Positions 1 to 64,000 of a stretch of 64,000 bases of DNA are shown in pieces. Each line of letters opens with the position of its first letter. The first letter of the stretch is position 1. The translations under genes and the position numbers were made by a program. This DNA is from Gammaproteobacteria bacterium. GTDB taxonomy: Bacteria; Pseudomonadota; Gammaproteobacteria; Chromatiales; Chromatiaceae. Location of the stretch: positions 1 through 64,000 of the forward strand of contig RZZN01000004.1 of the NCBI GenBank assembly GCA_009929855.1, written 5' to 3'. The notes beneath the pieces are model-generated. The model searched no databases, was not told where the DNA came from, and saw nothing but the letters and a program-made list of their open reading frames with translations.

Positions 1-60
1 CTCGACGGGCAACCCCTGGAGCTCCACCCCGCCGTCGCCTGTGACTGGCGCCTGGTCTGA
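1..60 (+). CDS. C-terminal tail of an unidentified protein (partial)
   Basis: The first 60 bases read as an open frame from base 1 and end in TGA at 58-60, giving 19 codons ending in CDWRLV. The polyphosphate kinase gene follows 45 bases later on the same strand, which fits the end of an upstream gene. Too little remains to name a family. An accidental open frame is possible over so short a stretch. Confidence 0.4.
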   Translation, partial: LDGQPLELHPAVACDWRLV

Positions 61-105
61 CCTTGAGGGCTAGCTTAATTGGTTTTGTACTGTACAGAGG
101 CCAAG

Positions 106-873
106 ATGACCAACAAGACCTACGAAAAGGAGCTTCGCAAGCTGCATGTCGAGCTGGTGAAGCTGCAAGAGTGGGTCCGGCATCAGGGGCTGAAGGTCTG
201 TATCGTGTTCGAGGGTCGCGACGGGGCGGGCAAAGGCGGAGTCATCAAGGCCATCACCGAACGTGTCAGCCCGCGCGTCTTCCGGGTCGTGGCGCTGCCG
301 GCACCCACGGAGCGCGAGCAGTCTCAGATGTACCTGCAGCGCTACATGATGCATTTCCCAGCTGGAGGGGAGGTTGTCATCTTCGATCGCAGTTGGTACA
401 ACCGCGCCGGCGTCGAGCGCGTCATGGGCTTTTGCACCAAGGAACAATCGGAGCGATTCCTCAAAATGGCTCCAATTGGCGAGAAGGCGATGGTGGATTC
501 CGGGATCATCCTCCTCAAATATTGGCTCGAGGTCAGCCAGGAGGAGCAGACCCGCCGGCTGGAGGCGCGCATCGAGGATGGACGCAAGATCTGGAAGCTC
601 TCGCCGATGGATCTGGAGTCCTACAGCCGCTGGTACGACTACTCACGTGCCCGCGACGCCATGTTCGCGGCCACCGATACCGACTTCGCCCCCTGGTATG
701 TCGCCGGGTCGGACGACAAGAAGCGTGCACGCCTCAACATCATCAAACACTTGCTTGAGCGCATTCACTATGAAGCACTGCCACGTGAAAAGGTGGTGCT
801 GCCGAAGCGGCAGAAGCCCGGGGACTATCGTGAACCCGACTATCCGGTCAAGATCGTTCCCCAATTCTACTGA
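106..873 (+). CDS. ppk2: PPK2-family polyphosphate kinase
   Basis: Soluble P-loop kinase that moves phosphate between polyphosphate and nucleotides (PPK2 family). The Walker A loop GRDGAGKGG lies near residues 37-45 and the Walker B/lid region FDRSWYNRAG near residues 95-104; both are diagnostic. The 255-residue length fits a single-domain PPK2. I chose the ATG at 106 because AGAGG lies just upstream; the ORF track begins at a TTG nine codons earlier. The gene stands alone, followed by a GC-rich hairpin. Whether it favours GDP/ADP phosphorylation or polyphosphate synthesis cannot be told from sequence. Polyphosphate storage is common in purple sulfur bacteria. Confidence 0.93.
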   Translation: MTNKTYEKELRKLHVELVKLQEWVRHQGLKVCIVFEGRDGAGKGGVIKAITERVSPRVFRVVALPAPTEREQSQMYLQRYMMHFPAGGEVVIFDRSWYNRAGVERVMGFCTKEQSERFLKMAPIGEKAMVDSGIILLKYWLEVSQEEQTRRLEARIEDGRKIWKLSPMDLESYSRWYDYSRARDAMFAATDTDFAPWYVAGSDDKKRARLNIIKHLLERIHYEALPREKVVLPKRQKPGDYREPDYPVKIVPQFY

Positions 874-919
874 GCCCACCAGTCTCACGAATTCGCCAAT
901 CCACGCATGATCATGCTTC

Positions 920-937
920 GCCGCGCAAACGCGCGGC
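920..937 (+). terminator. GC-rich hairpin after ppk2
   Basis: GCCGCGC and GCGCGGC form a perfect 7-bp stem around a 4-base loop, 47 bases after the ppk2 stop. No T-run follows on either strand, so it is at best a weak intrinsic terminator or an mRNA 3'-end structure. Confidence 0.4.
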
Positions 938-965
938 TTGACCTGAATGTTCACAAACCCGAGCC

Positions 966-1106
966 TCACTCGAGGGAGTGACTATCGGTGTCCAGTACCC
1001 GCCGATACGGATCCAGCAGCCGCTGCCGCTCCTCCTCGGACAGATCGGGGGCGGGATCGGTCTCGCTCTCGCCCATTCGGGCCTCCAGCTCGGGACGCTG
1101 AGCCAT
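966..1106 (-). CDS. Possible small hypothetical protein
   Basis: A 46-codon frame beginning MAQRPELEARMGESE and rich in acidic and polar residues, with the helix-like stretch LSEEERQRLLDPYRRVL. Composition looks like real protein, unlike the arginine/glycine-rich shadow frames overlapping it. It lies downstream of the 243-residue hypothetical gene on the same strand. It could be a separate small gene or the frameshifted remainder of that neighbour. No family recognised. Confidence 0.3.
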   Translation of the reverse strand: MAQRPELEARMGESETDPAPDLSEEERQRLLDPYRRVLDTDSHSLE

Positions 1107-1247
1107 CGCGCCCGGTGCGGTGCGCTCCAGCGCGATGCCAAACGAGGTTTGAAGACAGGATCCGACCGCCGGGGTCTTCACTGCTCGGGGCTGGCCACTG
1201 AAGCACCCCTTTGGGCTCACGGTCGCTCCGCTCGACCAGACCGACCT

Positions 1248-1979
1248 TCAGTGGGTCGCCTTCGAGGGCCACCTCTCCATGTGCACTCGCAGCACGTCCT
1301 TGACCTCATCAGGAACCTGTTGAACCGCTGCCTGCCGCATTCCATCCGCGAGGAATCCCGCCATGTCATAGGGCAAGCGTCTGGCCATCTTATCGAAGGT
1401 TCGGTCCATGAGCCGCGGGTCCAGAGACCGGGTCGCGGCGATGCCGGCGTTCAGATTGATGACCCGCCAAGGGCGCCAGGCGTCACCACGATCCTCGTCG
1501 AGCTGCAACCGCACCGATGCCGCATCGATGACCTCCTCCATGAAGCCGCACAAGGCGCTCAGATCCTCGGCTGAGCTGGTCCCGTTGACGATCATGCCGA
1601 ACCCGTCGGCGATACCCTGCAGGTTATCGATGGTCGCGCCACGGCGGGCGATCCAAACGCCCATGGTGGCGAACAGGCGTGCAAGCGTCTGGCGCTTGTC
1701 CATGATCTCGATCTTTCGCACCAGAAAATCGAGACGGTCAAGGAGATCCAGCCCGTAGCCGCAGAGCGCGTTGAGCTCATCCGGCTCCAGACCCGCCCCG
1801 CTCTCCAGTGCTGCGGCAATCTGAAAGAAATCGGACAATGCCCGGGCCAACGCCAGGGGGCCAGATGGGTCCTCCATGACGGACTGAGCCTCTTCTTGCT
1901 TGGCGAGCACTGCCTGAGTTACCTCCAACGCCAGGTCGGAGATGGCGTCGTTCTCGATCACCAGGACTGTATTCGACAA
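1248..1979 (-). CDS. Conserved-looking hypothetical protein, alpha-helical
   Basis: A 243-residue soluble protein with no signal peptide or membrane segment, predicted mostly helical, with leucine- and alanine-rich stretches such as LNALCGYGLDLLDRLDFL. The start is a TTG preceded at ideal distance by AGAGGTGAT, an unusually strong ribosome binding site, which supports both the start and the reality of the gene. No catalytic motif is visible and I do not recognise the family. It is monocistronic or paired with the possible small downstream frame. Confidence 0.65.
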   Translation of the reverse strand: MSNTVLVIENDAISDLALEVTQAVLAKQEEAQSVMEDPSGPLALARALSDFFQIAAALESGAGLEPDELNALCGYGLDLLDRLDFLVRKIEIMDKRQTLARLFATMGVWIARRGATIDNLQGIADGFGMIVNGTSSAEDLSALCGFMEEVIDAASVRLQLDEDRGDAWRPWRVINLNAGIAATRSLDPRLMDRTFDKMARRLPYDMAGFLADGMRQAAVQQVPDEVKDVLRVHMERWPSKATH

Positions 1980-2112
1980 CGGGGATCACCTCTTTAAAAC
2001 CTTTTGAACGGCCATGATCATGGGATTGGCCAAGTACGGGACTCGAGCCACGGAACAGCCCCGTCTTCTCCTGACCCTGACAACAAACAACTGATCGCGA
2101 ACCATTGAACCC

Positions 2113-2610
2113 ATGACTGAAACAAGCTCAGACGCCATTACCGACGGCAAGTACGTGGAGCTCACCTACCTGGTGCGCGACAGCAAGACCGGGGCGGTGC
2201 TCACCGAGGTCACTCGCCCCCTCAATTATGTTCATGGTGTGAATGAGATCCTGGCACCGACGATCATGCGGGAGCTCGAAGGCAAGGTGCAAGGCCAGCG
2301 GGTCGACCTGCTGGTCGACTGCACCGCGATCTACGGTCCGAGAGACGAATCACTCGTGATCACCGAAAAGGTCGCTGCGGTACCGCGTGAGTATCGCCAG
2401 GTGGGAACCCAGATCCTGATGGAAAACAATCTGGGACACATGAAGAGCTTCTTGGTGACCAAGATCGAAGGCGACAAGATCACCTTTGACGGCAACAATC
2501 CACTCTGCGGCAAGGAGGTCATCTACCAAGTGAAGGTCCACCTGGTCCGGGATGCGACCGCGGAGGAAAAGGAGCACGGCGGCCGCGACGAGCCCAAACC
2601 CGAGACCTGA
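2113..2610 (+). CDS. SlyD-like FKBP-type peptidyl-prolyl isomerase (copy 1)
   Basis: Cytoplasmic proline isomerase/chaperone of the SlyD type: an FKBP fold interrupted by an insert-in-flap domain. Visible hallmarks are YVHGVNEIL near residue 38, the central YGPRDESL, and the NNPLCGKEVIYQVKV strand near the end, corresponding to the N-H-P-L-A-G-K segment of SlyD. It lacks the histidine-rich metal-binding tail of E. coli SlyD and ends in a charged tail. It is clearly paralogous to the minus-strand copy at 3480-3989, with matching motifs along nearly the whole length. The genes between the two copies are small and hypothetical. Confidence 0.88.
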   Translation: MTETSSDAITDGKYVELTYLVRDSKTGAVLTEVTRPLNYVHGVNEILAPTIMRELEGKVQGQRVDLLVDCTAIYGPRDESLVITEKVAAVPREYRQVGTQILMENNLGHMKSFLVTKIEGDKITFDGNNPLCGKEVIYQVKVHLVRDATAEEKEHGGRDEPKPET

Positions 2611-2759
2611 CAGCGAGTCTGGGCAACCAACCGACCGGCATCAGCCTCGTCTTGCACAGTCGATTGACCCGTCTGGAGTGAAGGTCAATCCACGCCCCGA
2701 CGCTTGCCGATGAGGATCGGGGCCACGCATTGCGCGCGGGCCACCGATCCCAGGGCCGA

Positions 2760-2921
2760 TCAGGGCCGCTTCGGGGTCTTGTACTCGACCTCGCGCTGGA
2801 AGGGCTCCCAGATCGTCTGATACCCGACGAAGCCCTTTTCGTTGACATCCATCTGCTTGGTCCTGTGGAAACGAACCTTGCCTTCCGGAACCTTGGGTCT
2901 GCTCTTGGATTGCTCACTCAT
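2760..2921 (-). CDS. Small conserved-looking hypothetical protein (53 aa), absent from the ORF track
   Basis: A 53-codon frame starting ATGAGTGAGCAATCC and ending TGA, too short for the ORF track. The product (MSEQSKSRPKVPEGKV...EYKTPKRP) is basic and hydrophilic with a compact aromatic core, GFVGYQTIWEPF. Codon use and composition resemble real protein, whereas the overlapping 132-residue frame is arginine/serine-rich as expected of a shadow. It lies last in a minus-strand run aprM-aprB-aprA-NTF2-like-FKBP-107 aa-this gene. Function unknown; no cysteines and no membrane segment. Confidence 0.6.
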   Translation of the reverse strand: MSEQSKSRPKVPEGKVRFHRTKQMDVNEKGFVGYQTIWEPFQREVEYKTPKRP

Positions 2922-3069
2922 GGATCATCTTCTCCCGAAATGCCTCAGTGGGCTCAATGAATCGCGGCACCCAAACTGTGGGCACCCGCATTGCACACTA
3001 GCCGCCAATACCTGACTTGCGACGCGCATGGCATCGGTCAGGCGTCAAGCACCGACCAAGATGCCCAGC

Positions 3070-3393
3070 TCAGCTTGACCGTGTCGCGAACAGGCTTTGC
3101 AGGACATCATACACGAACTCGTGAAGGTTGCCGTTTTCACCACAATGGGTCAACTCGTCATCCGAGGTGCGAAACGTCAGATAGGGATGCACTTCCTTGC
3201 CGTCGACCTCGATCGCCGAGGTGTCGTCGATGGTGCTGGCGACACTGAAAGCGATGCTCGCGGTCGCTTGCTCCAGCGCATCACCACTCAAGCCGGCCTC
3301 CTGTAGCTTGACCCTGATATTCTGCACCAGCTCGCGGACGAGGATGAATTGCTGTTCATCGTAGAGTGTCGGGTCGAGATTGAGCTGCATCAT
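3070..3393 (-). CDS. Hypothetical protein (107 aa)
   Basis: Small acidic soluble protein (MMQLNLDPTLYDEQQFILVREL...). The N-terminal half looks helical; the C-terminal half contains a strand-rich stretch (EVDGKEVHPYLTFR) and ends in a helix. No known motif. A second ATG directly follows the first, so the start could be one codon later. It sits 86 bases after the FKBP copy 2 gene on the same strand and probably belongs to the tail of the apr gene run. Confidence 0.6.
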   Translation of the reverse strand: MMQLNLDPTLYDEQQFILVRELVQNIRVKLQEAGLSGDALEQATASIAFSVASTIDDTSAIEVDGKEVHPYLTFRTSDDELTHCGENGNLHEFVYDVLQSLFATRSS

Positions 3394-3479
3394 GACTGTC
3401 CTAGGCCGGCCCTCTGCCTGACCGATTGGCGCGCGCCTTCTTGATTCGGGTGTTTGGATCTCGCGGTCGCGATCCCCGG

Positions 3480-3989
3480 CTAAAGGGGCACCGGCTTGAC
3501 CCCTTTGAGCTTGGGCGGTTTCTCGACTCTTCCACCCGCAACGATCTCGGCCTCCGACGCATCGCGAACGTTCAAGACCTCGAGCTCGAAGAGCACGTCC
3601 CGACCACAGAGCGGATGGTTGCCGTCGATCGTCAGGGTCTTCTCATCGATCCGCGTGACCAGGAAGGTCTTGGTCTCGCCCCGCTCGTTTTCCATGAGGA
3701 TACTGGTGCCGACCTCGCGGTACTCCTCAGGGACGTTCTCGAGATAATCGGTCACGACCAAGGATTCATCCCTAGGGCCAAACAGCGTATTGCAGTCCAG
3801 CTCCACCGAGATCCGGTCGCCGGCGGCCTTGCCCTCCAGCTCGGCCATGACCTGAGCGGACAGGACATCGTTGACACCATGCACATAGCCCAGCGGGAAA
3901 TCGACCGAGGTCAGGACCTGCCCGCTCTTGGCGTCGAGGACTCGGTATTTGAGCTCGACATACTTGTTGAGTTGAATCCGGTCTTTCAT
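3480..3989 (-). CDS. SlyD-like FKBP-type peptidyl-prolyl isomerase (copy 2)
   Basis: A 169-residue paralogue of the plus-strand FKBP at 2113, sharing YVHGVNDVL, FGPRDESLVVTD and NHPLCGRDVLFELEV. I chose the ATG at 3989 (MKDRIQLNKYVEL) because homology to copy 1 begins there; the longer ORF-track start adds an arginine/serine-rich stretch read from the next gene. The ATG lies 4 bases after the stop of the NTF2-like gene, so the two are probably co-transcribed. Lying behind aprA on the same strand, it may assist folding of APS reductase; that is inference. Confidence 0.88.
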   Translation of the reverse strand: MKDRIQLNKYVELKYRVLDAKSGQVLTSVDFPLGYVHGVNDVLSAQVMAELEGKAAGDRISVELDCNTLFGPRDESLVVTDYLENVPEEYREVGTSILMENERGETKTFLVTRIDEKTLTIDGNHPLCGRDVLFELEVLNVRDASEAEIVAGGRVEKPPKLKGVKPVPL

Positions 3990-3993
3990 GTGT

Positions 3994-4344
3994 TCAAAAG
4001 ATCGACACCGCGAAGATCCGCACCTCGCCCTTCTCGTAGCCGAGGACCATCCTGCCCAGCCACTCACCCTCCTTGGTCTTGCTGCGCATGCGGTAGAGAC
4101 AGGTCACATGCTCGCCCCGTCGGATGAAGCCGAGAAAGTCACGCTCTTCGACCAGGTTCCTGGACAGCTCGCTGTGAGCGAATTGCTTGCCCAGCTCGAC
4201 CTCGTTCAGGCCGAGGAGCAGATCGTACGAGAACTTTCTGATGAACTTGCCATATTGGCCCTTGTTGGAGTATTCGACCAGCTCGTCCCACATCGGATGG
4301 GCGATCTCGGCAAGCTCGTCGTCCGTCTTATCGTTGATGTTCAT
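3994..4344 (-). CDS. Hypothetical protein downstream of aprA, possibly NTF2-like
   Basis: A 116-residue soluble protein (MNINDKTDDELAEIAHPMWDELVEYSNKG...). The pattern of N-terminal helices, a central FIRRGEHVTCLYRMRSKTKEGEW strand hairpin and a final VLGYEKGEVRIFAVSIF strand resembles the NTF2/SnoaL cone fold. That is fold-level inference only. It lies 87 bases behind aprA, separated by a strong hairpin, and directly ahead of the FKBP gene. Partial co-expression with aprMBA by readthrough is plausible. No catalytic residues can be assigned. Confidence 0.65.
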   Translation of the reverse strand: MNINDKTDDELAEIAHPMWDELVEYSNKGQYGKFIRKFSYDLLLGLNEVELGKQFAHSELSRNLVEERDFLGFIRRGEHVTCLYRMRSKTKEGEWLGRMVLGYEKGEVRIFAVSIF

Positions 4345-4387
4345 GTCACATCGCCACCCTCGGGCGCCTCAGCGATCGAGACGTCGA

Positions 4388-4413
4388 GGGCCCCGAGTGG
4401 ATTCCCGGGGCCC
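4388..4413 (-). terminator. Strong hairpin directly downstream of aprA
   Basis: GGGCCCCG and CGGGGCCC form a perfect 8-bp stem with a 10-base loop, beginning 19 bases after the aprA stop. No U-run follows in the minus direction. It is likely an attenuating or mRNA-stabilising structure that sets aprMBA apart from the small downstream genes. Confidence 0.5.
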
Positions 4414-4431
4414 CGACTCGCGGACCTCTGC

Positions 4432-6315
4432 TTACGCGGCCTTGGCCTCGACCTTGTCATCGATCAGGTGATAGCAGGGCGCCTTCTCCATGGTGTACTC
4501 GCCGGTCTTGGGATCGCGGCGAGACACGGTGAGCACGTGCCAGTTCTCGTCATCCACCCGCATCGCATCGCCACGGTAGTAATAACCGGGCCAGCGCGTC
4601 TCCTTGCGGAACAGGGTGTGGTGCATCACCGACTCGGAGGTGAGGTGACGATGCTTCAGCTCCCAGGCACGCAGCAGCTCATGAATGTTCTCGGCCGCAA
4701 GCTTCTCGAGATCCTCCTCCAGGATCTTGAGCTTCTTCAAACCGATGTGCAGCAGCTTCTCGTTGGTCATGTAGCTGACCGTCACGCCGCCGCAGTACTC
4801 GTCCATCAGCTTCTGGAGACGATCCAGACCCTGACGCGGGTTGATGTAGTTCGGATTCACCGAGCCGGCAGTGATCTCGTTGCGATAGACCTTGTAGTGC
4901 TCCATCGGCTTGTAGATCTCTTCCTTGCGCTGGTTGATCTGCTGCTCGGAGACCCGGATGCCCTCGGCCTTGCCGTCGTCGATGTACTTGCAGGCCGCCT
5001 TGGCCGCCAGACGGCCTTCGGTGAAGGAGCCGGACGAGAACGCGTGCGGCGTACCGCCGACGGCATCACCGGCGCCGAACAGACCTTCGACCGTGGTCAT
5101 GCGGTTGTAGCCCCAGAAGTACTCCGGCGGGGAGAGGTCCTCGGGACCAGAGCACCAGGCCCCGCAGCCGGTGGCGTGCGAGCCCATGACATAAGGCTCG
5201 GAGGTGGTCAGCTCCGGGTTCTCGTACTTGGGATCGACGTCGGTCGCGGCCCAGAGCACCGCCTGGCCGACGGTCATGCCGAGGAAGTTGTGCCAGCCGA
5301 TCTCTTCCAGATGCGGGTCCTGGAAGGCCTCCATGGTGACCATGTGGATGGGACCGCGGCCGGCATTCACCTCGTTGATGAAGGCATGGTTGCGCAGACA
5401 GGTCGGGATCGGACGATGGGTGCGGTGCGAGGCCTCGACGTCCAGGTAACGCTTGCCGACCATCTCCTCGAGCGCCGGGAACCACTTCGACTCGTATTCC
5501 TCGCCGAGGCCGTTCTGGGTGTAGGTCTTCAGATGCAGGAAGTAGGCACCGACCGGGCCATAGCCATCCTTGAAGCGGGCCAGCACGATGCGGTTTTCCA
5601 TCTGCGTCATCTTGGCGCCGGCACCGATCATCAGGCCGTACGCGGAGCCGGACGACCAGGGCGCATACCAGACGCGACCGGCACCCTCACCGACCGAGCG
5701 CGGCTTGAAGATGTTGGACGCACCACCGGCGGCCACGACCACCGTCTTGGACTTGAACACATGATAGTTGCCAGTGCGCACGTTGAAGCCAACGGCACCG
5801 GCGACCCGGTTCTCCTTCGACTCGTCCATCAGCAGATGGGTGACGCAGACCCGGTTGAAGACCAAGTCGGCGGACTTCTTGGCCGCCTCGGCGACGATCG
5901 GCTTGTACGACTCGCCGTGGATCATGATCTGCCAACGACCTTCGCGCTGGTAGGCACCGGTCTTGGGGTTGCGCATCAGCGGCAGGCCCCATTCCTCGAA
6001 CTGGTGCACGGTCGAATCCACATGACGCGCCATGTCGAAGAGCAGATCCTCGCGGACCATGCCCATCAGGTCCACGCGCGCATAGCGGACGTGGTCTTCC
6101 GGGTTGTTCTCGCCGAAGCGGGTGCCCATGTAGCAGTTGATGGCATAGAGGCCCTGCGCGACCGCGCCAGAGCGATCGATGTTCGCCTTCTCGGCAATCA
6201 CGATCTTCTTGTCCTTGCCCCAATAGCGGGCCTCGAAGGCAGCACCCGTGCCGCCCAGTCCAGCACCGCACACCAGGATGTCGATGCCGTCCTCAACGAT
6301 CGTCTTGTAGGCCAT
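4432..6315 (-). CDS. aprA: Adenylylsulfate (APS) reductase alpha subunit
   Basis: Flavoprotein subunit of dissimilatory APS reductase; in sulfur oxidisers it combines sulfite and AMP to APS, passing electrons to AprB. The 627-residue length is normal. The N-terminal FAD-binding motif is CGAGLGGTGAAFEARYWG, followed by GAVAQGLYAINCYMG; the central and C-terminal sections (GHSTTSEPYVMGSHATGCG-type region, GAGDAVGGTPHAFSSGSF) match the AprA/fumarate reductase-type flavoprotein fold. The ATG overlaps the aprB stop in TAATG, so translation is coupled. Order aprM-aprB-aprA with AprM present is typical of purple sulfur bacteria. Confidence 0.97.
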   Translation of the reverse strand: MAYKTIVEDGIDILVCGAGLGGTGAAFEARYWGKDKKIVIAEKANIDRSGAVAQGLYAINCYMGTRFGENNPEDHVRYARVDLMGMVREDLLFDMARHVDSTVHQFEEWGLPLMRNPKTGAYQREGRWQIMIHGESYKPIVAEAAKKSADLVFNRVCVTHLLMDESKENRVAGAVGFNVRTGNYHVFKSKTVVVAAGGASNIFKPRSVGEGAGRVWYAPWSSGSAYGLMIGAGAKMTQMENRIVLARFKDGYGPVGAYFLHLKTYTQNGLGEEYESKWFPALEEMVGKRYLDVEASHRTHRPIPTCLRNHAFINEVNAGRGPIHMVTMEAFQDPHLEEIGWHNFLGMTVGQAVLWAATDVDPKYENPELTTSEPYVMGSHATGCGAWCSGPEDLSPPEYFWGYNRMTTVEGLFGAGDAVGGTPHAFSSGSFTEGRLAAKAACKYIDDGKAEGIRVSEQQINQRKEEIYKPMEHYKVYRNEITAGSVNPNYINPRQGLDRLQKLMDEYCGGVTVSYMTNEKLLHIGLKKLKILEEDLEKLAAENIHELLRAWELKHRHLTSESVMHHTLFRKETRWPGYYYRGDAMRVDDENWHVLTVSRRDPKTGEYTMEKAPCYHLIDDKVEAKAA

Positions 6316-6797
6316 TATTCGTACACTCCTTTTTGCAACTTGAGACCGGCGGACTTGAGGGTGTGCAGGCCACCATCATCGAACCGAATGTATTTGGGCT
6401 CGTTGTACAGCAGCTCGCTGTCGCGCATCTCCTGACTCGGCGGCGGGACATCCGCGAGTTGAGGAATGTGCTTGCCCCAGGGCTTGGTGGTGATCGGCGC
6501 CAGGAGATTCATGTCCTTCTCGCCGTTGCGGAAGATGATCCGCCAGGCGATGACACCCTTCTCCTCGTCACGACGGACCCGCACCGAGTGGCCGAGCGGC
6601 GCGAAATCAGCATAGCCGCGGACATCGATGGCATTGTGCGGGCAGGCCTTCACGCAGGAGTAGCACTCCCAGCACATGTTTGGCTCGATGTTGTAGGCAC
6701 GGCGCACCTTGGGATCGATATGCATGATATCCGAGGGGCAGATATCCACACACTGTCCACAACCGTCACAGCGCGTCATATAGACGAAAGTTGGCAT
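6315..6797 (-). CDS. aprB: APS reductase beta subunit, ferredoxin-like
   Basis: 160-residue iron-sulfur partner of AprA. Two [4Fe-4S] motifs are visible: CDGCGQCVDICPSDIM near residues 10-25 and CWECYSCVKACPHNAI near 42-57. The C-terminal tail (about residues 100-160) corresponds to the extension that wraps AprA in known structures. It shares one base with aprA (TAATG) and lies 40 bases after aprM. It carries electrons between the AprA flavin and the membrane partner AprM. Confidence 0.97.
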   Translation of the reverse strand: MPTFVYMTRCDGCGQCVDICPSDIMHIDPKVRRAYNIEPNMCWECYSCVKACPHNAIDVRGYADFAPLGHSVRVRRDEEKGVIAWRIIFRNGEKDMNLLAPITTKPWGKHIPQLADVPPPSQEMRDSELLYNEPKYIRFDDGGLHTLKSAGLKLQKGVYE

Positions 6798-6837
6798 GGT
6801 TGGTTCCTCTTATTTGAATGGAGCGCGCAACTCGAGA

Positions 6838-7701
6838 TCAGTAGTGGGTGGGAGCTTCGCGGTTGATCCCCAGACCCATGTGCGGCGGGTTGGCGCCCAT
6901 GTACTCGGGGATGTCCGGATAGCGCTCCTTGCACTCGGCGCTGGATAGCTCCGGGATCTCCGGCAGCTTGTCGCGAGAGCCGTCAGCGACCGCCACCTTC
7001 TTTTGGAAGGCCGCGGCGGGCTTGAAGAACATGTGCGCGAACTTCGACCACAGGATGGTGCTGAACAGGGTGGTGGCTGCGGCGATGAAGCCGACGAATG
7101 CAATCATGGCCAAGACCGAGGTCGCACCGGCGAGGCCTTGCAGTACCGACCAGATCAACGCCAGGGTCCCCATCAGCAACAGCGAGACGATGAAGAGATC
7201 CGACAGGTGCACGTTGTACCACTGGTTCCCCTCGGAACGGACATCGACGCGGATCTTGAACCAGAACCAATAGCCACCAAAACACATGGAAAGCGCGCCG
7301 AGGTGCCAGAGGATGGACGCCAACACGGTGCCCTCGCCCTCAGCCAAGGGCAAGCTGAAGATCATGACCGCGGTGGTCACCACGAAGAAGATGAAGCCAT
7401 ACATGGTGAAGAGATGCGAGATCCGGCGATCCTTGTTCTGGAATTCGCTCGAGGTCAGGACCTCGTTCTTGATCGTGCTCAGGGCGATCGAGAGCTTCTC
7501 CCCGCCACCGATCTCGCGCTTGGCGATCTTCTTGAGCGATTGACCCTTCTCGAAGAAATACTTTGCACTTTTCTTGTGGACCACATCGAGCAGGGTACCG
7601 CCGATGACCAGCAGGACCATCAGAACGATGTACGCCTGCATGATGCCTGGGTCGAGCGAGATCGCTTCGGATAAAATCGCGAAAGGGTTACTTCCGATCA
7701 T
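6838..7701 (-). CDS. aprM: APS reductase membrane anchor, QmoC/HdrE-like
   Basis: 287-residue integral membrane protein with about five transmembrane segments: residues ~20-40 (AYIVLMVLLVIGGTLLDVV), ~96-118, ~128-148, ~166-186 and ~190-215, then a soluble C-terminal tail of about 70 residues. It is first in the aprMBA operon. In Chromatiaceae this protein replaces the QmoABC complex as the presumed link between APS reductase and the quinone or electron-transport chain. The start ATG has GGAG upstream. Histidines lie in the hydrophobic helices, but heme ligation cannot be confirmed from sequence. Confidence 0.92.
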   Translation of the reverse strand: MIGSNPFAILSEAISLDPGIMQAYIVLMVLLVIGGTLLDVVHKKSAKYFFEKGQSLKKIAKREIGGGEKLSIALSTIKNEVLTSSEFQNKDRRISHLFTMYGFIFFVVTTAVMIFSLPLAEGEGTVLASILWHLGALSMCFGGYWFWFKIRVDVRSEGNQWYNVHLSDLFIVSLLLMGTLALIWSVLQGLAGATSVLAMIAFVGFIAAATTLFSTILWSKFAHMFFKPAAAFQKKVAVADGSRDKLPEIPELSSAECKERYPDIPEYMGANPPHMGLGINREAPTHY

Positions 7702-7975
7702 TGGATAGTGACTCCACAGTGGTGATTAGCCTCGACGACCGCGAGGAAACGGTGACCCGATCCGCCCCCACATCGGGTCCAATGGCCGGGCGGCAGGGAC
7801 GTTCATCCAACCGTACCACTGGGAAATCGGCACCTTTGCGACACCTCCCGGTTACGGTTGAGCATGAGTATAAGCGTTTCAGCACATGCTACGCGACTCA
7901 TACATTTACGGACGGCATAACCCCCCTTTATGATCTTGATGCAACGACGAGTGCCGCGGCACGGCCATGGTCAGG
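7702..7975. other. Intergenic region upstream of aprMBA
   Basis: This 274-base gap separates aprM from the minus-strand hypothetical gene at 7976 and must carry the apr promoter. A TATACT-like -10 candidate reads on the minus strand near 7866-7871, but I see no convincing -35 at standard spacing. No open frame looks real. Confidence 0.4.
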
Positions 7976-8236
7976 CTATTCGTCTTCGGCGAATGGATCG
8001 TCGGACAATAGTCCGGCAATGGCGGGGGCGTAGGTGAGCACGGCGCCCTGCAGGACTCCTAGATCGTTCACCACCGCGGAAAGCCGCGCGAGCAGCACCT
8101 GATCACCCGGGTGTTCTGGGAGCTCGCGCAGCACGCTGAACAGTGGCGCAAGTTGATCGGAATCAACGTATTGCTGAAGCATCGAGATCGCTTCCTCGAT
8201 ACGCTCGGCATCGATCGCGTGAGCGAGTCTAGTCAT
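7976..8236 (-). CDS. Hypothetical protein (86 aa), helical
   Basis: Small, strongly helical protein starting MTRLAHAIDAERIEEAISMLQQYV and ending in the acidic tail DDPFAEDE. I prefer this ATG to the ORF-track start six codons upstream, which adds MPPPTK; either is possible. Alternating hydrophobic pattern and acidity suggest a small helical-bundle or adaptor protein. It lies 144 bases downstream of the next minus-strand gene. No family recognised. Confidence 0.5.
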   Translation of the reverse strand: MTRLAHAIDAERIEEAISMLQQYVDSDQLAPLFSVLRELPEHPGDQVLLARLSAVVNDLGVLQGAVLTYAPAIAGLLSDDPFAEDE

Positions 8237-8380
8237 TTTGGTCGGTGGCGGCAAACGGCGCTCCCCAAGCGACCGGCGAGGTCGGCATGAGCGCCTGGAC
8301 GGGGCGAGGATGCTGCAGTGAACGAGGCCGAGGCCCTTGCAATGCCTCGGCGATGTCTTGCATCAGCAACGCCGAGCGCG

Positions 8381-9268
8381 TCATTGATACAGGACGCCAT
8401 CGCGGCGCCCCATCGAATAGGCCGTCTCCCCCGCCGCCATCCGCAACCGGGCTTCGATCCTAATCTTGTCCATCACGTTGGTATCGGCGACCTCCGGATA
8501 AAGCGGATAGAAGCGCGCCACATCCAGCGCGTTGGCCGCGGCCGCCAGTTCCATCCTGCGCCGCTCATCGAGACTCACGCCGTGCAGCATCAAGAGACGG
8601 GGAGCTTGGCGATGCAGGTACCGTTGGCAGAGATCCTGGTCTTCTCGACTCTCCCAGTCTTCCCGAATCAGGAATGGTGGGAAGTGCTCGCTCTCCCCAT
8701 CGCCGCGGGTAAACCACTGGGCCCTTGGCTTGCTGCCCGCACGCTCGGCGACGCATCGCTCCAATCGGTAGTTCACGGGACCATAGGAGCGGCTGCGCTC
8801 TTCCTCGGTCGTGACGATGGGCATCACCGCGGCCGGGAGTGCGGTCCAATCCGTGAGCCTTGGGAAGGATGCCATCTCAGAGGGCTCGATACAGGAGAAG
8901 ATCAGCGCCAGCGGTGAATCGTCCTTGGGATCGAGCAGCCAATACTCGTAGCGATCGGCGGCCTCGAACGGCAGCCGCGCACCACGCAGAAAGTCGGCGA
9001 GCTCGATGATGCGTCGGTCCACCTCACCGTCTTCGGTGACAGGGTTCTCGACGAGCCGCCCGAGATCACGATGTCTGATGTGCGCCGCCCGCGTGAATCG
9101 GCCCTGCCGCGGACCAGCGGATGGACCGCGACCACGAGCGCTGGCATAGATGAATTGGAGCTCCCAGAGATCGCCATCGATGGAAAGGGCACGCGCCCCG
9201 TCGGTTTCGGCGATCTGTACTTGAGCCGAATAGGGCTGGAGGATACGTTGGGAGTGCGCTCGGATCAT
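8381..9268 (-). CDS. Hypothetical protein (295 aa)
   Basis: Soluble protein of about 295 residues from the ATG reading MIRAHSQRILQPYS. The N-terminal third contains a strand-rich segment (ARALSIDGDLWELQFIYA), the middle has DRYEYWLLDPKDDSPLALIFSC, and the end is helical. Composition is proteinaceous whereas opposing frames are not. The longer ORF start adds 32 low-quality residues. No motif supports an enzymatic call and there is no signal or membrane segment. It may be co-transcribed with the 86-residue gene downstream. Confidence 0.6.
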   Translation of the reverse strand: MIRAHSQRILQPYSAQVQIAETDGARALSIDGDLWELQFIYASARGRGPSAGPRQGRFTRAAHIRHRDLGRLVENPVTEDGEVDRRIIELADFLRGARLPFEAADRYEYWLLDPKDDSPLALIFSCIEPSEMASFPRLTDWTALPAAVMPIVTTEEERSRSYGPVNYRLERCVAERAGSKPRAQWFTRGDGESEHFPPFLIREDWESREDQDLCQRYLHRQAPRLLMLHGVSLDERRRMELAAAANALDVARFYPLYPEVADTNVMDKIRIEARLRMAAGETAYSMGRRDGVLYQ

Positions 9269-9684
9269 CGATATCGGATCGCGGTTGGAGAGGCTCCTGG
9301 GTGATGAAAACAGTCGGCGCGGCGAGCATCGACCCGATGAGTCGTGCCCGCCCCATCCCGTCACTGATCATCATACTAGACCATCGCGAGACCCATGCGA
9401 CCACATAGATGTTGTGATTTTTCGCCCAGATCCAAAACCATCGTTTCGTAAACGGGAATCAGCCGCCAGGGATCGGCCGGCCATGTCATTGACTTGTGCA
9501 TACATGGCACACCGCGGCGGCATCGGATGCGACCCATTGTCGCACTGGAGACCGCCCGGATTCCCTGGGATCATGGAGGAGTCGGGTCGTCGTGACCCGC
9601 CGAGAGGTTGACCCTGATCATGCGCAGGGGCAGCGCATCCGACCTCGACGCGCACGCCTCACCGGCAAACGCGCCTGCGCTGGC
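9269..9684. other. Intergenic region downstream of der
   Basis: About 415 bases without a convincing gene between two minus-strand transcription units. The only structure noted is a 6-bp stem, CGGGTC/GACCCG at 9583-9599, about 86 bases after the der stop, without a U-run. It should also contain the promoter of the hypothetical gene ending at 8381. Confidence 0.4.
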
Positions 9685-11085
9685 TCAACGCTTGCGCTCG
9701 ACGAAACGTTTCAGGCGCTGGCGATGCTTGATCTGGCGCGGCGAGAGCTTGTTTGAACGCCCCTCGAAGGGGTTGCTCCCGCTCTTGAATTCGATCCGTA
9801 GTGGCGTGCCCATGAGGTCGAGATCACGGCGAAAGCGATTGATCAGATAACGGCGGTAGCTGTCCGGTACCGCGTCGGTCTGATTGCCGTGGATCACGAT
9901 GATGGGTGGATTGCGCCCGCCCTGATGGGCATAGCGGAGCTTGATCCGACGCCCCTGGATGAGCGGTGGCTGGTGCTCCTGAACGGCCGCCTCCAGCAAG
10001 CGGGTCAACTCGGGCGTGGGAAGATTGCGGGTCGCATTGGCGTGGGCACGCTCGGCCTCCTCCAGAAGCAGACCAACACCCGTCCCATGCAGTGCCGAGA
10101 TCAGATGCAGCTTGGCGAAATCCAGGAAGCCCAGCTTGCGCTCGATCTGCCCCTTGATCTGATCGCGCTGATCGGCCGCCAATCCATCCCATTTGTTGAC
10201 GGCGATCACCAGCGCCCGTCCACGCTCGATGATATGCGCCGCCAGGGTTGCGTCCTGATCCCCGACCCCGGTCCTGGCATCCAGCACCAAGATCACCACA
10301 TGGGCCGCGTCGATTGCCTGAAGCGTTTTGATCACGCTGAACTTTTCGATCACATCATCGATCCGGGCGCGGCGGCGCATGCCGGCGGTATCGATGAGTG
10401 TGTAATGGCGACCCTGGCGCTCGCAGGGGATGAAGATACTGTCACGGGTCGTCCCCGGCCGGTCGAAGGTCACCAATCGCTCGTCGCCCAGGATACGGTT
10501 GATCAGTGTCGACTTGCCCGCGTTGGGGCGCCCGACGATGGCGACCCGGATGCTGGCATCCGTCTCCTCGGTGACCGCATCCTCCGCGCTGGGCGCGGGC
10601 AATTGGGCGAAGACCTGCTCGATGAGCCCCCGCACCCCCCGACCATGACTGGCCGAGATCGCCCAGGGCTCGCCCAATCCAAGCTGGTGGAAGTCGACCG
10701 TGGCCAAGGCCGGATCCATGACGTCGCTCTTGTTGACCGCGAGCGTGACCGGCTTGCCGAGACGTCGCAGCCGAGCGGCGATGTCGATGTCACCGGGGGT
10801 GCAACCGTCACGGGCATCGACCAGGAACAGCAGATGGTCGGCCTCGTCGATGGCGAGTTGGACTTGACGCTCCATCAAGGCCTCGACCCCCCCGTCGGCT
10901 TGGCTGATCCCGCCGGTATCGACGATCACATAATGACCGGGCCCCACGACACCGACACCGTACTGACGATCGCGGGTGAGACCGGGAAAGTTGGCGACCA
11001 GTGCATCACGCGTCTGGGTCAGACGATTGAAGAGGGTCGACTTGCCCACGTTGGGGCGGCCAAGCAGCGTGATGACTGGGAGCAT
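9685..11085 (-). CDS. der: Ribosome-associated GTPase Der (EngA)
   Basis: Tandem GTPase needed for 50S subunit assembly. Both G domains are visible: GRPNVGKST near residue 9 with DTGG, then NKSD; and GRPNAGKST near residue 180 with DTAG and NKWD. A C-terminal KH-like domain ends in KRFVERKR. 466 residues is the usual size. I start at the ATG at 11085 ([12 protein letters not shown]), directly before the first P-loop; the ORF-track start adds 117 residues read from bamB. It lies 5 bases after bamB, the last gene of the hisS-yfgM-bamB-der series. Confidence 0.97.
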
Positions 11086-11090
11086 GCCGT

Positions 11091-12392
11091 TCAGGATCCG
11101 GGCTGAGATGGCGTGGTTGCCGGAGGCGCGGTCGTGCCCACCTCGCTCGTGGCATCGATGCGGGCCGGCGTGCGGCCGGGCGTGCCCGTGGCCGAGACAT
11201 CCGAGCCAAGTGTCAAGACGGCGAGCGTGCCGTCGTCGGCGAAGACCAGGAGTCGACCATCGACCACCAGCGGCCGGGCCGTGATCGGGGCCTTGGTGAT
11301 CCGGCTGCGCCCGAGTAAACGCCCATCGGTCCGATCCAGTAGATGGACATAACCCTCCAGGTCGCCGACCGCGATCAGATTGGATATGAGCACGGGGGCG
11401 GTCAGTAGACGATAACGCAAGGCCTCCTGGCGCCAACGCCCGGCCCCGTCGAGCGGATCGGCACCCCAGACCTGGTCCTGCGCATCGGTGATGAAGAGCA
11501 CGTCGGTTTCCGCGGCAAGCCCGGCATAGGCGGAGAGATCACGCCGCCAGAGTACGCTGCCGGTGGTGATGTCGACCGCGGCCAGGTCGCCGTTGTAGGA
11601 ACCCACGAATGCGATGGTGCCGATCACCACCGGATCGGCGTCGATGTCGGCGATGCGCGCCAGCTCGGAGCGTCCGCTCGGGCGGGTGATGCTGACTTCC
11701 CAGATGGGCGCGCCATCGGTGGGATCGAGCATGACCAGCTTGCCGCCGGCCAGTCCGACGAGGATTCCGTGCGGCGTCTCGAGCGGACTGCTGCTGCCTC
11801 GCAGGGTCAGCACCGGCGCTGGATAATTGACCCGCCATTGGAGCGCTCCGGTTGCCGCATCCACGGCATGCACGCTCCCATCGAGGGTGTGCACGATGAC
11901 TTGACCCGCCTCGGTCAGACGTGGCACCGAGAGGATCTCACTGCCGAGACTGACGCGCCATTGCTCGCTCCCATCGCGCGTCGCGAAGGCGAGCAGCTCG
12001 CCGCGGGTCGTCCCGATGACCAACCGCTCGGCGCGCACGTCCGGACCGCCACTGAATCCCAGACCGGTCTCGCGTTGCCACAGCGTGCTGCCGTTCTCGA
12101 GCGCGACCGCCGCGAGACGACCGCGTGCATCGGCGACGAAGACCTTTCCCGCGGCGAGCGCGGGGATCAGATAGAGACGACGCTCCGCGGTGCCGCGGGT
12201 CGGCCGCACCGACCACAGTGGGGTGAGGCGCGCGGTTGCGTCGATCGCGGCCAACGGGGTCGGCGGGTTTGGATCCTTGTCGGCCCCGAGCCATGGGATC
12301 ATCCCGCAACCGCCCAGAAGCAGGGCCAGCAGCGAGAGGCCCAAGCGGCCGGCTCGCCATCGCCAGGGTGTGCGCATCTGTGACTCCATCAC
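11091..12392 (-). CDS. bamB: Outer membrane assembly lipoprotein BamB
   Basis: Beta-propeller lipoprotein of the BAM complex. The signal peptide has an Arg-rich start, a leucine core and lipobox LLGGC with the lipidated Cys at residue 29. It is followed by PQQ-like propeller repeats ([49 protein letters not shown]). The C-terminal 40 residues are a Thr/Pro/Ala-rich extension not usual in BamB. An alternative start at the internal ATG (MRTPWRW) would leave the signal intact. Genes yfgM upstream and der downstream match the conserved gammaproteobacterial order. Confidence 0.95.
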
Positions 12393-12394
12393 CG

Positions 12395-13021
12395 CTAACC
12401 GGCCGGTGGCAGATTATCGATCTTGAGCTGGATCAGCTGAGACAGACCAGTACCGCGGGCGATCGCCTCCTGATAGGCCTCGCGAGCCGCGGCATGATCG
12501 CCCCGCGCGACCGCCAGATCGCCGCGCACGGCCGCCACCTCGCCAGCGAAGGCCGGGGTCGTCTCGAGGCCCGCAATCGTCTTGGCCGCCGCATCGAGCT
12601 GACCTTCCGCCAACTGGATGCGCGCCAGGCGCAGCGCGGCCAGGTGCGCCAGCGCGGGATCCGGCGCCGCGTCGCGCGCCTGCTGCAAGGCCACCATGGC
12701 CTCGTTGGCCTGACCCGACTCATAGAGCGCCTTGGCCTCGATCAATGCCGCCAACGCGGGATAGGGCGTTGTTCCGTAGTCCTCACGCAGTCGCCGTGTC
12801 TGCGCCGCGAGTGCCTCGGTCTGACCCGCGGCGGCATTGACCATCACCTGATCGAAGATCGCCGAGGCCTCCGCGGCAACGCTGTCGCGATAGTCGCCCC
12901 ACCAGCGCCAGCCGATGATCCCACCCAGACCGATCACGATGCCGGCCACCACGGCCACACCATTCTCGCGCCACCATTTCTTGATGGCTTCGACCTTTTC
13001 CTCGTCGGTTTCGTAGCTCAC
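12395..13021 (-). CDS. yfgM: YfgM-like TPR protein, SecYEG ancillary factor
   Basis: 208-residue inner-membrane protein with a short cytoplasmic N-terminus, one transmembrane segment at about residues 22-41 (GVAVVAGIVIGLGGIIGWRWW), and a TPR-rich periplasmic domain. In E. coli YfgM associates with the SecYEG translocon and PpiD and contributes to periplasmic chaperone function. It lies between hisS and bamB, 2 bases from the latter, matching E. coli order. Confidence 0.92.
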   Translation of the reverse strand: MSYETDEEKVEAIKKWWRENGVAVVAGIVIGLGGIIGWRWWGDYRDSVAAEASAIFDQVMVNAAAGQTEALAAQTRRLREDYGTTPYPALAALIEAKALYESGQANEAMVALQQARDAAPDPALAHLAALRLARIQLAEGQLDAAAKTIAGLETTPAFAGEVAAVRGDLAVARGDHAAAREAYQEAIARGTGLSQLIQLKIDNLPPAG

Positions 13022-13056
13022 TGGGGTCCCCCGTCGATCATCTGGATGGTGTGCAA

Positions 13057-14331
13057 TCAGTTGGTCGCGCCGATCCGCCGACCGAGCAGCTCGATCAGCT
13101 CATCGAAACCGAGCTCGCGCTGACCGGACTCATCACGCAGTGGCTTGAGACCGATCACACCCCGCTCGAGCTCGGTCTCGCCGAGCACGAGTGCGTCGAT
13201 GGCACCGCTCTTGTCGGCGCGCTTGAATTGGCTCTTGAAGCTGCCGCCACCGCAGTGGGTCAGGAGTCTGAGCCCGGGCAGTGCATCACGCAGTCGCTCG
13301 GCGAGCAGCGGGGCCTCGGCCTGGGCCTGCTCGCCGACCGCGATCAGATAGGCATGGACCGCTGGCTCGCTGGCATGCCCCGCCAGGCTGAGCAGCTCGA
13401 CGAGCCGCTCCAGCCCGAGGGCAAAGCCGACGGCCGGTGTCGCGCGTCCGCCGAGCTGCTCGACCAGACCATCGTAGCGACCACCCGCGCACACGGTTCC
13501 TTGAGCGCCAAGGTCATCCGTGATCCACTCGAATACGGTTCGGTTATAGTAATCCAGTCCTCTGACCAGGCGCGGGTTGAGCTGGTAAGGGATGCCGGAC
13601 CGATCGAGCCCGTGACACAGCTGCTCGAAATGGTTACGGGTCGCCGCGCCGAGATGATCCATGAGCGAGGGGGCCGCGGCAATGACCTCTTGCATCTCGG
13701 GATGCTTGGAGTCCAACACCCGCAGAGGGTTGGTCTGCAAGCGGCGCAGACTCTCGGCATCGAGCTGCTCGCGGCGGCCCTCGAGATAAGCCACCAAGCG
13801 CTCACGATAGGCCTGCCGCTCGGCGGTGTCGCCGAGACTGTTGAGCTCGAGTCGCAGACCGCTCAGACCGAGCTCACGCCACAGCCTTGCGGTCATCAGG
13901 ATGATCTCCAGGTCGATATCCGGACCGGCGAGACCGAAGACCTCGACGCCGATCTGATTGAACTGGCGATAGCGGCCACGCTGGGGTCGCTCGTGACGGA
14001 ACATGGGCCCACGATACCAGAGCCGTTGCGGCTGGGTCAGCAGACCATGCTCGATGGCCGCCCGCACACAACTCGCCGTACCCTCCGGCCGCAGACTCAG
14101 ACTGTCGCCATTGCGGTCGGTGAAGCTATACATCTCCTTCTCGACGATGTCGGTCACCTCGCCGATGGAGCGCTTGAACAGCTCGCTGACCTCCAGGATG
14201 GGGGTGCGGATCTCGGCATAGCCGTAGCTGGCGAAGATGCGCCGGGCGCCATCCTCGACCCGGTGCCAGAGCGCGATGGCCTCGGGCAGGATGTCGTGCA
14301 TCCCGCGTATCGCCTGGATATAGCGACTCAT
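13057..14331 (-). CDS. hisS: Histidyl-tRNA synthetase
   Basis: Class II aminoacyl-tRNA synthetase of 424 residues. It starts [16 protein letters not shown], the canonical HisRS N-terminus, so the ATG at 14331 is preferred over the ORF-track start 40 codons earlier. Motif 2 ([16 protein letters not shown]), the histidine-specific [14 protein letters not shown] and a C-terminal anticodon-binding domain are visible. The gene is 67 bases downstream of rodZ, where ispG is found in many relatives; no ispG is present. Confidence 0.97.
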
Positions 14332-14398
14332 GGACGGTCCATCCGTGTGGGCGCGAGGCGGCGACTGCGGCAAGCGCTTGGACGCGGGCGAGCGAGGA

Positions 14399-15409
14399 TC
14401 ATTGGCCGGCCTCCGGGTCGAACGAGAAGCGGGCGACATTGCCGCGCGCATAGGGGTTCATGTCGAATGGCTCGCCGTCCACCGTCATGCGGGTATTGTC
14501 GACCCGCCCAATCGTGAAGCGGAAGGGTGGCTGACCTTTGACCTCGCGCTGATCGCCCGCCTTCATCTCACCGACCAGGATCCGCTGATCGGCGACATCG
14601 CGCACCTCCACCCAGGTCGGCGCGGAGAACTCGAGCAGGATCCCGGGCGTCCCGGTGGTCGGCGCCTCGGCCGGCGCACTGATGGGGTCCTCCGCCGCGG
14701 GGCCGCCAGGCTCAGTCACCAAGGCCGTCTGCGCGGATGCCAGGCCATCCGTGACGGCAGCCGGGCCGGACTCCTCGGGCGTGGCGGTGTCGGACGCACC
14801 CGCGTCATCGGCGAGCGGCGGCAGGGTATCGGCTGGCACCGCCGCAGCCTTGGGGTCATCCACGACGGCGACGGATGGCAGTGGCTCGACCAGCGGCTTG
14901 ACCAATGGCTCATCCAACCGCACGAGTGGCTGTGACTCCGGGACCTGCGCCCATCCCTCAGCGGCCAGTTCGTCTTCCGCGCGATCCTGCCACCAGAGCA
15001 CGACCATCGCGGCGACCGCGCCGATCAGCACCAGGCTGAACAGACTCACCCAAGGTCTGGAGCGGCGATCCTCTGGGGCGGCGGGCTCCCGGCCCGGGGT
15101 CGCGTCTGGGATCGGCAACAGACTCGCGGCATGCGCCTGATAGGCCTGGATCAGCGGGTCTGGCTCCAGATCCAACAGGCGTGCGTAATTGCGCAGATAA
15201 CCCGTCACGAAGACGGGCCCTGGCAGTGCATGGTATCGGTCCTGCTCCAGTGCATCGATCAGCTCGGCACGCAGATGCAGGCGCGTGGCGACCGATTCGA
15301 TGCTCAACCCGCGCGATTGTCGCTGCACCCGCAAGCGCCGGCCGGGGCTCTCGGCAAAATCGATCACCTTTTGATCGTCTGGCGAGCTCTCTTGGATCAG
15401 ATTGGTCAC
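14399..15409 (-). CDS. rodZ: Cytoskeletal protein RodZ
   Basis: Links MreB to the cell-wall elongation machinery. An N-terminal Xre/Cro-type helix-turn-helix (about residues 22-85, [22 protein letters not shown]) is followed by one transmembrane helix at 119-140 ([19 protein letters not shown]). Next comes a Pro/Ala/Thr/Glu-rich periplasmic linker, then a C-terminal DUF4115 beta domain ([14 protein letters not shown]...). 336 residues is normal. It lies 11 bases after pilF. The typical partner ispG is missing downstream. Confidence 0.94.
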
Positions 15410-15420
15410 GTTGATGATTC

Positions 15421-16218
15421 CTACTGAGTGCGAACCACGGATGATTCCGGGAAGTTCGCGCGCAAGATCCGCTCGTACTCGGCGGCACGCGCGCGCTGAC
15501 CCAGGTGCCGCTCGGTCTCGATGGCCAGGAGCAGTGCCGTCTTGGCCATCGCGGGCGTGCGCAGGGTCGCCGGATCGAAATAGCGGTCGAGATACACCTT
15601 GGCCGCGCGGTGATTGTCGCGCTTGGATTCGAGCTCGGCCAATTTCACGAGCGCGGGACCGAAGGCCGGGTTCGCGACCAGGGCCGCTTCATAATGGGAT
15701 CGTGCCTTGGCCGAATCACCCGCGCTGACGGCGCAGTTTCCAGCATTGGTCAGCGCGACCCAGGGCGTGGCATAGAGCGGGTTGTCCAATGCGCGCTGGA
15801 AGTAACGCTCGGCCTCGTCATAACGGCCTTGGCGACACTGATAGGCACCGAGCGCATAGAGGACATCGGCATTGTTGGGCGCAAGCCCGAGCGCGCGCTC
15901 ATAGTGGCGGGACGCCAGGTCGAGCTTGCCCATCATCTCGTAGAGGAAGGCGACCCAGATCTGCGCCTTGGGATAGCTGGCATCGGCTTGGAGTGCCTGC
16001 TGGGCATTGCGAAAGGCGATCTCGAGCTGGCCACGATTGTAATATTCCTCGGCCATCTGGACATAGAGCGAAGCTGGACTGTCGCGCGGCTCGAGTCCCA
16101 AGGGGTCATCGATCACGCGTGGCTGGCCGCCCGCGCAGCCGACGAGCCACGACACCAGGATCGCCACACCGAGCGCTGAGCGCGGATCCATGCGCCATGC
16201 CAACCGCACCTTGGTCAC
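15421..16218 (-). CDS. pilF: Type IV pilus biogenesis lipoprotein PilF/PilW
   Basis: TPR lipoprotein that supports assembly or stability of the PilQ secretin. I start at the GTG at 16218, which forms a GTGA overlap with the rlmN stop and yields [10 protein letters not shown] then a hydrophobic core and lipobox LVGC (Cys 28). An ATG nine codons later (MDPRSALG) is the alternative. About five TPR repeats follow from residue ~50 to 240 ([36 protein letters not shown], and so on). Placement between rlmN and rodZ is standard in gammaproteobacteria. Confidence 0.92.
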
Positions 16219-17297
16219 GGTCGCGGCCCCGGACCGACGATGACCTGACGGCGAGTACGATCCTGAACGCGGCCGACGAGCTGTCCGCACGCGGCCGCGA
16301 TCTCATCGCCACGGGTCTTGCGCGTCATGGTGAAGAGACCGGAACGGGCGAGCCGCTCGCGAAAGGCCTCGATGCGCTCCGGTGGAGAGGTGCGAAAGAG
16401 ACTGCCGGGAAACGGATTGAAGGGGATCAGATTGACCTTGGACGGGATCCCCTCGAGTAGCCGAATCATCTGCTTGGCATGGGCAAGACTGTCGTTGATT
16501 CCATCGAGCATCACGTATTCCCAGGTCACGCGCCGCCGTCGCCCGCCGGTCACATAGGCCTTGCAGGCTGGCAGCAGCTCGGCCAATGGATATTTGCGGT
16601 TGATCGGGACCAGTTGATCGCGCAGCGGATCATTGGGTGCGTGCAACGACACGGCCAGAGACACCTCGCTGACCTCGCCGAGTCGCACGATGGCCGGCAC
16701 GATCCCCGAGGTGCTCAGGGTGAGCCGGGTCTTGGCGATCATGTAGGCCAGATCGTCCTGCATGACAGCCATCGCCTTCACCACGGCATCGAAGTTGGCG
16801 AGCGGCTCGCCCATGCCCATCATCACCACGTTCGACGGCGGTGCGCCGAGTCGTCTGGTCGCCTGCCAGACCTGACCGATGATCTCCCCGGCGCTCAGGT
16901 TGCGGTTGAACCCCTGGCGGGCCGTCGCGCAGAAGGCGCAGTCGAGCGCGCAACCGACCTGCGAGGAGACACAGATGGTCGTGCGCCGACCCTCCGGAAT
17001 GAAAACGGTCTCGATGCGCTGGCCATCCGTGAGCTCCATCACCCACTTGGTGGTCCCATCCTCCGAGGGACGCTCCAGGATGATTCGCGGCGGGCGGATC
17101 TCGGCCATCTCCTGGAGCGCCACGCGCAGCGCCTTGGGCAGATCGGTCATGACCCCGAGATCGAGCGCGCCGTGCTTGTGGATCCACTTGAAGAGATTGC
17201 GACCATGGAAGGCCTTGAACCCAAGCGCGACCGCCAGGCGCTCGCTGTCGGCCAGATCGAGATCGAGTAGATTGGTCAGCCGCTCGGCGCTCACCAT
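16215..17297 (-). CDS. rlmN: Dual-specificity 23S rRNA/tRNA adenine C2-methyltransferase RlmN
   Basis: Radical-SAM methyltransferase acting on 23S rRNA A2503 and some tRNA A37. The cluster motif [11 protein letters not shown] lies near residue 115. The [10 protein letters not shown] segment and the two conserved cysteines of the ping-pong mechanism also appear present (one is in the C-terminal region ending at [11 protein letters not shown]). 360 residues is normal. It lies 14 bases behind ndk and overlaps pilF by GTGA. Confidence 0.95.
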
Positions 17298-17311
17298 GCG
17301 CGACTCCGCGA

Positions 17312-17740
17312 TCAGCGCGTCCGCGCGCAGATTCCTTCGGGGAAGAAGAATGCGATCTCGGTCGCGGCGGTGTCCGGCGCATCCGAGCCATGAACGGCAT
17401 TCTCGGTGAAGGAATCGGCAAAATCGGCACGAATCGTACCAGGCGCGGCATTCGCGGGGTTGGTCGCCCCCATGATCTCGCGGTTCTTGGCCACCGCGTC
17501 TTCACCCGCGAGGACCTGAACCATGACCGGGCCCGAGGTCATGAACTCGACCAACTCATCGAAGAATGGCTTGCCCTGATGAATGGCGTAGAAGGCCGCG
17601 GCCTGCTCCTTGCTCATGTGCAACATCCGCGCGGCAACGATCTGCAGTCCATTGGACTCGAAACGACTCAGGATCGCGCCGATGGCGTCCTTGGCCACGG
17701 CATTGGGTTTGATGATCGATAGGGTAAGCTCGGTGGCCAT
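17312..17740 (-). CDS. ndk: Nucleoside diphosphate kinase
   Basis: Transfers the gamma phosphate of ATP to nucleoside diphosphates through a phosphohistidine. The N-terminus [16 protein letters not shown] and the active-site NAVHGSDA (His near 117) are diagnostic. 142 residues is the usual length. It heads the ndk-rlmN-pilF-rodZ-hisS-yfgM-bamB-der run on the minus strand; the promoter probably lies in the 249-base gap to the divergent DHH gene. Confidence 0.97.
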
Positions 17741-17989
17741 GAGGACTCCGGTAAGGATCGAGGGGTTGACTGGGGGCAGCGGCCGGCGCTCGGCACCAAG
17801 GCGCTCGGTTGGTCTGACTCCACGTCAGTACCGCGATGCTGCGCCCCGCACGCTGAATGGATCGAGGAAAGATGGTCAAGTCTACCGATCAGGATGCGCA
17901 CGGGCAACGCCGATAGGGCTTTTTGTCGACCGATGATTTCGCGACAATGTCCACACCATCCATGAAGGAACGACCGATCACGGGTTGCG

Positions 17990-18949
17990 ATGACCAACTA
18001 CGATGTCTTCAATGGCGACGCCGATGGGCTCTGCGCGCTCCAGCAGCTGCGTCTTGCCGAGCCGCTCGAGGCCCAGCTCGTCACCGGCGTCAAGCGCGAT
18101 ATCGCACTTCTCGAGCGCATCGAGGCCCGCGCCGGAGATCGCCTGACGGTGCTCGATCTCTCCTTCGACAAGAATCGGGACGCGGTCGCGCGTCTGCTCG
18201 AGCAGGGCGCCTGGATCCGCTATTTCGACCATCACCATGCCGGCGAGATCCCAGTGCATCCGCGCCTGGAGACGCACATCGAGACCCGCGCCGACCGGGG
18301 GACGAGCCTGCTCGTCGACATGGCGCTCCAGGGCGCGCATCGTGCCTGGGCCGTGGTAGGCACCTTCGGCGACAACTTCGATGCGACCGCGCGCCAGGCC
18401 GCTGCCCCGCTCGGCTTGGCCGCCGCCGACCTGGAGCGTCTCCGAGCGCTTGGAATCTATCTGAACTACAACGGCTATGGCGAAACCCTCGAGGATCTCT
18501 GGATTGCGCCCGACGCGCTCTTTCGGCAACTGAGTCACTACCGTGACCCACTCGAGTTCATCGCCACGGAGCCCACGTTCGCTCTGCTGCAGGCGGGTTA
18601 TCAGGACGACATGGCACAGGCGCGCGCCGTCACTCCGGTCTTCGCGGACCACGGCTGTCGGCTGTACTGCCTCCCGGCCGCGGCCTGGGCGCGGCGCGCC
18701 AGCGGCGTCCTGGCCAATGACCTGGCCCAGGCCGCCCCAGGGCAGGCCCATGCCATCCTGACCCAGCGCGCCACCGGCGGCTTCATCGTCAGCGTGCGCG
18801 CGCCACTGGCACGCCCGGACGGCGCGGATCGGCTCTGTCGGGCATTTCCAGGGGGTGGTGGACGCCGCGCCGCGGCCGGGATCAATCATCTCAGCGATGA
18901 TGCATTCGACACCTTTCTGGAACGTTTCCGGACCCATGATTGGTGTTGA
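17990..18949 (+). CDS. DHH-family phosphoesterase
   Basis: 319-residue soluble phosphoesterase. Metal-binding motifs of the DHH superfamily are visible: an N-terminal FNGDADGLCAL segment (D-x-D type), VLDLSFDKN, and FDHHHAG around residue 80. A C-terminal DHHA1-type substrate-binding domain contains GGGGRRAAAG near residue 290. Its substrate, such as an oligonucleotide or cyclic-dinucleotide product, cannot be assigned. It is divergent from ndk and upstream of hflD. The ATG overlaps no gene; a weak GGG lies upstream. Confidence 0.88.
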   Translation: MTNYDVFNGDADGLCALQQLRLAEPLEAQLVTGVKRDIALLERIEARAGDRLTVLDLSFDKNRDAVARLLEQGAWIRYFDHHHAGEIPVHPRLETHIETRADRGTSLLVDMALQGAHRAWAVVGTFGDNFDATARQAAAPLGLAAADLERLRALGIYLNYNGYGETLEDLWIAPDALFRQLSHYRDPLEFIATEPTFALLQAGYQDDMAQARAVTPVFADHGCRLYCLPAAAWARRASGVLANDLAQAAPGQAHAILTQRATGGFIVSVRAPLARPDGADRLCRAFPGGGGRRAAAGINHLSDDAFDTFLERFRTHDWC

Positions 18950-19042
18950 CCCGCCCGGCCTGGCAGCACTGCCTCCTGGACACCGCGGCTTGATCGATCA
19001 CTCATCATTCGGCCGCACCGCCGTCTGGAGGAGATTCACCCC

Positions 19043-19690
19043 ATGCACCACGACCCGCTCGATCGCGTCATCGCGCTTGCCGGCATCTATCAATCCGTCC
19101 ATTGCGTCATGCGCGTCGCCCGCCTGGGCACGGCCGACACCGCCGCGATGGAGCCCTGCATCTACAGCCTGCTCCAGGTGGACGCGGATGACGTGAGCGC
19201 GGTGTTTGGCGCGCCGGGCGCCGTCGCGAGCGGCGCGCGCCAGATCATCGCCCAGTTGCTCGGGAAGCCCGATCGCAACCTGGAGCTGACCCGCTACGTG
19301 GTGCTCCTGATGCGACTGGAGCGCAGCTTGGCCAAGCGCCCCGACATGCTCGCGCGCATCGCCGCGGGGATCGCGGCGGCGCAGACCAAACAGGCACATT
19401 TCGCACTCTTGCACCCCAACATGCTCGCCCATCTCGCCGAGATCTACAGCGAGACGCTGAGTCAGCTCAAGCCACGCATCATCGTGCGGGGCGACCCATT
19501 GCATCTTCGCAATCCCGACAACCAGAATCGGGTGCGCGCCCTGCTGCTGGCCGGCATCCGCGCCGCGATGCTCTGGCGTCAGGTCGGCGGCACGCGTTGG
19601 CAGCTGCTCATGCAAGGACGCCGGATCCTCGCCGACGCCCGCCACTATCTCGACCTCGCCAGCCGCCATGAGACCGAGCCCCGCGGCTAG
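19043..19690 (+). CDS. hflD: HflD-family high-frequency lysogenization protein
   Basis: 215-residue helical protein matching HflD: DRVIALAGIYQSVHCVMRVARLG at the start, LLMRLERSLAKRPDML in the middle and VRALLLAGIRAAMLWRQVGG near the end. In E. coli it is membrane-associated and modulates lambda CII. It is normally found between mnmA and purB. Here purB lies downstream but acnA is inserted between them and no mnmA is seen upstream. GGAGGAG lies upstream of the ATG. Confidence 0.92.
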   Translation: MHHDPLDRVIALAGIYQSVHCVMRVARLGTADTAAMEPCIYSLLQVDADDVSAVFGAPGAVASGARQIIAQLLGKPDRNLELTRYVVLLMRLERSLAKRPDMLARIAAGIAAAQTKQAHFALLHPNMLAHLAEIYSETLSQLKPRIIVRGDPLHLRNPDNQNRVRALLLAGIRAAMLWRQVGGTRWQLLMQGRRILADARHYLDLASRHETEPRG

Positions 19691-19804
19691 GCCACTGGCG
19701 TGGACCGGCCATGGTCACACCGAATATTGCGGTGCAGCATATAGCGTCGCACGAGGGTGACCGTTAGAATCGGACGCAAGTTCATCCCGTACTTGGAGCC
19801 TTGC

Positions 19805-22465
19805 ATGACAAATAGTTTCGCCGCCAAAGCCACACTCGAGGTTGCTGGTCAGGACTACGAGATCTTTCGACTGGACGCCATCCCCGGCAGTCGTCGTCTA
19901 CCCTTCTCGCTGAAGATCCTCCTGGAGAACCTGCTGCGCAACGAGGACGGGGTCACGGTGACCCGCGGTGACATCGAGGAGCTCGCCCATTGGGATCCCA
20001 AGGCCGAGCCCTCGAAGGAGATCCAGTACCGCCCGGCACGCGTCCTGATGCAAGACTTCACCGGGGTGCCGGCGGTGGTCGATCTCGCGGCGATGCGCGA
20101 TGCCATGCAGGCACTCGGGGGTGACCCCTCCAAGATCAACCCGCTGCAGCCGGCCGAGCTGGTCATCGATCACTCGGTGCAGGTCGATCATTTCGGCTCG
20201 CCAGAGGCCTTCGCCCAGAACGCCGAGCTCGAGTTCGAGCGCAACCAGGAGCGTTACCAATTCCTCAAATGGGGTCAGAAGGCGCTGGACGGCTTCAAGG
20301 TGGTGCCGCCAGACACCGGCATCGTGCACCAGGTCAATATCGAGTACCTGTCGCGGGTGATCTTCCCCAACCCACTCGGTGATCGCACCCAGGCCTATTT
20401 CGACACCTGTGTCGGGACCGACTCACACACCACCATGGTCAACGGCATCGGGGTGCTCGGCTGGGGCGTGGGCGGCATCGAAGCGGAGGCGTCCATGCTG
20501 GGCCAGCCGGTCTCGATGCTGATTCCGAAGGTCGTCGGCTTCAAGCTGACCGGGACGCTGCGCGAAGGGGTGACCGCCACCGACCTGGTGCTGACCATCG
20601 TCGACATGCTGCGCAAGCATGGCGTGGTCGGTAAGTTCGTCGAGTTCTATGGGCCGGCGATCGCGACCCTGCCCATGGGCGAGCGCACCACCATCGCGAA
20701 CATGGGGCCGGAATATGGCGCCACCTGCGGGCTCTTCCCGATCGATCAGGTGACGCTCGACTATCTGCGCTTGACTGGACGGTCCGACTCGCAGATCGCC
20801 CTGGTCGAGGCCTATTGCAAGGCACAGGGGGTTTGGCACACCGCGGACGCGGACGCGGCCGATTATTCGGAGACACTCGCGTTGGATCTCGGTGATGTCG
20901 TGCCCTCGCTGGCCGGGCCCAAGCGTCCGCAGGACCGGGTGCCGCTCACCGCGATGGCGAGCCACTTCCCGGCGGCCCTCGCGGCGCTGAAGAAGGAGCG
21001 CAACCTTCCGGAGAAGGGACCGGCCAAGGCACTGATCGACGGCCAGGAGGTCGAGATCCGCGATGGCTCGATCGTGGTCGCGGCCATCACCTCGTGCACC
21101 AACACGTCCAACCCCAGCGTCATGCTGGCCGCCGGTCTGGTCGCCAAGAAGGCGGCGGCACTGGGTCTGAAGGCCGCGCCCTGGGTCAAGACCTCATTGG
21201 GGCCGGGCTCCATGGCGGTGACCCGTTATCTGGATCGGGCCGGTCTCACCGCGCCGCTGCAGGCTCTCGGTTTCCACAATGTCGGCTATGGCTGCACCGT
21301 CTGTATCGGCAATACGGGCCCCCTGCCCGCCCCGGTCTCCCAGGCGATCGCCGATCACGACCTCTGCGCCGTGTCCATCCTGTCGGGCAATCGTAATTTC
21401 GAGGGCCGCGTCCATGCCGAGGTGCGCATGAACTATCTGGCCAGCCCGCCACTGGTGGTCGCCTATGCGATCGCTGGCCGCATCGATCTCGACCCTCTTC
21501 AGGATCCACTGACCACGGCGCCGAATGGCCAACCCGTCTATCTCAAGGACATCTGGCCGACCCAAGAGGAGGTCAACCAGGCAATCGCGGAGCACGTCAC
21601 GGTTGCCGAGTTCTCGGCCGCCTATGCCGATGTCTATGGTGGCGACGCGCGTTGGCAGTCGCTCGACGTCGCCGCGAGTCAGACCTATGACTGGCCTGAC
21701 TCAACCTATATCCGCAAGCCACCCTATTTCGAGGGCATGACCCTGGAGGTCGAGGCCACGCCCGATATCATCGGCGCGCGCTGTCTCGCGCTGCTTGGCG
21801 ACTCCATCACCACCGACCATATCTCGCCGGCCGGATCGATCAAACCGAGCTCGCCGGCTGGGGCCTATCTGCTCGAAAAGGGTGTGCAGCCCAAGGACTT
21901 CAACAGCCTGGGCTCGCGGCGCGGCAATCACGAGGTGATGATGCGCGGGACCTTCGCCAACATCCGGCTGCGCAACCTGATGGCCCCTGGCACCGAGGGC
22001 GGGGTCACACTGCACCAGCCCAGCGGCGAGCAGCTCTCGATCTTCGACGCGGCCATGCGCTATCAGTCCGAGGGGACGCCAGTGATCGTCATCGCGGGCC
22101 AGGAGTACGGCTCGGGCTCATCGCGCGACTGGGCCGCCAAGGGACCACGACTGTTGGGCGTGCGCGCGGTCATCGCCGAGAGCTACGAGCGCATCCACCG
22201 ATCCAATCTGGTCGGCATGGGGATACTCCCGCTGGAATTCATGCCAGGGGATACCGCCCAATCGCTGGGGCTGACTGGTCGCGAGACCTTCGACATCATC
22301 GGACTCGATGATGCCCGAGCCAAACAGGTCGAGGTCCACGCCACGACACCCGAGGGCAAGGTCACGCGCTTCGACGCCAAGGTCAGGATCGACACCCCGA
22401 ACGAGGTCGACTACTACCGTCATGGCGGGATCCTGCACTATGTGCTGCGCCGACTCGCGGGCTGA
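19805..22465 (+). CDS. acnA: Aconitate hydratase A
   Basis: AcnA/IRP-type aconitase that interconverts citrate and isocitrate with a [4Fe-4S] cluster. Cluster cysteines are visible in [13 protein letters not shown] and [14 protein letters not shown], and the mobile C-terminal domain contains [15 protein letters not shown] and [13 protein letters not shown]. 886 residues is normal. I chose the ATG at 19805 ([11 protein letters not shown]), preceded by GGAG, rather than the ORF-track start 16 codons upstream. It is inserted between hflD and purB, with a long GC-rich inverted repeat just downstream. Confidence 0.97.
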
Positions 22466-23977
<1,512 letters not shown>

Positions 23978-24349
23978 GTGTGAGAGGGCCTGCGCCTGCG
24001 ATTCGGCTCATATCTGCACAGCTGGGGCTGAAGCGGGCGCGAGACTCGCGCGAAAACCAACTCGGATGGGAATGGTCACGTGCGACCGCGCTGGGCGATC
24101 ACGCCCAATCGACGGACATCGGAAAGGGAGATAGAGATGCGATGGACAGCGGAGAAGGAGATAAAGGCCGTCCACGCCAAGCTATGAACGGCCATCCGAT
24201 AAGCCCCGATCGGGGGGTGAGGCTTACTGGACCTGGTTGCGCCGGCGCACGGCGCGTCGGCGCTCGGCTGAGATCAGGCCGGGAACGTCATCCTGTTGGA
24301 ATCCGCGTGCGGCCGCTCGCGCGCGAGCGGGACGCCCCGGTCATGGATG
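23978..24349. other. Convergent intergenic region between purB and the OmpA-family gene
   Basis: About 370 bases between two converging genes. A palindrome CCCCGATCGGGG lies within a larger imperfect dyad (AAGCCCCGATCGGGGGGTGAGGCTT) near 24200-24230, a candidate terminator without a T-run. The 131-residue plus-strand ORF here has unconvincing composition, and nothing else is evident. Confidence 0.4.
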
Positions 24350-24922
24350 TCAGCGATTCTCGTACTCGGCGTTGATCACGACACGGCGCTGTTGGACCGA
24401 GAAGGGATCAAAGTCCGGGAGCAGGTCACGCTTGCCGCGGCTCTCGACCGAAACGATGTCGCTCGCGGGAATACCCTGGTTGACCATGTAGTCGCGAATC
24501 GTCTGCGCGCGACGCATGCCGAGGGCCATGTTGTACTCATCCGAGCCCTTGGCATCGGTGTGACCGACCAGCGCGATCTCCTCGCGGGTCGGCGTCGTCT
24601 TGACCTGGGCGATATAGTCGTCGAGACGGCGCAGCTCGTTGTCGTTGACGACGTTCTCGAGCCGATACTTGTCGAATTCGAAGTTCAGTCGAACGGTGAA
24701 TTCCTTCGGCACGGCCGCCACCGCTGGCGCGCAGGGCTCGAGGCCGCCAGGTCCATGGATGCTCTGCCAGCACTCGCCGTAGCCGGTGACCCAACCGGTC
24801 CCCTCAGGCTGGGCCGACCAGAAGTGCTCGTAGTTGTAGTCGGCCAGGGCGACCAGCGGAGAGGCCAGTGACGCAGCCATCGCGAGCGCTGCCAAGCGTG
24901 AGGTCTTTTTCTGTTTGCGCAT
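24350..24922 (-). CDS. OmpA-family peptidoglycan-associated protein
   Basis: 190-residue exported protein. The signal peptide (MRKQKKTSRL then a hydrophobic stretch ending LVALA) is probably cleaved after residue 27. A short aromatic region follows, then a C-terminal OmpA-like peptidoglycan-binding domain (residues ~75-185: NFEFDKYRL..., LVGHTDAKGSDEYNMALGMRRAQTIRDYM). There is no beta-barrel, so it is periplasmic or loosely attached rather than porin-like. I chose the ATG at 24922 with AGGT upstream. Two cysteines flank the linker (GECW, EPCAP) and may form a disulfide. Confidence 0.88.
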   Translation of the reverse strand: MRKQKKTSRLAALAMAASLASPLVALADYNYEHFWSAQPEGTGWVTGYGECWQSIHGPGGLEPCAPAVAAVPKEFTVRLNFEFDKYRLENVVNDNELRRLDDYIAQVKTTPTREEIALVGHTDAKGSDEYNMALGMRRAQTIRDYMVNQGIPASDIVSVESRGKRDLLPDFDPFSVQQRRVVINAEYENR

Positions 24923-25359
24923 CTTTACTTTACCTATTGAGGTGGGTGGATGATGATTCGATCTCGGCCGTCGACCGACGTTGGACGACATGTCAGTAAA
25001 AAACAACAGCGTCTTGGTTTAATCGCTCGTTCGCCGTAAGTCCGCACCCATCATCGGTCGTCACCGGTCGTTTATCAAGCTCGACATGGACCGACAGACC
25101 GCACTGAGGACAACAGTATTTTAGCCTACAACAGGAACAAAAGCGCAACTTTTTTCAGCCCGCGATACATATTTGCAACGACCAGCACCTTAGATACCAC
25201 AAGCGGCCTGTTCAAAGAGGCTCCATGCCAGCCCGAGTGGCGCGGGAATGACACTTGAGCCGAGCGCGCCGGTACGCGGCACACCATCGAGCCGGTGCCA
25301 GCGCGCACGTTGGGGATGGCGAGACGCGCGCTCGGTCGGGCCAGACCCGAGGCGGCGCA
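24923..25359. other. Intergenic region upstream of the OmpA-family gene
   Basis: 437 bases, partly AT-rich (around 25110-25190) compared with the surrounding sequence, without a credible gene. The AT-rich section is the likely promoter region of the OmpA-family gene; TAAAAT on the minus strand (plus-strand ATTTTA at 25118-25123) is a possible -10, but no clear -35 stands at standard spacing. Confidence 0.4.
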
Positions 25360-26343
25360 TCAGATCTCGGCGACCACCTTGTCATAGAATGACAGAAAGT
25401 CGTCCGGGGTCGCGCCCTCGCGCCATTCGATCGCCGCGCGCGGGTGCTGATTGAGCTGTCCAGTGATGTTGTAGGGGATGGACGGACCCCAATCGAGCGT
25501 CTGACGGAGCGGCAACAGATGGTGCTGAATGACCTCGATGATCGGGCGGACGTTGAACTTTGGATTGCGCAGGAAGCCCAGCAAGAGCTCGGTGTGACAA
25601 TTGCCGGCACCCCGGCCAAAACCAAAGATCGTCGAATCGACACGATTGCAACCCAGGATGATCGCCTCGATGGTATTGGCGAACGCCAACTGAAGGTTGT
25701 TGTGGGCATGGATTCCGATCTCCATGCCCGTCCCCTTCAGTGCATCACTGTATTTGTGATAGAGCCGGTCGACCTGCTCGCGATAGAGATAACCGAAGCT
25801 GTCGACGATCACCATGGTGCTCGCCGGTGTCGTGGCGATCGCCTCGAGCACGGTATCGATCTCGGCCTCGGTGAGATTGGAGACCGCCATGAGGTTCGCG
25901 GTCGTCTCGTAGCCCAGCTCGGTGGCGTGGCGAATCATGTCGACCGCCTCCGAGACCTGATGGGCATAGAAGGCGACACGGATCATCGAGAGCACACTCT
26001 CGCTGGCAGGATCGAGCTGGGTCTGCCAGTCGCTCTTGCCTGCATCGGCCATGGCCGCGAGCTTCAAGCCGCTCGTCGCGGGATCATGATCACCGACGAT
26101 ACGACGCAGATCCGATTCATCGCAGTGCCGCCAAGGGCCGAACTTGTCCCGCGGAAAGATCCGCGGAGAATTCTTGTAGCCGATCTCCATGTAATCGATA
26201 CCCGCGGCAAGGCAGGCCCGATAGAGCGCGGAGACGAGCGCGTCGCTGAACTGGTGGGCATTGACGAGCCCACCGTCACGAACGGTGCAATCGAGCACCT
26301 TCAGCTCGGGGCGATAGGTGATCCAGGGGGCCTTGTTGGACAT
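25360..26343 (-). CDS. HMGL-like (DRE-TIM metallolyase) aldolase
   Basis: 327-residue TIM-barrel lyase. The signature VLDCTVRDGGLVN near residue 15 carries the D-x-x-R-D metal/acid motif, and GIHAHNNLQLAFAN carries the H-x-H metal ligands. FGFGRGAGNCHTELLL resembles 4-hydroxy-2-oxovalerate aldolases (DmpG type). The start ATG reads MSNKAPWITYRPELKVLD. The substrate is not determinable; DmpG partners such as the acylating dehydrogenase are absent, so it is not an aromatic-degradation operon. It lies 115 bases behind the FixJ-like regulator on the same strand. Confidence 0.82.
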   Translation of the reverse strand: MSNKAPWITYRPELKVLDCTVRDGGLVNAHQFSDALVSALYRACLAAGIDYMEIGYKNSPRIFPRDKFGPWRHCDESDLRRIVGDHDPATSGLKLAAMADAGKSDWQTQLDPASESVLSMIRVAFYAHQVSEAVDMIRHATELGYETTANLMAVSNLTEAEIDTVLEAIATTPASTMVIVDSFGYLYREQVDRLYHKYSDALKGTGMEIGIHAHNNLQLAFANTIEAIILGCNRVDSTIFGFGRGAGNCHTELLLGFLRNPKFNVRPIIEVIQHHLLPLRQTLDWGPSIPYNITGQLNQHPRAAIEWREGATPDDFLSFYDKVVAEI

Positions 26344-26458
26344 CGATTCAGTCTCCTGAGAATCAAGATTGATCGCGCATTGTGCTGCGCTCGCGGCTTG
26401 CGAGCAAACCCCATTCGACAGAGGGTCCCGGTCGGTGTCGCGCGAGGTCGGCGTGTGC

Positions 26459-27082
26459 TCAGCGCGGCCCCTCGTCGGGCGCCACCGTGAGCGCCATGCG
26501 TACCAGTTCGGCGAGTGAATCGGCCCGCATCTTCTCCATGACGCGCGCGCGATGGGCCTCGACCGTCTTGGCACTGACACCAAGCGCGGCGGCGATATCC
26601 TTGTTCGACTTGCCGTCGGTCACCATCGCCATGACCTCGTGTTCGCGCGGGGTCAGCTGAGCGAGACGCGCCGCAATCTCGGCGCGCGCCGCCCGATTGG
26701 CGCGATGGCGCTCATCAGACTCGAGCGCTCGGCGGATACTGCGCAGCAGATCCTCGTCATGGAAGGGCTTCTCGATGAAATCGACGGCACCAGACTTCAT
26801 CGCCTTCACCGCCATTGGCACATCCCCGTGCCCGGTGATGATGATGACAGGTATCCGATAACCCGCCTGTTCCAAGTGTGCTTGCAGCTCCAGCCCGCTC
26901 ATCCCCGGCATGCGCACATCGAGCAACAGACAACCGGCGCGCCCTGGGTAGTAGCCGGCCAGGAAGTCGGCGGCGGATTCATAGGTCCGCACTGACATGC
27001 CAGTGGATTCGATCAGCCACTGCAGCGAGGTCCTCATGGCTTGGTCATCATCGACGACGAAAACGGTGGATTCATTGGTCAT
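26459..27082 (-). CDS. FixJ-family response regulator
   Basis: 207-residue transcription factor. The receiver domain (residues 5-120) has the acidic pocket VVDDDQ, phosphoacceptor LLLDVRMPG and switch Lys in FIEKPFHDED. A LuxR/FixJ-type helix-turn-helix follows (LTPREHEVMAMVTDGKSNKDIAAALGVSAKTVEAHRARVMEKM). The ATG overlaps the kinase stop as ATGA, so the two proteins are made together. Targets are unknown; the aldolase downstream may be in the same operon. Confidence 0.93.
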   Translation of the reverse strand: MTNESTVFVVDDDQAMRTSLQWLIESTGMSVRTYESAADFLAGYYPGRAGCLLLDVRMPGMSGLELQAHLEQAGYRIPVIIITGHGDVPMAVKAMKSGAVDFIEKPFHDEDLLRSIRRALESDERHRANRAARAEIAARLAQLTPREHEVMAMVTDGKSNKDIAAALGVSAKTVEAHRARVMEKMRADSLAELVRMALTVAPDEGPR

Positions 27083-29670
27083 GTCAGATTCTCCAGCGGC
27101 TCGCCCTCCAGCGCCTCGGACGAGGTGGCCTCGGCCAGTGGGAGCGAGACATAAAAGGTCGACCCGACTCCGAGCTCGGATTCGGCCCACACGCGCCCCT
27201 CGTGATTTTCCACGATCGTTTGGCTGATGGCCAAGCCCATGCCCATCCCCCCCTCCTTGGTCGTGAAGAAGGGATGGAAGAGCCGTTGGAAACGCTCGGC
27301 GCTCATGCCGACGCCCCAATCGCGAACCGCGACCAGGGCTTGACCGGCCAGTACGCTGGTGCTGATCGACAGGTGACGACGCTCAGCGTCGATGTCCTGG
27401 AGGGCGTCGATCGCGTTGCGCACGAGATTGAGTAGGACCTGCTCGATCTGGACCAGATCGACATGGACCATGATCGGGCTGGGGCGCAGATCCAGCTCGA
27501 TCTGGAGTCCAATGCGGCTGGTCTCCAGCTCGATGAAGGAGCAGACCTCGCGCACCAGGTGATTGAGATCGACATCGGCACGACTGGGTGGCTGTTTCCC
27601 GACCAGGGCACGCAGCCGACGGATGATCTCGCTCGCGCGCTGCGCCTGCGCCGTGATCTGTCCCATGGCCCCGACCAGCTCACCAATGTTGGGGTTGAGG
27701 CTCTGCAATCGGCGACTACAGCCATTGGCATAGTTGACGATCGCCGAGAGCGGCTGATTGAGCTCATGGGCGATCCCGGTGGCCATCTCACCCATGGTGC
27801 TGAGCCGGCAGACATGGACGAGCTCGGCCTGATGCTGGCGCGCCTCTTGCTCGGCACGACGCACCGCCGTGGTCTCGCGCGCATAGATGTTGAGGTAACC
27901 CAAATCACGGATCGGCGCGAACAGGAGCGAATAGACCTGACCGGCCACCTCCAGCTCGCGCTCGCGGGGCGCGCCGGTCTCCAGCGCCTGGATGACCTCC
28001 TCCATCCAGGCATCCGGCAATCGGTCACCCGGCTCAGCCTCCCAAGCCAGCAACAGTGGGCGGCTGGTCCGGTTGGCATACACGATGACCCCAGTATCGG
28101 TCACGCGCAGGATGGGATTGGGGCTTTCACTGACAAAGCGCGCGAGACTCTTGATCTCCTGCTCGCTCTGCTTGCGCGCGGTGATATCGTGGATGTAGAG
28201 GGTCACGAAGCGCTCAGCCTCCAGATCGATCGGGACGATCGAGAGCTCGACTGGAATCTCGGCATCCTCCTGCCCTCTGGCGACCAGCTCCCCCCGCCCC
28301 TGTGGCTCACGGTATCTGTGGCGCGAGCGATCGAGCAGGCGCTGGAAGGCCGGACGCGCGATCTCGGGTAAACAATGCTCCGCGAACACGAGCCCATGCG
28401 CGGCCCGCCGCTCGATGCCGAACATCCGCTCGGCGGCCGGATTGAACTCGATGATCCGCCCCGCCTGGTCGAGCGTCACCACGGCATCGAGCGAGGCCTC
28501 CATGACCGCGGCCTTGAGCGCCTCGCTCTCACGCATCTCGGCCTGATGGCGCATGCTCATCTCCTCGCGCGCCTTCAGCACCAACTGGGTGAAATGCTGG
28601 ATCCATTCCTCGAGGAGCAGCAGCTGGTTGCCGGCGCGTTGGAAGCCTGGCTCGGGGATGCCCAGCGCGCGCTGGGAGAAGCGGGTCATCCGTTTGAGCA
28701 CGGCATTGAGTCGCGATGACACCAAATAGATGAGCGCGGTGAACACCAAGACGAAGACCACGGCCGCGATCCCTCGTTGACGACGCTCGAAGATCCGGAC
28801 ATGCCGCGACATCTTCTCGACCGCGCTGTGCGGAACGAAGGTCGCGAACAATACGTGTGACTCGACCCCCTCGTACTCGGGCAATGACTGGGAGGTGATC
28901 AGAAAGCGCCGTGCCAGCTCGGTGAGATGGCTGCCTGGCTCGAGGCTGTTGGAATCGACACTCGCGATGATCCGCTGATCATCTCCATCGACCAAGGCCA
29001 CCGCCGCACGCTCGACCACAAGACCTCGTTGCGAAGAGGCGAGAAACGCATCATCGATCGGCACCAGCACCACCAGGTAGCCCATCGCATATCCGCCGGC
29101 ATCCTCAATGGCATCAGTGCTCAACAGATAGATTCGCTCATCGAGTCGCTCGATGACCGAGCGGACCTCGCGGACATCGAGCAGCCGCTGCGAGACTTGG
29201 GAGGAGATCTCCGCAGGCAGGGCATCCGCGCCGGACTGGAAGATCTCGCGAATCCGGCCGCGTTGGTCGGTCAGCAGGATATGACTCGGGGCGGTGAGTG
29301 GCTGCCGATCGAAGAAATCGGACAACCATTGAGGCTGGAAGTCGGTGTAGATGATGGGTTCAAGCACATCATCCTCGAACCAGAAGAGCGGCTCCAGATA
29401 CGCGGCGAGCTGGCGATGGTTGGCTAGGAGCCGAGTGGTCGCGGCATAGTTGGAAAGATAACGGTCGAACCGGATCAGACTCTCTCGGGCACGCTGCTCG
29501 AGCTGTGCCTGAAGCTCCTGATCGAAGATCTTCGCCACCTGACGCCCCTGGACCTGATCCAACAGCGCCCACACCGCGACCCCGACGGCCAGGCCGATCA
29601 AGATCGCGATCAGCGGCATGGGCACATGACGCAAGAGCCGAAACAGGATGGACTTGACAGAGATTTGCAT
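27079..29670 (-). CDS. PAS-containing sensor histidine kinase (FixL-like)
   Basis: 863-residue membrane sensor. TM1 at ~15-35 (MPLIAILIGLAVGVAVWAL), a periplasmic sensory domain to ~290 and TM2 at ~295-315 (GIAAVVFVLVFTALIYLV) are followed by two PAS domains (the first near SLDAVVTLDQAGRIIEFNPAAERMFG). The transmitter has phospho-His in TGIAHELNQPLSAIVNYANG, N box LLNLVRNAIDAL and G boxes VRDWGVGMS and GGMGMGLAISQ. The architecture resembles FixL/DctB/TtrS-type kinases. No heme-ligand signature was identified, so oxygen sensing is not claimed. Confidence 0.9.
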   Translation of the reverse strand: MQISVKSILFRLLRHVPMPLIAILIGLAVGVAVWALLDQVQGRQVAKIFDQELQAQLEQRARESLIRFDRYLSNYAATTRLLANHRQLAAYLEPLFWFEDDVLEPIIYTDFQPQWLSDFFDRQPLTAPSHILLTDQRGRIREIFQSGADALPAEISSQVSQRLLDVREVRSVIERLDERIYLLSTDAIEDAGGYAMGYLVVLVPIDDAFLASSQRGLVVERAAVALVDGDDQRIIASVDSNSLEPGSHLTELARRFLITSQSLPEYEGVESHVLFATFVPHSAVEKMSRHVRIFERRQRGIAAVVFVLVFTALIYLVSSRLNAVLKRMTRFSQRALGIPEPGFQRAGNQLLLLEEWIQHFTQLVLKAREEMSMRHQAEMRESEALKAAVMEASLDAVVTLDQAGRIIEFNPAAERMFGIERRAAHGLVFAEHCLPEIARPAFQRLLDRSRHRYREPQGRGELVARGQEDAEIPVELSIVPIDLEAERFVTLYIHDITARKQSEQEIKSLARFVSESPNPILRVTDTGVIVYANRTSRPLLLAWEAEPGDRLPDAWMEEVIQALETGAPRERELEVAGQVYSLLFAPIRDLGYLNIYARETTAVRRAEQEARQHQAELVHVCRLSTMGEMATGIAHELNQPLSAIVNYANGCSRRLQSLNPNIGELVGAMGQITAQAQRASEIIRRLRALVGKQPPSRADVDLNHLVREVCSFIELETSRIGLQIELDLRPSPIMVHVDLVQIEQVLLNLVRNAIDALQDIDAERRHLSISTSVLAGQALVAVRDWGVGMSAERFQRLFHPFFTTKEGGMGMGLAISQTIVENHEGRVWAESELGVGSTFYVSLPLAEATSSEALEGEPLENLT

Positions 29671-29762
29671 GGGTTTCTGCTAAGCTGTGACCCGGCCGTG
29701 GAGTCTCCCGCCCGGCCCCTGCACACCCGGCCTAAGACGATCGTTTCTATCGGACCCAGATC

Positions 29763-30278
29763 ATGGACTTCGACATCAGTCTTGCCAAGGTTCCCTCGCT
29801 GGGGCGGCGCATCGGCGCGCTCCTCTATGACAGCACGCTGTTGCTCGGTGTTCTGATCCTGGCCCTGATGCTGGTCGTCATCCCCTATGGTCTGCTCACC
29901 GGCACCACGCCCGACGGGCACCCAGTGTCACTGCTCCTGATGCGACTCTACCTGCTCGGGATCATCGGTGGGTTCTATGTCTTCTTCTGGAGCCGCGGCG
30001 GGCAGACGCTCGGCATGCGCGCCTGGCGTTTCCGCGTCATCCGCGATGACGGGACCAACCTGAGCGGACGGGATGCGCTGAGGCGTCTCGGCTGGGCGAC
30101 CCTGAGCCTAGCGCCGGCAGGGATTGGTCTATGGTGGAGTCTGATCGATCGCGATGGACTCGCCTGGCATGACCGACGCTCCCGAACCCGGCTGGTCATG
30201 TTGCAACGCCAGAGCGCCACCACGACTGGAGGCACGCCCCGCCGGTCCGGCGGATCGACCGCGTCGGCGGACACCTGA
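29763..30278 (+). CDS. RDD-family membrane protein
   Basis: 171-residue inner-membrane protein with the RDD arrangement: GRRIGALLYDSTLLLGVLIL (conserved R and D in helix 1), a second helix YLLGIIGGFYVFFWSRGGQTLGMRAWRFRV, and a third segment ending SLIDRDGLAWHDRRSRTRLV. Function in the family is ill-defined, with transport roles proposed. The C-terminal 25 residues are a low-complexity Thr/Gly/Ser tail. It is divergent from the sensor kinase and convergent with lipA. Confidence 0.88.
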   Translation: MDFDISLAKVPSLGRRIGALLYDSTLLLGVLILALMLVVIPYGLLTGTTPDGHPVSLLLMRLYLLGIIGGFYVFFWSRGGQTLGMRAWRFRVIRDDGTNLSGRDALRRLGWATLSLAPAGIGLWWSLIDRDGLAWHDRRSRTRLVMLQRQSATTTGGTPRRSGGSTASADT

Positions 30279-30297
30279 ATCCCCGTCAGCCGGCTGG

Positions 30298-31290
30298 TCA
30301 AGTCGGCGAGTGGCCGCTCTTCTGCAGTGCGTGAGCCTGCCGATCGGCATGATAGGACGAGCGCACCAGGGGAGCACTGGCCACGCTGGCAAATCCCATG
30401 GACTCGGCCAGGTGGCGCAGTGCATCGAACTCATCCGGCGTCCAGTAGCGTTGAACCGGGTAATGCTCGCGGCTCGGCTGGAGATACTGGCCCAACGTCA
30501 ACATGTCGCACGCATGATCACGCAGGTCGCTGAGTGTTTCCTCGACTTCCTGGATGGTCTCGCCAAGACCGAGCATGAGTCCCGACTTGGTCGGGACGCT
30601 CGGATGTGCCGCCTTGAACGCGCTCAAGAGATTCAGTGAGCCGGCATAATCGGCACCTGGTCGCGCCCGTGGATAGAGTCGCGGAACGGTCTCGAGGTTA
30701 TGGTTGAAGACATCCGGCTTGGCCATGTCGATGAATTGCTCGATGGCGAGCGCCGCGCGACCGCGAAAATCAGGCACCAGCACCTCGATCCTGATACGCG
30801 GCGAGCGGGCTCGAATCGCGCGCAAGCAGGCGGCAAAATGACCCGCCCCACCATCGCGCAGATCATCCCGGTCGACCGAGGTCACCACCACGTAACTCAG
30901 ATCCATGGCCGCGATCGACTCGGCGAGACGCCGCGGCTCGTCAGGATCGGGCGGCAGTGGTCGACCGTGCGCGACATCGCAGAACGGACAGCGCCGAGTG
31001 CAGATGTCGCCTAGGATCATTAAGGTCGCCGTGCCGTGACTGAAGCACTCCCCAAGATTTGGGCACATGGCCTCCTCACAGACGGTCACTAGACCACGTT
31101 CGCGCAGCAAGCGTTTGATGCGGGTCACGCCTTCGCCGACCGGGGCACGAGCACGGATCCAGTCGGGCTTACGCTGGATGGCCGGCGCCGGTTCGATCTT
31201 GATCGGAATGCGCGAGACCTTGTCTGATCCGCGTTGGTGGGTCTCGGGCGTCGCGCGTGACGGCGCGGTGAGACGATCCTCAGAGGTCAT
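30298..31290 (-). CDS. lipA: Lipoyl synthase
   Basis: Radical-SAM enzyme that inserts two sulfurs into octanoyl groups on lipoyl domains. Both cluster motifs are visible: the auxiliary [12 protein letters not shown] and the radical-SAM CTRRCPFC. 330 residues from the ATG at 31290 (MTSEDRLT), normal for LipA. No lipB is adjacent, so the gene is separated from its frequent partner. It follows idi on the minus strand and may be reached by readthrough from the photosynthesis cluster. Confidence 0.96.
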
Positions 31291-31359
31291 GATCGCGAAT
31301 GTCCATGGTGCGGCCAGTACAATGTCTCGATGGCGAATCTTCGACACCCGATGTTGGTG

Positions 31360-31956
31360 TCAGTCGACCGGCGCTGGATGAGCCACGTCCGAGAAGAGTC
31401 GTTCCATCAAGAGGCGAAACCATGGCGTGAACCATGCGGGGCGCCGGGCAATCGCCTCCCGAACATGTGGAATCGACATCCAGCGCCATGCGCCGATCTC
31501 GGCGGGATCAGGTCGCGGATCACCGGTATGGAAGCCGAAGAAGATGTGCAGATATTCATGCTCGATCAGGCCGGAGGTCTGATCCTCGGCGCGATAGACG
31601 AGTTGAGTCCGCTCACCGAGGGGAACTCGGATGCCAAATTCCTCTTTCAGGCGACGACCAGCCGCTCCGTCGGTCGACTCACCAGGACGCGGATGCCCAC
31701 AGCAAGTGTTTGACCAGCGCGTCGCAAAGTGATACTTACAGTCAGCACGACGCTGCAACAGCAGGCGGTCACGTGTATCGAACACCAAGACGGAGAAGGC
31801 ACGATGGAGTTGACCGTCATGATGGACGGCAAGTTTCGCGGCCGAGCCAAGCTCGCGATCCTGCTCATCGACGAGGATGACCTCTTCACGGGCCTCGCGT
31901 TGCGCATGTCGCTCCAGAGCATCGGGAGCCAAGGGTAGGACGATTCTGGCGCTCAA
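31360..31956 (-). CDS. idi: Isopentenyl-diphosphate delta-isomerase, type I
   Basis: Nudix-fold enzyme interconverting IPP and DMAPP, feeding GGPP synthesis for carotenoids and the bacteriochlorophyll tail. Motifs: FSVLVFDTRDRLLLQRRADCKYHF, TNTCCGHP-type active-site Cys (here SNTCCGHPRPGE), and EHEYLHIFFG. It starts at a TTG preceded by GGAGG at ideal spacing; 198 residues. An idi gene inside a photosynthesis cluster also occurs in Rhodobacter. It lies 59 bases behind the RuBisCO-like gene. Confidence 0.94.
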   Translation of the reverse strand: MSARIVLPLAPDALERHAQREAREEVILVDEQDRELGSAAKLAVHHDGQLHRAFSVLVFDTRDRLLLQRRADCKYHFATRWSNTCCGHPRPGESTDGAAGRRLKEEFGIRVPLGERTQLVYRAEDQTSGLIEHEYLHIFFGFHTGDPRPDPAEIGAWRWMSIPHVREAIARRPAWFTPWFRLLMERLFSDVAHPAPVD

Positions 31957-32014
31957 TCACGACCTCCAACCACACGGGCCAAACCTGACGATTTGGGGAC
32001 ACTTCCAACCGAAC

Positions 32015-33307
32015 TCAACCAAATGTCGCGAGCGCCGCCGCCAGCTCAGGATGATCACGTGCATGCTCCTCGATCGCCACGCCAGCAGCGATGGCTGACC
32101 ATGCTTGCCGGATACTGGCCGCGCCACCCCGCGGACCCTGTGGATGCCCGAAGACCCCACGACCCGGGACGAAACCAAAATCACGGGTTCCAACCTTCTC
32201 GTGGAGATTTTTCAAGGTGCCCGCCCAATCGCTTCCACCTGGAACGGGTAGACTTGGGGCAAGTCCTCCCAGCGGCTCGAGACAGGCGTGTACATTGCCG
32301 CACACCTCGTCATCCGTCATCATCATGCGCTGACCGAAACCGGGCATGATGATGACATCGAATCCGGCCAGACGCTGCAGCTTCGTCATCACCCGTGTGC
32401 TGACACCGAATCCATCGAGACGACTCATGGCCGCGATCATCGGAAAATGCGCAACGAGCGGCACTCGACTCTTAGCGGACAACATCCGAGCGGCGCTCAG
32501 CCCGACCGGCAATGCGTTCAGCATCACCGCATTCGCGCCATTGGCAACCGCCAGGTCATGCAGCTCGACCAAACGCTCCACCTCATCGGTGATATTGGCC
32601 AGGTAGAGCTTGGGAACCCCGGTCTGCGCCTCGGCGCGACGGCGCGCCTCACCCAGGGCCCGCGTGCGGTCGGCCAAGCTGCACCAGGGTGTATCGCAGA
32701 GCATCTCGTCATCCTTGGCAACATCGAGTCCGCCCAGCCAACCCGCGAGTGCCAATTCGGCCATGGACTGAGGATCGAGTCCGATGTTTGGTTTGATGAC
32801 TCCAAAAAAGATCGGCCGATCGTCGACCTGGAGCAGATCACGCAATCCGGCGACACCAAACCGTGGCCCGCGAAAGGAGGCAAGATAGCTTTCCGGGAAG
32901 TCGATGTCCAGGAGCTTGACAGCCGGGATACCAGGCGTGAAGAAGGTTCCCTCGCCGCAGACGGCACTGAGCAGATTCGGGATCCGGGCGCCGAAATTTC
33001 GGTGCGGATGGGCGATGCGCACGCGACAGACCTGGACTGGTCCAGACCCTGGCAAACTCAAGCCGAGACTGAATTCGGCGCGCGTCCCGAGCACATCGAG
33101 TGCGACAGCCTTGGCACCATGACGCGCACGCAGATCCTCGGTCGAGCCGACACGCCTCCACTGGGCCGTCGATTGCTCGGAACAAAAATGAGCAACCGCC
33201 ACCTGGGGGTCGCCACGACATTCAAGTTCATAATCGAGCCAGAGATAGTCCTCCTGATCCAGCGCCGCGGGATCCGCAAAAAAACCATCGATGTCGGCGG
33301 CCTGCAT
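32015..33307 (-). CDS. RuBisCO-like protein (form IV)
   Basis: 430-residue RuBisCO large-subunit homologue that is not a carboxylase. [10 protein letters not shown] retains the carbamylated-Lys/Asp/Glu metal site and GVIKPNIG keeps the first active-site Lys. The second Lys of I-K-P-K is Asn, the H-R of the substrate site is missing ([12 protein letters not shown]), and loop 6 reads [10 protein letters not shown] without the catalytic Lys. The ending [15 protein letters not shown] suggests the IV-Photo group found in phototrophs, linked to sulfur metabolism by mutant work in Chlorobaculum. It starts 3 bases after the YjbQ-family gene. Confidence 0.9.
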
Positions 33308-33310
33308 GCA

Positions 33311-33739
33311 CTAACCCTCACCCATCATCTGGAGCTGAACCTTGCGTTGCGGCCTTGGACCATCGAGCTCCACAAAAAAGATCGATTGCCACTCGCCAAG
33401 ACAGAGCGCGCGTTCAGCGACCGGAATGGTCTCGGAGGCATTCATGAACAGCCCGATGAGGTGAGCATGTGCGTTCACCCGTCCATCCACGGGGGCCTGG
33501 TCATGTCGATAGCCGATCGCGGGCGGGGCGATTCCTCCCAGGAAATCCAGCATGTCCTGCTGCAACATGGTCTCTTTCTCGTTGAGACACACGAAGGCGG
33601 TCGTGTGCGCCGAAAAGAGCGTCAACAGACCTTGAGACAAACCGCTGCGCGCCAGACTCGCACGGACTTGCGCGGTGATCTCGATGATCTCGATAGGCGC
33701 GTGCGTGCGCAGAATGATGGTGTCACGGAACTGGAGCAT
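33311..33739 (-). CDS. YjbQ/UPF0047 family protein
   Basis: 142-residue protein with the family signature: SAHTTAFVCLNEKE near residue 44 and HAHLIGLFMNASETIPV near residue 90, ending with GEWQSIFFVELDGPRPQRKV. Some family members have weak thiamine-phosphate synthase activity; the cellular role is unsettled. The chosen ATG begins MLQFRDTIILRT. It lies between the puf operon end and the RuBisCO-like gene with only 3 bases to the latter, so the two are translated from one message. Confidence 0.9.
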   Translation of the reverse strand: MLQFRDTIILRTHAPIEIIEITAQVRASLARSGLSQGLLTLFSAHTTAFVCLNEKETMLQQDMLDFLGGIAPPAIGYRHDQAPVDGRVNAHAHLIGLFMNASETIPVAERALCLGEWQSIFFVELDGPRPQRKVQLQMMGEG

Positions 33740-33761
33740 TGAGAAGTGAGGCGACGGTCGT

Positions 33762-33788
33762 GGGCGGCGCTCGGAGCGAGCGCCGCCC
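33762..33788 (-). terminator. 12-bp perfect hairpin after the last pufA
   Basis: GGGCGGCGCTCG pairs with CGAGCGCCGCCC around a GAG loop, 24 bases after the last pufA stop. It is one of the strongest hairpins in the window but has no U-run. It likely protects the 3' end of puf mRNA and may reduce readthrough into the YjbQ/RuBisCO-like pair. Confidence 0.65.
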
Positions 33789-33811
33789 ATGACCGTGATC
33801 GATGGCCGAGA

Positions 33812-34015
33812 TTATCGGACCGGGAGAGGCGACATCTGCGCGGCTGGCGTCACGGCCGCAGCCTGACCCATCGCGGCATCACCTGCCAACCAATTGAAGC
33901 TGGCCGAGCTGAGCAGGATGAAATGAATCAGGAGGGCAAGGACGAGCAGGAAGCCGAACAAGGCGACCAGCGTTCTGCGCGGATCAAAGATCTGCCAGAT
34001 TTTATGCATGGGCAT
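33812..34015 (-). CDS. pufA3: LH1 alpha polypeptide, third copy
   Basis: 67-residue single-span antenna protein. [32 protein letters not shown] contains the alpha N-terminal DPRR motif and the membrane His that ligates bacteriochlorophyll. AGGAG lies 7 bases before the first ATG (MPMHK). It matches pufA2 almost residue for residue through the membrane span but carries a 23-residue C-terminal extension rich in Ala, Met and Pro. The two genes differ at many synonymous sites, so the duplication is not recent. Confidence 0.93.
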
Positions 34016-34103
34016 GGGTTATCTCCTAAGGACTTGACGCGGGACGATGCAGGTCGCTGCGCTCTTCCCGTCGGTTTCCATCATATGGTCGCGGTCAAGT
34101 CGA

Positions 34104-34247
34104 CTACAGCCACGGCCTCCACAGCCAGGCCAGGATATGAGCAATGATGACGACTCCGAAGAACCCGGTCATGCTCTGGACGAAGATTCCGTGGAATTCC
34201 TTCGCTTCTTCTTCGGTCAGTCCGGTCATGCTTTTCTCTTCAGCCAT
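34104..34247 (-). CDS. pufB3: LH1 beta polypeptide, third copy (absent from ORF track)
   Basis: A 47-residue frame starting [20 protein letters not shown] and ending [11 protein letters not shown]. Both conserved histidines of LH1 beta are present: the upstream one in EFHGIF and the bacteriochlorophyll ligand in [13 protein letters not shown] precedes the ATG. It pairs with pufA3 89 bases downstream. It is very similar to pufB1, unlike the divergent pufB2. Confidence 0.93.
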
Positions 34248-34389
34248 GGAATTACCCTCACGTTTCATCGATTGGCCAGTTGGCCGTTACCGCGTTCTTC
34301 CCCGCGGCGAGGACCACATTGGGGAGCCGAGTTTCCGTATCGTGTCACGGTCGGCATCCCCGGACTTACGCTGAGCCACGCGGCCTGAA

Positions 34390-34527
34390 TCAAGCGCCGG
34401 AAAGCCAATTGAAGGCTGGGCTGCTGAGCAGGATGAAGTGGATCAACAGCGCCAAGACGAACAGAAAACCGAACAAAGCCACCAGGGTCCTACGTGGATC
34501 GAAGATCTGCCAGATTTTGTGCATCAT
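34390..34527 (-). CDS. pufA2: LH1 alpha polypeptide, second copy
   Basis: 45-residue alpha antenna chain, [20 protein letters not shown]..., ending FNWLSGA. The bacteriochlorophyll-ligating His is in [10 protein letters not shown]. Two adjacent ATGs follow a GGAG; I give the first. The ORF track extends it 15 codons upstream without support. It is shorter at the C-terminus than pufA1 and pufA3. It pairs with the divergent pufB2 upstream. Confidence 0.92.
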
Positions 34528-34611
34528 CGTACTTTCTCCAGTATCAAACGGATGGGTGTTGCCTGACGGCAAACGCCCGGTGGGTTACACCAATCGCCAA
34601 ACCACCGGCTA

Positions 34612-34758
34612 CTAGAGCCAGGGGCGCCACAACCAGACCAGGATGTGCGCGACGACCACGAGCGACGAGAAGGCGACGAGGCTCGACACAACGATATCAG
34701 GAAAATCTTTCACCTCGGCCCGCATCGGACCACTGGTCATCTCGCTGCGAACGGTCAT
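34612..34758 (-). CDS. pufB2: Divergent LH1 beta polypeptide, second copy
   Basis: 48-residue beta-type chain starting MTVRSEMTSGPMRAEVKDFP and ending VVVAHILVWLWRPWL, with GAGGAGG well placed upstream. The bacteriochlorophyll-ligating His (VAHIL) and the WLWRPWL end are kept. The N-terminal half diverges: the E-F-H-G-I-F of other beta chains reads D-F-P-D-I-V, so the conserved upstream His is lost. It lies first after pufC. It may be a specialised, weakly used or decaying subunit. Confidence 0.88.
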   Translation of the reverse strand: MTVRSEMTSGPMRAEVKDFPDIVVSSLVAFSSLVVVAHILVWLWRPWL

Positions 34759-34953
34759 CGAAACCTCCTCACACAGACCCCGCGGAAGCATTCGAGCCTC
34801 GCGAGGCGTCTCGGGCCCTCTCATGGTCGGCGTCCGGAGTCGGCTCCGCCAGGGCCCGCTGATCACCTTGTATCTACCCGCGCCGAGATGGCCCGGCGCA
34901 CCCTTGCGGCACTCCTGCCGATCCTCCAATCAATCCAAGCCGAGCGGGCTGCT

Positions 34954-36036
34954 CTAGAGGGCCGTCGCTGGCGCAGCGTCCTCTGAGGCTTCCGCGGCAG
35001 GCTCGACCGGGGCCGCCTCAGGCGCAGCCGCCTGGGCCGGACCGGCAAGTGCCGGGTAGTCCTTGAGCATCTGCGCACCATAGAGCGGCTTATAGGCACC
35101 CTGATGGCAGGTGAAGCAGGCGATCCGGTAGGGGTCGCCCAACGGGCCTTTACGGCTCTCCGGCAGCACATCGTTCAATGGCCAGATGTAATCCTGGTTC
35201 ATCTCGCGGACATGCCGGATCGCGTACCATGCCGTGGTCCGCTGCGGGGTGCTTTGATCCCAGGCAAAGAACGAGCGGCTGTTGTGGCAGTAGGTGCAGT
35301 TGACTCCGAGCGCGTCGGACAGATGCATCATCAAGCCATAGGTCCATTCCGCCTGCTTCGTCGAAGCCAGATTGCCGCTCGGTAGAGCGGAATCCCCGAT
35401 CACACGAATCTCATTGGCTTGATCCAGGAACGGGGTGAAGGGATCGAACGGCAACGAGGAATAGGCCACCGAGGACGCTGCGATATTTTGCCCGGTCGGG
35501 GCCACCGCGGACGGCAACTTCGGACCTGGATCGGTCACCCAGACATACTCGGGAACCGGATTGCCACGATGGCAGGTGTAACAGGTCACACCCGTATCGG
35601 CGACATGGTCCTTCCATCCCGCATTGGTGTCGCGAGTCATCTGGAACATCCGTCGCGAGACGACCTTCGTGTAGATGTCGTCTGAGGCGAAGTCACCCGG
35701 GACATGGCAATAATTGCAGCCTTCTTCCGGCGAGACCCACAAGGTCACGGCAACCATCAGTCGGGTGAAGTCGGCCATGGTCAGATCATTCAGAACCTGA
35801 ACGTTCTGATAGACGTCGGTCACCATGGGACCACCTGGGGCCGCCGCTGGGATGGCCTCGGGTGGCTGATTGGCCGCATAGCTGCGAGCAAGATCACGTG
35901 GATTCTGGACGTGCTCCATGGCCAAGCCACGATAGCCCAACTGGACGGTCTCGGGTGGCGGACGCTCGCAACCGATCAGTACGACGGAGGCCACGGCGAC
36001 CGCGACTGGAACCGAGGTCAGCTTCAGGATACTCAT
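34954..36036 (-). CDS. pufC: Photosynthetic reaction centre cytochrome c subunit (tetraheme)
   Basis: 360-residue periplasmic lipoprotein that reduces the photo-oxidised special pair. The signal ends in lipobox VLIGC (Cys near 23). Four heme motifs are visible: CNYCH, CYTCH, CTYCH and CFTCH, with Met ligands in the helices before them. The ATG overlaps the pufM stop (ATGA), so the ORF-track start 71 codons upstream is rejected. The C-terminal 30 residues are an Ala/Pro/Glu-rich tail. Confidence 0.97.
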
Positions 36037-37007
36037 TGCGCCACCCCCTGCATCAGCGTGGGATCGATCGCTGGGGTCTCGAACGGATAGCTCGGGGCGA
36101 CACCATGCTTCACTGCCCACAGATACCAGTTGTCGACGACGGTTCCGGTCAAGAGGATTCCGATACCTGCGGTCACGACCGTCAGCACCGCAAACCACCA
36201 GGCCCAACGATGGATGGATTCCATCGTCGCGTTGAAGCCCATCGTCCAACGCCAGAAGAGGGCGGCTCGCTCGGCCGCCGTGCCACGATGAGTCACCTGA
36301 TCGATCTCACGATCGCCACCGAAGCGGCTGACCGACAGGATCGTCGCCCCATGCATGGCGAACAGTAGTGCCGACCCGTAGAGGAAGGCGATCGAGAGCA
36401 TGTGGAATGGGTTGTAATAGAGATTGCCGTAGCGAATCGAGAAGGCTGCCGTCCAGTCGAGGTGCGGGAAGATTCCGAAAGGCACGGCTTCAGCCCAACT
36501 TCCCATCATGATCGGGCGAATGAAGCCCAGGCTCAGATAGAAGAAGATCGCCGCGGCAAAGGCCCAGGACAGCCATTGACCCATCCCCAGATCGGCGGCT
36601 CGCTTCCAAGTCCGGATCCACCAGAGGATGATGGAGACCGTCAGGAAGAACCCAGCCATCAACCACCAGCCACCATCGGACAAGGGCGGAATGCTCAAAC
36701 CGTATGACGGTGGCGGCGGCTCCAGCGCCAGCCAGAAGAAGTTCTTGATGAACTCGATCGGATTCCAGTTGACGGACGCGAGCATGTTGAATCCGATGAT
36801 CTCGATGGCGATGAAGCCGAAGATCAAGGATAGCGTGCCCGTGAAGCCGAGATAGATCGGACCGATCTGAGCATCACCGATCTTTCCTGCCCAGTAAGAA
36901 AAGAAGGGTTTGCCGATTCGTGGCAAGTTGCCTTTCGGCATCGGCACACCCGGATAAGCCGGGGAGCGCACCTGCACGGCCGTAAAAATGTTCTGATATT
37001 CAGCCAT
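36033..37007 (-). CDS. pufM: Photosynthetic reaction centre M subunit
   Basis: 324-residue five-helix subunit that with PufL binds the special pair, bacteriopheophytins, quinones and the non-heme iron. The start reads [45 protein letters not shown] holds the special-pair and iron-site histidines, and [20 protein letters not shown] carries the quinone/iron-site region. It overlaps pufC by ATGA and follows pufL by 15 bases. Confidence 0.97.
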
Positions 37008-37022
37008 CGTTATCTCCTGGGC

Positions 37023-37844
37023 CTACCAGAGTGGAAGCTCGAGCCACCAGTTCCACCATTCCGGCCATCCGCGGGTCCAGAACGGTCCACTGATCACGAT
37101 GCACACGGCACTCCAGAAGACCGCGGCCAGCGCCAGGAACAGGCCGAGGCGATGAATGCCCAGCGCGCCGATCGAGTAGCCAACCAGATCCCGGAAGAAG
37201 GTGTTCTCATGCTCGCCGGTCCCAACGGGCTCGCCCTTGGCGGGATTGGTGACCGAGAGAATGAGCGATCCATGCATCGCGAGCGCCAAGCAGGTGGTGA
37301 AAAAGAAGGTGATCGCGATCATGTGGGCCGGGTTGTAGTGGAAATGCAGGTGTTGATACCCGACATTCGAGACCCAGTCCAGGTGGCTCAGGATTCCGTA
37401 CGGAAAACCATGACCCCAAGCGCCCATCAGGAACGGCCGAATCACGACGAGCGTGATATAGGCGCCGATGGCGAACGCGAAGGCGAAGGGAACGTGGAAG
37501 CCGATCCCGAGCTTGCGACAGATCTCCACTTCACGCAGCGCCCAAGAGACGAAGGCACCGATCGCGCAGAAGGTGATGATCTGCCAGAGCCCACCTTCGG
37601 TGAGCGGCGCCATCCCTAGGCCGTAGCTGAGATCGGGCGGCGCGATGTTGATCTGCCAGATATTGAAGGTCGGACCGAGGGCGGCGCCCCAAACGATCAG
37701 GAGCGTCCCCAACAATGCGAAGAAGAACGCCGACACTCCGAAGAAGCCGACATAGAACGGCCCCACCCAGAAGTCGAATAGATCTCCCCCGATCAGCGTC
37801 CCGCCACGGACGCGGTATTTTTTCTCAAAACTGAGCATGGCCAT
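37023..37844 (-). CDS. pufL: Photosynthetic reaction centre L subunit
   Basis: 273-residue membrane subunit, [36 protein letters not shown] at the start. [32 protein letters not shown] includes the special-pair ligand and iron-ligating histidines. Five transmembrane helices fit the known fold. The start could be the second ATG (MLSFEKKY). Hairpins in the gap after pufA1 separate it from the antenna genes and probably set the antenna-to-reaction-centre ratio. Confidence 0.97.
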
Positions 37845-37860
37845 TGTTCAATCCTCTGCT

Positions 37861-37944
37861 GGGGAGGCATCCGACTCGGCTGCCTCCTCTTAGCACTGTC
37901 GGCGGTAGGTGGGGTCTGGCCACTCGGCCATGCCTCCCCTGCCA
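37861..37944 (-). terminator. Paired hairpins between pufA1 and pufL
   Basis: Two dyads lie in the 115-base gap: GGAGGCA/TGCCTCC with an inner CCGA/TCGG (37861-37889), and TGGCC/GGCCA (37917-37930) inside a longer GC-rich pairing. In Rhodobacter, intercistronic puf hairpins block 3'-to-5' decay and stabilise the pufBA segment. The same role is inferred here from position and structure. Confidence 0.6.
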
Positions 37945-37959
37945 CCCCCGAAAAGGACG

Positions 37960-38166
37960 CTACTGCCTTTGGGGCACAACCGGCGTCACCTGCTTGACTT
38001 GGGAGCTGGCAGGAATACCGTCCTCGAGCCAATTGAAGTCGTCGGTGCTGAGCAGGATCATGTGGATGGCAAGACCCAAGACGATCAAGAAGGCAAAGAG
38101 CGCGATCAGGATGCGTCGCGGATCCATGATCAACCAGATTTTCCACAAGCTTTCAGTCGACATCAT
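37960..38166 (-). CDS. pufA1: LH1 alpha polypeptide, first copy
   Basis: 68-residue antenna alpha chain: [25 protein letters not shown]..., membrane His in AIHMILLST, and a long polar C-terminal tail ending [15 protein letters not shown] lies upstream of the first of two ATGs. It differs from pufA2/A3 (LWKIWLIM versus HKIWQIF), so the operon encodes two alpha types. It is the major antenna gene by position, next to pufB1. Confidence 0.95.
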
Positions 38167-38247
38167 TATTGCGTTCTCCTGGATAGGAATAGGGCCAATC
38201 GTCGTGCAACCGGCACCGCGCGGCGCCAGTGCAACTGTGCGGACGAT

Positions 38248-38391
38248 TTACAGCCAGGGACGCCACAGCCAAGCCAGGATATGAGCGACGATCACGATCC
38301 CGAAGAACGTGGTCATGCTTTGCACGAAGATACCGTGGAACTCTTTCGCTTCTTCTTCAGTCAGCCCGGACACGCTGGTGTTTTCAGCCAT
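38248..38391 (-). CDS. pufB1: LH1 beta polypeptide, first copy (absent from ORF track)
   Basis: 47-residue frame, [20 protein letters not shown] at the start and [13 protein letters not shown] at the end, with both conserved histidines. GGAGG is well placed before the ATG. It is the first gene of the puf operon, preceded by a long untranslated leader and a PpsR-type promoter. Confidence 0.95.
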
Positions 38392-38942
38392 TGATCGATC
38401 CTCCACTAGGAGATGAACTCAAGAGATACCGCACTGGCCCCGTGCGGCGGGGGACGCCACGGTCCTTCCGACCGCGGCGGCGAGATTGCCCGCTGATGCT
38501 GGGCGACTTCTCGATTCACTAGTCCTCGAATCGAGGACTGAACATTTCCGTCGGGCCGTTGACGCGCTTGGCTCGCAGGCCATTGGCGGGCGTCGGTGCA
38601 CGACGATCGAATCACCAATACACGATCATATGAGATGACGGCCGCCCGACTGGTCCGGGAATGCGATGCGATGTGTTGGCCTGGTCTCACGGATGCGTTA
38701 CGAAAGGTGACGAGGTGTTTCGACTAGGTGTCAGTCTAGCTTGACTGGCGTAGATGTCAATCTACATTTACACCTGGTTTTGCATCCCGACTGAGCGAGG
38801 TCAGTGTTCGGCCGCTCGCCACTCGATGAACCGCCTGTCAGTGGCGGCCAAGCGCGAGCGCATTGGGTGATTCGATGGGCAGGCAGACGCCCTGTCGACC
38901 ACTGGATCGACAGGGCGGGCAAGGAGGGGAATGGATAGGAGC
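38392..38942 (-). promoter_or_regulatory. bchZ-puf intergenic region and long puf leader
   Basis: 551 bases without a gene. The proposed puf promoter lies near 38733-38760, which implies an untranslated leader of roughly 330 bases. The leader holds a perfect hairpin AGTCCTCG-AAT-CGAGGACT at 38521-38539. The far side includes the end of bchZ, from which superoperon transcripts can read through into puf. Confidence 0.55.
38729..38772 (-). promoter_or_regulatory. Tandem PpsR/CrtJ-type palindromes over the puf promoter
   Basis: Two TGT-N12-ACA palindromes lie 8 bp apart: TGTCAATCTACATTTACA (38755-38772, perfect) and TGTCAGTCTAGCTTGACT (38729-38746, last base differs). On the minus strand, toward puf, TTGACA (38760-38755) and TAGACT (38738-38733) form a sigma70-like promoter with a 16-base spacer, so both sites cover promoter elements. 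CrtJ/PpsR represses from such paired sites in Rhodobacter; no regulator gene is in the window. Confidence 0.75.
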
Positions 38943-40382
38943 CTAACGGTTTTGCTGGGTCTGGAGCAGACGAGCGAGGCTCACCCGCTCCTCGCCAGCG
39001 GCCCGCGCGGACCGCTCGGTGGCGTCGCGTAACCGTTTGGCCGCTGAGATGCGCACCAGCACAGGCTCGGCATCGACAACGCGGTCGAAGGCGGCAAGCG
39101 CATCCTGATCCCATGGCAGCTCACGGTGCTGTCGGGCAGGGGTCGGATCGACCTTGTCCAGATCGGTGCCCAGCGGGATGATGTGGAAGAGTGCGTCGAA
39201 GAGGGCATTGCACACCTCCTGGACGAGATAGGTCGCCCCGGAATAGCCCATGAAGGGAGTGCCGGTATGGCGACGAATGACGGTCCCGGGAAAGGATGCC
39301 GGGATGTAGGCGGCGCGCCCACCGATCTCGGCGAGATACATCCGCTCGTTGTAGCTGCCGAAGACGATCAATGGCGTCTTGCTTTGCACGGCCGCGCGCA
39401 CGGCATCGTTGTCGGGCTTCACGCCGGCCTGCCGCCCAAAGGCAAAATGGCAGGGCATGCCGAGCTCATCCTCGAGGAAATGACGCAGACCGCGCGCGTA
39501 GGTCTCGCTCGCCGCCACGCCGAAACTGGCGGTTCCAAAGAAATCCTGCGTCACCGACCGCCACAGGTCCCAGATGGGCTTGATGGTGGTGTGTTTCTCG
39601 CGCTCGATGAAGGGCTCGGGATCCAAACCGAGCAGCTCGCCGAGCGTGCGAAGAAACTTGGTGGTGCTGTGCAATCCAATGGGCGCTTGGAGATACGGCC
39701 GCTCCAACGCCTCGCACAGCGCCCGCCCGAACTCGCGATACATGCAGATGTTGACCTCGGCATCGACCAGCTCCGAGACCCGATCCAGATGACTTCCGAG
39801 CGGAAAGACCTGATTGACACGCGCGCCGATCCCCTCGACCAGACGCCTGATCTCGGCCAGGTCGGAGGGCATGTTGAAGGTTCCATACGCGGGTCCGATG
39901 ATGTTGACCCGCGGCGCCTCGCCGGCTCGACGCGGCTTGGCCTTGGGCATGCCACCCCGCTTGAGACCGAATTGGGTCCACAGCCAATACATGGCCCGAT
40001 TGGCGCTCTGCCATTGATCCTCATCGATGGTGCGCGGAAGAAAGCGATGGATGCCCGTCCCCTCGGGCACCACCCCACCCCCGATCATCTCCGCGATCGA
40101 GCCGGTCACGACCACGGTGGGGCGCGTGGGATCGAGCGCGGCATGGGCCCGACGCATGGCCTCCTCGGTCCCCTTCTGCCCGAGCTCATCCTCTCCCAGC
40201 CCGGTGACCACGACCGGCAGCTCGTGCGGTGGCAAACCGTCGGTGTAGTGCAGCACCGCCGTCACCGGGAGGTTCTCGCACCCCACCGGACCGTCGATGA
40301 TGACCTGTAGACCCTTGATGGCCGTGAAGACATAGACCGAGCCCCAATAGCCGCCGGCCCGATCCAGATCGTTGATCAACAT
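38943..40382 (-). CDS. bchZ: Chlorophyllide reductase subunit Z
   Basis: 479-residue nitrogenase-MoFe-like subunit that with BchY binds and reduces chlorophyllide a in bacteriochlorophyll synthesis. Visible: [12 protein letters not shown] with an Fe-S ligand Cys near residue 35, [13 protein letters not shown] and [19 protein letters not shown]. Length and N-terminus [19 protein letters not shown] match the family. It is last of bchCXYZ and 97 bases behind bchY. Confidence 0.97.
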
Positions 40383-40478
40383 GATGTCAGTAAGATCCCT
40401 GCAGGTTCGACGTCGATGGCCAGTCGTTGCTGCCCGCGCGCGGGCGCGCCACGACGGCCTGCTCGGCGCGCCACAACG

Positions 40479-41864
40479 CTAAAGCGGCGCCCGATCCCAG
40501 ATCCCACGCGCATCGCCAGTCCCGACGCCCGCGAAAAAGCGGCGCATGACGCCGAACCGATCTCGATTGGCGAGCGCGGTATTGATGACCTGGGCCAAGG
40601 ATCCGGCGCCAGCCGGCCCCATCAGCGGGCGGGCTGAGATCAGATTGGTGAAATAGAGCGCCGGGATACTCATCTCCTTCGCCTTCTGAACCACCGGCGT
40701 GGTGCCAATCGCCAGATCCGGCTCGAGGGCACGGACGGCTTCGATGTCCTGCTCGAGCGAGGCGCGAAAACGCACGGGCACACCCTTGGACTGCAACCAG
40801 TCGAGATCCGGCTCGGACCAAGGGGTGCGGCCGACCGCGGTCCCCACATAGGGCACCTCGGCACCGGACTCGATCAAGAGTCGGGCGACCAACAATTCGG
40901 AACCCTCATAACCCGATACGGTGATGCGTCCCTTGATCGGGCTTCCGGCCAGCGCACCGGCGATGGCCGGCAAGATGCGGTTCTTGGCCAGCTCGATCTT
41001 GTCGGAGGCGATCTCCGCCGCCTTGCCGATCGCCTCCAGCCATTGCGCGGTCCCCTCGCGACCGACCGGCGCCGATCCCACGATCGGGCGCCCGGCCAGG
41101 GCGAGCTCGCGGCCGCTCGCGGCGTATTGCGGATGGATGGCCGCCGCGACCCGACAGTCGAGCGCGGCATAGAGCTCGCGCCATTCGCGCGTCGGCACGA
41201 CCGGTCCAGGCGCCAGACCGAGCGGCTCGAGCATCATGCCGATGCCCACTGGATCGGCCGGGAACATCTCTCCGAGGAGTGTCACCGTGGGGCGCTCGCT
41301 GCGACCGCCGCGCGGGGCCTGGACCGGCCCTTGCTCAGCCTCGCCGCGCGCATAGTGGAGCATGGCGCCGGCGAGGACATCCTTGGCCTCGGCATGGGTC
41401 GGAACCCCGAAGCCAGGGACGTCGATCCCCAGGATCCGTACACCGTTGAGCTCTTTCGGCAACAGCCGCAGGGGTACGCCCGAGGCGGTCGGCACGCAGA
41501 GATTGATGGCGACGATGGTATCGTAGCGCTCGGGATCGGCGAGCTTGAGGATCGCCTCGCGCGCATCCTCGAAGAGCGCGCCCGAGACCAAGGTCTCCGA
41601 ATCGAATGGGACGTAGCCGACCGAGCGGCGCGCACCGTAGAAATGCGACGTGAAGGTCAGACCATAGACACAGCAGCCGGAGCCGACCAGCACCATGGCG
41701 GTGCGCCGCATCCGCAGACCGACCCGCAGCGCGCCGAATGCCGGACACATGGTCTGCGGCTGGTCGTGAGGGCCGGACGGGGCCTGGCGCTCAGGCGCCC
41801 CACAAGGTGGCGCGGCGGTGACGCCGAGCGCGGACTGGCCGGGGTCGTCGGGTCGCTCAGACAT
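40479..41864 (-). CDS. bchY: Chlorophyllide reductase subunit Y
   Basis: 461-residue partner of BchZ in the catalytic component. Cys-rich GSGCCVYGLTFTSHFYG near residue 62 and INLCVPTASGVPL supply candidate cluster ligands; the ending includes ALYFTNLISARPLMGPAGAGSLAQ. The N-terminal ~40 residues (Pro/Ala-rich) are more variable, so the start may lie downstream. Its start overlaps the end of bchX by 8 bases, indicating coupled translation. Confidence 0.96.
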   Translation of the reverse strand: MSERPDDPGQSALGVTAAPPCGAPERQAPSGPHDQPQTMCPAFGALRVGLRMRRTAMVLVGSGCCVYGLTFTSHFYGARRSVGYVPFDSETLVSGALFEDAREAILKLADPERYDTIVAINLCVPTASGVPLRLLPKELNGVRILGIDVPGFGVPTHAEAKDVLAGAMLHYARGEAEQGPVQAPRGGRSERPTVTLLGEMFPADPVGIGMMLEPLGLAPGPVVPTREWRELYAALDCRVAAAIHPQYAASGRELALAGRPIVGSAPVGREGTAQWLEAIGKAAEIASDKIELAKNRILPAIAGALAGSPIKGRITVSGYEGSELLVARLLIESGAEVPYVGTAVGRTPWSEPDLDWLQSKGVPVRFRASLEQDIEAVRALEPDLAIGTTPVVQKAKEMSIPALYFTNLISARPLMGPAGAGSLAQVINTALANRDRFGVMRRFFAGVGTGDARGIWDRAPL

Positions 41865-42822
41865 CGTCGTAGATCACCTCGAGCGACGGCTTGCGCAAGG
41901 CCTCGGCGCTGCACATATCCTCAGCGAGCGCGGGCTCCAGGGTCACGTGCCGACCGACCACATCGCCCGTGAAGAGCCCGAGGAGCGCGTCCTGATCGAG
42001 CGGCTTGGGGTGGATCGGCGGGGCTTCGCCCACGTTGGTGGCCAAATCAGCGAAGATCGACCCCCAGCGATCACCCGGACGGCCGATGATCTCATAGTTG
42101 GCGCTCTTGCGCCGGATGTCATCATGTGCCGGGATGGTGGCCAACACCGGGATCTGGACCGCCTCGGCAAAGGCCTGGGCCTCGCCGGTGCCGTCGTCCT
42201 TGTTGATCACCATGCCAGCGACCCCGACATTGCCGCCCAACCCGCGGAAATACTCCACCGCCGAGCAGACATTGTTGGCGACGTAGAGCGATTGGAGATC
42301 GTTGGACCCGACCACGATCACCTTTTGACAGAGGTCGCGCGCGATGGGTAGACCGAAGCCGCCGCAGACCACATCGCCGAGGAAGTCGAGCAGGACATAG
42401 TCGAAGTCCCAATCGTGGAAACCTAGACCCTCGAGCAGCTCGAAGCCATGGATGATGCCCCGACCGCCACAGCCGCGGCCCACCTCCGGACCACCGAGTT
42501 CCATCGCGAAGACCCCGTCACGCTTGAAGCAGACGTCGCCGATCATGACCTTCTCGCCGGCGCGCTTCTTCTCGCTCGAGGTCCCGAGGATGGTCGGACA
42601 GGCCCGGCCACCAAAGAGCAAGGTGGTGGTATCACTCTTGGGGTCGCACCCGATCAGCAGGACCTTCTTGCCCTGTTGGGCCATCATGTAAGAGAGGTTG
42701 GCCAGGGTGAAACTCTTGCCGATGCCACCCTTGCCGTAGATGGCGATGATCTGGGTCTGCTTGATCGCTGGAGCGGACGACGCATCTGTGTCGATCCGAG
42801 CGGCGGTCGCGACGGGGCTCAT
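41857..42822 (-). CDS. bchX: Chlorophyllide reductase iron protein subunit X
   Basis: NifH-like ATPase that delivers electrons to BchYZ. P-loop IYGKGGIGKSFTLANLSYM, and the two [4Fe-4S] ligand cysteines in GGPEVGRGCGGRGI and DFLGDVVCGGFGLPIA. I start at the ATG at 42822 (MSPVATAARID), 11 bases after the bchC stop; the ORF-track start adds residues read from within bchC. 321 residues. Confidence 0.97.
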   Translation of the reverse strand: MSPVATAARIDTDASSAPAIKQTQIIAIYGKGGIGKSFTLANLSYMMAQQGKKVLLIGCDPKSDTTTLLFGGRACPTILGTSSEKKRAGEKVMIGDVCFKRDGVFAMELGGPEVGRGCGGRGIIHGFELLEGLGFHDWDFDYVLLDFLGDVVCGGFGLPIARDLCQKVIVVGSNDLQSLYVANNVCSAVEYFRGLGGNVGVAGMVINKDDGTGEAQAFAEAVQIPVLATIPAHDDIRRKSANYEIIGRPGDRWGSIFADLATNVGEAPPIHPKPLDQDALLGLFTGDVVGRHVTLEPALAEDMCSAEALRKPSLEVIYDDV

Positions 42823-42833
42823 GACGGGTAGGC

Positions 42834-43787
42834 TCACGAAATGGATCTCCAATCCAGGATCATCTTGAGACAATCGGGATCGCCGAAGGCGGTGCGATAG
42901 GCCGCGTCGGCATTGGACGCCGGCTCGCGATGCGTGATGAGTCCGGCGAGCGACAGCCGGCCCGCCTCGATCAGCGCCTTGACCGCCTGGATGTCCGGTG
43001 GGCGCCATTCAGCGGCAACCTGGATGCGCGCCTCGCGCATGAAGGCCGGCGGAAAATTGAACGCGAGTGGTTGACTGTAGAAGCCGGCAAGGATCACCTC
43101 GCCACCCGGGGCCAAGCGGGCGATCAGCTGATCCAGGATCCCCGCGTCACCACTGACGTCACAGATGCGGTGATAATCGACGCGCGCATCCTGGTCCGGG
43201 GACAGGACACGATAGCCGTGGCCGTCGGCGCCCCCCGCTCGATCCGGATTGGTCTCCCAGACCACCGGGGTGTTGCCCGCGACCAGGGCGGCGATCCGTG
43301 CGACCAGCCGTCCCAGCACGCCATGACCGATGACTAGATCGACCGGGCGCATCTCCAGTCCACCCACTGCATGATAGGCGGTCGCCGCCAGGGCGAGCAG
43401 CACCGCCGCCTCGCCGAGCGCATCGCTCACCGGCACGAGCCGCTCGCCCGGCACCACCACACGCGCGGAGGCGCCGCCGAACAGACCGCGCGCCTCGTTG
43501 TAGCAACGTGCGCCCGGCACGAAGACCCGCTGACCGACAGCGAGCCCGCACTGCGCTCCCGCCCAGGTCACCCGGCCGACCGATTCATATCCCGGCACCA
43601 GTGGATAACCCATCCCGGGAAAGTTCGGCATGCGCCCGGACCAGAGCAGACGCTCCGTGCCCGTGCTGATTCCGCTCCATTCCATCTCCACGATCACGTC
43701 ACCCGGCCCTGGCGGGGTGAGTGTCAGTGGCTTGAGCGAGAGTGATTCGGGCTGGTCGAGGACAACAGCGACTGTATCGAGTTTCAA
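42834..43787 (-). CDS. bchC: Bacteriochlorophyllide alpha-hydroxyethyl dehydrogenase
   Basis: Medium-chain dehydrogenase-like enzyme that oxidises the 3-hydroxyethyl group to 3-acetyl in bacteriochlorophyllide a synthesis. Characteristic: WSGISTGTERLLWSGRMPNFPGMGYPLVPGYESVG near residue 40, and LVIGHGVLGRLVARIAALVAG as the nucleotide fold. The best start is a TTG at 43787 (M-KLDTVAVVL), with AGGTG upstream and the family N-terminus right after it; no ATG lies near. 317 residues. Confidence 0.95.
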   Translation of the reverse strand: MKLDTVAVVLDQPESLSLKPLTLTPPGPGDVIVEMEWSGISTGTERLLWSGRMPNFPGMGYPLVPGYESVGRVTWAGAQCGLAVGQRVFVPGARCYNEARGLFGGASARVVVPGERLVPVSDALGEAAVLLALAATAYHAVGGLEMRPVDLVIGHGVLGRLVARIAALVAGNTPVVWETNPDRAGGADGHGYRVLSPDQDARVDYHRICDVSGDAGILDQLIARLAPGGEVILAGFYSQPLAFNFPPAFMREARIQVAAEWRPPDIQAVKALIEAGRLSLAGLITHREPASNADAAYRTAFGDPDCLKMILDWRSIS

Positions 43788-43960
43788 TGAGACACCTATT
43801 GCAGCGCGGCTGACGAGCCCTTGCGATTCTCGCATGGACGCACGCGTTGAAAAACCCTTCGATCGCGAAGCCGAAGCATCCGCCGACATGCGCGTCTCGA
43901 TTCGGCTGGCATCGGCCGCCGCGCTTGGTCACTGACGCGCGGACAGCGCGCGGACGAGCC

Positions 43961-45073
43961 TCACATCCGCTTGGCAGCGATCAGCCGGGCGAGGATCGGG
44001 CGCGCGGTCGGCAGCAGACGCACCGGGTCGAAGACCTGCATGCGCAGCATGTTCTCGATCTCCAGTGGGGTGCGTGGCCGCCCGCTCCCCATGGCGAGCA
44101 GATAGAGTCCGAAGTAGGCATCGCCGATCGGCTCGGCACCGGGCGTGCCGGACATGGGCTCGGCGATCAACAGGGTCCCACCCGCTGGCAAGGCACGCCG
44201 CACCGACTTGATGATCTCCAGCACCTCCGCATCATTGTGATCATGCAGTACGCGCACCAGCGAGATCACATCGGCCCCTTCCGGCAGGGGGTCGCGCATC
44301 ACGTCGCCCCCGACCGCGGTGGCTCGACCGCTCAGACCCTCGCGCTCGAAGCGCGCCCGTGCCCGCTCGGCCACCGCCGGCAGATCGAAGAGGATCACGC
44401 GCAGATGCGGCCAGCGCTTGGCCGCGGAGATGAGAAAGGTCCCGTCGCCGCCGCCGACATCGAGCAGACAGCGATGATCCTTCAATGAATAGGCATCCAG
44501 CACGTCATCGGCCAGCAGCGACAGGCTGTCCGACATGAGCGCGGTGTAGCCATCGATCGCCTGTGCGTCCACGCTCGCCGCCTCGGCATTGGCCGCATAG
44601 GCCCAATAGCGCGAGAGCTCGGTCGGCTTGGCCTCGCCACGCAGGAGCGCCACTGGATCGGCGAGATCCGCATAGACCATGGCGTGATGCTCGACCATGG
44701 CGGCAATCCCAGGGTTGCCCACCATGGCGGCGCCGAGCTCACCAAGCGCGTAATGATGATCCGCGCAGGGTGTGACCAGACGCAGGCTCGCGGCCGCGCG
44801 CAGCAGGCGGGTGGCGCCCTCGGGCGGCAGATCCATGCGCTTGGCCAATTCAGCCACACTGAGTGGACCGGCGCTGAGCATCTCCAACAGCTTCAGGCGC
44901 ACGCAGGCGAAGAGGATCTGCGAATAGACGAATCCCGCGACGATGTCGAACAATTCGCGCGCGCGCTGACGCGCGATCGGCCGCGTCAGCGGGAATACCG
45001 AGGCCCAGCGTTGAAACTCGGGCCGCGCGAGCAAACGGTTGCGCAGGCTCAACCAGGAATCGGAGATGGACAC
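43961..45073 (-). CDS. crtF: Hydroxyneurosporene O-methyltransferase
   Basis: SAM-dependent methyltransferase adding the C-1 methoxy group in the spirilloxanthin series. A winged-helix dimerisation domain (LLEMLSAGPLSVAELAKRMDLPPEGATRLLRAA) precedes the SAM fold, with LLDVGGGDGTFL near residue 195 and DLPAV. The start is uncertain: a GTG at 45073 with GAGG upstream gives 370 residues, whereas the ORF-track ATG at 45196 adds 41 low-quality residues. It lies between crtE and bchC on the superoperon strand. Confidence 0.93.
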   Translation of the reverse strand: MSISDSWLSLRNRLLARPEFQRWASVFPLTRPIARQRARELFDIVAGFVYSQILFACVRLKLLEMLSAGPLSVAELAKRMDLPPEGATRLLRAAASLRLVTPCADHHYALGELGAAMVGNPGIAAMVEHHAMVYADLADPVALLRGEAKPTELSRYWAYAANAEAASVDAQAIDGYTALMSDSLSLLADDVLDAYSLKDHRCLLDVGGGDGTFLISAAKRWPHLRVILFDLPAVAERARARFEREGLSGRATAVGGDVMRDPLPEGADVISLVRVLHDHNDAEVLEIIKSVRRALPAGGTLLIAEPMSGTPGAEPIGDAYFGLYLLAMGSGRPRTPLEIENMLRMQVFDPVRLLPTARPILARLIAAKRM

Positions 45074-45318
45074 GTGAATGACCTCGCGTTGTGATGATGG
45101 TGGGTCAGTCGTCTCGGTGGGTCGGCGCCGGGATGACACTGATCCACGCGCCCCCTTGCCAAGGCCTGTCGCCACCTGAATCGATTGATTGAGCACATGG
45201 GTCGGCGTGTCGTCTCAGCGGCGCACCCAGCCCCGCAAGACTGAAGCGGCCGGAGCCAGCACATTCGGACTCACTCGCGAGTCCCCGGACCCGCATCCGC
45301 TCGCCGCGCCCTGATGCC

Positions 45319-46194
45319 TTATCCCTGCCCCCATGGATCGGCCAAACCCTTGGGCATGATCTGCCGAGCCTCGGCCATCAGCGAGGCGCCAAGCGCCGCG
45401 GCACCTGGACAGGGTGGAATGGCGTCGACCGCGCCTTGGACCAGGTCGCGCAACCGCGCGATCGCGCCCTCGATACCCAGCTCGCCAGCGGCGCTCGGGC
45501 GATGCAGCAAGGCATCCCGACCGACCGGCTTGCCGACCTCCTGGGCGGTGGCCGCCACATCGCGCAGGTCATCGGCGACCTGGTAGGCCTCGCCAATGCG
45601 CTCACCCACCACCCGCCACGCCTCGGCATCCGCCCCGGATACCTGTCCGCCAGCGGCGGTCGCCGCGGCGAAGAGCGAACCGGTCTTGGCCCGATGATAG
45701 TCGGCGACCGCGACCTGCGGCTCGCACTCCCAGGCCTGACCGGCGATGATCCCAGCGGGGATGCCGACAGTGCGCCCCAGGATCAAGAGCAGTGGGGCAA
45801 GATGCTCGGGGCGCTGCGCGAGCGTCCGCGCCAGATGCTCGAACGCAAGCACGATCAGTGCATCACCGGCCAGGATCGCGAGCGGCTCTCCGAAGGCACG
45901 ATGCACTGACGGACGGCCGCGACGCAGTGGCGAATCGTCGAAACAGGGCAGATCATCATGCACCAGCGAGGCACAATGCAGCAGCTCGATCGCGACCGCC
46001 GCGGCATCGGCGGCCGCCTCGTCGGCATTCCCGCAGGCCGCCGCGACGGCCAGACACAGACGCGGTCTGATCCGCGCCCCCCCGGGGAAGACGGCATGGC
46101 GCACCGCCTCGGCGAGCCGTGGCGGACAGGACGGCGGAGTCACCGCATCCAGGGCGGCGGTCAACGCCTGCTCGATTCGACTCGCCGTATCCAT
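45319..46194 (-). CDS. crtE: Geranylgeranyl diphosphate synthase
   Basis: 291-residue prenyl transferase making GGPP for carotenoids and the bacteriochlorophyll tail. Both Asp-rich motifs are visible: DDLPCFDD near residue 80, and YQVADDLRD near 210 (D-D-x-x-D). The ATG at 46194 (MDTASRIEQ) is chosen; the ORF track begins 15 codons earlier. It is the first gene of the minus-strand photosynthesis run and is divergent from crtD across a PpsR-type control region. Confidence 0.95.
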   Translation of the reverse strand: MDTASRIEQALTAALDAVTPPSCPPRLAEAVRHAVFPGGARIRPRLCLAVAAACGNADEAAADAAAVAIELLHCASLVHDDLPCFDDSPLRRGRPSVHRAFGEPLAILAGDALIVLAFEHLARTLAQRPEHLAPLLLILGRTVGIPAGIIAGQAWECEPQVAVADYHRAKTGSLFAAATAAGGQVSGADAEAWRVVGERIGEAYQVADDLRDVAATAQEVGKPVGRDALLHRPSAAGELGIEGAIARLRDLVQGAVDAIPPCPGAAALGASLMAEARQIMPKGLADPWGQG

Positions 46195-46220
46195 CTCCGC
46201 TCCCCCGGTTGGCTCACGCC

Positions 46221-46264
46221 TGTAAAGATTGCTTGACACTCAATTGTGTCATGTACAATAGACA
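46221..46264. promoter_or_regulatory. Tandem PpsR/CrtJ-type palindromes between crtE and crtD
   Basis: Two perfect TGT-N12-ACA sites lie exactly 8 bp apart: TGTAAAGATTGCTTGACA (46221-46238) and TGTCATGTACAATAGACA (46247-46264). A sigma70-like pair reads toward crtD: TTGACA (46233-46238) and TACAAT (46254-46259), with a short 15-base spacer. The site spans the divergent crtE/crtD control region, so one regulator can govern the carotenoid genes and the whole crtE-to-puf superoperon. Confidence 0.8.
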
Positions 46265-46311
46265 CCGACGCCAATGGCGTCAATTCCCAATCGAAGCCGG
46301 AGACCATCCCG

Positions 46312-47808
46312 ATGCCAACAGAGCAGATCATCATCGTCGGCGCCGGCATCGGCGGGCTTGTGACCGCGGTGCAACTGGCCGCGCGCGGCATGGCGGTCAA
46401 GGTCATCGAGCGCGCACCGACCCCGGGCGGTAAGATGCGCGAGGTCAGCGTCGGCGGACAACGGATCGACGCTGGTCCAACGGTCTTCACCATGCGCTGG
46501 ATCTTCGATGAGATCTTCGACGCAGCCGGAGCGTCACTCGAGGACTATCTGACCCTGACACCGTTCGAAATCTTAGCACGCCATGCCTGGAGTGAGCAGG
46601 AGCACTTCGACCTCTATGCCGACGAGGCCCGCACGATCGAGGCGATCGGCGATTTCGCGGGCGCGGCCGAGGCCGAGCGCTATCGCGGCTTCTGCGCGCA
46701 TGCCCGTACCATCTTCGAGACCTTGGACGGACCCTTCATCCGCGCCTCGCGGCCCAATCCGCTCAGCCTGGTCAGTCGCTGTGGCATCAGTGGCTTCGCG
46801 GGGCTGCGTCGCATCAAGCCCTTCGACACACTCTGGCAGGCGCTCGGCGAGCATTTCCACGACCAACGCCTGCGTCAGCTCTTCGGTCGTTATTCGACCT
46901 ACTGTGGCTCATCGCCCTTCCTCGCCCCCGCCACGCTGATGCTGATCGCGCATGTCGAGCGCCAAGGCGTCTGGTCGGTCGAGGGAGGCATGCATCAAAC
47001 AGCGGTCGCCCTGGCGCGACTCGCCGAGTCGCTTGGCGCGACCATCCAGTACCAGACCGAGGTGGCCGAGATCCTGATCGAGCGCGGCCGCGCGCGCGGT
47101 GTGCGGCTGGGTTCGGGCGAGCAGCTGAGCGCCGACGCGGTGGTCTTCAATGGCGATGTCGCCGCGCTTGCCCAGCATCGCCTCGGTCCCGCGGTCTCCC
47201 GAGCGGTCGCCGCGACCACACCGGCCGAGCGTTCGCTCTCGGCGATCACCTGGTCGCTGGTCGCCGAAACCGAGGGGTTCCCGCTGTTGCGTCATAGCGT
47301 CTTCTTCTGTCGCGACTATGCCGCCGAGTTCGAGGACATCTTCGGCCGCGCGCAGGTCCCGCGCGAGGGCACCATCTACATCTGCGCTCAGGACCGCGGC
47401 GATCACAATGACACCGCCCCGCCTGGCCCCGAGCGTCTACTCTGCCTCCTCAACGCCCCGGCCATGGGCGACCGCCACCCCTTCGACACCGCGGAGATCA
47501 AACAATGCGAGCAGCGGGCATTCGGCCTCTTGGAGCGCTGTGGCCTCAAGATTCATCGAACCCCAGAGACCAGCGTGGTGACGACACCGGCGGTCTTCGA
47601 GCAGCTCTTCCCGGCGACGGGAGGAGCCCTCTATGGCCAGGCCTCCCACGGCTGGCGGGCCTCATTCACGCGCCCGCCCTCGCGCAGCAAGGTGCCGGGG
47701 CTCTATCTGGCGGGAGGCAGCGCGCATCCGGGGGCGGGGGTTCCCATGGCGGCGATGTCGGGACGCCTGGCCGCGGCAGCCGTGATCGAGGACCTCGCTT
47801 CGACCTGA
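46312..47808 (+). CDS. crtD: Methoxyneurosporene dehydrogenase (C-3,4 desaturase)
   Basis: 498-residue FAD oxidoreductase of the phytoene-desaturase family, introducing the C-3,4 double bond in spirilloxanthin synthesis. The Rossmann motif IIIVGAGIGGLVTAVQLAARG is at the very start, which supports the ATG at 46312. TPGGKMREVSVGGQRIDAGPTVFTM follows, and the C-terminal FAD site is GLYLAGGSAHPGAGVPMAAMSG. It heads the crtD-crtC pair, divergent from crtE. The end overlaps crtC in CTGA. Confidence 0.95.
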   Translation: MPTEQIIIVGAGIGGLVTAVQLAARGMAVKVIERAPTPGGKMREVSVGGQRIDAGPTVFTMRWIFDEIFDAAGASLEDYLTLTPFEILARHAWSEQEHFDLYADEARTIEAIGDFAGAAEAERYRGFCAHARTIFETLDGPFIRASRPNPLSLVSRCGISGFAGLRRIKPFDTLWQALGEHFHDQRLRQLFGRYSTYCGSSPFLAPATLMLIAHVERQGVWSVEGGMHQTAVALARLAESLGATIQYQTEVAEILIERGRARGVRLGSGEQLSADAVVFNGDVAALAQHRLGPAVSRAVAATTPAERSLSAITWSLVAETEGFPLLRHSVFFCRDYAAEFEDIFGRAQVPREGTIYICAQDRGDHNDTAPPGPERLLCLLNAPAMGDRHPFDTAEIKQCEQRAFGLLERCGLKIHRTPETSVVTTPAVFEQLFPATGGALYGQASHGWRASFTRPPSRSKVPGLYLAGGSAHPGAGVPMAAMSGRLAAAAVIEDLAST

Positions 47809-48722
47809 GCATCCGTCCAGGCGGCTATCTCTGGTGGTACCTGGATGCGCTGAGCGACGACGGCGCGCACGGCCTGACCATCATCGCCATGTTGGGCAAC
47901 GTCTTCTCGCCCTACTACGCCTGGGCACGGCGCCGCGGTGCCGCCGACCCGCTCGATCACTGCGCGCTCAATGTAGCGCTCTATGGTCGGGGCGGCAAAC
48001 GCTGGGCCATGACCGAGCGCGGCCGCAAGGGCCTGCGCCAATCGCGCACGCGTTTGGACATCGGCCCAAGCCATCTCAGCTGGGATGACGGCGGTCTCAC
48101 CATCGCCATCGACGAGATCACGGCCCCCATCCCCTCCCGGCTGCGCGGTCGGGTCCGGGTCATCCCGGCCGCGGTGAACCCGCGTGAATTTCGGCTCGAT
48201 CCCGACGGGCGGCATGTCTGGTGGCCGATCGCGCCGATCTCGCGGGTCGAGCTCGAGCTCGAGCATCCGGCGCTGCGCTGGAGCGGACATGGCTATCTCG
48301 ACTCCAATCGCGGGGATGAACCGCTCGCGGACGCCTTCCAATGCTGGGACTGGTCGCGTGCCGCCACGCCTCAGGGCACCCTGATGCTCTACGATGTCAC
48401 CGCGCGCCGCGGCCAGGGCGCCCAACTGGCCCTGCGCTTCGACGCCCATGGCCATGTGGAGGAGCTCACCCCACCACCGCGCGTCCCGCTTCCGACGACG
48501 GCGATCTGGCGCATCCGCCGCGGCACTCAGAGCGAATCCGCGCAACCGGCACGCATCCTCCAGACACTGGAGGACACACCATTCTATGCCCGCTCGCTGG
48601 TCGAGACTCGGCTGCTCGGGGAGACGACGACCTGCGTCCACGAGAGCCTCTCGCTCGATCGCTTCGCGGCGCGCTGGGTCCAGATGCTGCTGCCGTTTCG
48701 GATGCCGCGGGTCAGCGGCTGA
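47805..48722 (+). CDS. crtC: Carotenoid 1,2-hydratase (hydroxyneurosporene synthase)
   Basis: Adds water across the terminal double bond of carotenoids. Family block PGGYLWWYLDALSDDGAHGLTIIAMLGNVFSPYYAWARR at the N-terminus, and WDWSRAATPQGTLMLYDVTARRG later. The start is a problem: no ATG, GTG or TTG exists in frame between 47505 and the conserved N-terminus. I give the CTG at 47805, which overlaps the crtD stop as CTGA. The ORF-track ATG at 47505 would add 100 residues read from crtD in a shifted frame. Similarity seems to include FD just before the CTG. Confidence 0.85.
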   Translation: MSIRPGGYLWWYLDALSDDGAHGLTIIAMLGNVFSPYYAWARRRGAADPLDHCALNVALYGRGGKRWAMTERGRKGLRQSRTRLDIGPSHLSWDDGGLTIAIDEITAPIPSRLRGRVRVIPAAVNPREFRLDPDGRHVWWPIAPISRVELELEHPALRWSGHGYLDSNRGDEPLADAFQCWDWSRAATPQGTLMLYDVTARRGQGAQLALRFDAHGHVEELTPPPRVPLPTTAIWRIRRGTQSESAQPARILQTLEDTPFYARSLVETRLLGETTTCVHESLSLDRFAARWVQMLLPFRMPRVSG

Positions 48723-48773
48723 GCGCCGGGTGGGGACCCGGGATCGCCGTGCCGACCAGGCCCCCTGCCCCGC

Positions 48774-50804
48774 TCAAGCCGGATCCTCATCGGCGGCAAG
48801 GCCGCCGAAATCATAGTCCATGTCGATCCCGGGCGGCTGGACGAAGGGTCCCTGCAGTAGATCGACCCCGGCACGGCAGAGCCGCGCGATCGTCTCCGGC
48901 GTCTCCACCCCAGCCGCGATCACCTTGAGGCCATGCCCACGCGCCGTCTGAATCAGCGCGCTCAGTGACTCTGGATCCAATGCCTGGACCATGTCACTGG
49001 TCAGGCGCGCAAAGCTCGCCGGGATGGTCGCCAGCGCCGCGATGACGGCGGGTCGATCATCCAAGCCATTGAGACAGACCTGAATCCCGAGCCGGCCGAG
49101 ATGACGCATGCGCGTCGCCGCCAATCGCGGCTCTTCCACCAGTTCCTGGAGCTGAAACTGAATGACTGGACGCACCCGAAACAGATCGCGCGCGTTGATC
49201 TCGTCGCGCACGCGCTCCACCCACCGATCCTGCTGGACGCTCTCCAGCGACTGGTGCAGGAAGAGCTGCACCGGACACCCATTGGCACAGGCCGATCGCA
49301 ACACTTCGAGTCCAGCGGTCAGGATCCATTGATCGAGCTGGTCGAGGGTTCCAGCGCGCCGCGCCAAAGGCACGATCTGATTCGGCGTCAGCAGCTCACC
49401 ATCGCCGCTGACCAGCCGTGGCGTGACCTCGTAGCGCGCGCGGGGTTGCTGGGTCACCCCCACCATCGGCGCGAACAGCAGGCGCAGGTGTTCCGCGCTG
49501 ATGGCGACGACGGTCGACGGCGCGCTGCCCGCGGGATGCCTGCTCGGCGCGCGCGGATAGCTTCCCAAGCGCCGATCGCCGCGGCGCAAGGACGCGCGGG
49601 CGGCCTTGCCAGCCCGTGAGAGGAGGGTGACGGCATCCCCGCCCCCGCGTGCCAGGCGACACCAGCCCACGCCCATGACCAGATCGGGCGCCGCGGCAAA
49701 CAAGCCTTGGCTCAGACCATCGCAGACCGCGCCCAAATGCTCGGCCCGGTCTTCGCGGACCAGCACCGCCAGGGTCCGCTCGCCCACCCGTGCCGCCAGA
49801 TCGCGCGCCTGCAGCTGCGCGCGCAGCACGTCCACCAGGTGAGCCAGCGCCTCCTCGCTCCCCACCTGCTCGATGGCCACGAGCGCGCGACACTCGAGCT
49901 CGGCGCCACCGCGCCGGATCAATTGAGTCACACGCTGCAGCAGCCGGGACAGACTGGCCAAACCGGTGCGTGGATCGATGGCCCCGGCCTGCCGCGCGGC
50001 GCGCTCGCGGGCGATGCGCAAGCACTCGCTCACGGCCGCTCGAAGACGTTGGGGTGTGACTGGCTTGGCCAGAAAGTCATCACCGCCAACCCGCAGGGCG
50101 GTCATCTGTTGCTCGGCATCGAGCTCGGCCGACAGGAAGATGATGGGTAGATCGGCGAAACGGTCCTGCTCGCGGATGATCCGAGTCAGCTCGATCCCGC
50201 TCGCGCCGGGCATGTGCAGATCCATCAACACCAGATCGGGGGCGAATGACTCCAACACCTCGAGGACCGCGAGCGGATCAGTCACACGCGCGGTCTGCAT
50301 CCCCGCCGCTTCGAGGACACGAGAGGCGAAGAGCGCGGCGACCGGTTGATCATCGACCACCAAGACCCGATCGGCCGTGGCCCGCGTGGGCTCGGTCAGA
50401 TCCACGAGACGCTCGGCGAGGAGCGCGGGATCCAGGCTCCGATCCAGACAGGCGCAAGCACCAGCGCGCAGCATGGCCAAACGCTGCTGGATGTCCGCTC
50501 CCGCGACCAGCCCAGCCAATGGCAGGGGCTGGCCGCGGCGCTCCTGAACCTGGATCGACAGCGCGGCGATGGCCTGATGATCCGGTAGCAGCCTGCTGTC
50601 GATCAGCAGCAATCCCGGCATGCCCGGTCTGATCCCCGAGAGCAGTGACGCGGGGGTCTCGTGATGCTCGAGCATCAGGCCATGAGGTGCCAATGCCGCG
50701 CCGAGTCGATCCGCAAGATCAGGATCGGACGTCAAGACCAGGACGGTGGGGGCAAGGGTTGGCGTGATGAGCGGCTGTTCCATGCGCGGGGTCTCCTTGA
50801 GCAA
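48774..50804 (-). CDS. Degenerate multi-domain signalling protein: REC-REC-GGDEF-like-EAL-like
   Basis: 676 residues. A first receiver-like domain (~20-130) is eroded. A second (~145-265) is intact: VLVVDDQP, LVLMDLHMPG phosphoacceptor, KPVTPQ. A GGDEF-like region follows (DPRTGLASLSRL) whose signature reads RVGERT. The EAL-like end has YEVTPRL in place of E-A-L-L-R, LFLHQSLESV without the Asn of N-L-S, and LNGLDDRPAV in place of D-D-F-G. It should therefore neither make nor cleave c-di-GMP, and may bind it or a protein partner. It is convergent with crtC. Confidence 0.82.
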   Translation of the reverse strand: MLKETPRMEQPLITPTLAPTVLVLTSDPDLADRLGAALAPHGLMLEHHETPASLLSGIRPGMPGLLLIDSRLLPDHQAIAALSIQVQERRGQPLPLAGLVAGADIQQRLAMLRAGACACLDRSLDPALLAERLVDLTEPTRATADRVLVVDDQPVAALFASRVLEAAGMQTARVTDPLAVLEVLESFAPDLVLMDLHMPGASGIELTRIIREQDRFADLPIIFLSAELDAEQQMTALRVGGDDFLAKPVTPQRLRAAVSECLRIARERAARQAGAIDPRTGLASLSRLLQRVTQLIRRGGAELECRALVAIEQVGSEEALAHLVDVLRAQLQARDLAARVGERTLAVLVREDRAEHLGAVCDGLSQGLFAAAPDLVMGVGWCRLARGGGDAVTLLSRAGKAARASLRRGDRRLGSYPRAPSRHPAGSAPSTVVAISAEHLRLLFAPMVGVTQQPRARYEVTPRLVSGDGELLTPNQIVPLARRAGTLDQLDQWILTAGLEVLRSACANGCPVQLFLHQSLESVQQDRWVERVRDEINARDLFRVRPVIQFQLQELVEEPRLAATRMRHLGRLGIQVCLNGLDDRPAVIAALATIPASFARLTSDMVQALDPESLSALIQTARGHGLKVIAAGVETPETIARLCRAGVDLLQGPFVQPPGIDMDYDFGGLAADEDPA

Positions 50805-51247
50805 TGGTCGCGGCGGCGGCAGGATCGCCGTGATCCGGCCAAATGCTTTCGATCAGTGTACAAGGATAGACTCAACGCATGTTGAACACAATACGAAATG
50901 AGGCGATGTCCTGGTTCATCCCGCGCCCAGTGGCCGAGTCGGAGCATCGAGCGCTCCGCCGCGCGGCATCCAGGGTCGAGCACCGATCATCCCCCCCCAA
51001 AAAAAAAAGCAGCTTTCGCGCAAAGGCGCAAAGATTTTTCAATCAGTGAGCAATGCCATGCCGTTCACCTGACGGGCGAGTCCTTTCACTGACTCAAGGT
51101 TCTGTTCTCTTTGCGTTCTTGGCGTCTTTGCGTGAGTCAATCGCTGGATTTAGGATCATGGCCGGCGCGCGCTCACGGCGACCAGGTGCTCAGCCATTCA
51201 GGCCAGCGCATGCTGATCAGCGCGTCAGTCTGATGAGTCATCTTGGA
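50805..51247. repeat. Intergenic region with homopolymer tract and dispersed-repeat-like sequence
   Basis: 443 bases without a convincing gene. C8-A10 runs occupy 50991-51008. Next to them lie GCGCAAAGGCGCAAAGA (51019-51034) and, inverted about 80 bases on, CTTTGCGTTCTTGGCGTCTTTGCG (51110-51133). Such ctttgcg-rich segments are widespread intergenic repeats in many proteobacteria; membership is inferred by resemblance. Confidence 0.5.
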
Positions 51248-52258
51248 TCAGTGGATCGACCAGACACCCCGCATCCCGATGCCCTCGATGAGACCAGCGC
51301 CGAAGCTCGCGCCGAGACGCCGCGAGAAGGTCTCGAATAGGTCGCGCTTGACAGTGTAATCGACGAGCTTCTCGGCGCCGACCAGGTCTCGTGCCACCGA
51401 GCTGGCGCTGCCGAGTGCGTCGACCAGGCCCAGCTCGAGCGCCTCCTCGCCGCTCCAGAACAGTCCGCTGAACACCTCCTCGCCCGCGTCGAGCCGATCG
51501 CCGCGTCCAGCACGCACCACCTCGATGAACTGGCCATGCAGATCATCGAGGACGGCCTGGACGAAGATCCGCTGCTCGGGAGGCAAGGGCGAGAATGGAT
51601 CGAGGATTCCCTTGTTCTCTCCGGCCGTGAGCAAGCGCCGCTCGATGCCCAATGACTTGATCGCCTCATCGAACCCGAACGAGCCGATACGCACACCGAT
51701 GGAGCCGACCAGACTGGCCTTGTCGACATGGATGGCATCGGCGGCCACGGCGATGTAATAGCCCGCGGATGCGCACACATCCGTCGCCACCGCATGGACC
51801 GGCATCTCGGCGTCCTTGTCTTTCTTGTACTTGGCCTTGAGTCGCACGATCTCGTCATGGATGTAGCCGGCTTGGACCGGACTCCCCCCCGGACTGTTGA
51901 TGCGCAGCACGATCCCCTTGACCTGATCGGTCTCGAAGGCCTTGCGCAGTGCCGTGATCACCCGGTCGGCACTGGCGTCGGTCTCCGGGGCGATGACCCC
52001 CTTGATGTCGATCACGGCCGTGTGATCCTCGCTCGGGGAGACCCGAGCGATCAGGTCCTGTGAATAGGCCGCCACCAACAGTGCGATGAGATAGAGTAGG
52101 ATCAAGAACTTGAAGAGGATGCCCCAGCGCCGGCCACGACGCTGATCACGCAGATGCTCGAGCGCGAGCCGGTTGATCAGCGCGCGCTCCCACTCGGGTG
52201 AATCGGGTGAGGGCATGGGGTTCGGTCGGCGGCCCCAGAATTTCCAGCTCATGTGCAT
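51248..52258 (-). CDS. sppA: S49-family signal peptide peptidase, SppA/SohB-like
   Basis: 336-residue membrane-anchored serine protease that degrades cleaved signal peptides. One transmembrane helix at ~46-66 (ILFKFLILLYLIALLVAAYS); ClpP-like fold with LRINSPGGSPVQAG; catalytic Ser in CASAGYYIAVAAD and candidate Lys in LTAGENKGILDP. This is the short single-domain form. An alternative start is the third codon (MSWKFWG). It lies 22 bases behind the HAD phosphatase gene. Confidence 0.92.
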   Translation of the reverse strand: MHMSWKFWGRRPNPMPSPDSPEWERALINRLALEHLRDQRRGRRWGILFKFLILLYLIALLVAAYSQDLIARVSPSEDHTAVIDIKGVIAPETDASADRVITALRKAFETDQVKGIVLRINSPGGSPVQAGYIHDEIVRLKAKYKKDKDAEMPVHAVATDVCASAGYYIAVAADAIHVDKASLVGSIGVRIGSFGFDEAIKSLGIERRLLTAGENKGILDPFSPLPPEQRIFVQAVLDDLHGQFIEVVRAGRGDRLDAGEEVFSGLFWSGEEALELGLVDALGSASSVARDLVGAEKLVDYTVKRDLFETFSRRLGASFGAGLIEGIGMRGVWSIH

Positions 52259-52280
52259 CTTCCCAGAGGCGGTGGAGGAA

Positions 52281-52934
52281 TCAACCCCGACGGCTCAACC
52301 AATCGGGTAGGGCCGTGATCGCGTCCAGACAATCGAGTGGGTCATGCCGCAGGAGACGCGCACAGGGGTGCACGCCGTAGGACACCGCCAAGGCCTGGGT
52401 CCGGGCATTCTTGGCCATCTGTAGATCATATTCGGTGTCGCCGATCATCAGCGTCTGGGACGCCGCGGCACCCAGCTCGTCCATCAGTTCATGAAGCATC
52501 TGCGGATGAGGCTTGGATAGGGTCTCATCGGCGCAGCGCGTCGCATGGAACAGCGCCCCGAGACCGGTCTCGGTCAGCGCCTTGTCGAGCCCGACGCGTC
52601 CCTTGCCGGTGGCGACCGCGAGCCGATAGCCCTGACCGGACAGCCATTCCAGCGTCGCGCGCGCGCCGTGGAACAATTCAGAGGGTGTCTGATCCAGCTC
52701 CAGGAAGTATCGCCGGTAGGCGGTGATCAGTGACTGCTGCAGCGCCGGCTCGGCCTCCGGCAAGAGCCGCAGCATGGCCTCGCCGAGACCCAGACCGATC
52801 ACATCGCGCGCCGCGTCACGGGTCGGTGGCGGCAGCTGCAAGTCGGCAAAGGCAGCCTGTAGACAATTGACGATCCGGGTCTCGGAATCCATCAGGGTTC
52901 CGTCCCAGTCGAAGACGATCAGCTCAAAGGTCAA
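52281..52934 (-). CDS. HAD-superfamily phosphatase, phosphoglycolate-phosphatase-like
   Basis: 217-residue hydrolase. Motif I FDWDGTLMDSE at the N-terminus, motif II VATGK, motif III region KPHPQMLHELM and motif IV MIGDTEYDLQMAKN. The cap domain is of the C1 (Gph/beta-PGM) type. The substrate is not assignable; the gene sits directly behind rluC with an ATGA overlap, a common pairing in gammaproteobacteria. Confidence 0.9.
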   Translation of the reverse strand: MTFELIVFDWDGTLMDSETRIVNCLQAAFADLQLPPPTRDAARDVIGLGLGEAMLRLLPEAEPALQQSLITAYRRYFLELDQTPSELFHGARATLEWLSGQGYRLAVATGKGRVGLDKALTETGLGALFHATRCADETLSKPHPQMLHELMDELGAAASQTLMIGDTEYDLQMAKNARTQALAVSYGVHPCARLLRHDPLDCLDAITALPDWLSRRG

Positions 52935-53998
52935 GTCGTGGACTCCAGCTCGGACAACATCTGCGCGAGGTCGGTTGGCAGGGGCGACTCCACCCTGAAG
53001 GACGTTCCGCCCTCACCCATTGGGAAGCTCAAGGCGCACGCATGCAAAAACAAGCGTGACCATCCGTGGGCCTTGAGCAGACGGTTCGCGGCCGCGTCGC
53101 CATATTTGGGATCGCCCGCCAGCGGGGTGCCAAGATGCGCGGCATGGACACGGATCTGGTGGGTCCGACCGGTGATCAGCCGCGCCTCCACCAAGGTGAG
53201 CACCAGGCCGTCCGTGACGAAGCAGCGCAGTCGTCGAAAGATCGTGCGCGCCGCCCGCCCCGCGACCGGATCGACCCGCACCAGGCGCTCGCCGCCTTGC
53301 AGCACGTTCTTCTTCAGAGGCGCATCCACTGTGACATGCGCGCGTCCCGGATCCCCGACCACCAGGGCAAGATAGCGTTTCTCCACCGCACCGGCTCGAA
53401 TCAGTCCATGGAGCTCGCGCAACATGCCGCGACGTTTGCTGATCAACAAGCACCCGGAGGTCTCGCGATCCAAGCGATGCACCAGCTCCAACCCCACTCC
53501 GGGGCGCAGCTGTCGGAGCAACTCGATCAGACCATGGCTGAGCCCACTGCCGCCATGCACCGCGATCCCCGCGGGCTTGTCGATCACCAAGAGCCGATCG
53601 TCCTCGTAGATCACGGCCGCGGCAAGACGGGTCAAGGCCGCGGATGATGCCGACGCGACCGCCGTTGGCTCGGGCGCCGTGCGCAGCGGCGGAATCCGCA
53701 CCAGATCACCTTCGTCGAGACGTCGATCGGGCTTGATCCGCCCCTGATTGACGCGCACCTCGCCACGGCGCATGAGGCGATAGAGATGACTGCGCGGCAC
53801 GCCTTTGAGATGGCGCAGCAGAAAGTTGTCGAGCCGTTGTCCCGCCGATTCAGCGTCGACGCGCAAGAGACGCACACCCGCGACCGGTGCCTCCACGGCC
53901 GTGGGATCGCGAGGCGCGCGAGTGGACGCGCGGTCGGGACGACGGGTCGCGCGCTCGACACTGGCGCGGCGCTCGAGGCGGGGTGGGGGTCGATTCAC
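52931..53998 (-). CDS. rluC: 23S rRNA pseudouridine synthase RluC
   Basis: RluA-family enzyme converting U955, U2504 and U2580 of 23S rRNA in E. coli. The N-terminal S4 domain (QRLDNFLLRHLKGVPRSHLYRLMRRGEVRVN) lies at ~55-100; the catalytic Asp is in HRLDRETSG, with GRTHQIRVH near the C-terminus. 355 residues, including a ~40-residue Arg-rich N-terminal extension whose start is uncertain. It is divergent from rne, as in E. coli. Confidence 0.93.
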   Translation of the reverse strand: MNRPPPRLERRASVERATRRPDRASTRAPRDPTAVEAPVAGVRLLRVDAESAGQRLDNFLLRHLKGVPRSHLYRLMRRGEVRVNQGRIKPDRRLDEGDLVRIPPLRTAPEPTAVASASSAALTRLAAAVIYEDDRLLVIDKPAGIAVHGGSGLSHGLIELLRQLRPGVGLELVHRLDRETSGCLLISKRRGMLRELHGLIRAGAVEKRYLALVVGDPGRAHVTVDAPLKKNVLQGGERLVRVDPVAGRAARTIFRRLRCFVTDGLVLTLVEARLITGRTHQIRVHAAHLGTPLAGDPKYGDAAANRLLKAHGWSRLFLHACALSFPMGEGGTSFRVESPLPTDLAQMLSELESTT

Positions 53999-54581
53999 TG
54001 GATCGCTGGCCTGGCCGGTGTATGCATTGATGATAAATGAGTTTTACTGCTACTATGCGGTGCTCTTTCGAGCCGATGTCAAGCAGGGGACTGCGCGGCA
54101 CTGGGAGCCTGGTCAAGACCGTGCGCGTGCCGTTCGCTCGGGGAGACGAACCCTCGGCGGACCCCAGGCATGTGGCCGTCCTGAACTGTCTCTGAAGCGG
54201 CCCGGGCGTATGATTCGCATGGCTGCCTCTCCGGCGTGCTTGCGCAGCGACTCAGCATTCTACACCCGTGCGCGTGCGACGCACCTCGCGGGATGATGAC
54301 GGGATGCAGTCGAGGCCGACCTCGCCGCTCGGAAAACCGGCCCCACCTAGGACGTGGGAACGCCCGGGAACGGGCACCCCATGGGTTGCTCATCGAATTT
54401 TGTTTTTCGCGCGTGCCCGTCTCGGTCGGCCCAGAGGCCGACGGCGCGGACACTGCCGACGCCGCGCGAATCGCGACCACGCTTCGCGCGACGACACGCC
54501 GGGTTGCCGTGGATCGCTCCCGGCGCCCCAGGCAAGCAGTCTCTGCTGCGGGATACGCGCTGTGGTGTGGAAACCAACCCT
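53999..54581 (+). promoter_or_regulatory. rluC-rne divergent region and putative rne leader
   Basis: 583 bases between the rluC and rne starts. Frames here have arginine/alanine-rich shadow composition, so no gene is supported. In E. coli, rne has a 361-nt leader through which RNase E autoregulates its mRNA, and the gap suggests a similar leader. I could not confirm the E. coli hairpin by eye. Confidence 0.45.
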
Positions 54582-57350
54582 ATGAAGCGCATGCTGATCA
54601 ACGCCACGCAACCGGAAGAATTGCGCGTGGCGACCGTCGACGGACAACAGCTCTACAACCTCGATATCGAATCGCCCGGCCGCGAGCAAAAAAAGGCCAA
54701 TATCTACAAGGGGACCATCACCCGCGTCGAGCCCAGTCTCGAGGCGGCTTTCGTCGACTATGGCGCGGAGCGCCATGGCTTCCTGCCACTCAAGGAGATC
54801 GCCCGCGCCTATTTCGAGCCGGACAGTGTCAAGGCCGGCGCGCGGATCAACATCAAGGATGCGGTGCGCGAAGGCCGCGAGGTGGTGGTCCAGATCGACA
54901 AGGAGGAGCGCGGCAACAAGGGCGCCGCACTGACGACCTTCATCTCACTGGCTGGTCGCTATCTGGTGTTGATGCCAAACAACCCGCGTGCCGGCGGGGT
55001 CTCGCGGCGCATCGAAGGCCAGGACCGCAGCGAGCTGCGCGACGCCATGAGTCAACTGGTCATCCCCGAGGACATGGGCCTGATCGTGCGCACCGCCGGG
55101 GTTGGCAAGAATGTCGAGGAGCTGCAATGGGATCTCGACTATCTCCTCCAGCTCTGGAAGGCGATCGAGACCTCGGCGCAAGAGCGCAAGGCACCCTTCC
55201 TGATCTACCAAGAGAGCGACGTCATCATCCGCTCGATCCGCGATTATCTGCGCGCGGACATCGGCGAGATCCTGATCGACAATCGCGCCGTCTATGAGCG
55301 GGCCGAAAGCTTCATCCGGCAGGTGATGCCGGGAACCCTGAAGAAGCTCAGGCTCTATCAAGACGAGGTGCCGCTGTTCACCCGCTACCAGATCGAGAGC
55401 CAGATCGAGTCGGCCTTCCAACGCGAGGTCCGTCTCCCCTCGGGCGGCTCGATCGTCATCGACCATACCGAGGCATTGACCTCGATCGACATCAACTCAG
55501 CACGCGCGACCAAAGGCGCCGATATCGAGGAGACCGCGCTCAACACCAACTTGGAGGCCGCCGACGAGATTGCGCGCCAGCTGCGGCTGCGCGACCTCGG
55601 CGGACTCTTCGTCATCGACTTCATCGACATGACCCCGCCGAAGAACCAGCGCGAGGTCGAGAACCGACTGCGCGAGGCACTCAAGCAGGACCGCGCGCGG
55701 GTCCAGGTCGCACGCATCTCGCGCTTCGGCCTACTGGAAATGTCGCGGCAGCGACTGCGCCCCTCGCTCGGCGAATCGAGCCAGCAGGTCTGTCCGCGCT
55801 GCAAGGGTCAGGGGACCATCCGCGGCGTCGAATCGCTCGCGCTCTCGATCCTGCGCATCGTCGAGGAAGAGGCGATGAAGGAGAACACCGAGCGCATCGT
55901 CGCCCAATTGCCGGTGAGTGTCGCGACCTTCCTGCTCAACGAGAAACGACGCGGGATCCTGGACATCGAGCAGCGCCAAGGCGTCGAGGTCTTGCTCCTG
56001 CCCAACGAGACGCTCGAGACGCCGGACTACCAGATCGAGCGGATCCGCTCCCAGGACCTCGCCAAGCTCACCACCGAGCAGTCGAGCTATCAGATCGCGC
56101 GCGCGGCCGAGACCAAGTCGGCGCCTTACTATGGCAAGCTCGCCCAGACCGCTCCGACCGAGGAGCCCGCGGTCAAGCAGGTGTCCCCAACGGCACCCGC
56201 GCCGCAACGCTGGACCCCACATCCGGACGCCCCGGGCACGCCACGGCGCGAGAGCGACCGCAGCGAGCCCGAGAGCCTGCTCAAGCGCATCTGGTCTGGA
56301 CTGTTCGCACCCAGGCACACCATGCCGACATCCGCGTCCGACCAATCCGCGGCTCCAGGGGAGCCCATGGCGAGCGCGCCAGAGACCCATCATGCCACCG
56401 TCAGGGCACGCTCGGGCACACCCGATGCGGGCGAGCGGCGCGGCGCGGGTCGTACGCCACAGACACGACGCGAGGATAACGCAAGCGAGCGTGGGCGACC
56501 CGAGCAAGGCCGCGCCACGCGACCAGCAGGGGAGCAACGGGCGCGGGCGGAGACCGAGCGCACCCGTGTGGAGCGCGCGGGAGCGGAGGAGACGAGTCGT
56601 GGCGCTCTCGCGCCGCAGAGCGACACCGACGAATCGGCGCAAAGACGCGCGGGCGAGCCGCGCTCACGCCGGGGCTCACGCGGACGTGGGCGACGTGGCA
56701 CCGGGCCGGGCGAGAACGGTCGCGAGCCGGCCACCGAGTCCGCCTCGAGCATGACCCCTCCGCCGCAATCAGCGACCATGCCACCGGCCGCGCCCATGAC
56801 GCACGAGCACGCTGAACACCTGGACGCATCCGAGCGCGCCCCCGAGACGAGCGAGCCGAGCGGTGTGATCGAGAGCCTGGTGGTGACTGCGGAAACAGGC
56901 CTCGATCCACGTGAAAGGGACGAGGACTCGTTCAGTGCGAGCGAATCGTCGCGGGAGTCGGAGGGTGCCGATCAGGCGGGCGATGAGAGCCCGGACGGCG
57001 ATGCGACGAGCACCTCTGAGCGGACCCGCGCATCACGTCGGCGACGCGGTGGTCGCAATCGGCGTCGACCCGCCGGGACGCCAGAATCATCCGAGGAGAC
57101 CTCGGTCTCGGACGAGGGCTGGGAGCCGACACCCGCCCAGACGCCCGAAACGGGGGAGGCGCGAGAGCGCGAACAGGTCGGGGACTCACGCACAGCGCGC
57201 GCCGATGATGCGAGCCTGGGGTCCGCCCCACTGTCAGAGGCCGGCCCGCCGACACACGAACCGCGCAGTGAGCACACCGCCACGCCAACGCGCGGTCAAG
57301 CCGAGCCGCCCCAGACCGCCATGGTGAGCGACGAGACCATTCCCCGGTGA
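54582..57350 (+). CDS. rne: Ribonuclease E
   Basis: Main endoribonuclease of mRNA decay and the degradosome. N-terminus [33 protein letters not shown] is nearly that of E. coli Rne. An S1 domain lies at ~35-120, a DNase I-like domain contains [19 protein letters not shown], and the Zn-link is CPRCKGQG near residue 405. From ~520 the protein is disordered, with Arg-rich stretches ([13 protein letters not shown]) that likely bind RNA, then an acidic tail. 922 residues. The start 76 codons downstream of the ORF-track start is chosen by homology. Confidence 0.96.
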
Positions 57351-57358
57351 TCGACGGA

Positions 57359-57381
57359 TGATCCAGGCCGCGCCTGGATCA
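57359..57381 (+). terminator. 10-bp hairpin directly after rne
   Basis: TGATCCAGGC and GCCTGGATCA pair perfectly around a CGC loop, starting 8 bases after the rne stop. There is no T-run after it, so it is a candidate 3'-end structure rather than a textbook intrinsic terminator. It also separates rne from the converging phosphatase gene. Confidence 0.55.
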
Positions 57382-57450
57382 GTCCATCCCAACCGCGCCA
57401 ACCGCGCCAACCGTGGGCGGGATGGCGCGTGCCGCCCCCCGCGCTCACAA

Positions 57451-57501
57451 TCCCTGGATCAGCTCATTCCCTGAATCAGCTCATTCCCTGAATCAGCTCA
57501 T
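57451..57501. repeat. Three tandem 17-bp repeats at the end of the phosphatase gene
   Basis: The unit tccctgaatcagctcat occurs three times head to tail (57451-57467 with one change, 57468-57484, 57485-57501). The phosphatase stop (57476-57478) lies within the array, so its last residues (LIQGMS) come from the repeat. 17 is not a multiple of three, so a change in copy number alters the C-terminus. Confidence 0.85.
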
Positions 57502-57979
57502 CGAGCAGTCCGCGCGCCGCGGCCTCGACCAGATCGTAGACCCGGTCGAAGCCCTCCGGGCCACCATAGTAGGGATCGGGCACGTCGCGAATCCCCAGAT
57601 CTGGCGCAAACTCCATGAACAGCCGCAGCTTGGCTCGCCGCTCTGGCGGGCACAACTGGGACAGGATGCGATAGTTGTCGCGATCCATCGCAAGGACATG
57701 ATCGAACACATGGAAGTCATCAGGCACGGCGACGCGGGCGCGCAGATCGCCGATATCGATCCCCCGCTCGAGGGCGGTCTGGCGGGCACGCCGATCGGGC
57801 GCCTCGCCGACGTGATAGCCATGGGTGCCAGCCGAATCGATCTCGATCCGGTGAGCCAACCCCTCCTCGACGACCAGCTTGCGAAAGACGCCGTGTGCCG
57901 TGGGTGAGCGACAGATATTCCCCATGCAGATGAAAAGAACCTTGACCTTCGTCGCTTCAGGCAGCTGCGATTGACCCAT
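57476..57979 (-). CDS. Low-molecular-weight protein tyrosine phosphatase
   Basis: 167-residue cytoplasmic phosphatase. P-loop C-x5-R in LFICMGNICRSPTAHG (Cys 18, Arg 24), general-acid loop VPDPYYGG near residue 133, and ISAG-like DSAGTHGYHVG. Slightly longer than E. coli Wzb because of an N-terminal MGQSQLPEATK and a C-terminus shaped by a 17-bp tandem repeat. No capsule/exopolysaccharide genes adjoin, so the substrate is open. Confidence 0.94.
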   Translation of the reverse strand: MGQSQLPEATKVKVLFICMGNICRSPTAHGVFRKLVVEEGLAHRIEIDSAGTHGYHVGEAPDRRARQTALERGIDIGDLRARVAVPDDFHVFDHVLAMDRDNYRILSQLCPPERRAKLRLFMEFAPDLGIRDVPDPYYGGPEGFDRVYDLVEAAARGLLDELIQGMS

Positions 57980-58155
57980 CTTGACCCCGACCCGAATAGA
58001 TATCGATCAAAGGGTGTTATGATATACCTCTCATGCATAAAAGTTGCGGGGTCTCGTGGCAACGTCGAGACCAGCGCCCACCCCGCTGCGCATGGATCGG
58101 CGCAATCACCGCGATCGCCAGACCAAGCCTTGGCCGCACATGAGACCACCGAACC

Positions 58156-59352
58156 ATGGACAACATGCCTGATATGAGCGACCTGAACGCCCAGATCGTC
58201 TCGCTGTCCGCGGAGATTGCCGAGCAGAGGCAGCGGATCCAGGACTTGGAGAGCGCGCTCGTCACACGAATCGCGGATGTCGACGATGATCGACGGCTCA
58301 CGACCAAGCGGCTCCAGCGGATCTGGCAACAACAGCGCGCCGAAATCGAGACACGGCTCACCAGCCAGGTCGCCAAGCTTGCCCTGTTCCTGGTCTTGAT
58401 CACGCTCGTCCTCAGCGCGGCCTTGCTGTTCGTCCACCGGCACGGCGAGGCGCTCCATCGCGACCTGCTCGAAGAGATCGCCCGACTCGAGACGCGCGCC
58501 ACCTCCGCGCTGACACCGACACCTCCCCCGATCGAGGATGCCGGCACGGCGTCAGCACCAGCGGACAGCGAGACAGCCGCAGTGCCACCCGTCGCCCCAA
58601 ATGAACCGGCGACACCCGAGCGCGCTGATCGAGCCTCCCGGCATGAGGAGGCGACACCCACACCGTCAACGGCCCCCATGACACCGTCGTCGGAGCAAAC
58701 AGACAGCGCGTCCGACGCCACCACGCCCGCCCGGCACGCGCCGCCAGCGCCGCTGCCAAGCCAGCTGGACTCGGCAGCGGCGCGCGCGGCCGAGGCTTCA
58801 CCCGCGCCCATCCCAAGCCCGATCCAGTCAGCGCTCGACAGCGCGAGCACACCAGTCGATACCGCGCACCCACCGAGACTCGTGGCCGAGTCCCGGGATG
58901 CCCTGATGCCAACCGAGGAGATGCAGGACGCGTCGGCACACACCGGTGAGATCCAAGCCACGCCGACACCAACCGATGAGATTCAGCCCGTGCCGACATC
59001 ATCGGCCGATCCAACGATGGCACAGCGCCCAGCGACGACACAGCGTGCTCGAATCGCCGATGAGAGTGTCACGATCAGCGATCGGACGTATGCGCTGCAG
59101 CTTTTCGCATTCTCCTCGCGCGCGGCCATGCTCCGCTTCGTGCGCCGCCACAGCTTGCCCGAGCGAGTCTATTTCCGCGAGGAGCGCTTTCAAGGCAGCC
59201 CATGGCTCGTTCTGATCCATAGCCTGCACCCCAGTGTCCAGGAGGCCGCGGCGGTCCGAGCAGGGCTGCCGAGCGAGCTTGCCGAGCTCGACACCTGGAT
59301 CCGCAACCTTCCGATCGACACGACACTTGGGGTCGTCGAGATCGAGCAATAA
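58156..59352 (+). CDS. Membrane protein with coiled coil, disordered linker and SPOR-like domain
   Basis: 398 residues. The N-terminal cytoplasmic coiled coil (~5-70: LSAEIAEQRQRIQDLESAL, RLQRIWQQQRAEIETRL) is followed by one transmembrane helix at ~75-95 (LALFLVLITLVLSAALLFV). A ~200-residue Pro/Ala/Thr/Ser/Glu linker precedes a C-terminal SPOR-like domain (YALQLFAFSSRAAMLRFVRRH...VYFREERFQGSPWLVLI). SPOR domains bind denuded septal peptidoglycan. It starts 177 bases from the divergent phosphatase gene and ends 21 bases before sucrose-phosphate synthase. Confidence 0.75.
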   Translation: MDNMPDMSDLNAQIVSLSAEIAEQRQRIQDLESALVTRIADVDDDRRLTTKRLQRIWQQQRAEIETRLTSQVAKLALFLVLITLVLSAALLFVHRHGEALHRDLLEEIARLETRATSALTPTPPPIEDAGTASAPADSETAAVPPVAPNEPATPERADRASRHEEATPTPSTAPMTPSSEQTDSASDATTPARHAPPAPLPSQLDSAAARAAEASPAPIPSPIQSALDSASTPVDTAHPPRLVAESRDALMPTEEMQDASAHTGEIQATPTPTDEIQPVPTSSADPTMAQRPATTQRARIADESVTISDRTYALQLFAFSSRAAMLRFVRRHSLPERVYFREERFQGSPWLVLIHSLHPSVQEAAAVRAGLPSELAELDTWIRNLPIDTTLGVVEIEQ

Positions 59353-59373
59353 AGACGAGACACGCGCGAGCAG

Positions 59374-61506
59374 ATGTATCTCTTGTTACTCAGCATCCAC
59401 GGGTTGGTCCGTGGATATGACCTCGAGCTGGGCCGCGACGCCGATACGGGCGGCCAGACGAAATACGTGGTCGATCTCGCTCGCGCGCTTGCCGAGCGCG
59501 ACGATGTCTCCCAGGTCGATCTGGTGACGCGCCGGATTCTGGATCCAGCCGTGAGCCCCGACTATGCCGAGCCGATCGAGTCGCTGGGCGACAAGGTGCG
59601 GATCCTTCGCATCGACGCTGGACCTGAAGGCTATATCCCCAAGGAGCAGCTCTGGGATCATCTCGACGCCTTCACCGATAACCTGACCTCCGTTCTGCAC
59701 ACCCAGGGGCGCTGGCCGAACCTGATCCATAGTCACTACGCCGACGCCGGTTATGTGGGGGTGCGTCTCTCCAACCTGGCGGGGATCCCGCTGGTGCACA
59801 CGGGCCACTCACTCGGACGCGACAAACGCCAGCGCCTGCTCGCGGCCGGACACGACGGCGACTGGATCGACGCACGCTACAACATGGTGCGCCGGATCGA
59901 GGCCGAGGAAACGGTCCTGGGCACGGCCGAGCTGGTCATCACCAGCACCCACAACGAGATCGACGAGCAATACGCGCTCTACGACTATTACCAACCCGAA
60001 CGGATGGTGGTGATCCCACCCGGCACCGACTTGGTCCAGTTCCATCCACCGTGCCCCGAGGATCCGCCATACCAGTTCGCGGCGGAGGTCGAGCGCTTTC
60101 TCGACGATCCAAGCAAGCCCTTGATCTTGGCGCTTTCACGCGCCGACCATCGCAAGAACATCATCGCCTTGATCGAGGCCTACGGCGCCTCGCCCGAGCT
60201 TCAAGCCCTGGCCAATCTCTTGATCGTTGCAGGCAATCGGGATGACATCCGGGATCTCGACGAGGGCGCGCGCGATGTCCTGACCGAGATCCTGCTGACG
60301 ATCGATGCCCATGATCTCTATGGCAAGGTCGCCGTCCCCAAGCATCATCGTCCCGACGAGGTCCCAGAGATCTATCGTCTGGTCGCACGCTCGGGCGGTG
60401 TCTTCATCAATCCCGCCTTGACCGAGCCCTTCGGCCTGACCCTCTTGGAGGCGGCAGCCAGCGGTCTGCCCCTGGTCGCCACCGAGAACGGCGGGCCAGT
60501 GGATATCATCGGCAACTGCCGCAATGGGCATCTCGTCGATCCGCTGGATCGCCAGGCCATGGCCAGCGCACTGCACAGGATCCTGAGCGATCCAGGGCAC
60601 TACCGAGCGCTGTCCACTCACGGGCTTACCGCGGTGCGCGCGCGCTATTCATGGCAGGCACACGCCGAGACCTATCGCACCCTGATCGCGCCCTTGACCA
60701 AGCGCGCCGAGCCATTACCGGACACGCCACCCTTGCGGCGGCGACTCATCTATCGCGACCGCGCGCTCTTCACCGACCTGGACCAGAGTCTGCTCGGCAA
60801 TGCCGAGGGCGTTCGGCGCTTCACCGAAATGATGCGTCAAAACAAACGGTGCGCGAACTTTGGGATTGCGACCGGACGCCGACTCGACACACTCCTCACC
60901 GAGCTGAAGCGGCATGCGATCCCGATCCCGGACGTCATGATCACCAGCCTTGGCACCGCGATCCATTACAGCGCCGCACTGGTCGTCGACGACTTCTGGA
61001 GCGAGCATATCGACCACCTGTGGAAACCCCAGGCGGTCCGGCGCGCGCTGGAGGATATCCCAGGTCTGCTCCCGCAGGCACGCCGCGAGCAAAGCCGCTT
61101 CAAGATCGCCTATCACTATGACCCCAACCTGGCCCCACCGGTCGATGAGATCACCGCCCTGCTCCGGACCCACGACCTGTCCGTCAATGTCGTCCACGCC
61201 TTCGGACAGTTCCTCGACATCCTGCCAGTCCGGGCCAACAAGGGGCTTGCCTTGCGCTATGTGGCCCACCGCTTCGGCATCCCACTCGAGCACATCCTCG
61301 TGGCCGGGGGCTCGGGCGCGGACGAGGACATGATGCGGGGCAACACCCTGGCTGTCGTGGTCGCCAACCGCCACCATGAGGAGCTTTCGCAGCTCACCGA
61401 GATGGACAACATCTATTTCGCCAGTGAAGCCTATGCATTGGGCATTCTGGAGGCAGTCGAGCATTACGATTTCTTCGGCGCCTGCCGCGTCCCAGACACG
61501 CCATGA
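59374..61506 (+). CDS. sps: Sucrose-phosphate synthase with degenerate HAD domain
   Basis: 710 residues; makes sucrose 6-phosphate from a nucleotide-glucose and fructose 6-phosphate. The GT-B glycosyltransferase (1-450) has GGQTKYVVDLARALA, HTGHSLGRDKRQRLL and the nucleotide-sugar site FINPALTEPFGLTLLEAAA. The C-terminal HAD-like domain (from ~465) keeps FTDLDQSLL but reads AGGSGADEDMM where active phosphatases have G-D-x-x-N-D, so it is probably inactive. Its stop overlaps the separate phosphatase gene (ATGA). Confidence 0.94.
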   Translation: MYLLLLSIHGLVRGYDLELGRDADTGGQTKYVVDLARALAERDDVSQVDLVTRRILDPAVSPDYAEPIESLGDKVRILRIDAGPEGYIPKEQLWDHLDAFTDNLTSVLHTQGRWPNLIHSHYADAGYVGVRLSNLAGIPLVHTGHSLGRDKRQRLLAAGHDGDWIDARYNMVRRIEAEETVLGTAELVITSTHNEIDEQYALYDYYQPERMVVIPPGTDLVQFHPPCPEDPPYQFAAEVERFLDDPSKPLILALSRADHRKNIIALIEAYGASPELQALANLLIVAGNRDDIRDLDEGARDVLTEILLTIDAHDLYGKVAVPKHHRPDEVPEIYRLVARSGGVFINPALTEPFGLTLLEAAASGLPLVATENGGPVDIIGNCRNGHLVDPLDRQAMASALHRILSDPGHYRALSTHGLTAVRARYSWQAHAETYRTLIAPLTKRAEPLPDTPPLRRRLIYRDRALFTDLDQSLLGNAEGVRRFTEMMRQNKRCANFGIATGRRLDTLLTELKRHAIPIPDVMITSLGTAIHYSAALVVDDFWSEHIDHLWKPQAVRRALEDIPGLLPQARREQSRFKIAYHYDPNLAPPVDEITALLRTHDLSVNVVHAFGQFLDILPVRANKGLALRYVAHRFGIPLEHILVAGGSGADEDMMRGNTLAVVVANRHHEELSQLTEMDNIYFASEAYALGILEAVEHYDFFGACRVPDTP

Positions 61507-62339
61507 TTGAGCCGCTCCTCCTCTGCACCGATCTCGATCGCACCCTGATCCCCAACGGCAGTGCGCCTGAATCGCCCGATGCACGGCCGCGTTTTCGGCG
61601 GTTCGTGGCACACGCCGAGATCCAGCTGGCCTATGTGACTGGCCGTCACCGAGATCTGGTCCTCGAGGCGATCGCCGAGCACGACCTCCCCGAGCCTGAC
61701 TTCGTCATCGGTGATGTCGGCACCAGTCTCTGGCAGGTCAGTCCAGCGGGTTGGACCTCGCTCCCGCAATGGCAGACCGAGATTGGTCGCGACTGGATGC
61801 GGGTCGGGCGTGATCGCTTGGTCGAGTGCCTGGCCGACCTCGCGAGTCTACGGCTGCAGGAGCCGGAGAAACAGACCCCGCTCAAGCTCAGCTACTACGC
61901 ACCCATGACCCTCGATGTCGACCGACTCAAGGCACGGCTGCGCGCGCGACTCACCACACTGGGCATTGGCGCCAGCCTGATCTGGAGTCTCGACGAGGCC
62001 GCGCACACCGGCTTGCTGGACATCCTGCCAAGCGGCGCAAGCAAATATCACGCGGTCGATTTTCTGATGGGACTGCTCGGCCATGACGTGTCTTCGACAC
62101 TCTTCGCGGGTGATAGCGGCAATGACCTCGAGGTCCTGACAAGCCCGATCCCAGCGGTCCTGGTGGCGAATGCACACCCCGAGGTGCGCGAGCAGGCACG
62201 ACACAGATCGCGCGCTCATGGGCGCATGGACCGACTCTATTGCGCGCAAGGCGGCTGGTCTGGGATGAACGGAAACTACAGTGCGGGTATCCTGGAAGGC
62301 ATCGCGCACTTCCGACCCGATCTACGACCCTGGCTATGA
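61503..62339 (+). CDS. spp: Sucrose-6-phosphate phosphatase
   Basis: 278-residue HAD hydrolase releasing sucrose. Motif I CTDLDRTLIPN near residue 8 has the nucleophile/acid pair, YVTGRHRDL is motif II, and motif IV FAGDSGNDLEVL is intact. That contrasts with the degenerate HAD domain of the neighbouring synthase. ATGA overlaps on both sides (with sps and the fructokinase) show tight translational coupling. Confidence 0.95.
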   Translation: MIEPLLLCTDLDRTLIPNGSAPESPDARPRFRRFVAHAEIQLAYVTGRHRDLVLEAIAEHDLPEPDFVIGDVGTSLWQVSPAGWTSLPQWQTEIGRDWMRVGRDRLVECLADLASLRLQEPEKQTPLKLSYYAPMTLDVDRLKARLRARLTTLGIGASLIWSLDEAAHTGLLDILPSGASKYHAVDFLMGLLGHDVSSTLFAGDSGNDLEVLTSPIPAVLVANAHPEVREQARHRSRAHGRMDRLYCAQGGWSGMNGNYSAGILEGIAHFRPDLRPWL

Positions 62340-63253
62340 CACGCTCGACACCCCCATCCACCACCATCGACATCTTCGGCGAGGTCCTGTTCGACTGTTT
62401 CCCGGACGGTCGGCGCGTGCTCGGCGGCGCGCCTTTCAATGTCGCCTGGCACCTGCATGCTTTCGGCGCCGCGCCGCGCCTGATCAGTGCGGTCGGCGAT
62501 GATGCGGACGGCTCACGGGTGCGCCAGGCGATGCTGGATTGGGGGATGGACCTCAGTGGACTGCAGACCGACCCGGACCATCCGACCGGGATCGTCGCGG
62601 TCAGCATTCAGGATGGGGAGCCCGAGTACCAGATCATCCCGGACCGTGCCTTCGACCATATTCGGGCGGATGCCGTCCCACCGGCTGGACAGCTGCTCTA
62701 TCATGGCACATTGGCACTGCGTGGAGCGGTCACGGCGGGCGCGCTCGAGCATATCGTCTCTGCCGGTCACGCACTGCGCATCCTGGATGTCAATCTGCGC
62801 GACCCCTGGTGGTCGTTGGCGCCGACACTCGCGCATCTGCGCGGTGCCGCCTGGGTCAAGCTCAACCGCGACGAGCTGGCGCGGCTCGCCGGGGCCGACG
62901 AGCCACTGGCACGGACGCGGCTCATTGAAATCGCCACTGACTTTCGCAGACGGCATGCGCTCGGCGCGCTGGTCGTCACGCTCGGCAGTGCGGGGGCACT
63001 GGCGATCGGCGGCGACGATGAGCCGATCCAGGTGGCCCCGCCATCCAGATCCAGGGTCGTCGACACTGTCGGCGCGGGCGACGCCTTCGCGGCCGCGCTC
63101 ATCCTCGGTCTGATCCATGAATGGCCGCTCGCAACGACCTTGGAGCGTGCGCAATCATTCGCCTCGCGCATCGTCACGCAGCCTGGCGCGACGGCAGCCG
63201 ATCCCGACCTGTATCGCCCCTATCGGGAGCACTGGGGTCTTTCCGCGCCTTGA
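62336..63253 (+). CDS. fruK: PfkB-family fructokinase
   Basis: 305-residue sugar kinase. The N-terminal GGAPFNVAWHLHAFG and the C-terminal catalytic DTVGAGDAFAAALI (Asp base) are the PfkB signatures. The start ATG overlaps the spp stop (ATGA); the ORF-track start lies inside spp. Next to amylosucrase, which releases fructose from sucrose, it likely returns fructose to fructose 6-phosphate for re-use or glycolysis. Confidence 0.94.
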   Translation: MTRSTPPSTTIDIFGEVLFDCFPDGRRVLGGAPFNVAWHLHAFGAAPRLISAVGDDADGSRVRQAMLDWGMDLSGLQTDPDHPTGIVAVSIQDGEPEYQIIPDRAFDHIRADAVPPAGQLLYHGTLALRGAVTAGALEHIVSAGHALRILDVNLRDPWWSLAPTLAHLRGAAWVKLNRDELARLAGADEPLARTRLIEIATDFRRRHALGALVVTLGSAGALAIGGDDEPIQVAPPSRSRVVDTVGAGDAFAAALILGLIHEWPLATTLERAQSFASRIVTQPGATAADPDLYRPYREHWGLSAP

Positions 63254-63293
63254 GTCCAATCGACAAGCTTCTCTGCAAGCCTAGGGACATTCG

Positions 63294-64000
63294 ATGTACG
63301 AGCAGGTTTCACACGCGCTACTCAACAGCATTCTCGACGAATTGAGCCATGAGATCTGTCGCGAGGACATCCGGCATTTCTATACCCGCTTGGGCGCGAA
63401 CTTCTATGCCATCCACTCGCTCTTCCATCATCTCTATGGACACCGCGAGGACTTCAAGACGCAGATGATCCGGCTGACCGAGCGCCTGGCTCGGGCCTAT
63501 ATCGAGCGTCCGCTCGAGCTCAAGCGGCTCGACATGGCGCGCGAGGAGGACCACACCTGGTTCTTGAGTCAGCACTGGATCGGCATGGCGCTCTACTCGG
63601 ACGGATTCGCCGGCAACCTGTCAGGGCTGCTCGAGCGTCTCCCCTATCTCCAAGAACTTGGCGTCAACCTGATCCATGTGATGCCGATCCTCGAGTGTCC
63701 TCGAGGCGCCAGTGACGGCGGCTACGCGGTCAGCGATTTTCGCAATATCGACCCCCGCGCCGGGACCGTCGAGGATGTGCGCAGACTCGCCGAATCCATG
63801 CGTCACCGCGGCATGTTGCTGACACTCGACGTGGTCGTCAATCACACCTCGGACGAGCACGCTTGGGCCCAACAGGCCCGCGCTGGCGATCCAGAGCACC
63901 AGGCCTTCTATTACTGCTTCCCCAACCGCGACATCCCCGACATGTTCGAGGCGACCATGCCGGAGATCTTCCCAGAGACCGCACCAGGCAACTTCACCTG
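63294..64000 (+). CDS. ams: Amylosucrase, GH13 (partial, runs off the window)
   Basis: The frame opens at ATG 63294 (MYEQVSHALLNSILDEL) and stays open to the window end; about 235 residues are seen of an expected ~650. An N-terminal helical domain precedes the barrel: YSDGFAGNLSGLLERLPYLQELGVNLIHVMPILECPRG, conserved GH13 region I LDVVVNHTSDEHAWA, and FPNRDIPDMFEATMPEIFPETAPGNF. Amylosucrase uses sucrose to extend alpha-glucans and frees fructose. The order sps-spp-fruK-ams resembles the sucrose cassette of halotolerant methanotrophs. Confidence 0.93.
   Translation, partial: MYEQVSHALLNSILDELSHEICREDIRHFYTRLGANFYAIHSLFHHLYGHREDFKTQMIRLTERLARAYIERPLELKRLDMAREEDHTWFLSQHWIGMALYSDGFAGNLSGLLERLPYLQELGVNLIHVMPILECPRGASDGGYAVSDFRNIDPRAGTVEDVRRLAESMRHRGMLLTLDVVVNHTSDEHAWAQQARAGDPEHQAFYYCFPNRDIPDMFEATMPEIFPETAPGNFT

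Follow-up and report, generated by a model that had tools for sequence, protein, structure and literature searches.

A Conserved Pair of yjbQ and a Form IV "Photo"-Clade RuBisCO-Like Protein behind the puf Operon and at Other Loci

Gene Organization at the puf-yjbQ-RLP Locus

The window, which is the whole stretch of 64,000 nucleotides analysed here, contains on its minus strand a row of genes in the order pufL-pufM-pufC-pufB-pufA-pufB-pufA-yjbQ-RLP-idi-lipA, in which RLP codes for a RuBisCO-like protein. The products of pufL (37023-37844) and pufM (36033-37007) were both identified by PF00124, and pufC (34954-36042), encoding the reaction-centre cytochrome, was assigned by the homologue present at the same place in relatives. 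Profile matches to LH1 alpha were obtained for pufA (34390-34527) and for the last copy of pufA (33812-34015), and to LH1 beta for the pufB gene located between them (34104-34268). The pufB copy closest to pufC (34612-34758) is divergent, with 49 bits against the NCBIfam LH1-beta cut-off of 61, and lies over the Pfam LHC cut-off.

Downstream of the last pufA, at a distance of 72 nt, the yjbQ gene (33311-33739) codes for a protein of 142 amino acids of the UPF0047/TIGR00149 family. Its stop codon is separated by 3 nt (33308-33310) from the start codon of the RLP gene (32015-33307; 430 amino acids), reading TAG tgc ATG, and the purine-rich GGTGAGGGT at the 3' end of yjbQ may serve as the ribosome-binding site for the RLP. 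The idi gene (31360-31956, with a TTG start as listed) codes for a type 1 isopentenyl-diphosphate isomerase, as shown by 131.7 bits for TIGR02150 against a cut-off of 105.8. It is followed by lipA (30298-31287), identified by a profile match as coding for the radical SAM enzyme lipoyl synthase, and lipA is the next gene after idi in most puf-linked loci. A preceding sequence-only reading had placed yjbQ and RLP 3 bases apart, 72 bases behind the last pufA and with idi next, and all of these coordinates were confirmed on the minus strand. The closest relative loci are those of Thiocapsa, with which the host genome, that of a purple sulfur bacterium, is also grouped; this genome contains two form I RuBisCO large subunits in addition to the RLP.

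Most of the gap between pufA and yjbQ is occupied by a strong hairpin (33796-33754, minus strand), identified by folding with -41.8 kcal/mol and a z score of -6.5. Its inner stem is formed by 33789-33777 with 33773-33761 and its outer stem by 33796-33791 with 33759-33754; the hairpin previously proposed at 33762-33788 is real, but larger than had been described. A comparable G+C-rich hairpin of varying sequence was found at the same place in 16 of the 18 loci inspected. Because a U run is absent after the stem in the window, the structure looks more like a message-end stabiliser or a processing site than an intrinsic terminator. In most puf-linked Chromatiaceae the hairpin occupies this place behind the final pufA, and it may be a 3'-end element of the puf message. 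A promoter-like site was not found in the gap by a pattern scan, which is a weak guide in such genomes (one match in 8.3 kb against 2.5 expected).

The Photo-Clade RLP and Its Active Site

The RLP matched PF00016 with an E value of 5e-49, and its closest solved structures are those of R. palustris RLP2 (RPA0262; 2qyg, E 3e-189) and of the C. tepidum RLP (1tel/1ykw, E 1e-180). In the tree, both references fall inside the same clade as the window RLP, which identified it as a member of the form IV "Photo" group; they align with it ungapped over about 425 residues and share its active-site replacements. The RLPs of Armatimonadota, Chlorobi and Proteobacteria, among them every yjbQ-linked RLP, are placed apart from those of Spirochaetota and Chloroflexota (91/95). 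A Chlorobium knock-out of a Photo-clade RLP was reportedly described in 2001, and the reaction is said not to have been assigned since.

For the comparison of active sites, 71 proteobacterial and seven other Photo-type RLPs were aligned with the form I RuBisCO of the host genome. The carbamylation lysine, the Mg ligands, the catalytic base and the phosphate sites were assigned from established knowledge of the RuBisCO structure. K175, K201, D203, E204 and H294 are kept in all of these proteins, and E60 and W66 wherever the alignment covers them. The replacements identified in Photo-type RLPs are T65Q (L in Armatimonadota), N123E, K177N, R295F, H327I/V, K334R, S379G or A, G381S and G403R. Among these, R295F, H327I and S379G/A concern the ligands of the second phosphate, while K334R and G403R are located at the first-phosphate site. 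The window RLP likewise has the RuBisCO catalytic residues replaced and the Mg and base residues kept. This suggests a working Mg/carbamate site and base in the Photo RLP, with a second-phosphate site that is gone and a first-phosphate site that has been rebuilt. Since the second-phosphate ligands are lost while the Mg and base residues are kept, the active site is most naturally read as one for an enolisable substrate with a single phosphate, and the protein is predicted to catalyse the Mg-dependent enolisation of such a substrate. Carboxylation of RuBP would be absent, judging from K177N, R295F, H327I and K334R.

Several characterized RLPs were considered as possible identities. The window RLP is not MtnW, the IV-YkrW enolase (144.6 bits against the TIGR03332 cut-off of 513.6), with which it would have in common the chemistry of a Mg-dependent enolising RLP. 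Identity with the 3-oxo-isoapionate-4-phosphate decarboxylase OiaX was also rejected, with 230.8 bits against the NF042437 cut-off of 700; the OiaX/OiaT RLPs known from D-apiose catabolism use a substrate with a single phosphate, and apiose genes are not near the window RLP. DeepYkr, the 5-methylthioribulose-1-phosphate (MTRu-1P) 1,3-isomerase represented by R. rubrum Rru_A1998 and R. palustris RLP1, has the RuBisCO fold, the loss of the R295/H327 ligands and K334R in common with the Photo RLP, and its tie to isoprenoid synthesis through the MTA-isoprenoid shunt resembles the context of the pair. However, DeepYkr proteins carry E204H at the metal site and G404D, keep N123, and have a cupin as partner instead of yjbQ, whereas the Photo RLP of the window has N123E, G381S and G403R of its own. 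In both its residue pattern and its clade, the window RLP is separated from DeepYkr.

It could still be proposed that the RLP is the MTRu-1P 1,3-isomerase of the MTA-isoprenoid shunt, forming a DXP precursor next to idi, and the adjacent idi gene, the presence of dxs near the pair in three of four alphaproteobacterial genomes and the presence of mtnA in 41 of 41 genomes tested would agree with this role. However, mtnA was also found in RLP-less relatives included as controls and therefore does not discriminate ribulose-1-phosphate substrates, and the residues differ as described above. In addition, activity on MTRu-1P could not be detected for R. palustris RLP2, a member of the same clade, and MTA and sulfur metabolism were unaffected by its deletion, unlike that of RLP1, the DeepYkr protein which performs the reaction (PMC5893883). 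The RLP2 deletion was also without the pleiotropic effects known from C. tepidum, and the authors leave the function of RLP2 open (PMC5893883). Therefore, the shunt, which is largely refuted for the Photo RLP and hardly credible, should not be taken for granted, and the same applies to a general sulfur role. The link to sulfur metabolism and stress contained in the sequence-only reading rests on C. tepidum and is not reflected in the R. palustris deletion.

A second RLP-like match (33-38%) was observed beside the Photo RLP in about 40 Chromatiaceae genomes. Both second RLPs that were inspected (L135 and L136) contain the motif IKDDHG, which corresponds to E204H, and look DeepYkr-like; for L135, the best PDB match is 3qfw. 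In 2018, R. palustris was called the sole organism reported to contain two RLP subclasses (PMC5893883).

The YjbQ Protein

YjbQ belongs to a widespread family for which, to our knowledge, no physiological role has been settled. The window protein scored 98.7 bits for TIGR00149 (cut-off 67.75) and 115.6 bits for PF01894 (cut-off 27; E 1.8e-33). Its predicted model (pLDDT 93.8) has the YjbQ fold, with a TM-score of 0.92 to the YjbQ structure 1vph, and a fold search with this model for functional analogues retrieved YjbQ structures only. All putative active-site residues, H45, E54, E56, D62, H79, N89, H91, H93, W117 and D126, are kept. A secondary thiamin-phosphate synthase activity is given for the family in the profile annotation.

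Family and fold are common to the window YjbQ, E. coli YjbQ and SSO2532. However, in comparison to YjbQ/UPF0047 at large, the RLP-linked members are separate: in the tree, a single clade (99/98) unites the 40 RLP-linked proteobacterial YjbQs and excludes all 37 unlinked YjbQs sampled, paralogues from the same genomes included. In the linked YjbQs of all phyla, H45, E54, E56, D62, H79, N89, H91 and H93 are invariant, and of the residues invariant in linked members, H45, N53 and H91 are absent in most Chromatiaceae paralogues. One origin for the linked YjbQs of Proteobacteria and Armatimonadota was neither shown nor rejected (AU p 0.275). The host genome contains a second yjbQ (G000 contig C274:25990-26367), which is 39% identical, falls into the unlinked clade and crosses an in-frame TAG; it may be a pseudogene or an assembly error.

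Conservation of the yjbQ-RLP Pair

In a survey of 210 Chromatiales genomes, in which Photo RLPs were called at 1e-100 or better, the RLP was identified in 76. One of these (G056), in which the contig begins at the RLP gene, was excluded from the adjacency count. In 71 of the 75 evaluable genomes, yjbQ is located upstream of RLP on the same strand and within 100 nt. Three genomes (L040, L043 and L098) have yjbQ farther upstream, at 287, 434 and 1268 nt, and in G184 (L015) it was not found in the 3.2 kb upstream of RLP, the only strong yjbQ match lying at the edge of another contig. All five alphaproteobacteria with a Photo RLP contain the pair, with 17-35 nt between the genes, and in the three Armatimonadota (3/3) the order is reversed, with yjbQ 126-175 nt behind RLP as measured by alignment ends. 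For the Spirochaetota and one Chloroflexota genome, where the RLP is 52-58% identical, yjbQ was not found beside the RLP in the DNA examined; YjbQ is therefore not required for every Photo-like RLP. A Photo RLP was not found in 353 other Pseudomonadota genomes that were evenly drawn, and the gene is therefore rare outside the lineages studied.

Over the Chromatiales, alphaproteobacteria and Armatimonadota surveyed, with most genomes coming from one family, the adjacency of yjbQ and RLP is far beyond chance. The coupling of the two genes that had been read from the window is conserved in phototroph genomes and is widespread rather than unique to this genome. A neutral gene order, inherited with the photosynthesis cluster and without functional meaning, could be argued for on the ground that a single family supplies most of the genomes. 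This is very improbable, however, as the pair is kept at different loci, occurs in alphaproteobacteria as well and is also present, with its gene order reversed, in Armatimonadota. Because it persists across relocations, order reversal and two phyla, a shared role of YjbQ and RLP, as had been suggested from the window, is supported. The distances of YjbQ and RLP agree (r 0.75; 0 of 2000 permutations), which is consistent with such a role, and common descent could equally give this agreement. No paper linking YjbQ to an RLP was found in a literature search; relative to the known Form IV-Photo RLPs, the stable pairing with yjbQ and the presence in Armatimonadota lacking a reaction centre are new in the literature searched.

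In Spirochaetota, Photo-like RLPs are located in sugar-catabolic operons (L019:4194-16422 and L020:3596-11735). These relatives raise the possibility of a role in the catabolism of a sugar or sugar acid, the enzyme having been adapted by the phototrophs: both operons hold a class II aldolase, a UPF0261 protein, a SorC-type regulator and an FGGY kinase or an RpiB-type isomerase, and the substrate of RLPs from D-apiose pathways is a beta-keto acid with a single phosphate (PMC6302742, citing Carter et al. 2018). Such a role is unlikely for the pair, however, since sugar genes are absent beside it in phototrophs, the OiaX score remains below the cut-off, and the S379 and G404 positions are Ala in Spirochaetota and Chloroflexota against Gly in the yjbQ-linked RLPs. 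The spirochaete genomes also contain a second MtnA-like gene with a low score, in a stretch without overlap to the RLP locus L020.

Relation of the Pair to puf and Light

Like the RLP, pufM was identified in 76 of the 210 Chromatiales genomes. Both genes were present in 73 genomes, RLP only in three, puf only in three and neither in 131 (Fisher p 1e-48, a value overstated by the relatedness of the genomes). The assemblies of the three RLP-only genomes are incomplete, and reaction-centre fragments were detected in two of them. Of the puf-only genomes, G189 and G192 are near-complete (95-98%) and contain puf followed by idi without an RLP (L138 and L139), so that the association of idi with puf does not depend on the pair. 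Each of the five alphaproteobacteria that have the pair contains pufLM (PF00124). PF00124, indicative of a type II reaction centre, was not found in the three Armatimonadota with the pair, nor in the spirochaete and Chloroflexota genomes. The module is therefore characteristic of phototrophs without being bound to a type II photosystem.

Among the 76 genomes, 48 have the pair behind puf, seven of them, from genus g48, with the order puf-idi-yjbQ-RLP, and at least 24 have it away from puf. Genomes that contain both puf and the pair do not always keep them side by side, and the position close to puf seems to be derived.

From the window, a tight coupling to puf and a light-linked role had been proposed, according to which the pair would be part of the puf transcription unit. 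The position directly after puf in 48 of the 76 genomes, the co-occurrence with pufM and the presence of pufLM in every alphaproteobacterium with the pair point in this direction. However, the light-linked role is only partly supported because of the pairs off puf, the near-complete puf genomes without RLP and the Armatimonadota without PF00124. The adjacency to puf holds for the 48 genomes, but a coupling of transcription is doubtful in view of the conserved place of the hairpin between pufA and yjbQ and of the unequal transcripts in A. vinosum. In this organism, Alvin_2545 is the RLP gene and Alvin_2547-2555 are the puf genes (PMC3368242). On pyrite, puf was down up to 10-fold, while Alvin_2545 "decreased just slightly" (PMC11267869), and tight co-regulation is therefore doubtful. 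A light-linked function within the puf transcription unit is thus considered rather unlikely.

Neighbours of the Pair and a Possible Precursor Pathway

The survey of neighbouring genes, which used their presence and proximity only, identified the contexts puf-[pair]-idi-lipA, puf-idi-[pair], ubiUV-mnmL-[pair], dxs-SOUL-[pair] and mqnD-[pair]. Beside the pair, nine genomes of genus g50 carry ubiU, ubiV and mnmL, a radical SAM gene; in some of these genomes ubiT and a second idi lie at a greater distance. A divergent idi was identified beside the pair in two genomes of g45 and g49. Among four alphaproteobacterial genomes, a SOUL protein is encoded near the pair in all four and dxs in three, and in two of the three Armatimonadota mqnD-type menaquinone genes (PF02621) lie beside the pair. 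Isoprenoid or quinone neighbours are absent at the pair in R. palustris and in genera g31 and g53. At three loci (L113, L120 and L123), the pair is divergent beside phosphoribulokinase (NF011997) and is followed by riboflavin genes (ribBA, lumazine-binding).

Because idi, ubiTUV, dxs and mqnD recur beside the pair, an isoprenoid/quinone theme was noticed, post hoc and from about five contexts. A function in the supply or recycling of an isoprenoid/quinone precursor is a tentative guess, with the balance against it.

One specific version of this theme would be the recycling of 5'-deoxyadenosine from radical SAM enzymes, in which the RLP turns 5-deoxyribulose-1-phosphate directly into 1-deoxyxylulose-5-phosphate, from which isoprenoids, quinones and thiamin would be supplied, while YjbQ would act on the thiamin side or on an intermediate. 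The loss of the second-phosphate site suits a 5-deoxy sugar 1-phosphate, and RLP2 slowly converted a small part of MTRu-1P in earlier in vitro experiments cited in PMC5893883. The neighbours idi, dxs, ubiTUV and mqnD together with the radical SAM genes lipA and mnmL, the presence of mtnA and the annotated thiamin-phosphate synthase activity of YjbQ would also agree with it. However, mtnA has no discriminating value, the proximity of lipA and mnmL may be due to chance and the thiamin link of YjbQ is weak, which leaves this version distinctly unlikely.

A Probable Two-Enzyme Module of yjbQ and RLP

The explanation favoured here, which we regard as probable though by no means certain, is that yjbQ and the Photo RLP form a conserved two-enzyme module acting on the same metabolite or in consecutive steps, with an RLP that enolises a mono-phosphate. 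Most likely, the RLP enolises, and so isomerises, a compound with a single phosphate, the far end of which is non-phosphorylated. YjbQ, with its full set of invariant His, Glu and Asp residues, probably makes or consumes this compound. The module would have been retained mainly by anoxygenic phototrophs, and its place behind puf would be a later, lineage-specific insertion between puf and idi. The expression of the pair may partly follow the photosystem, while the function itself would not be a light reaction.

Going further, the Photo RLP and YjbQ might constitute an unrecognised anaerobic route by which a precursor of isoprenoids and quinones, and perhaps of thiamin, is formed or recycled, for instance by converting radical-SAM-derived 5-deoxyribose into 1-deoxyxylulose-5-phosphate, a proposal that is quite unlikely on the present evidence. 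If it were true, phototrophs would have adopted the module because the synthesis of pigments and quinones needs the precursor. The near-obligate partnership joins two orphans, the Photo RLP and YjbQ, into one testable pathway, and R. palustris, in which clean deletions can be made routinely, is among the organisms containing the pair.
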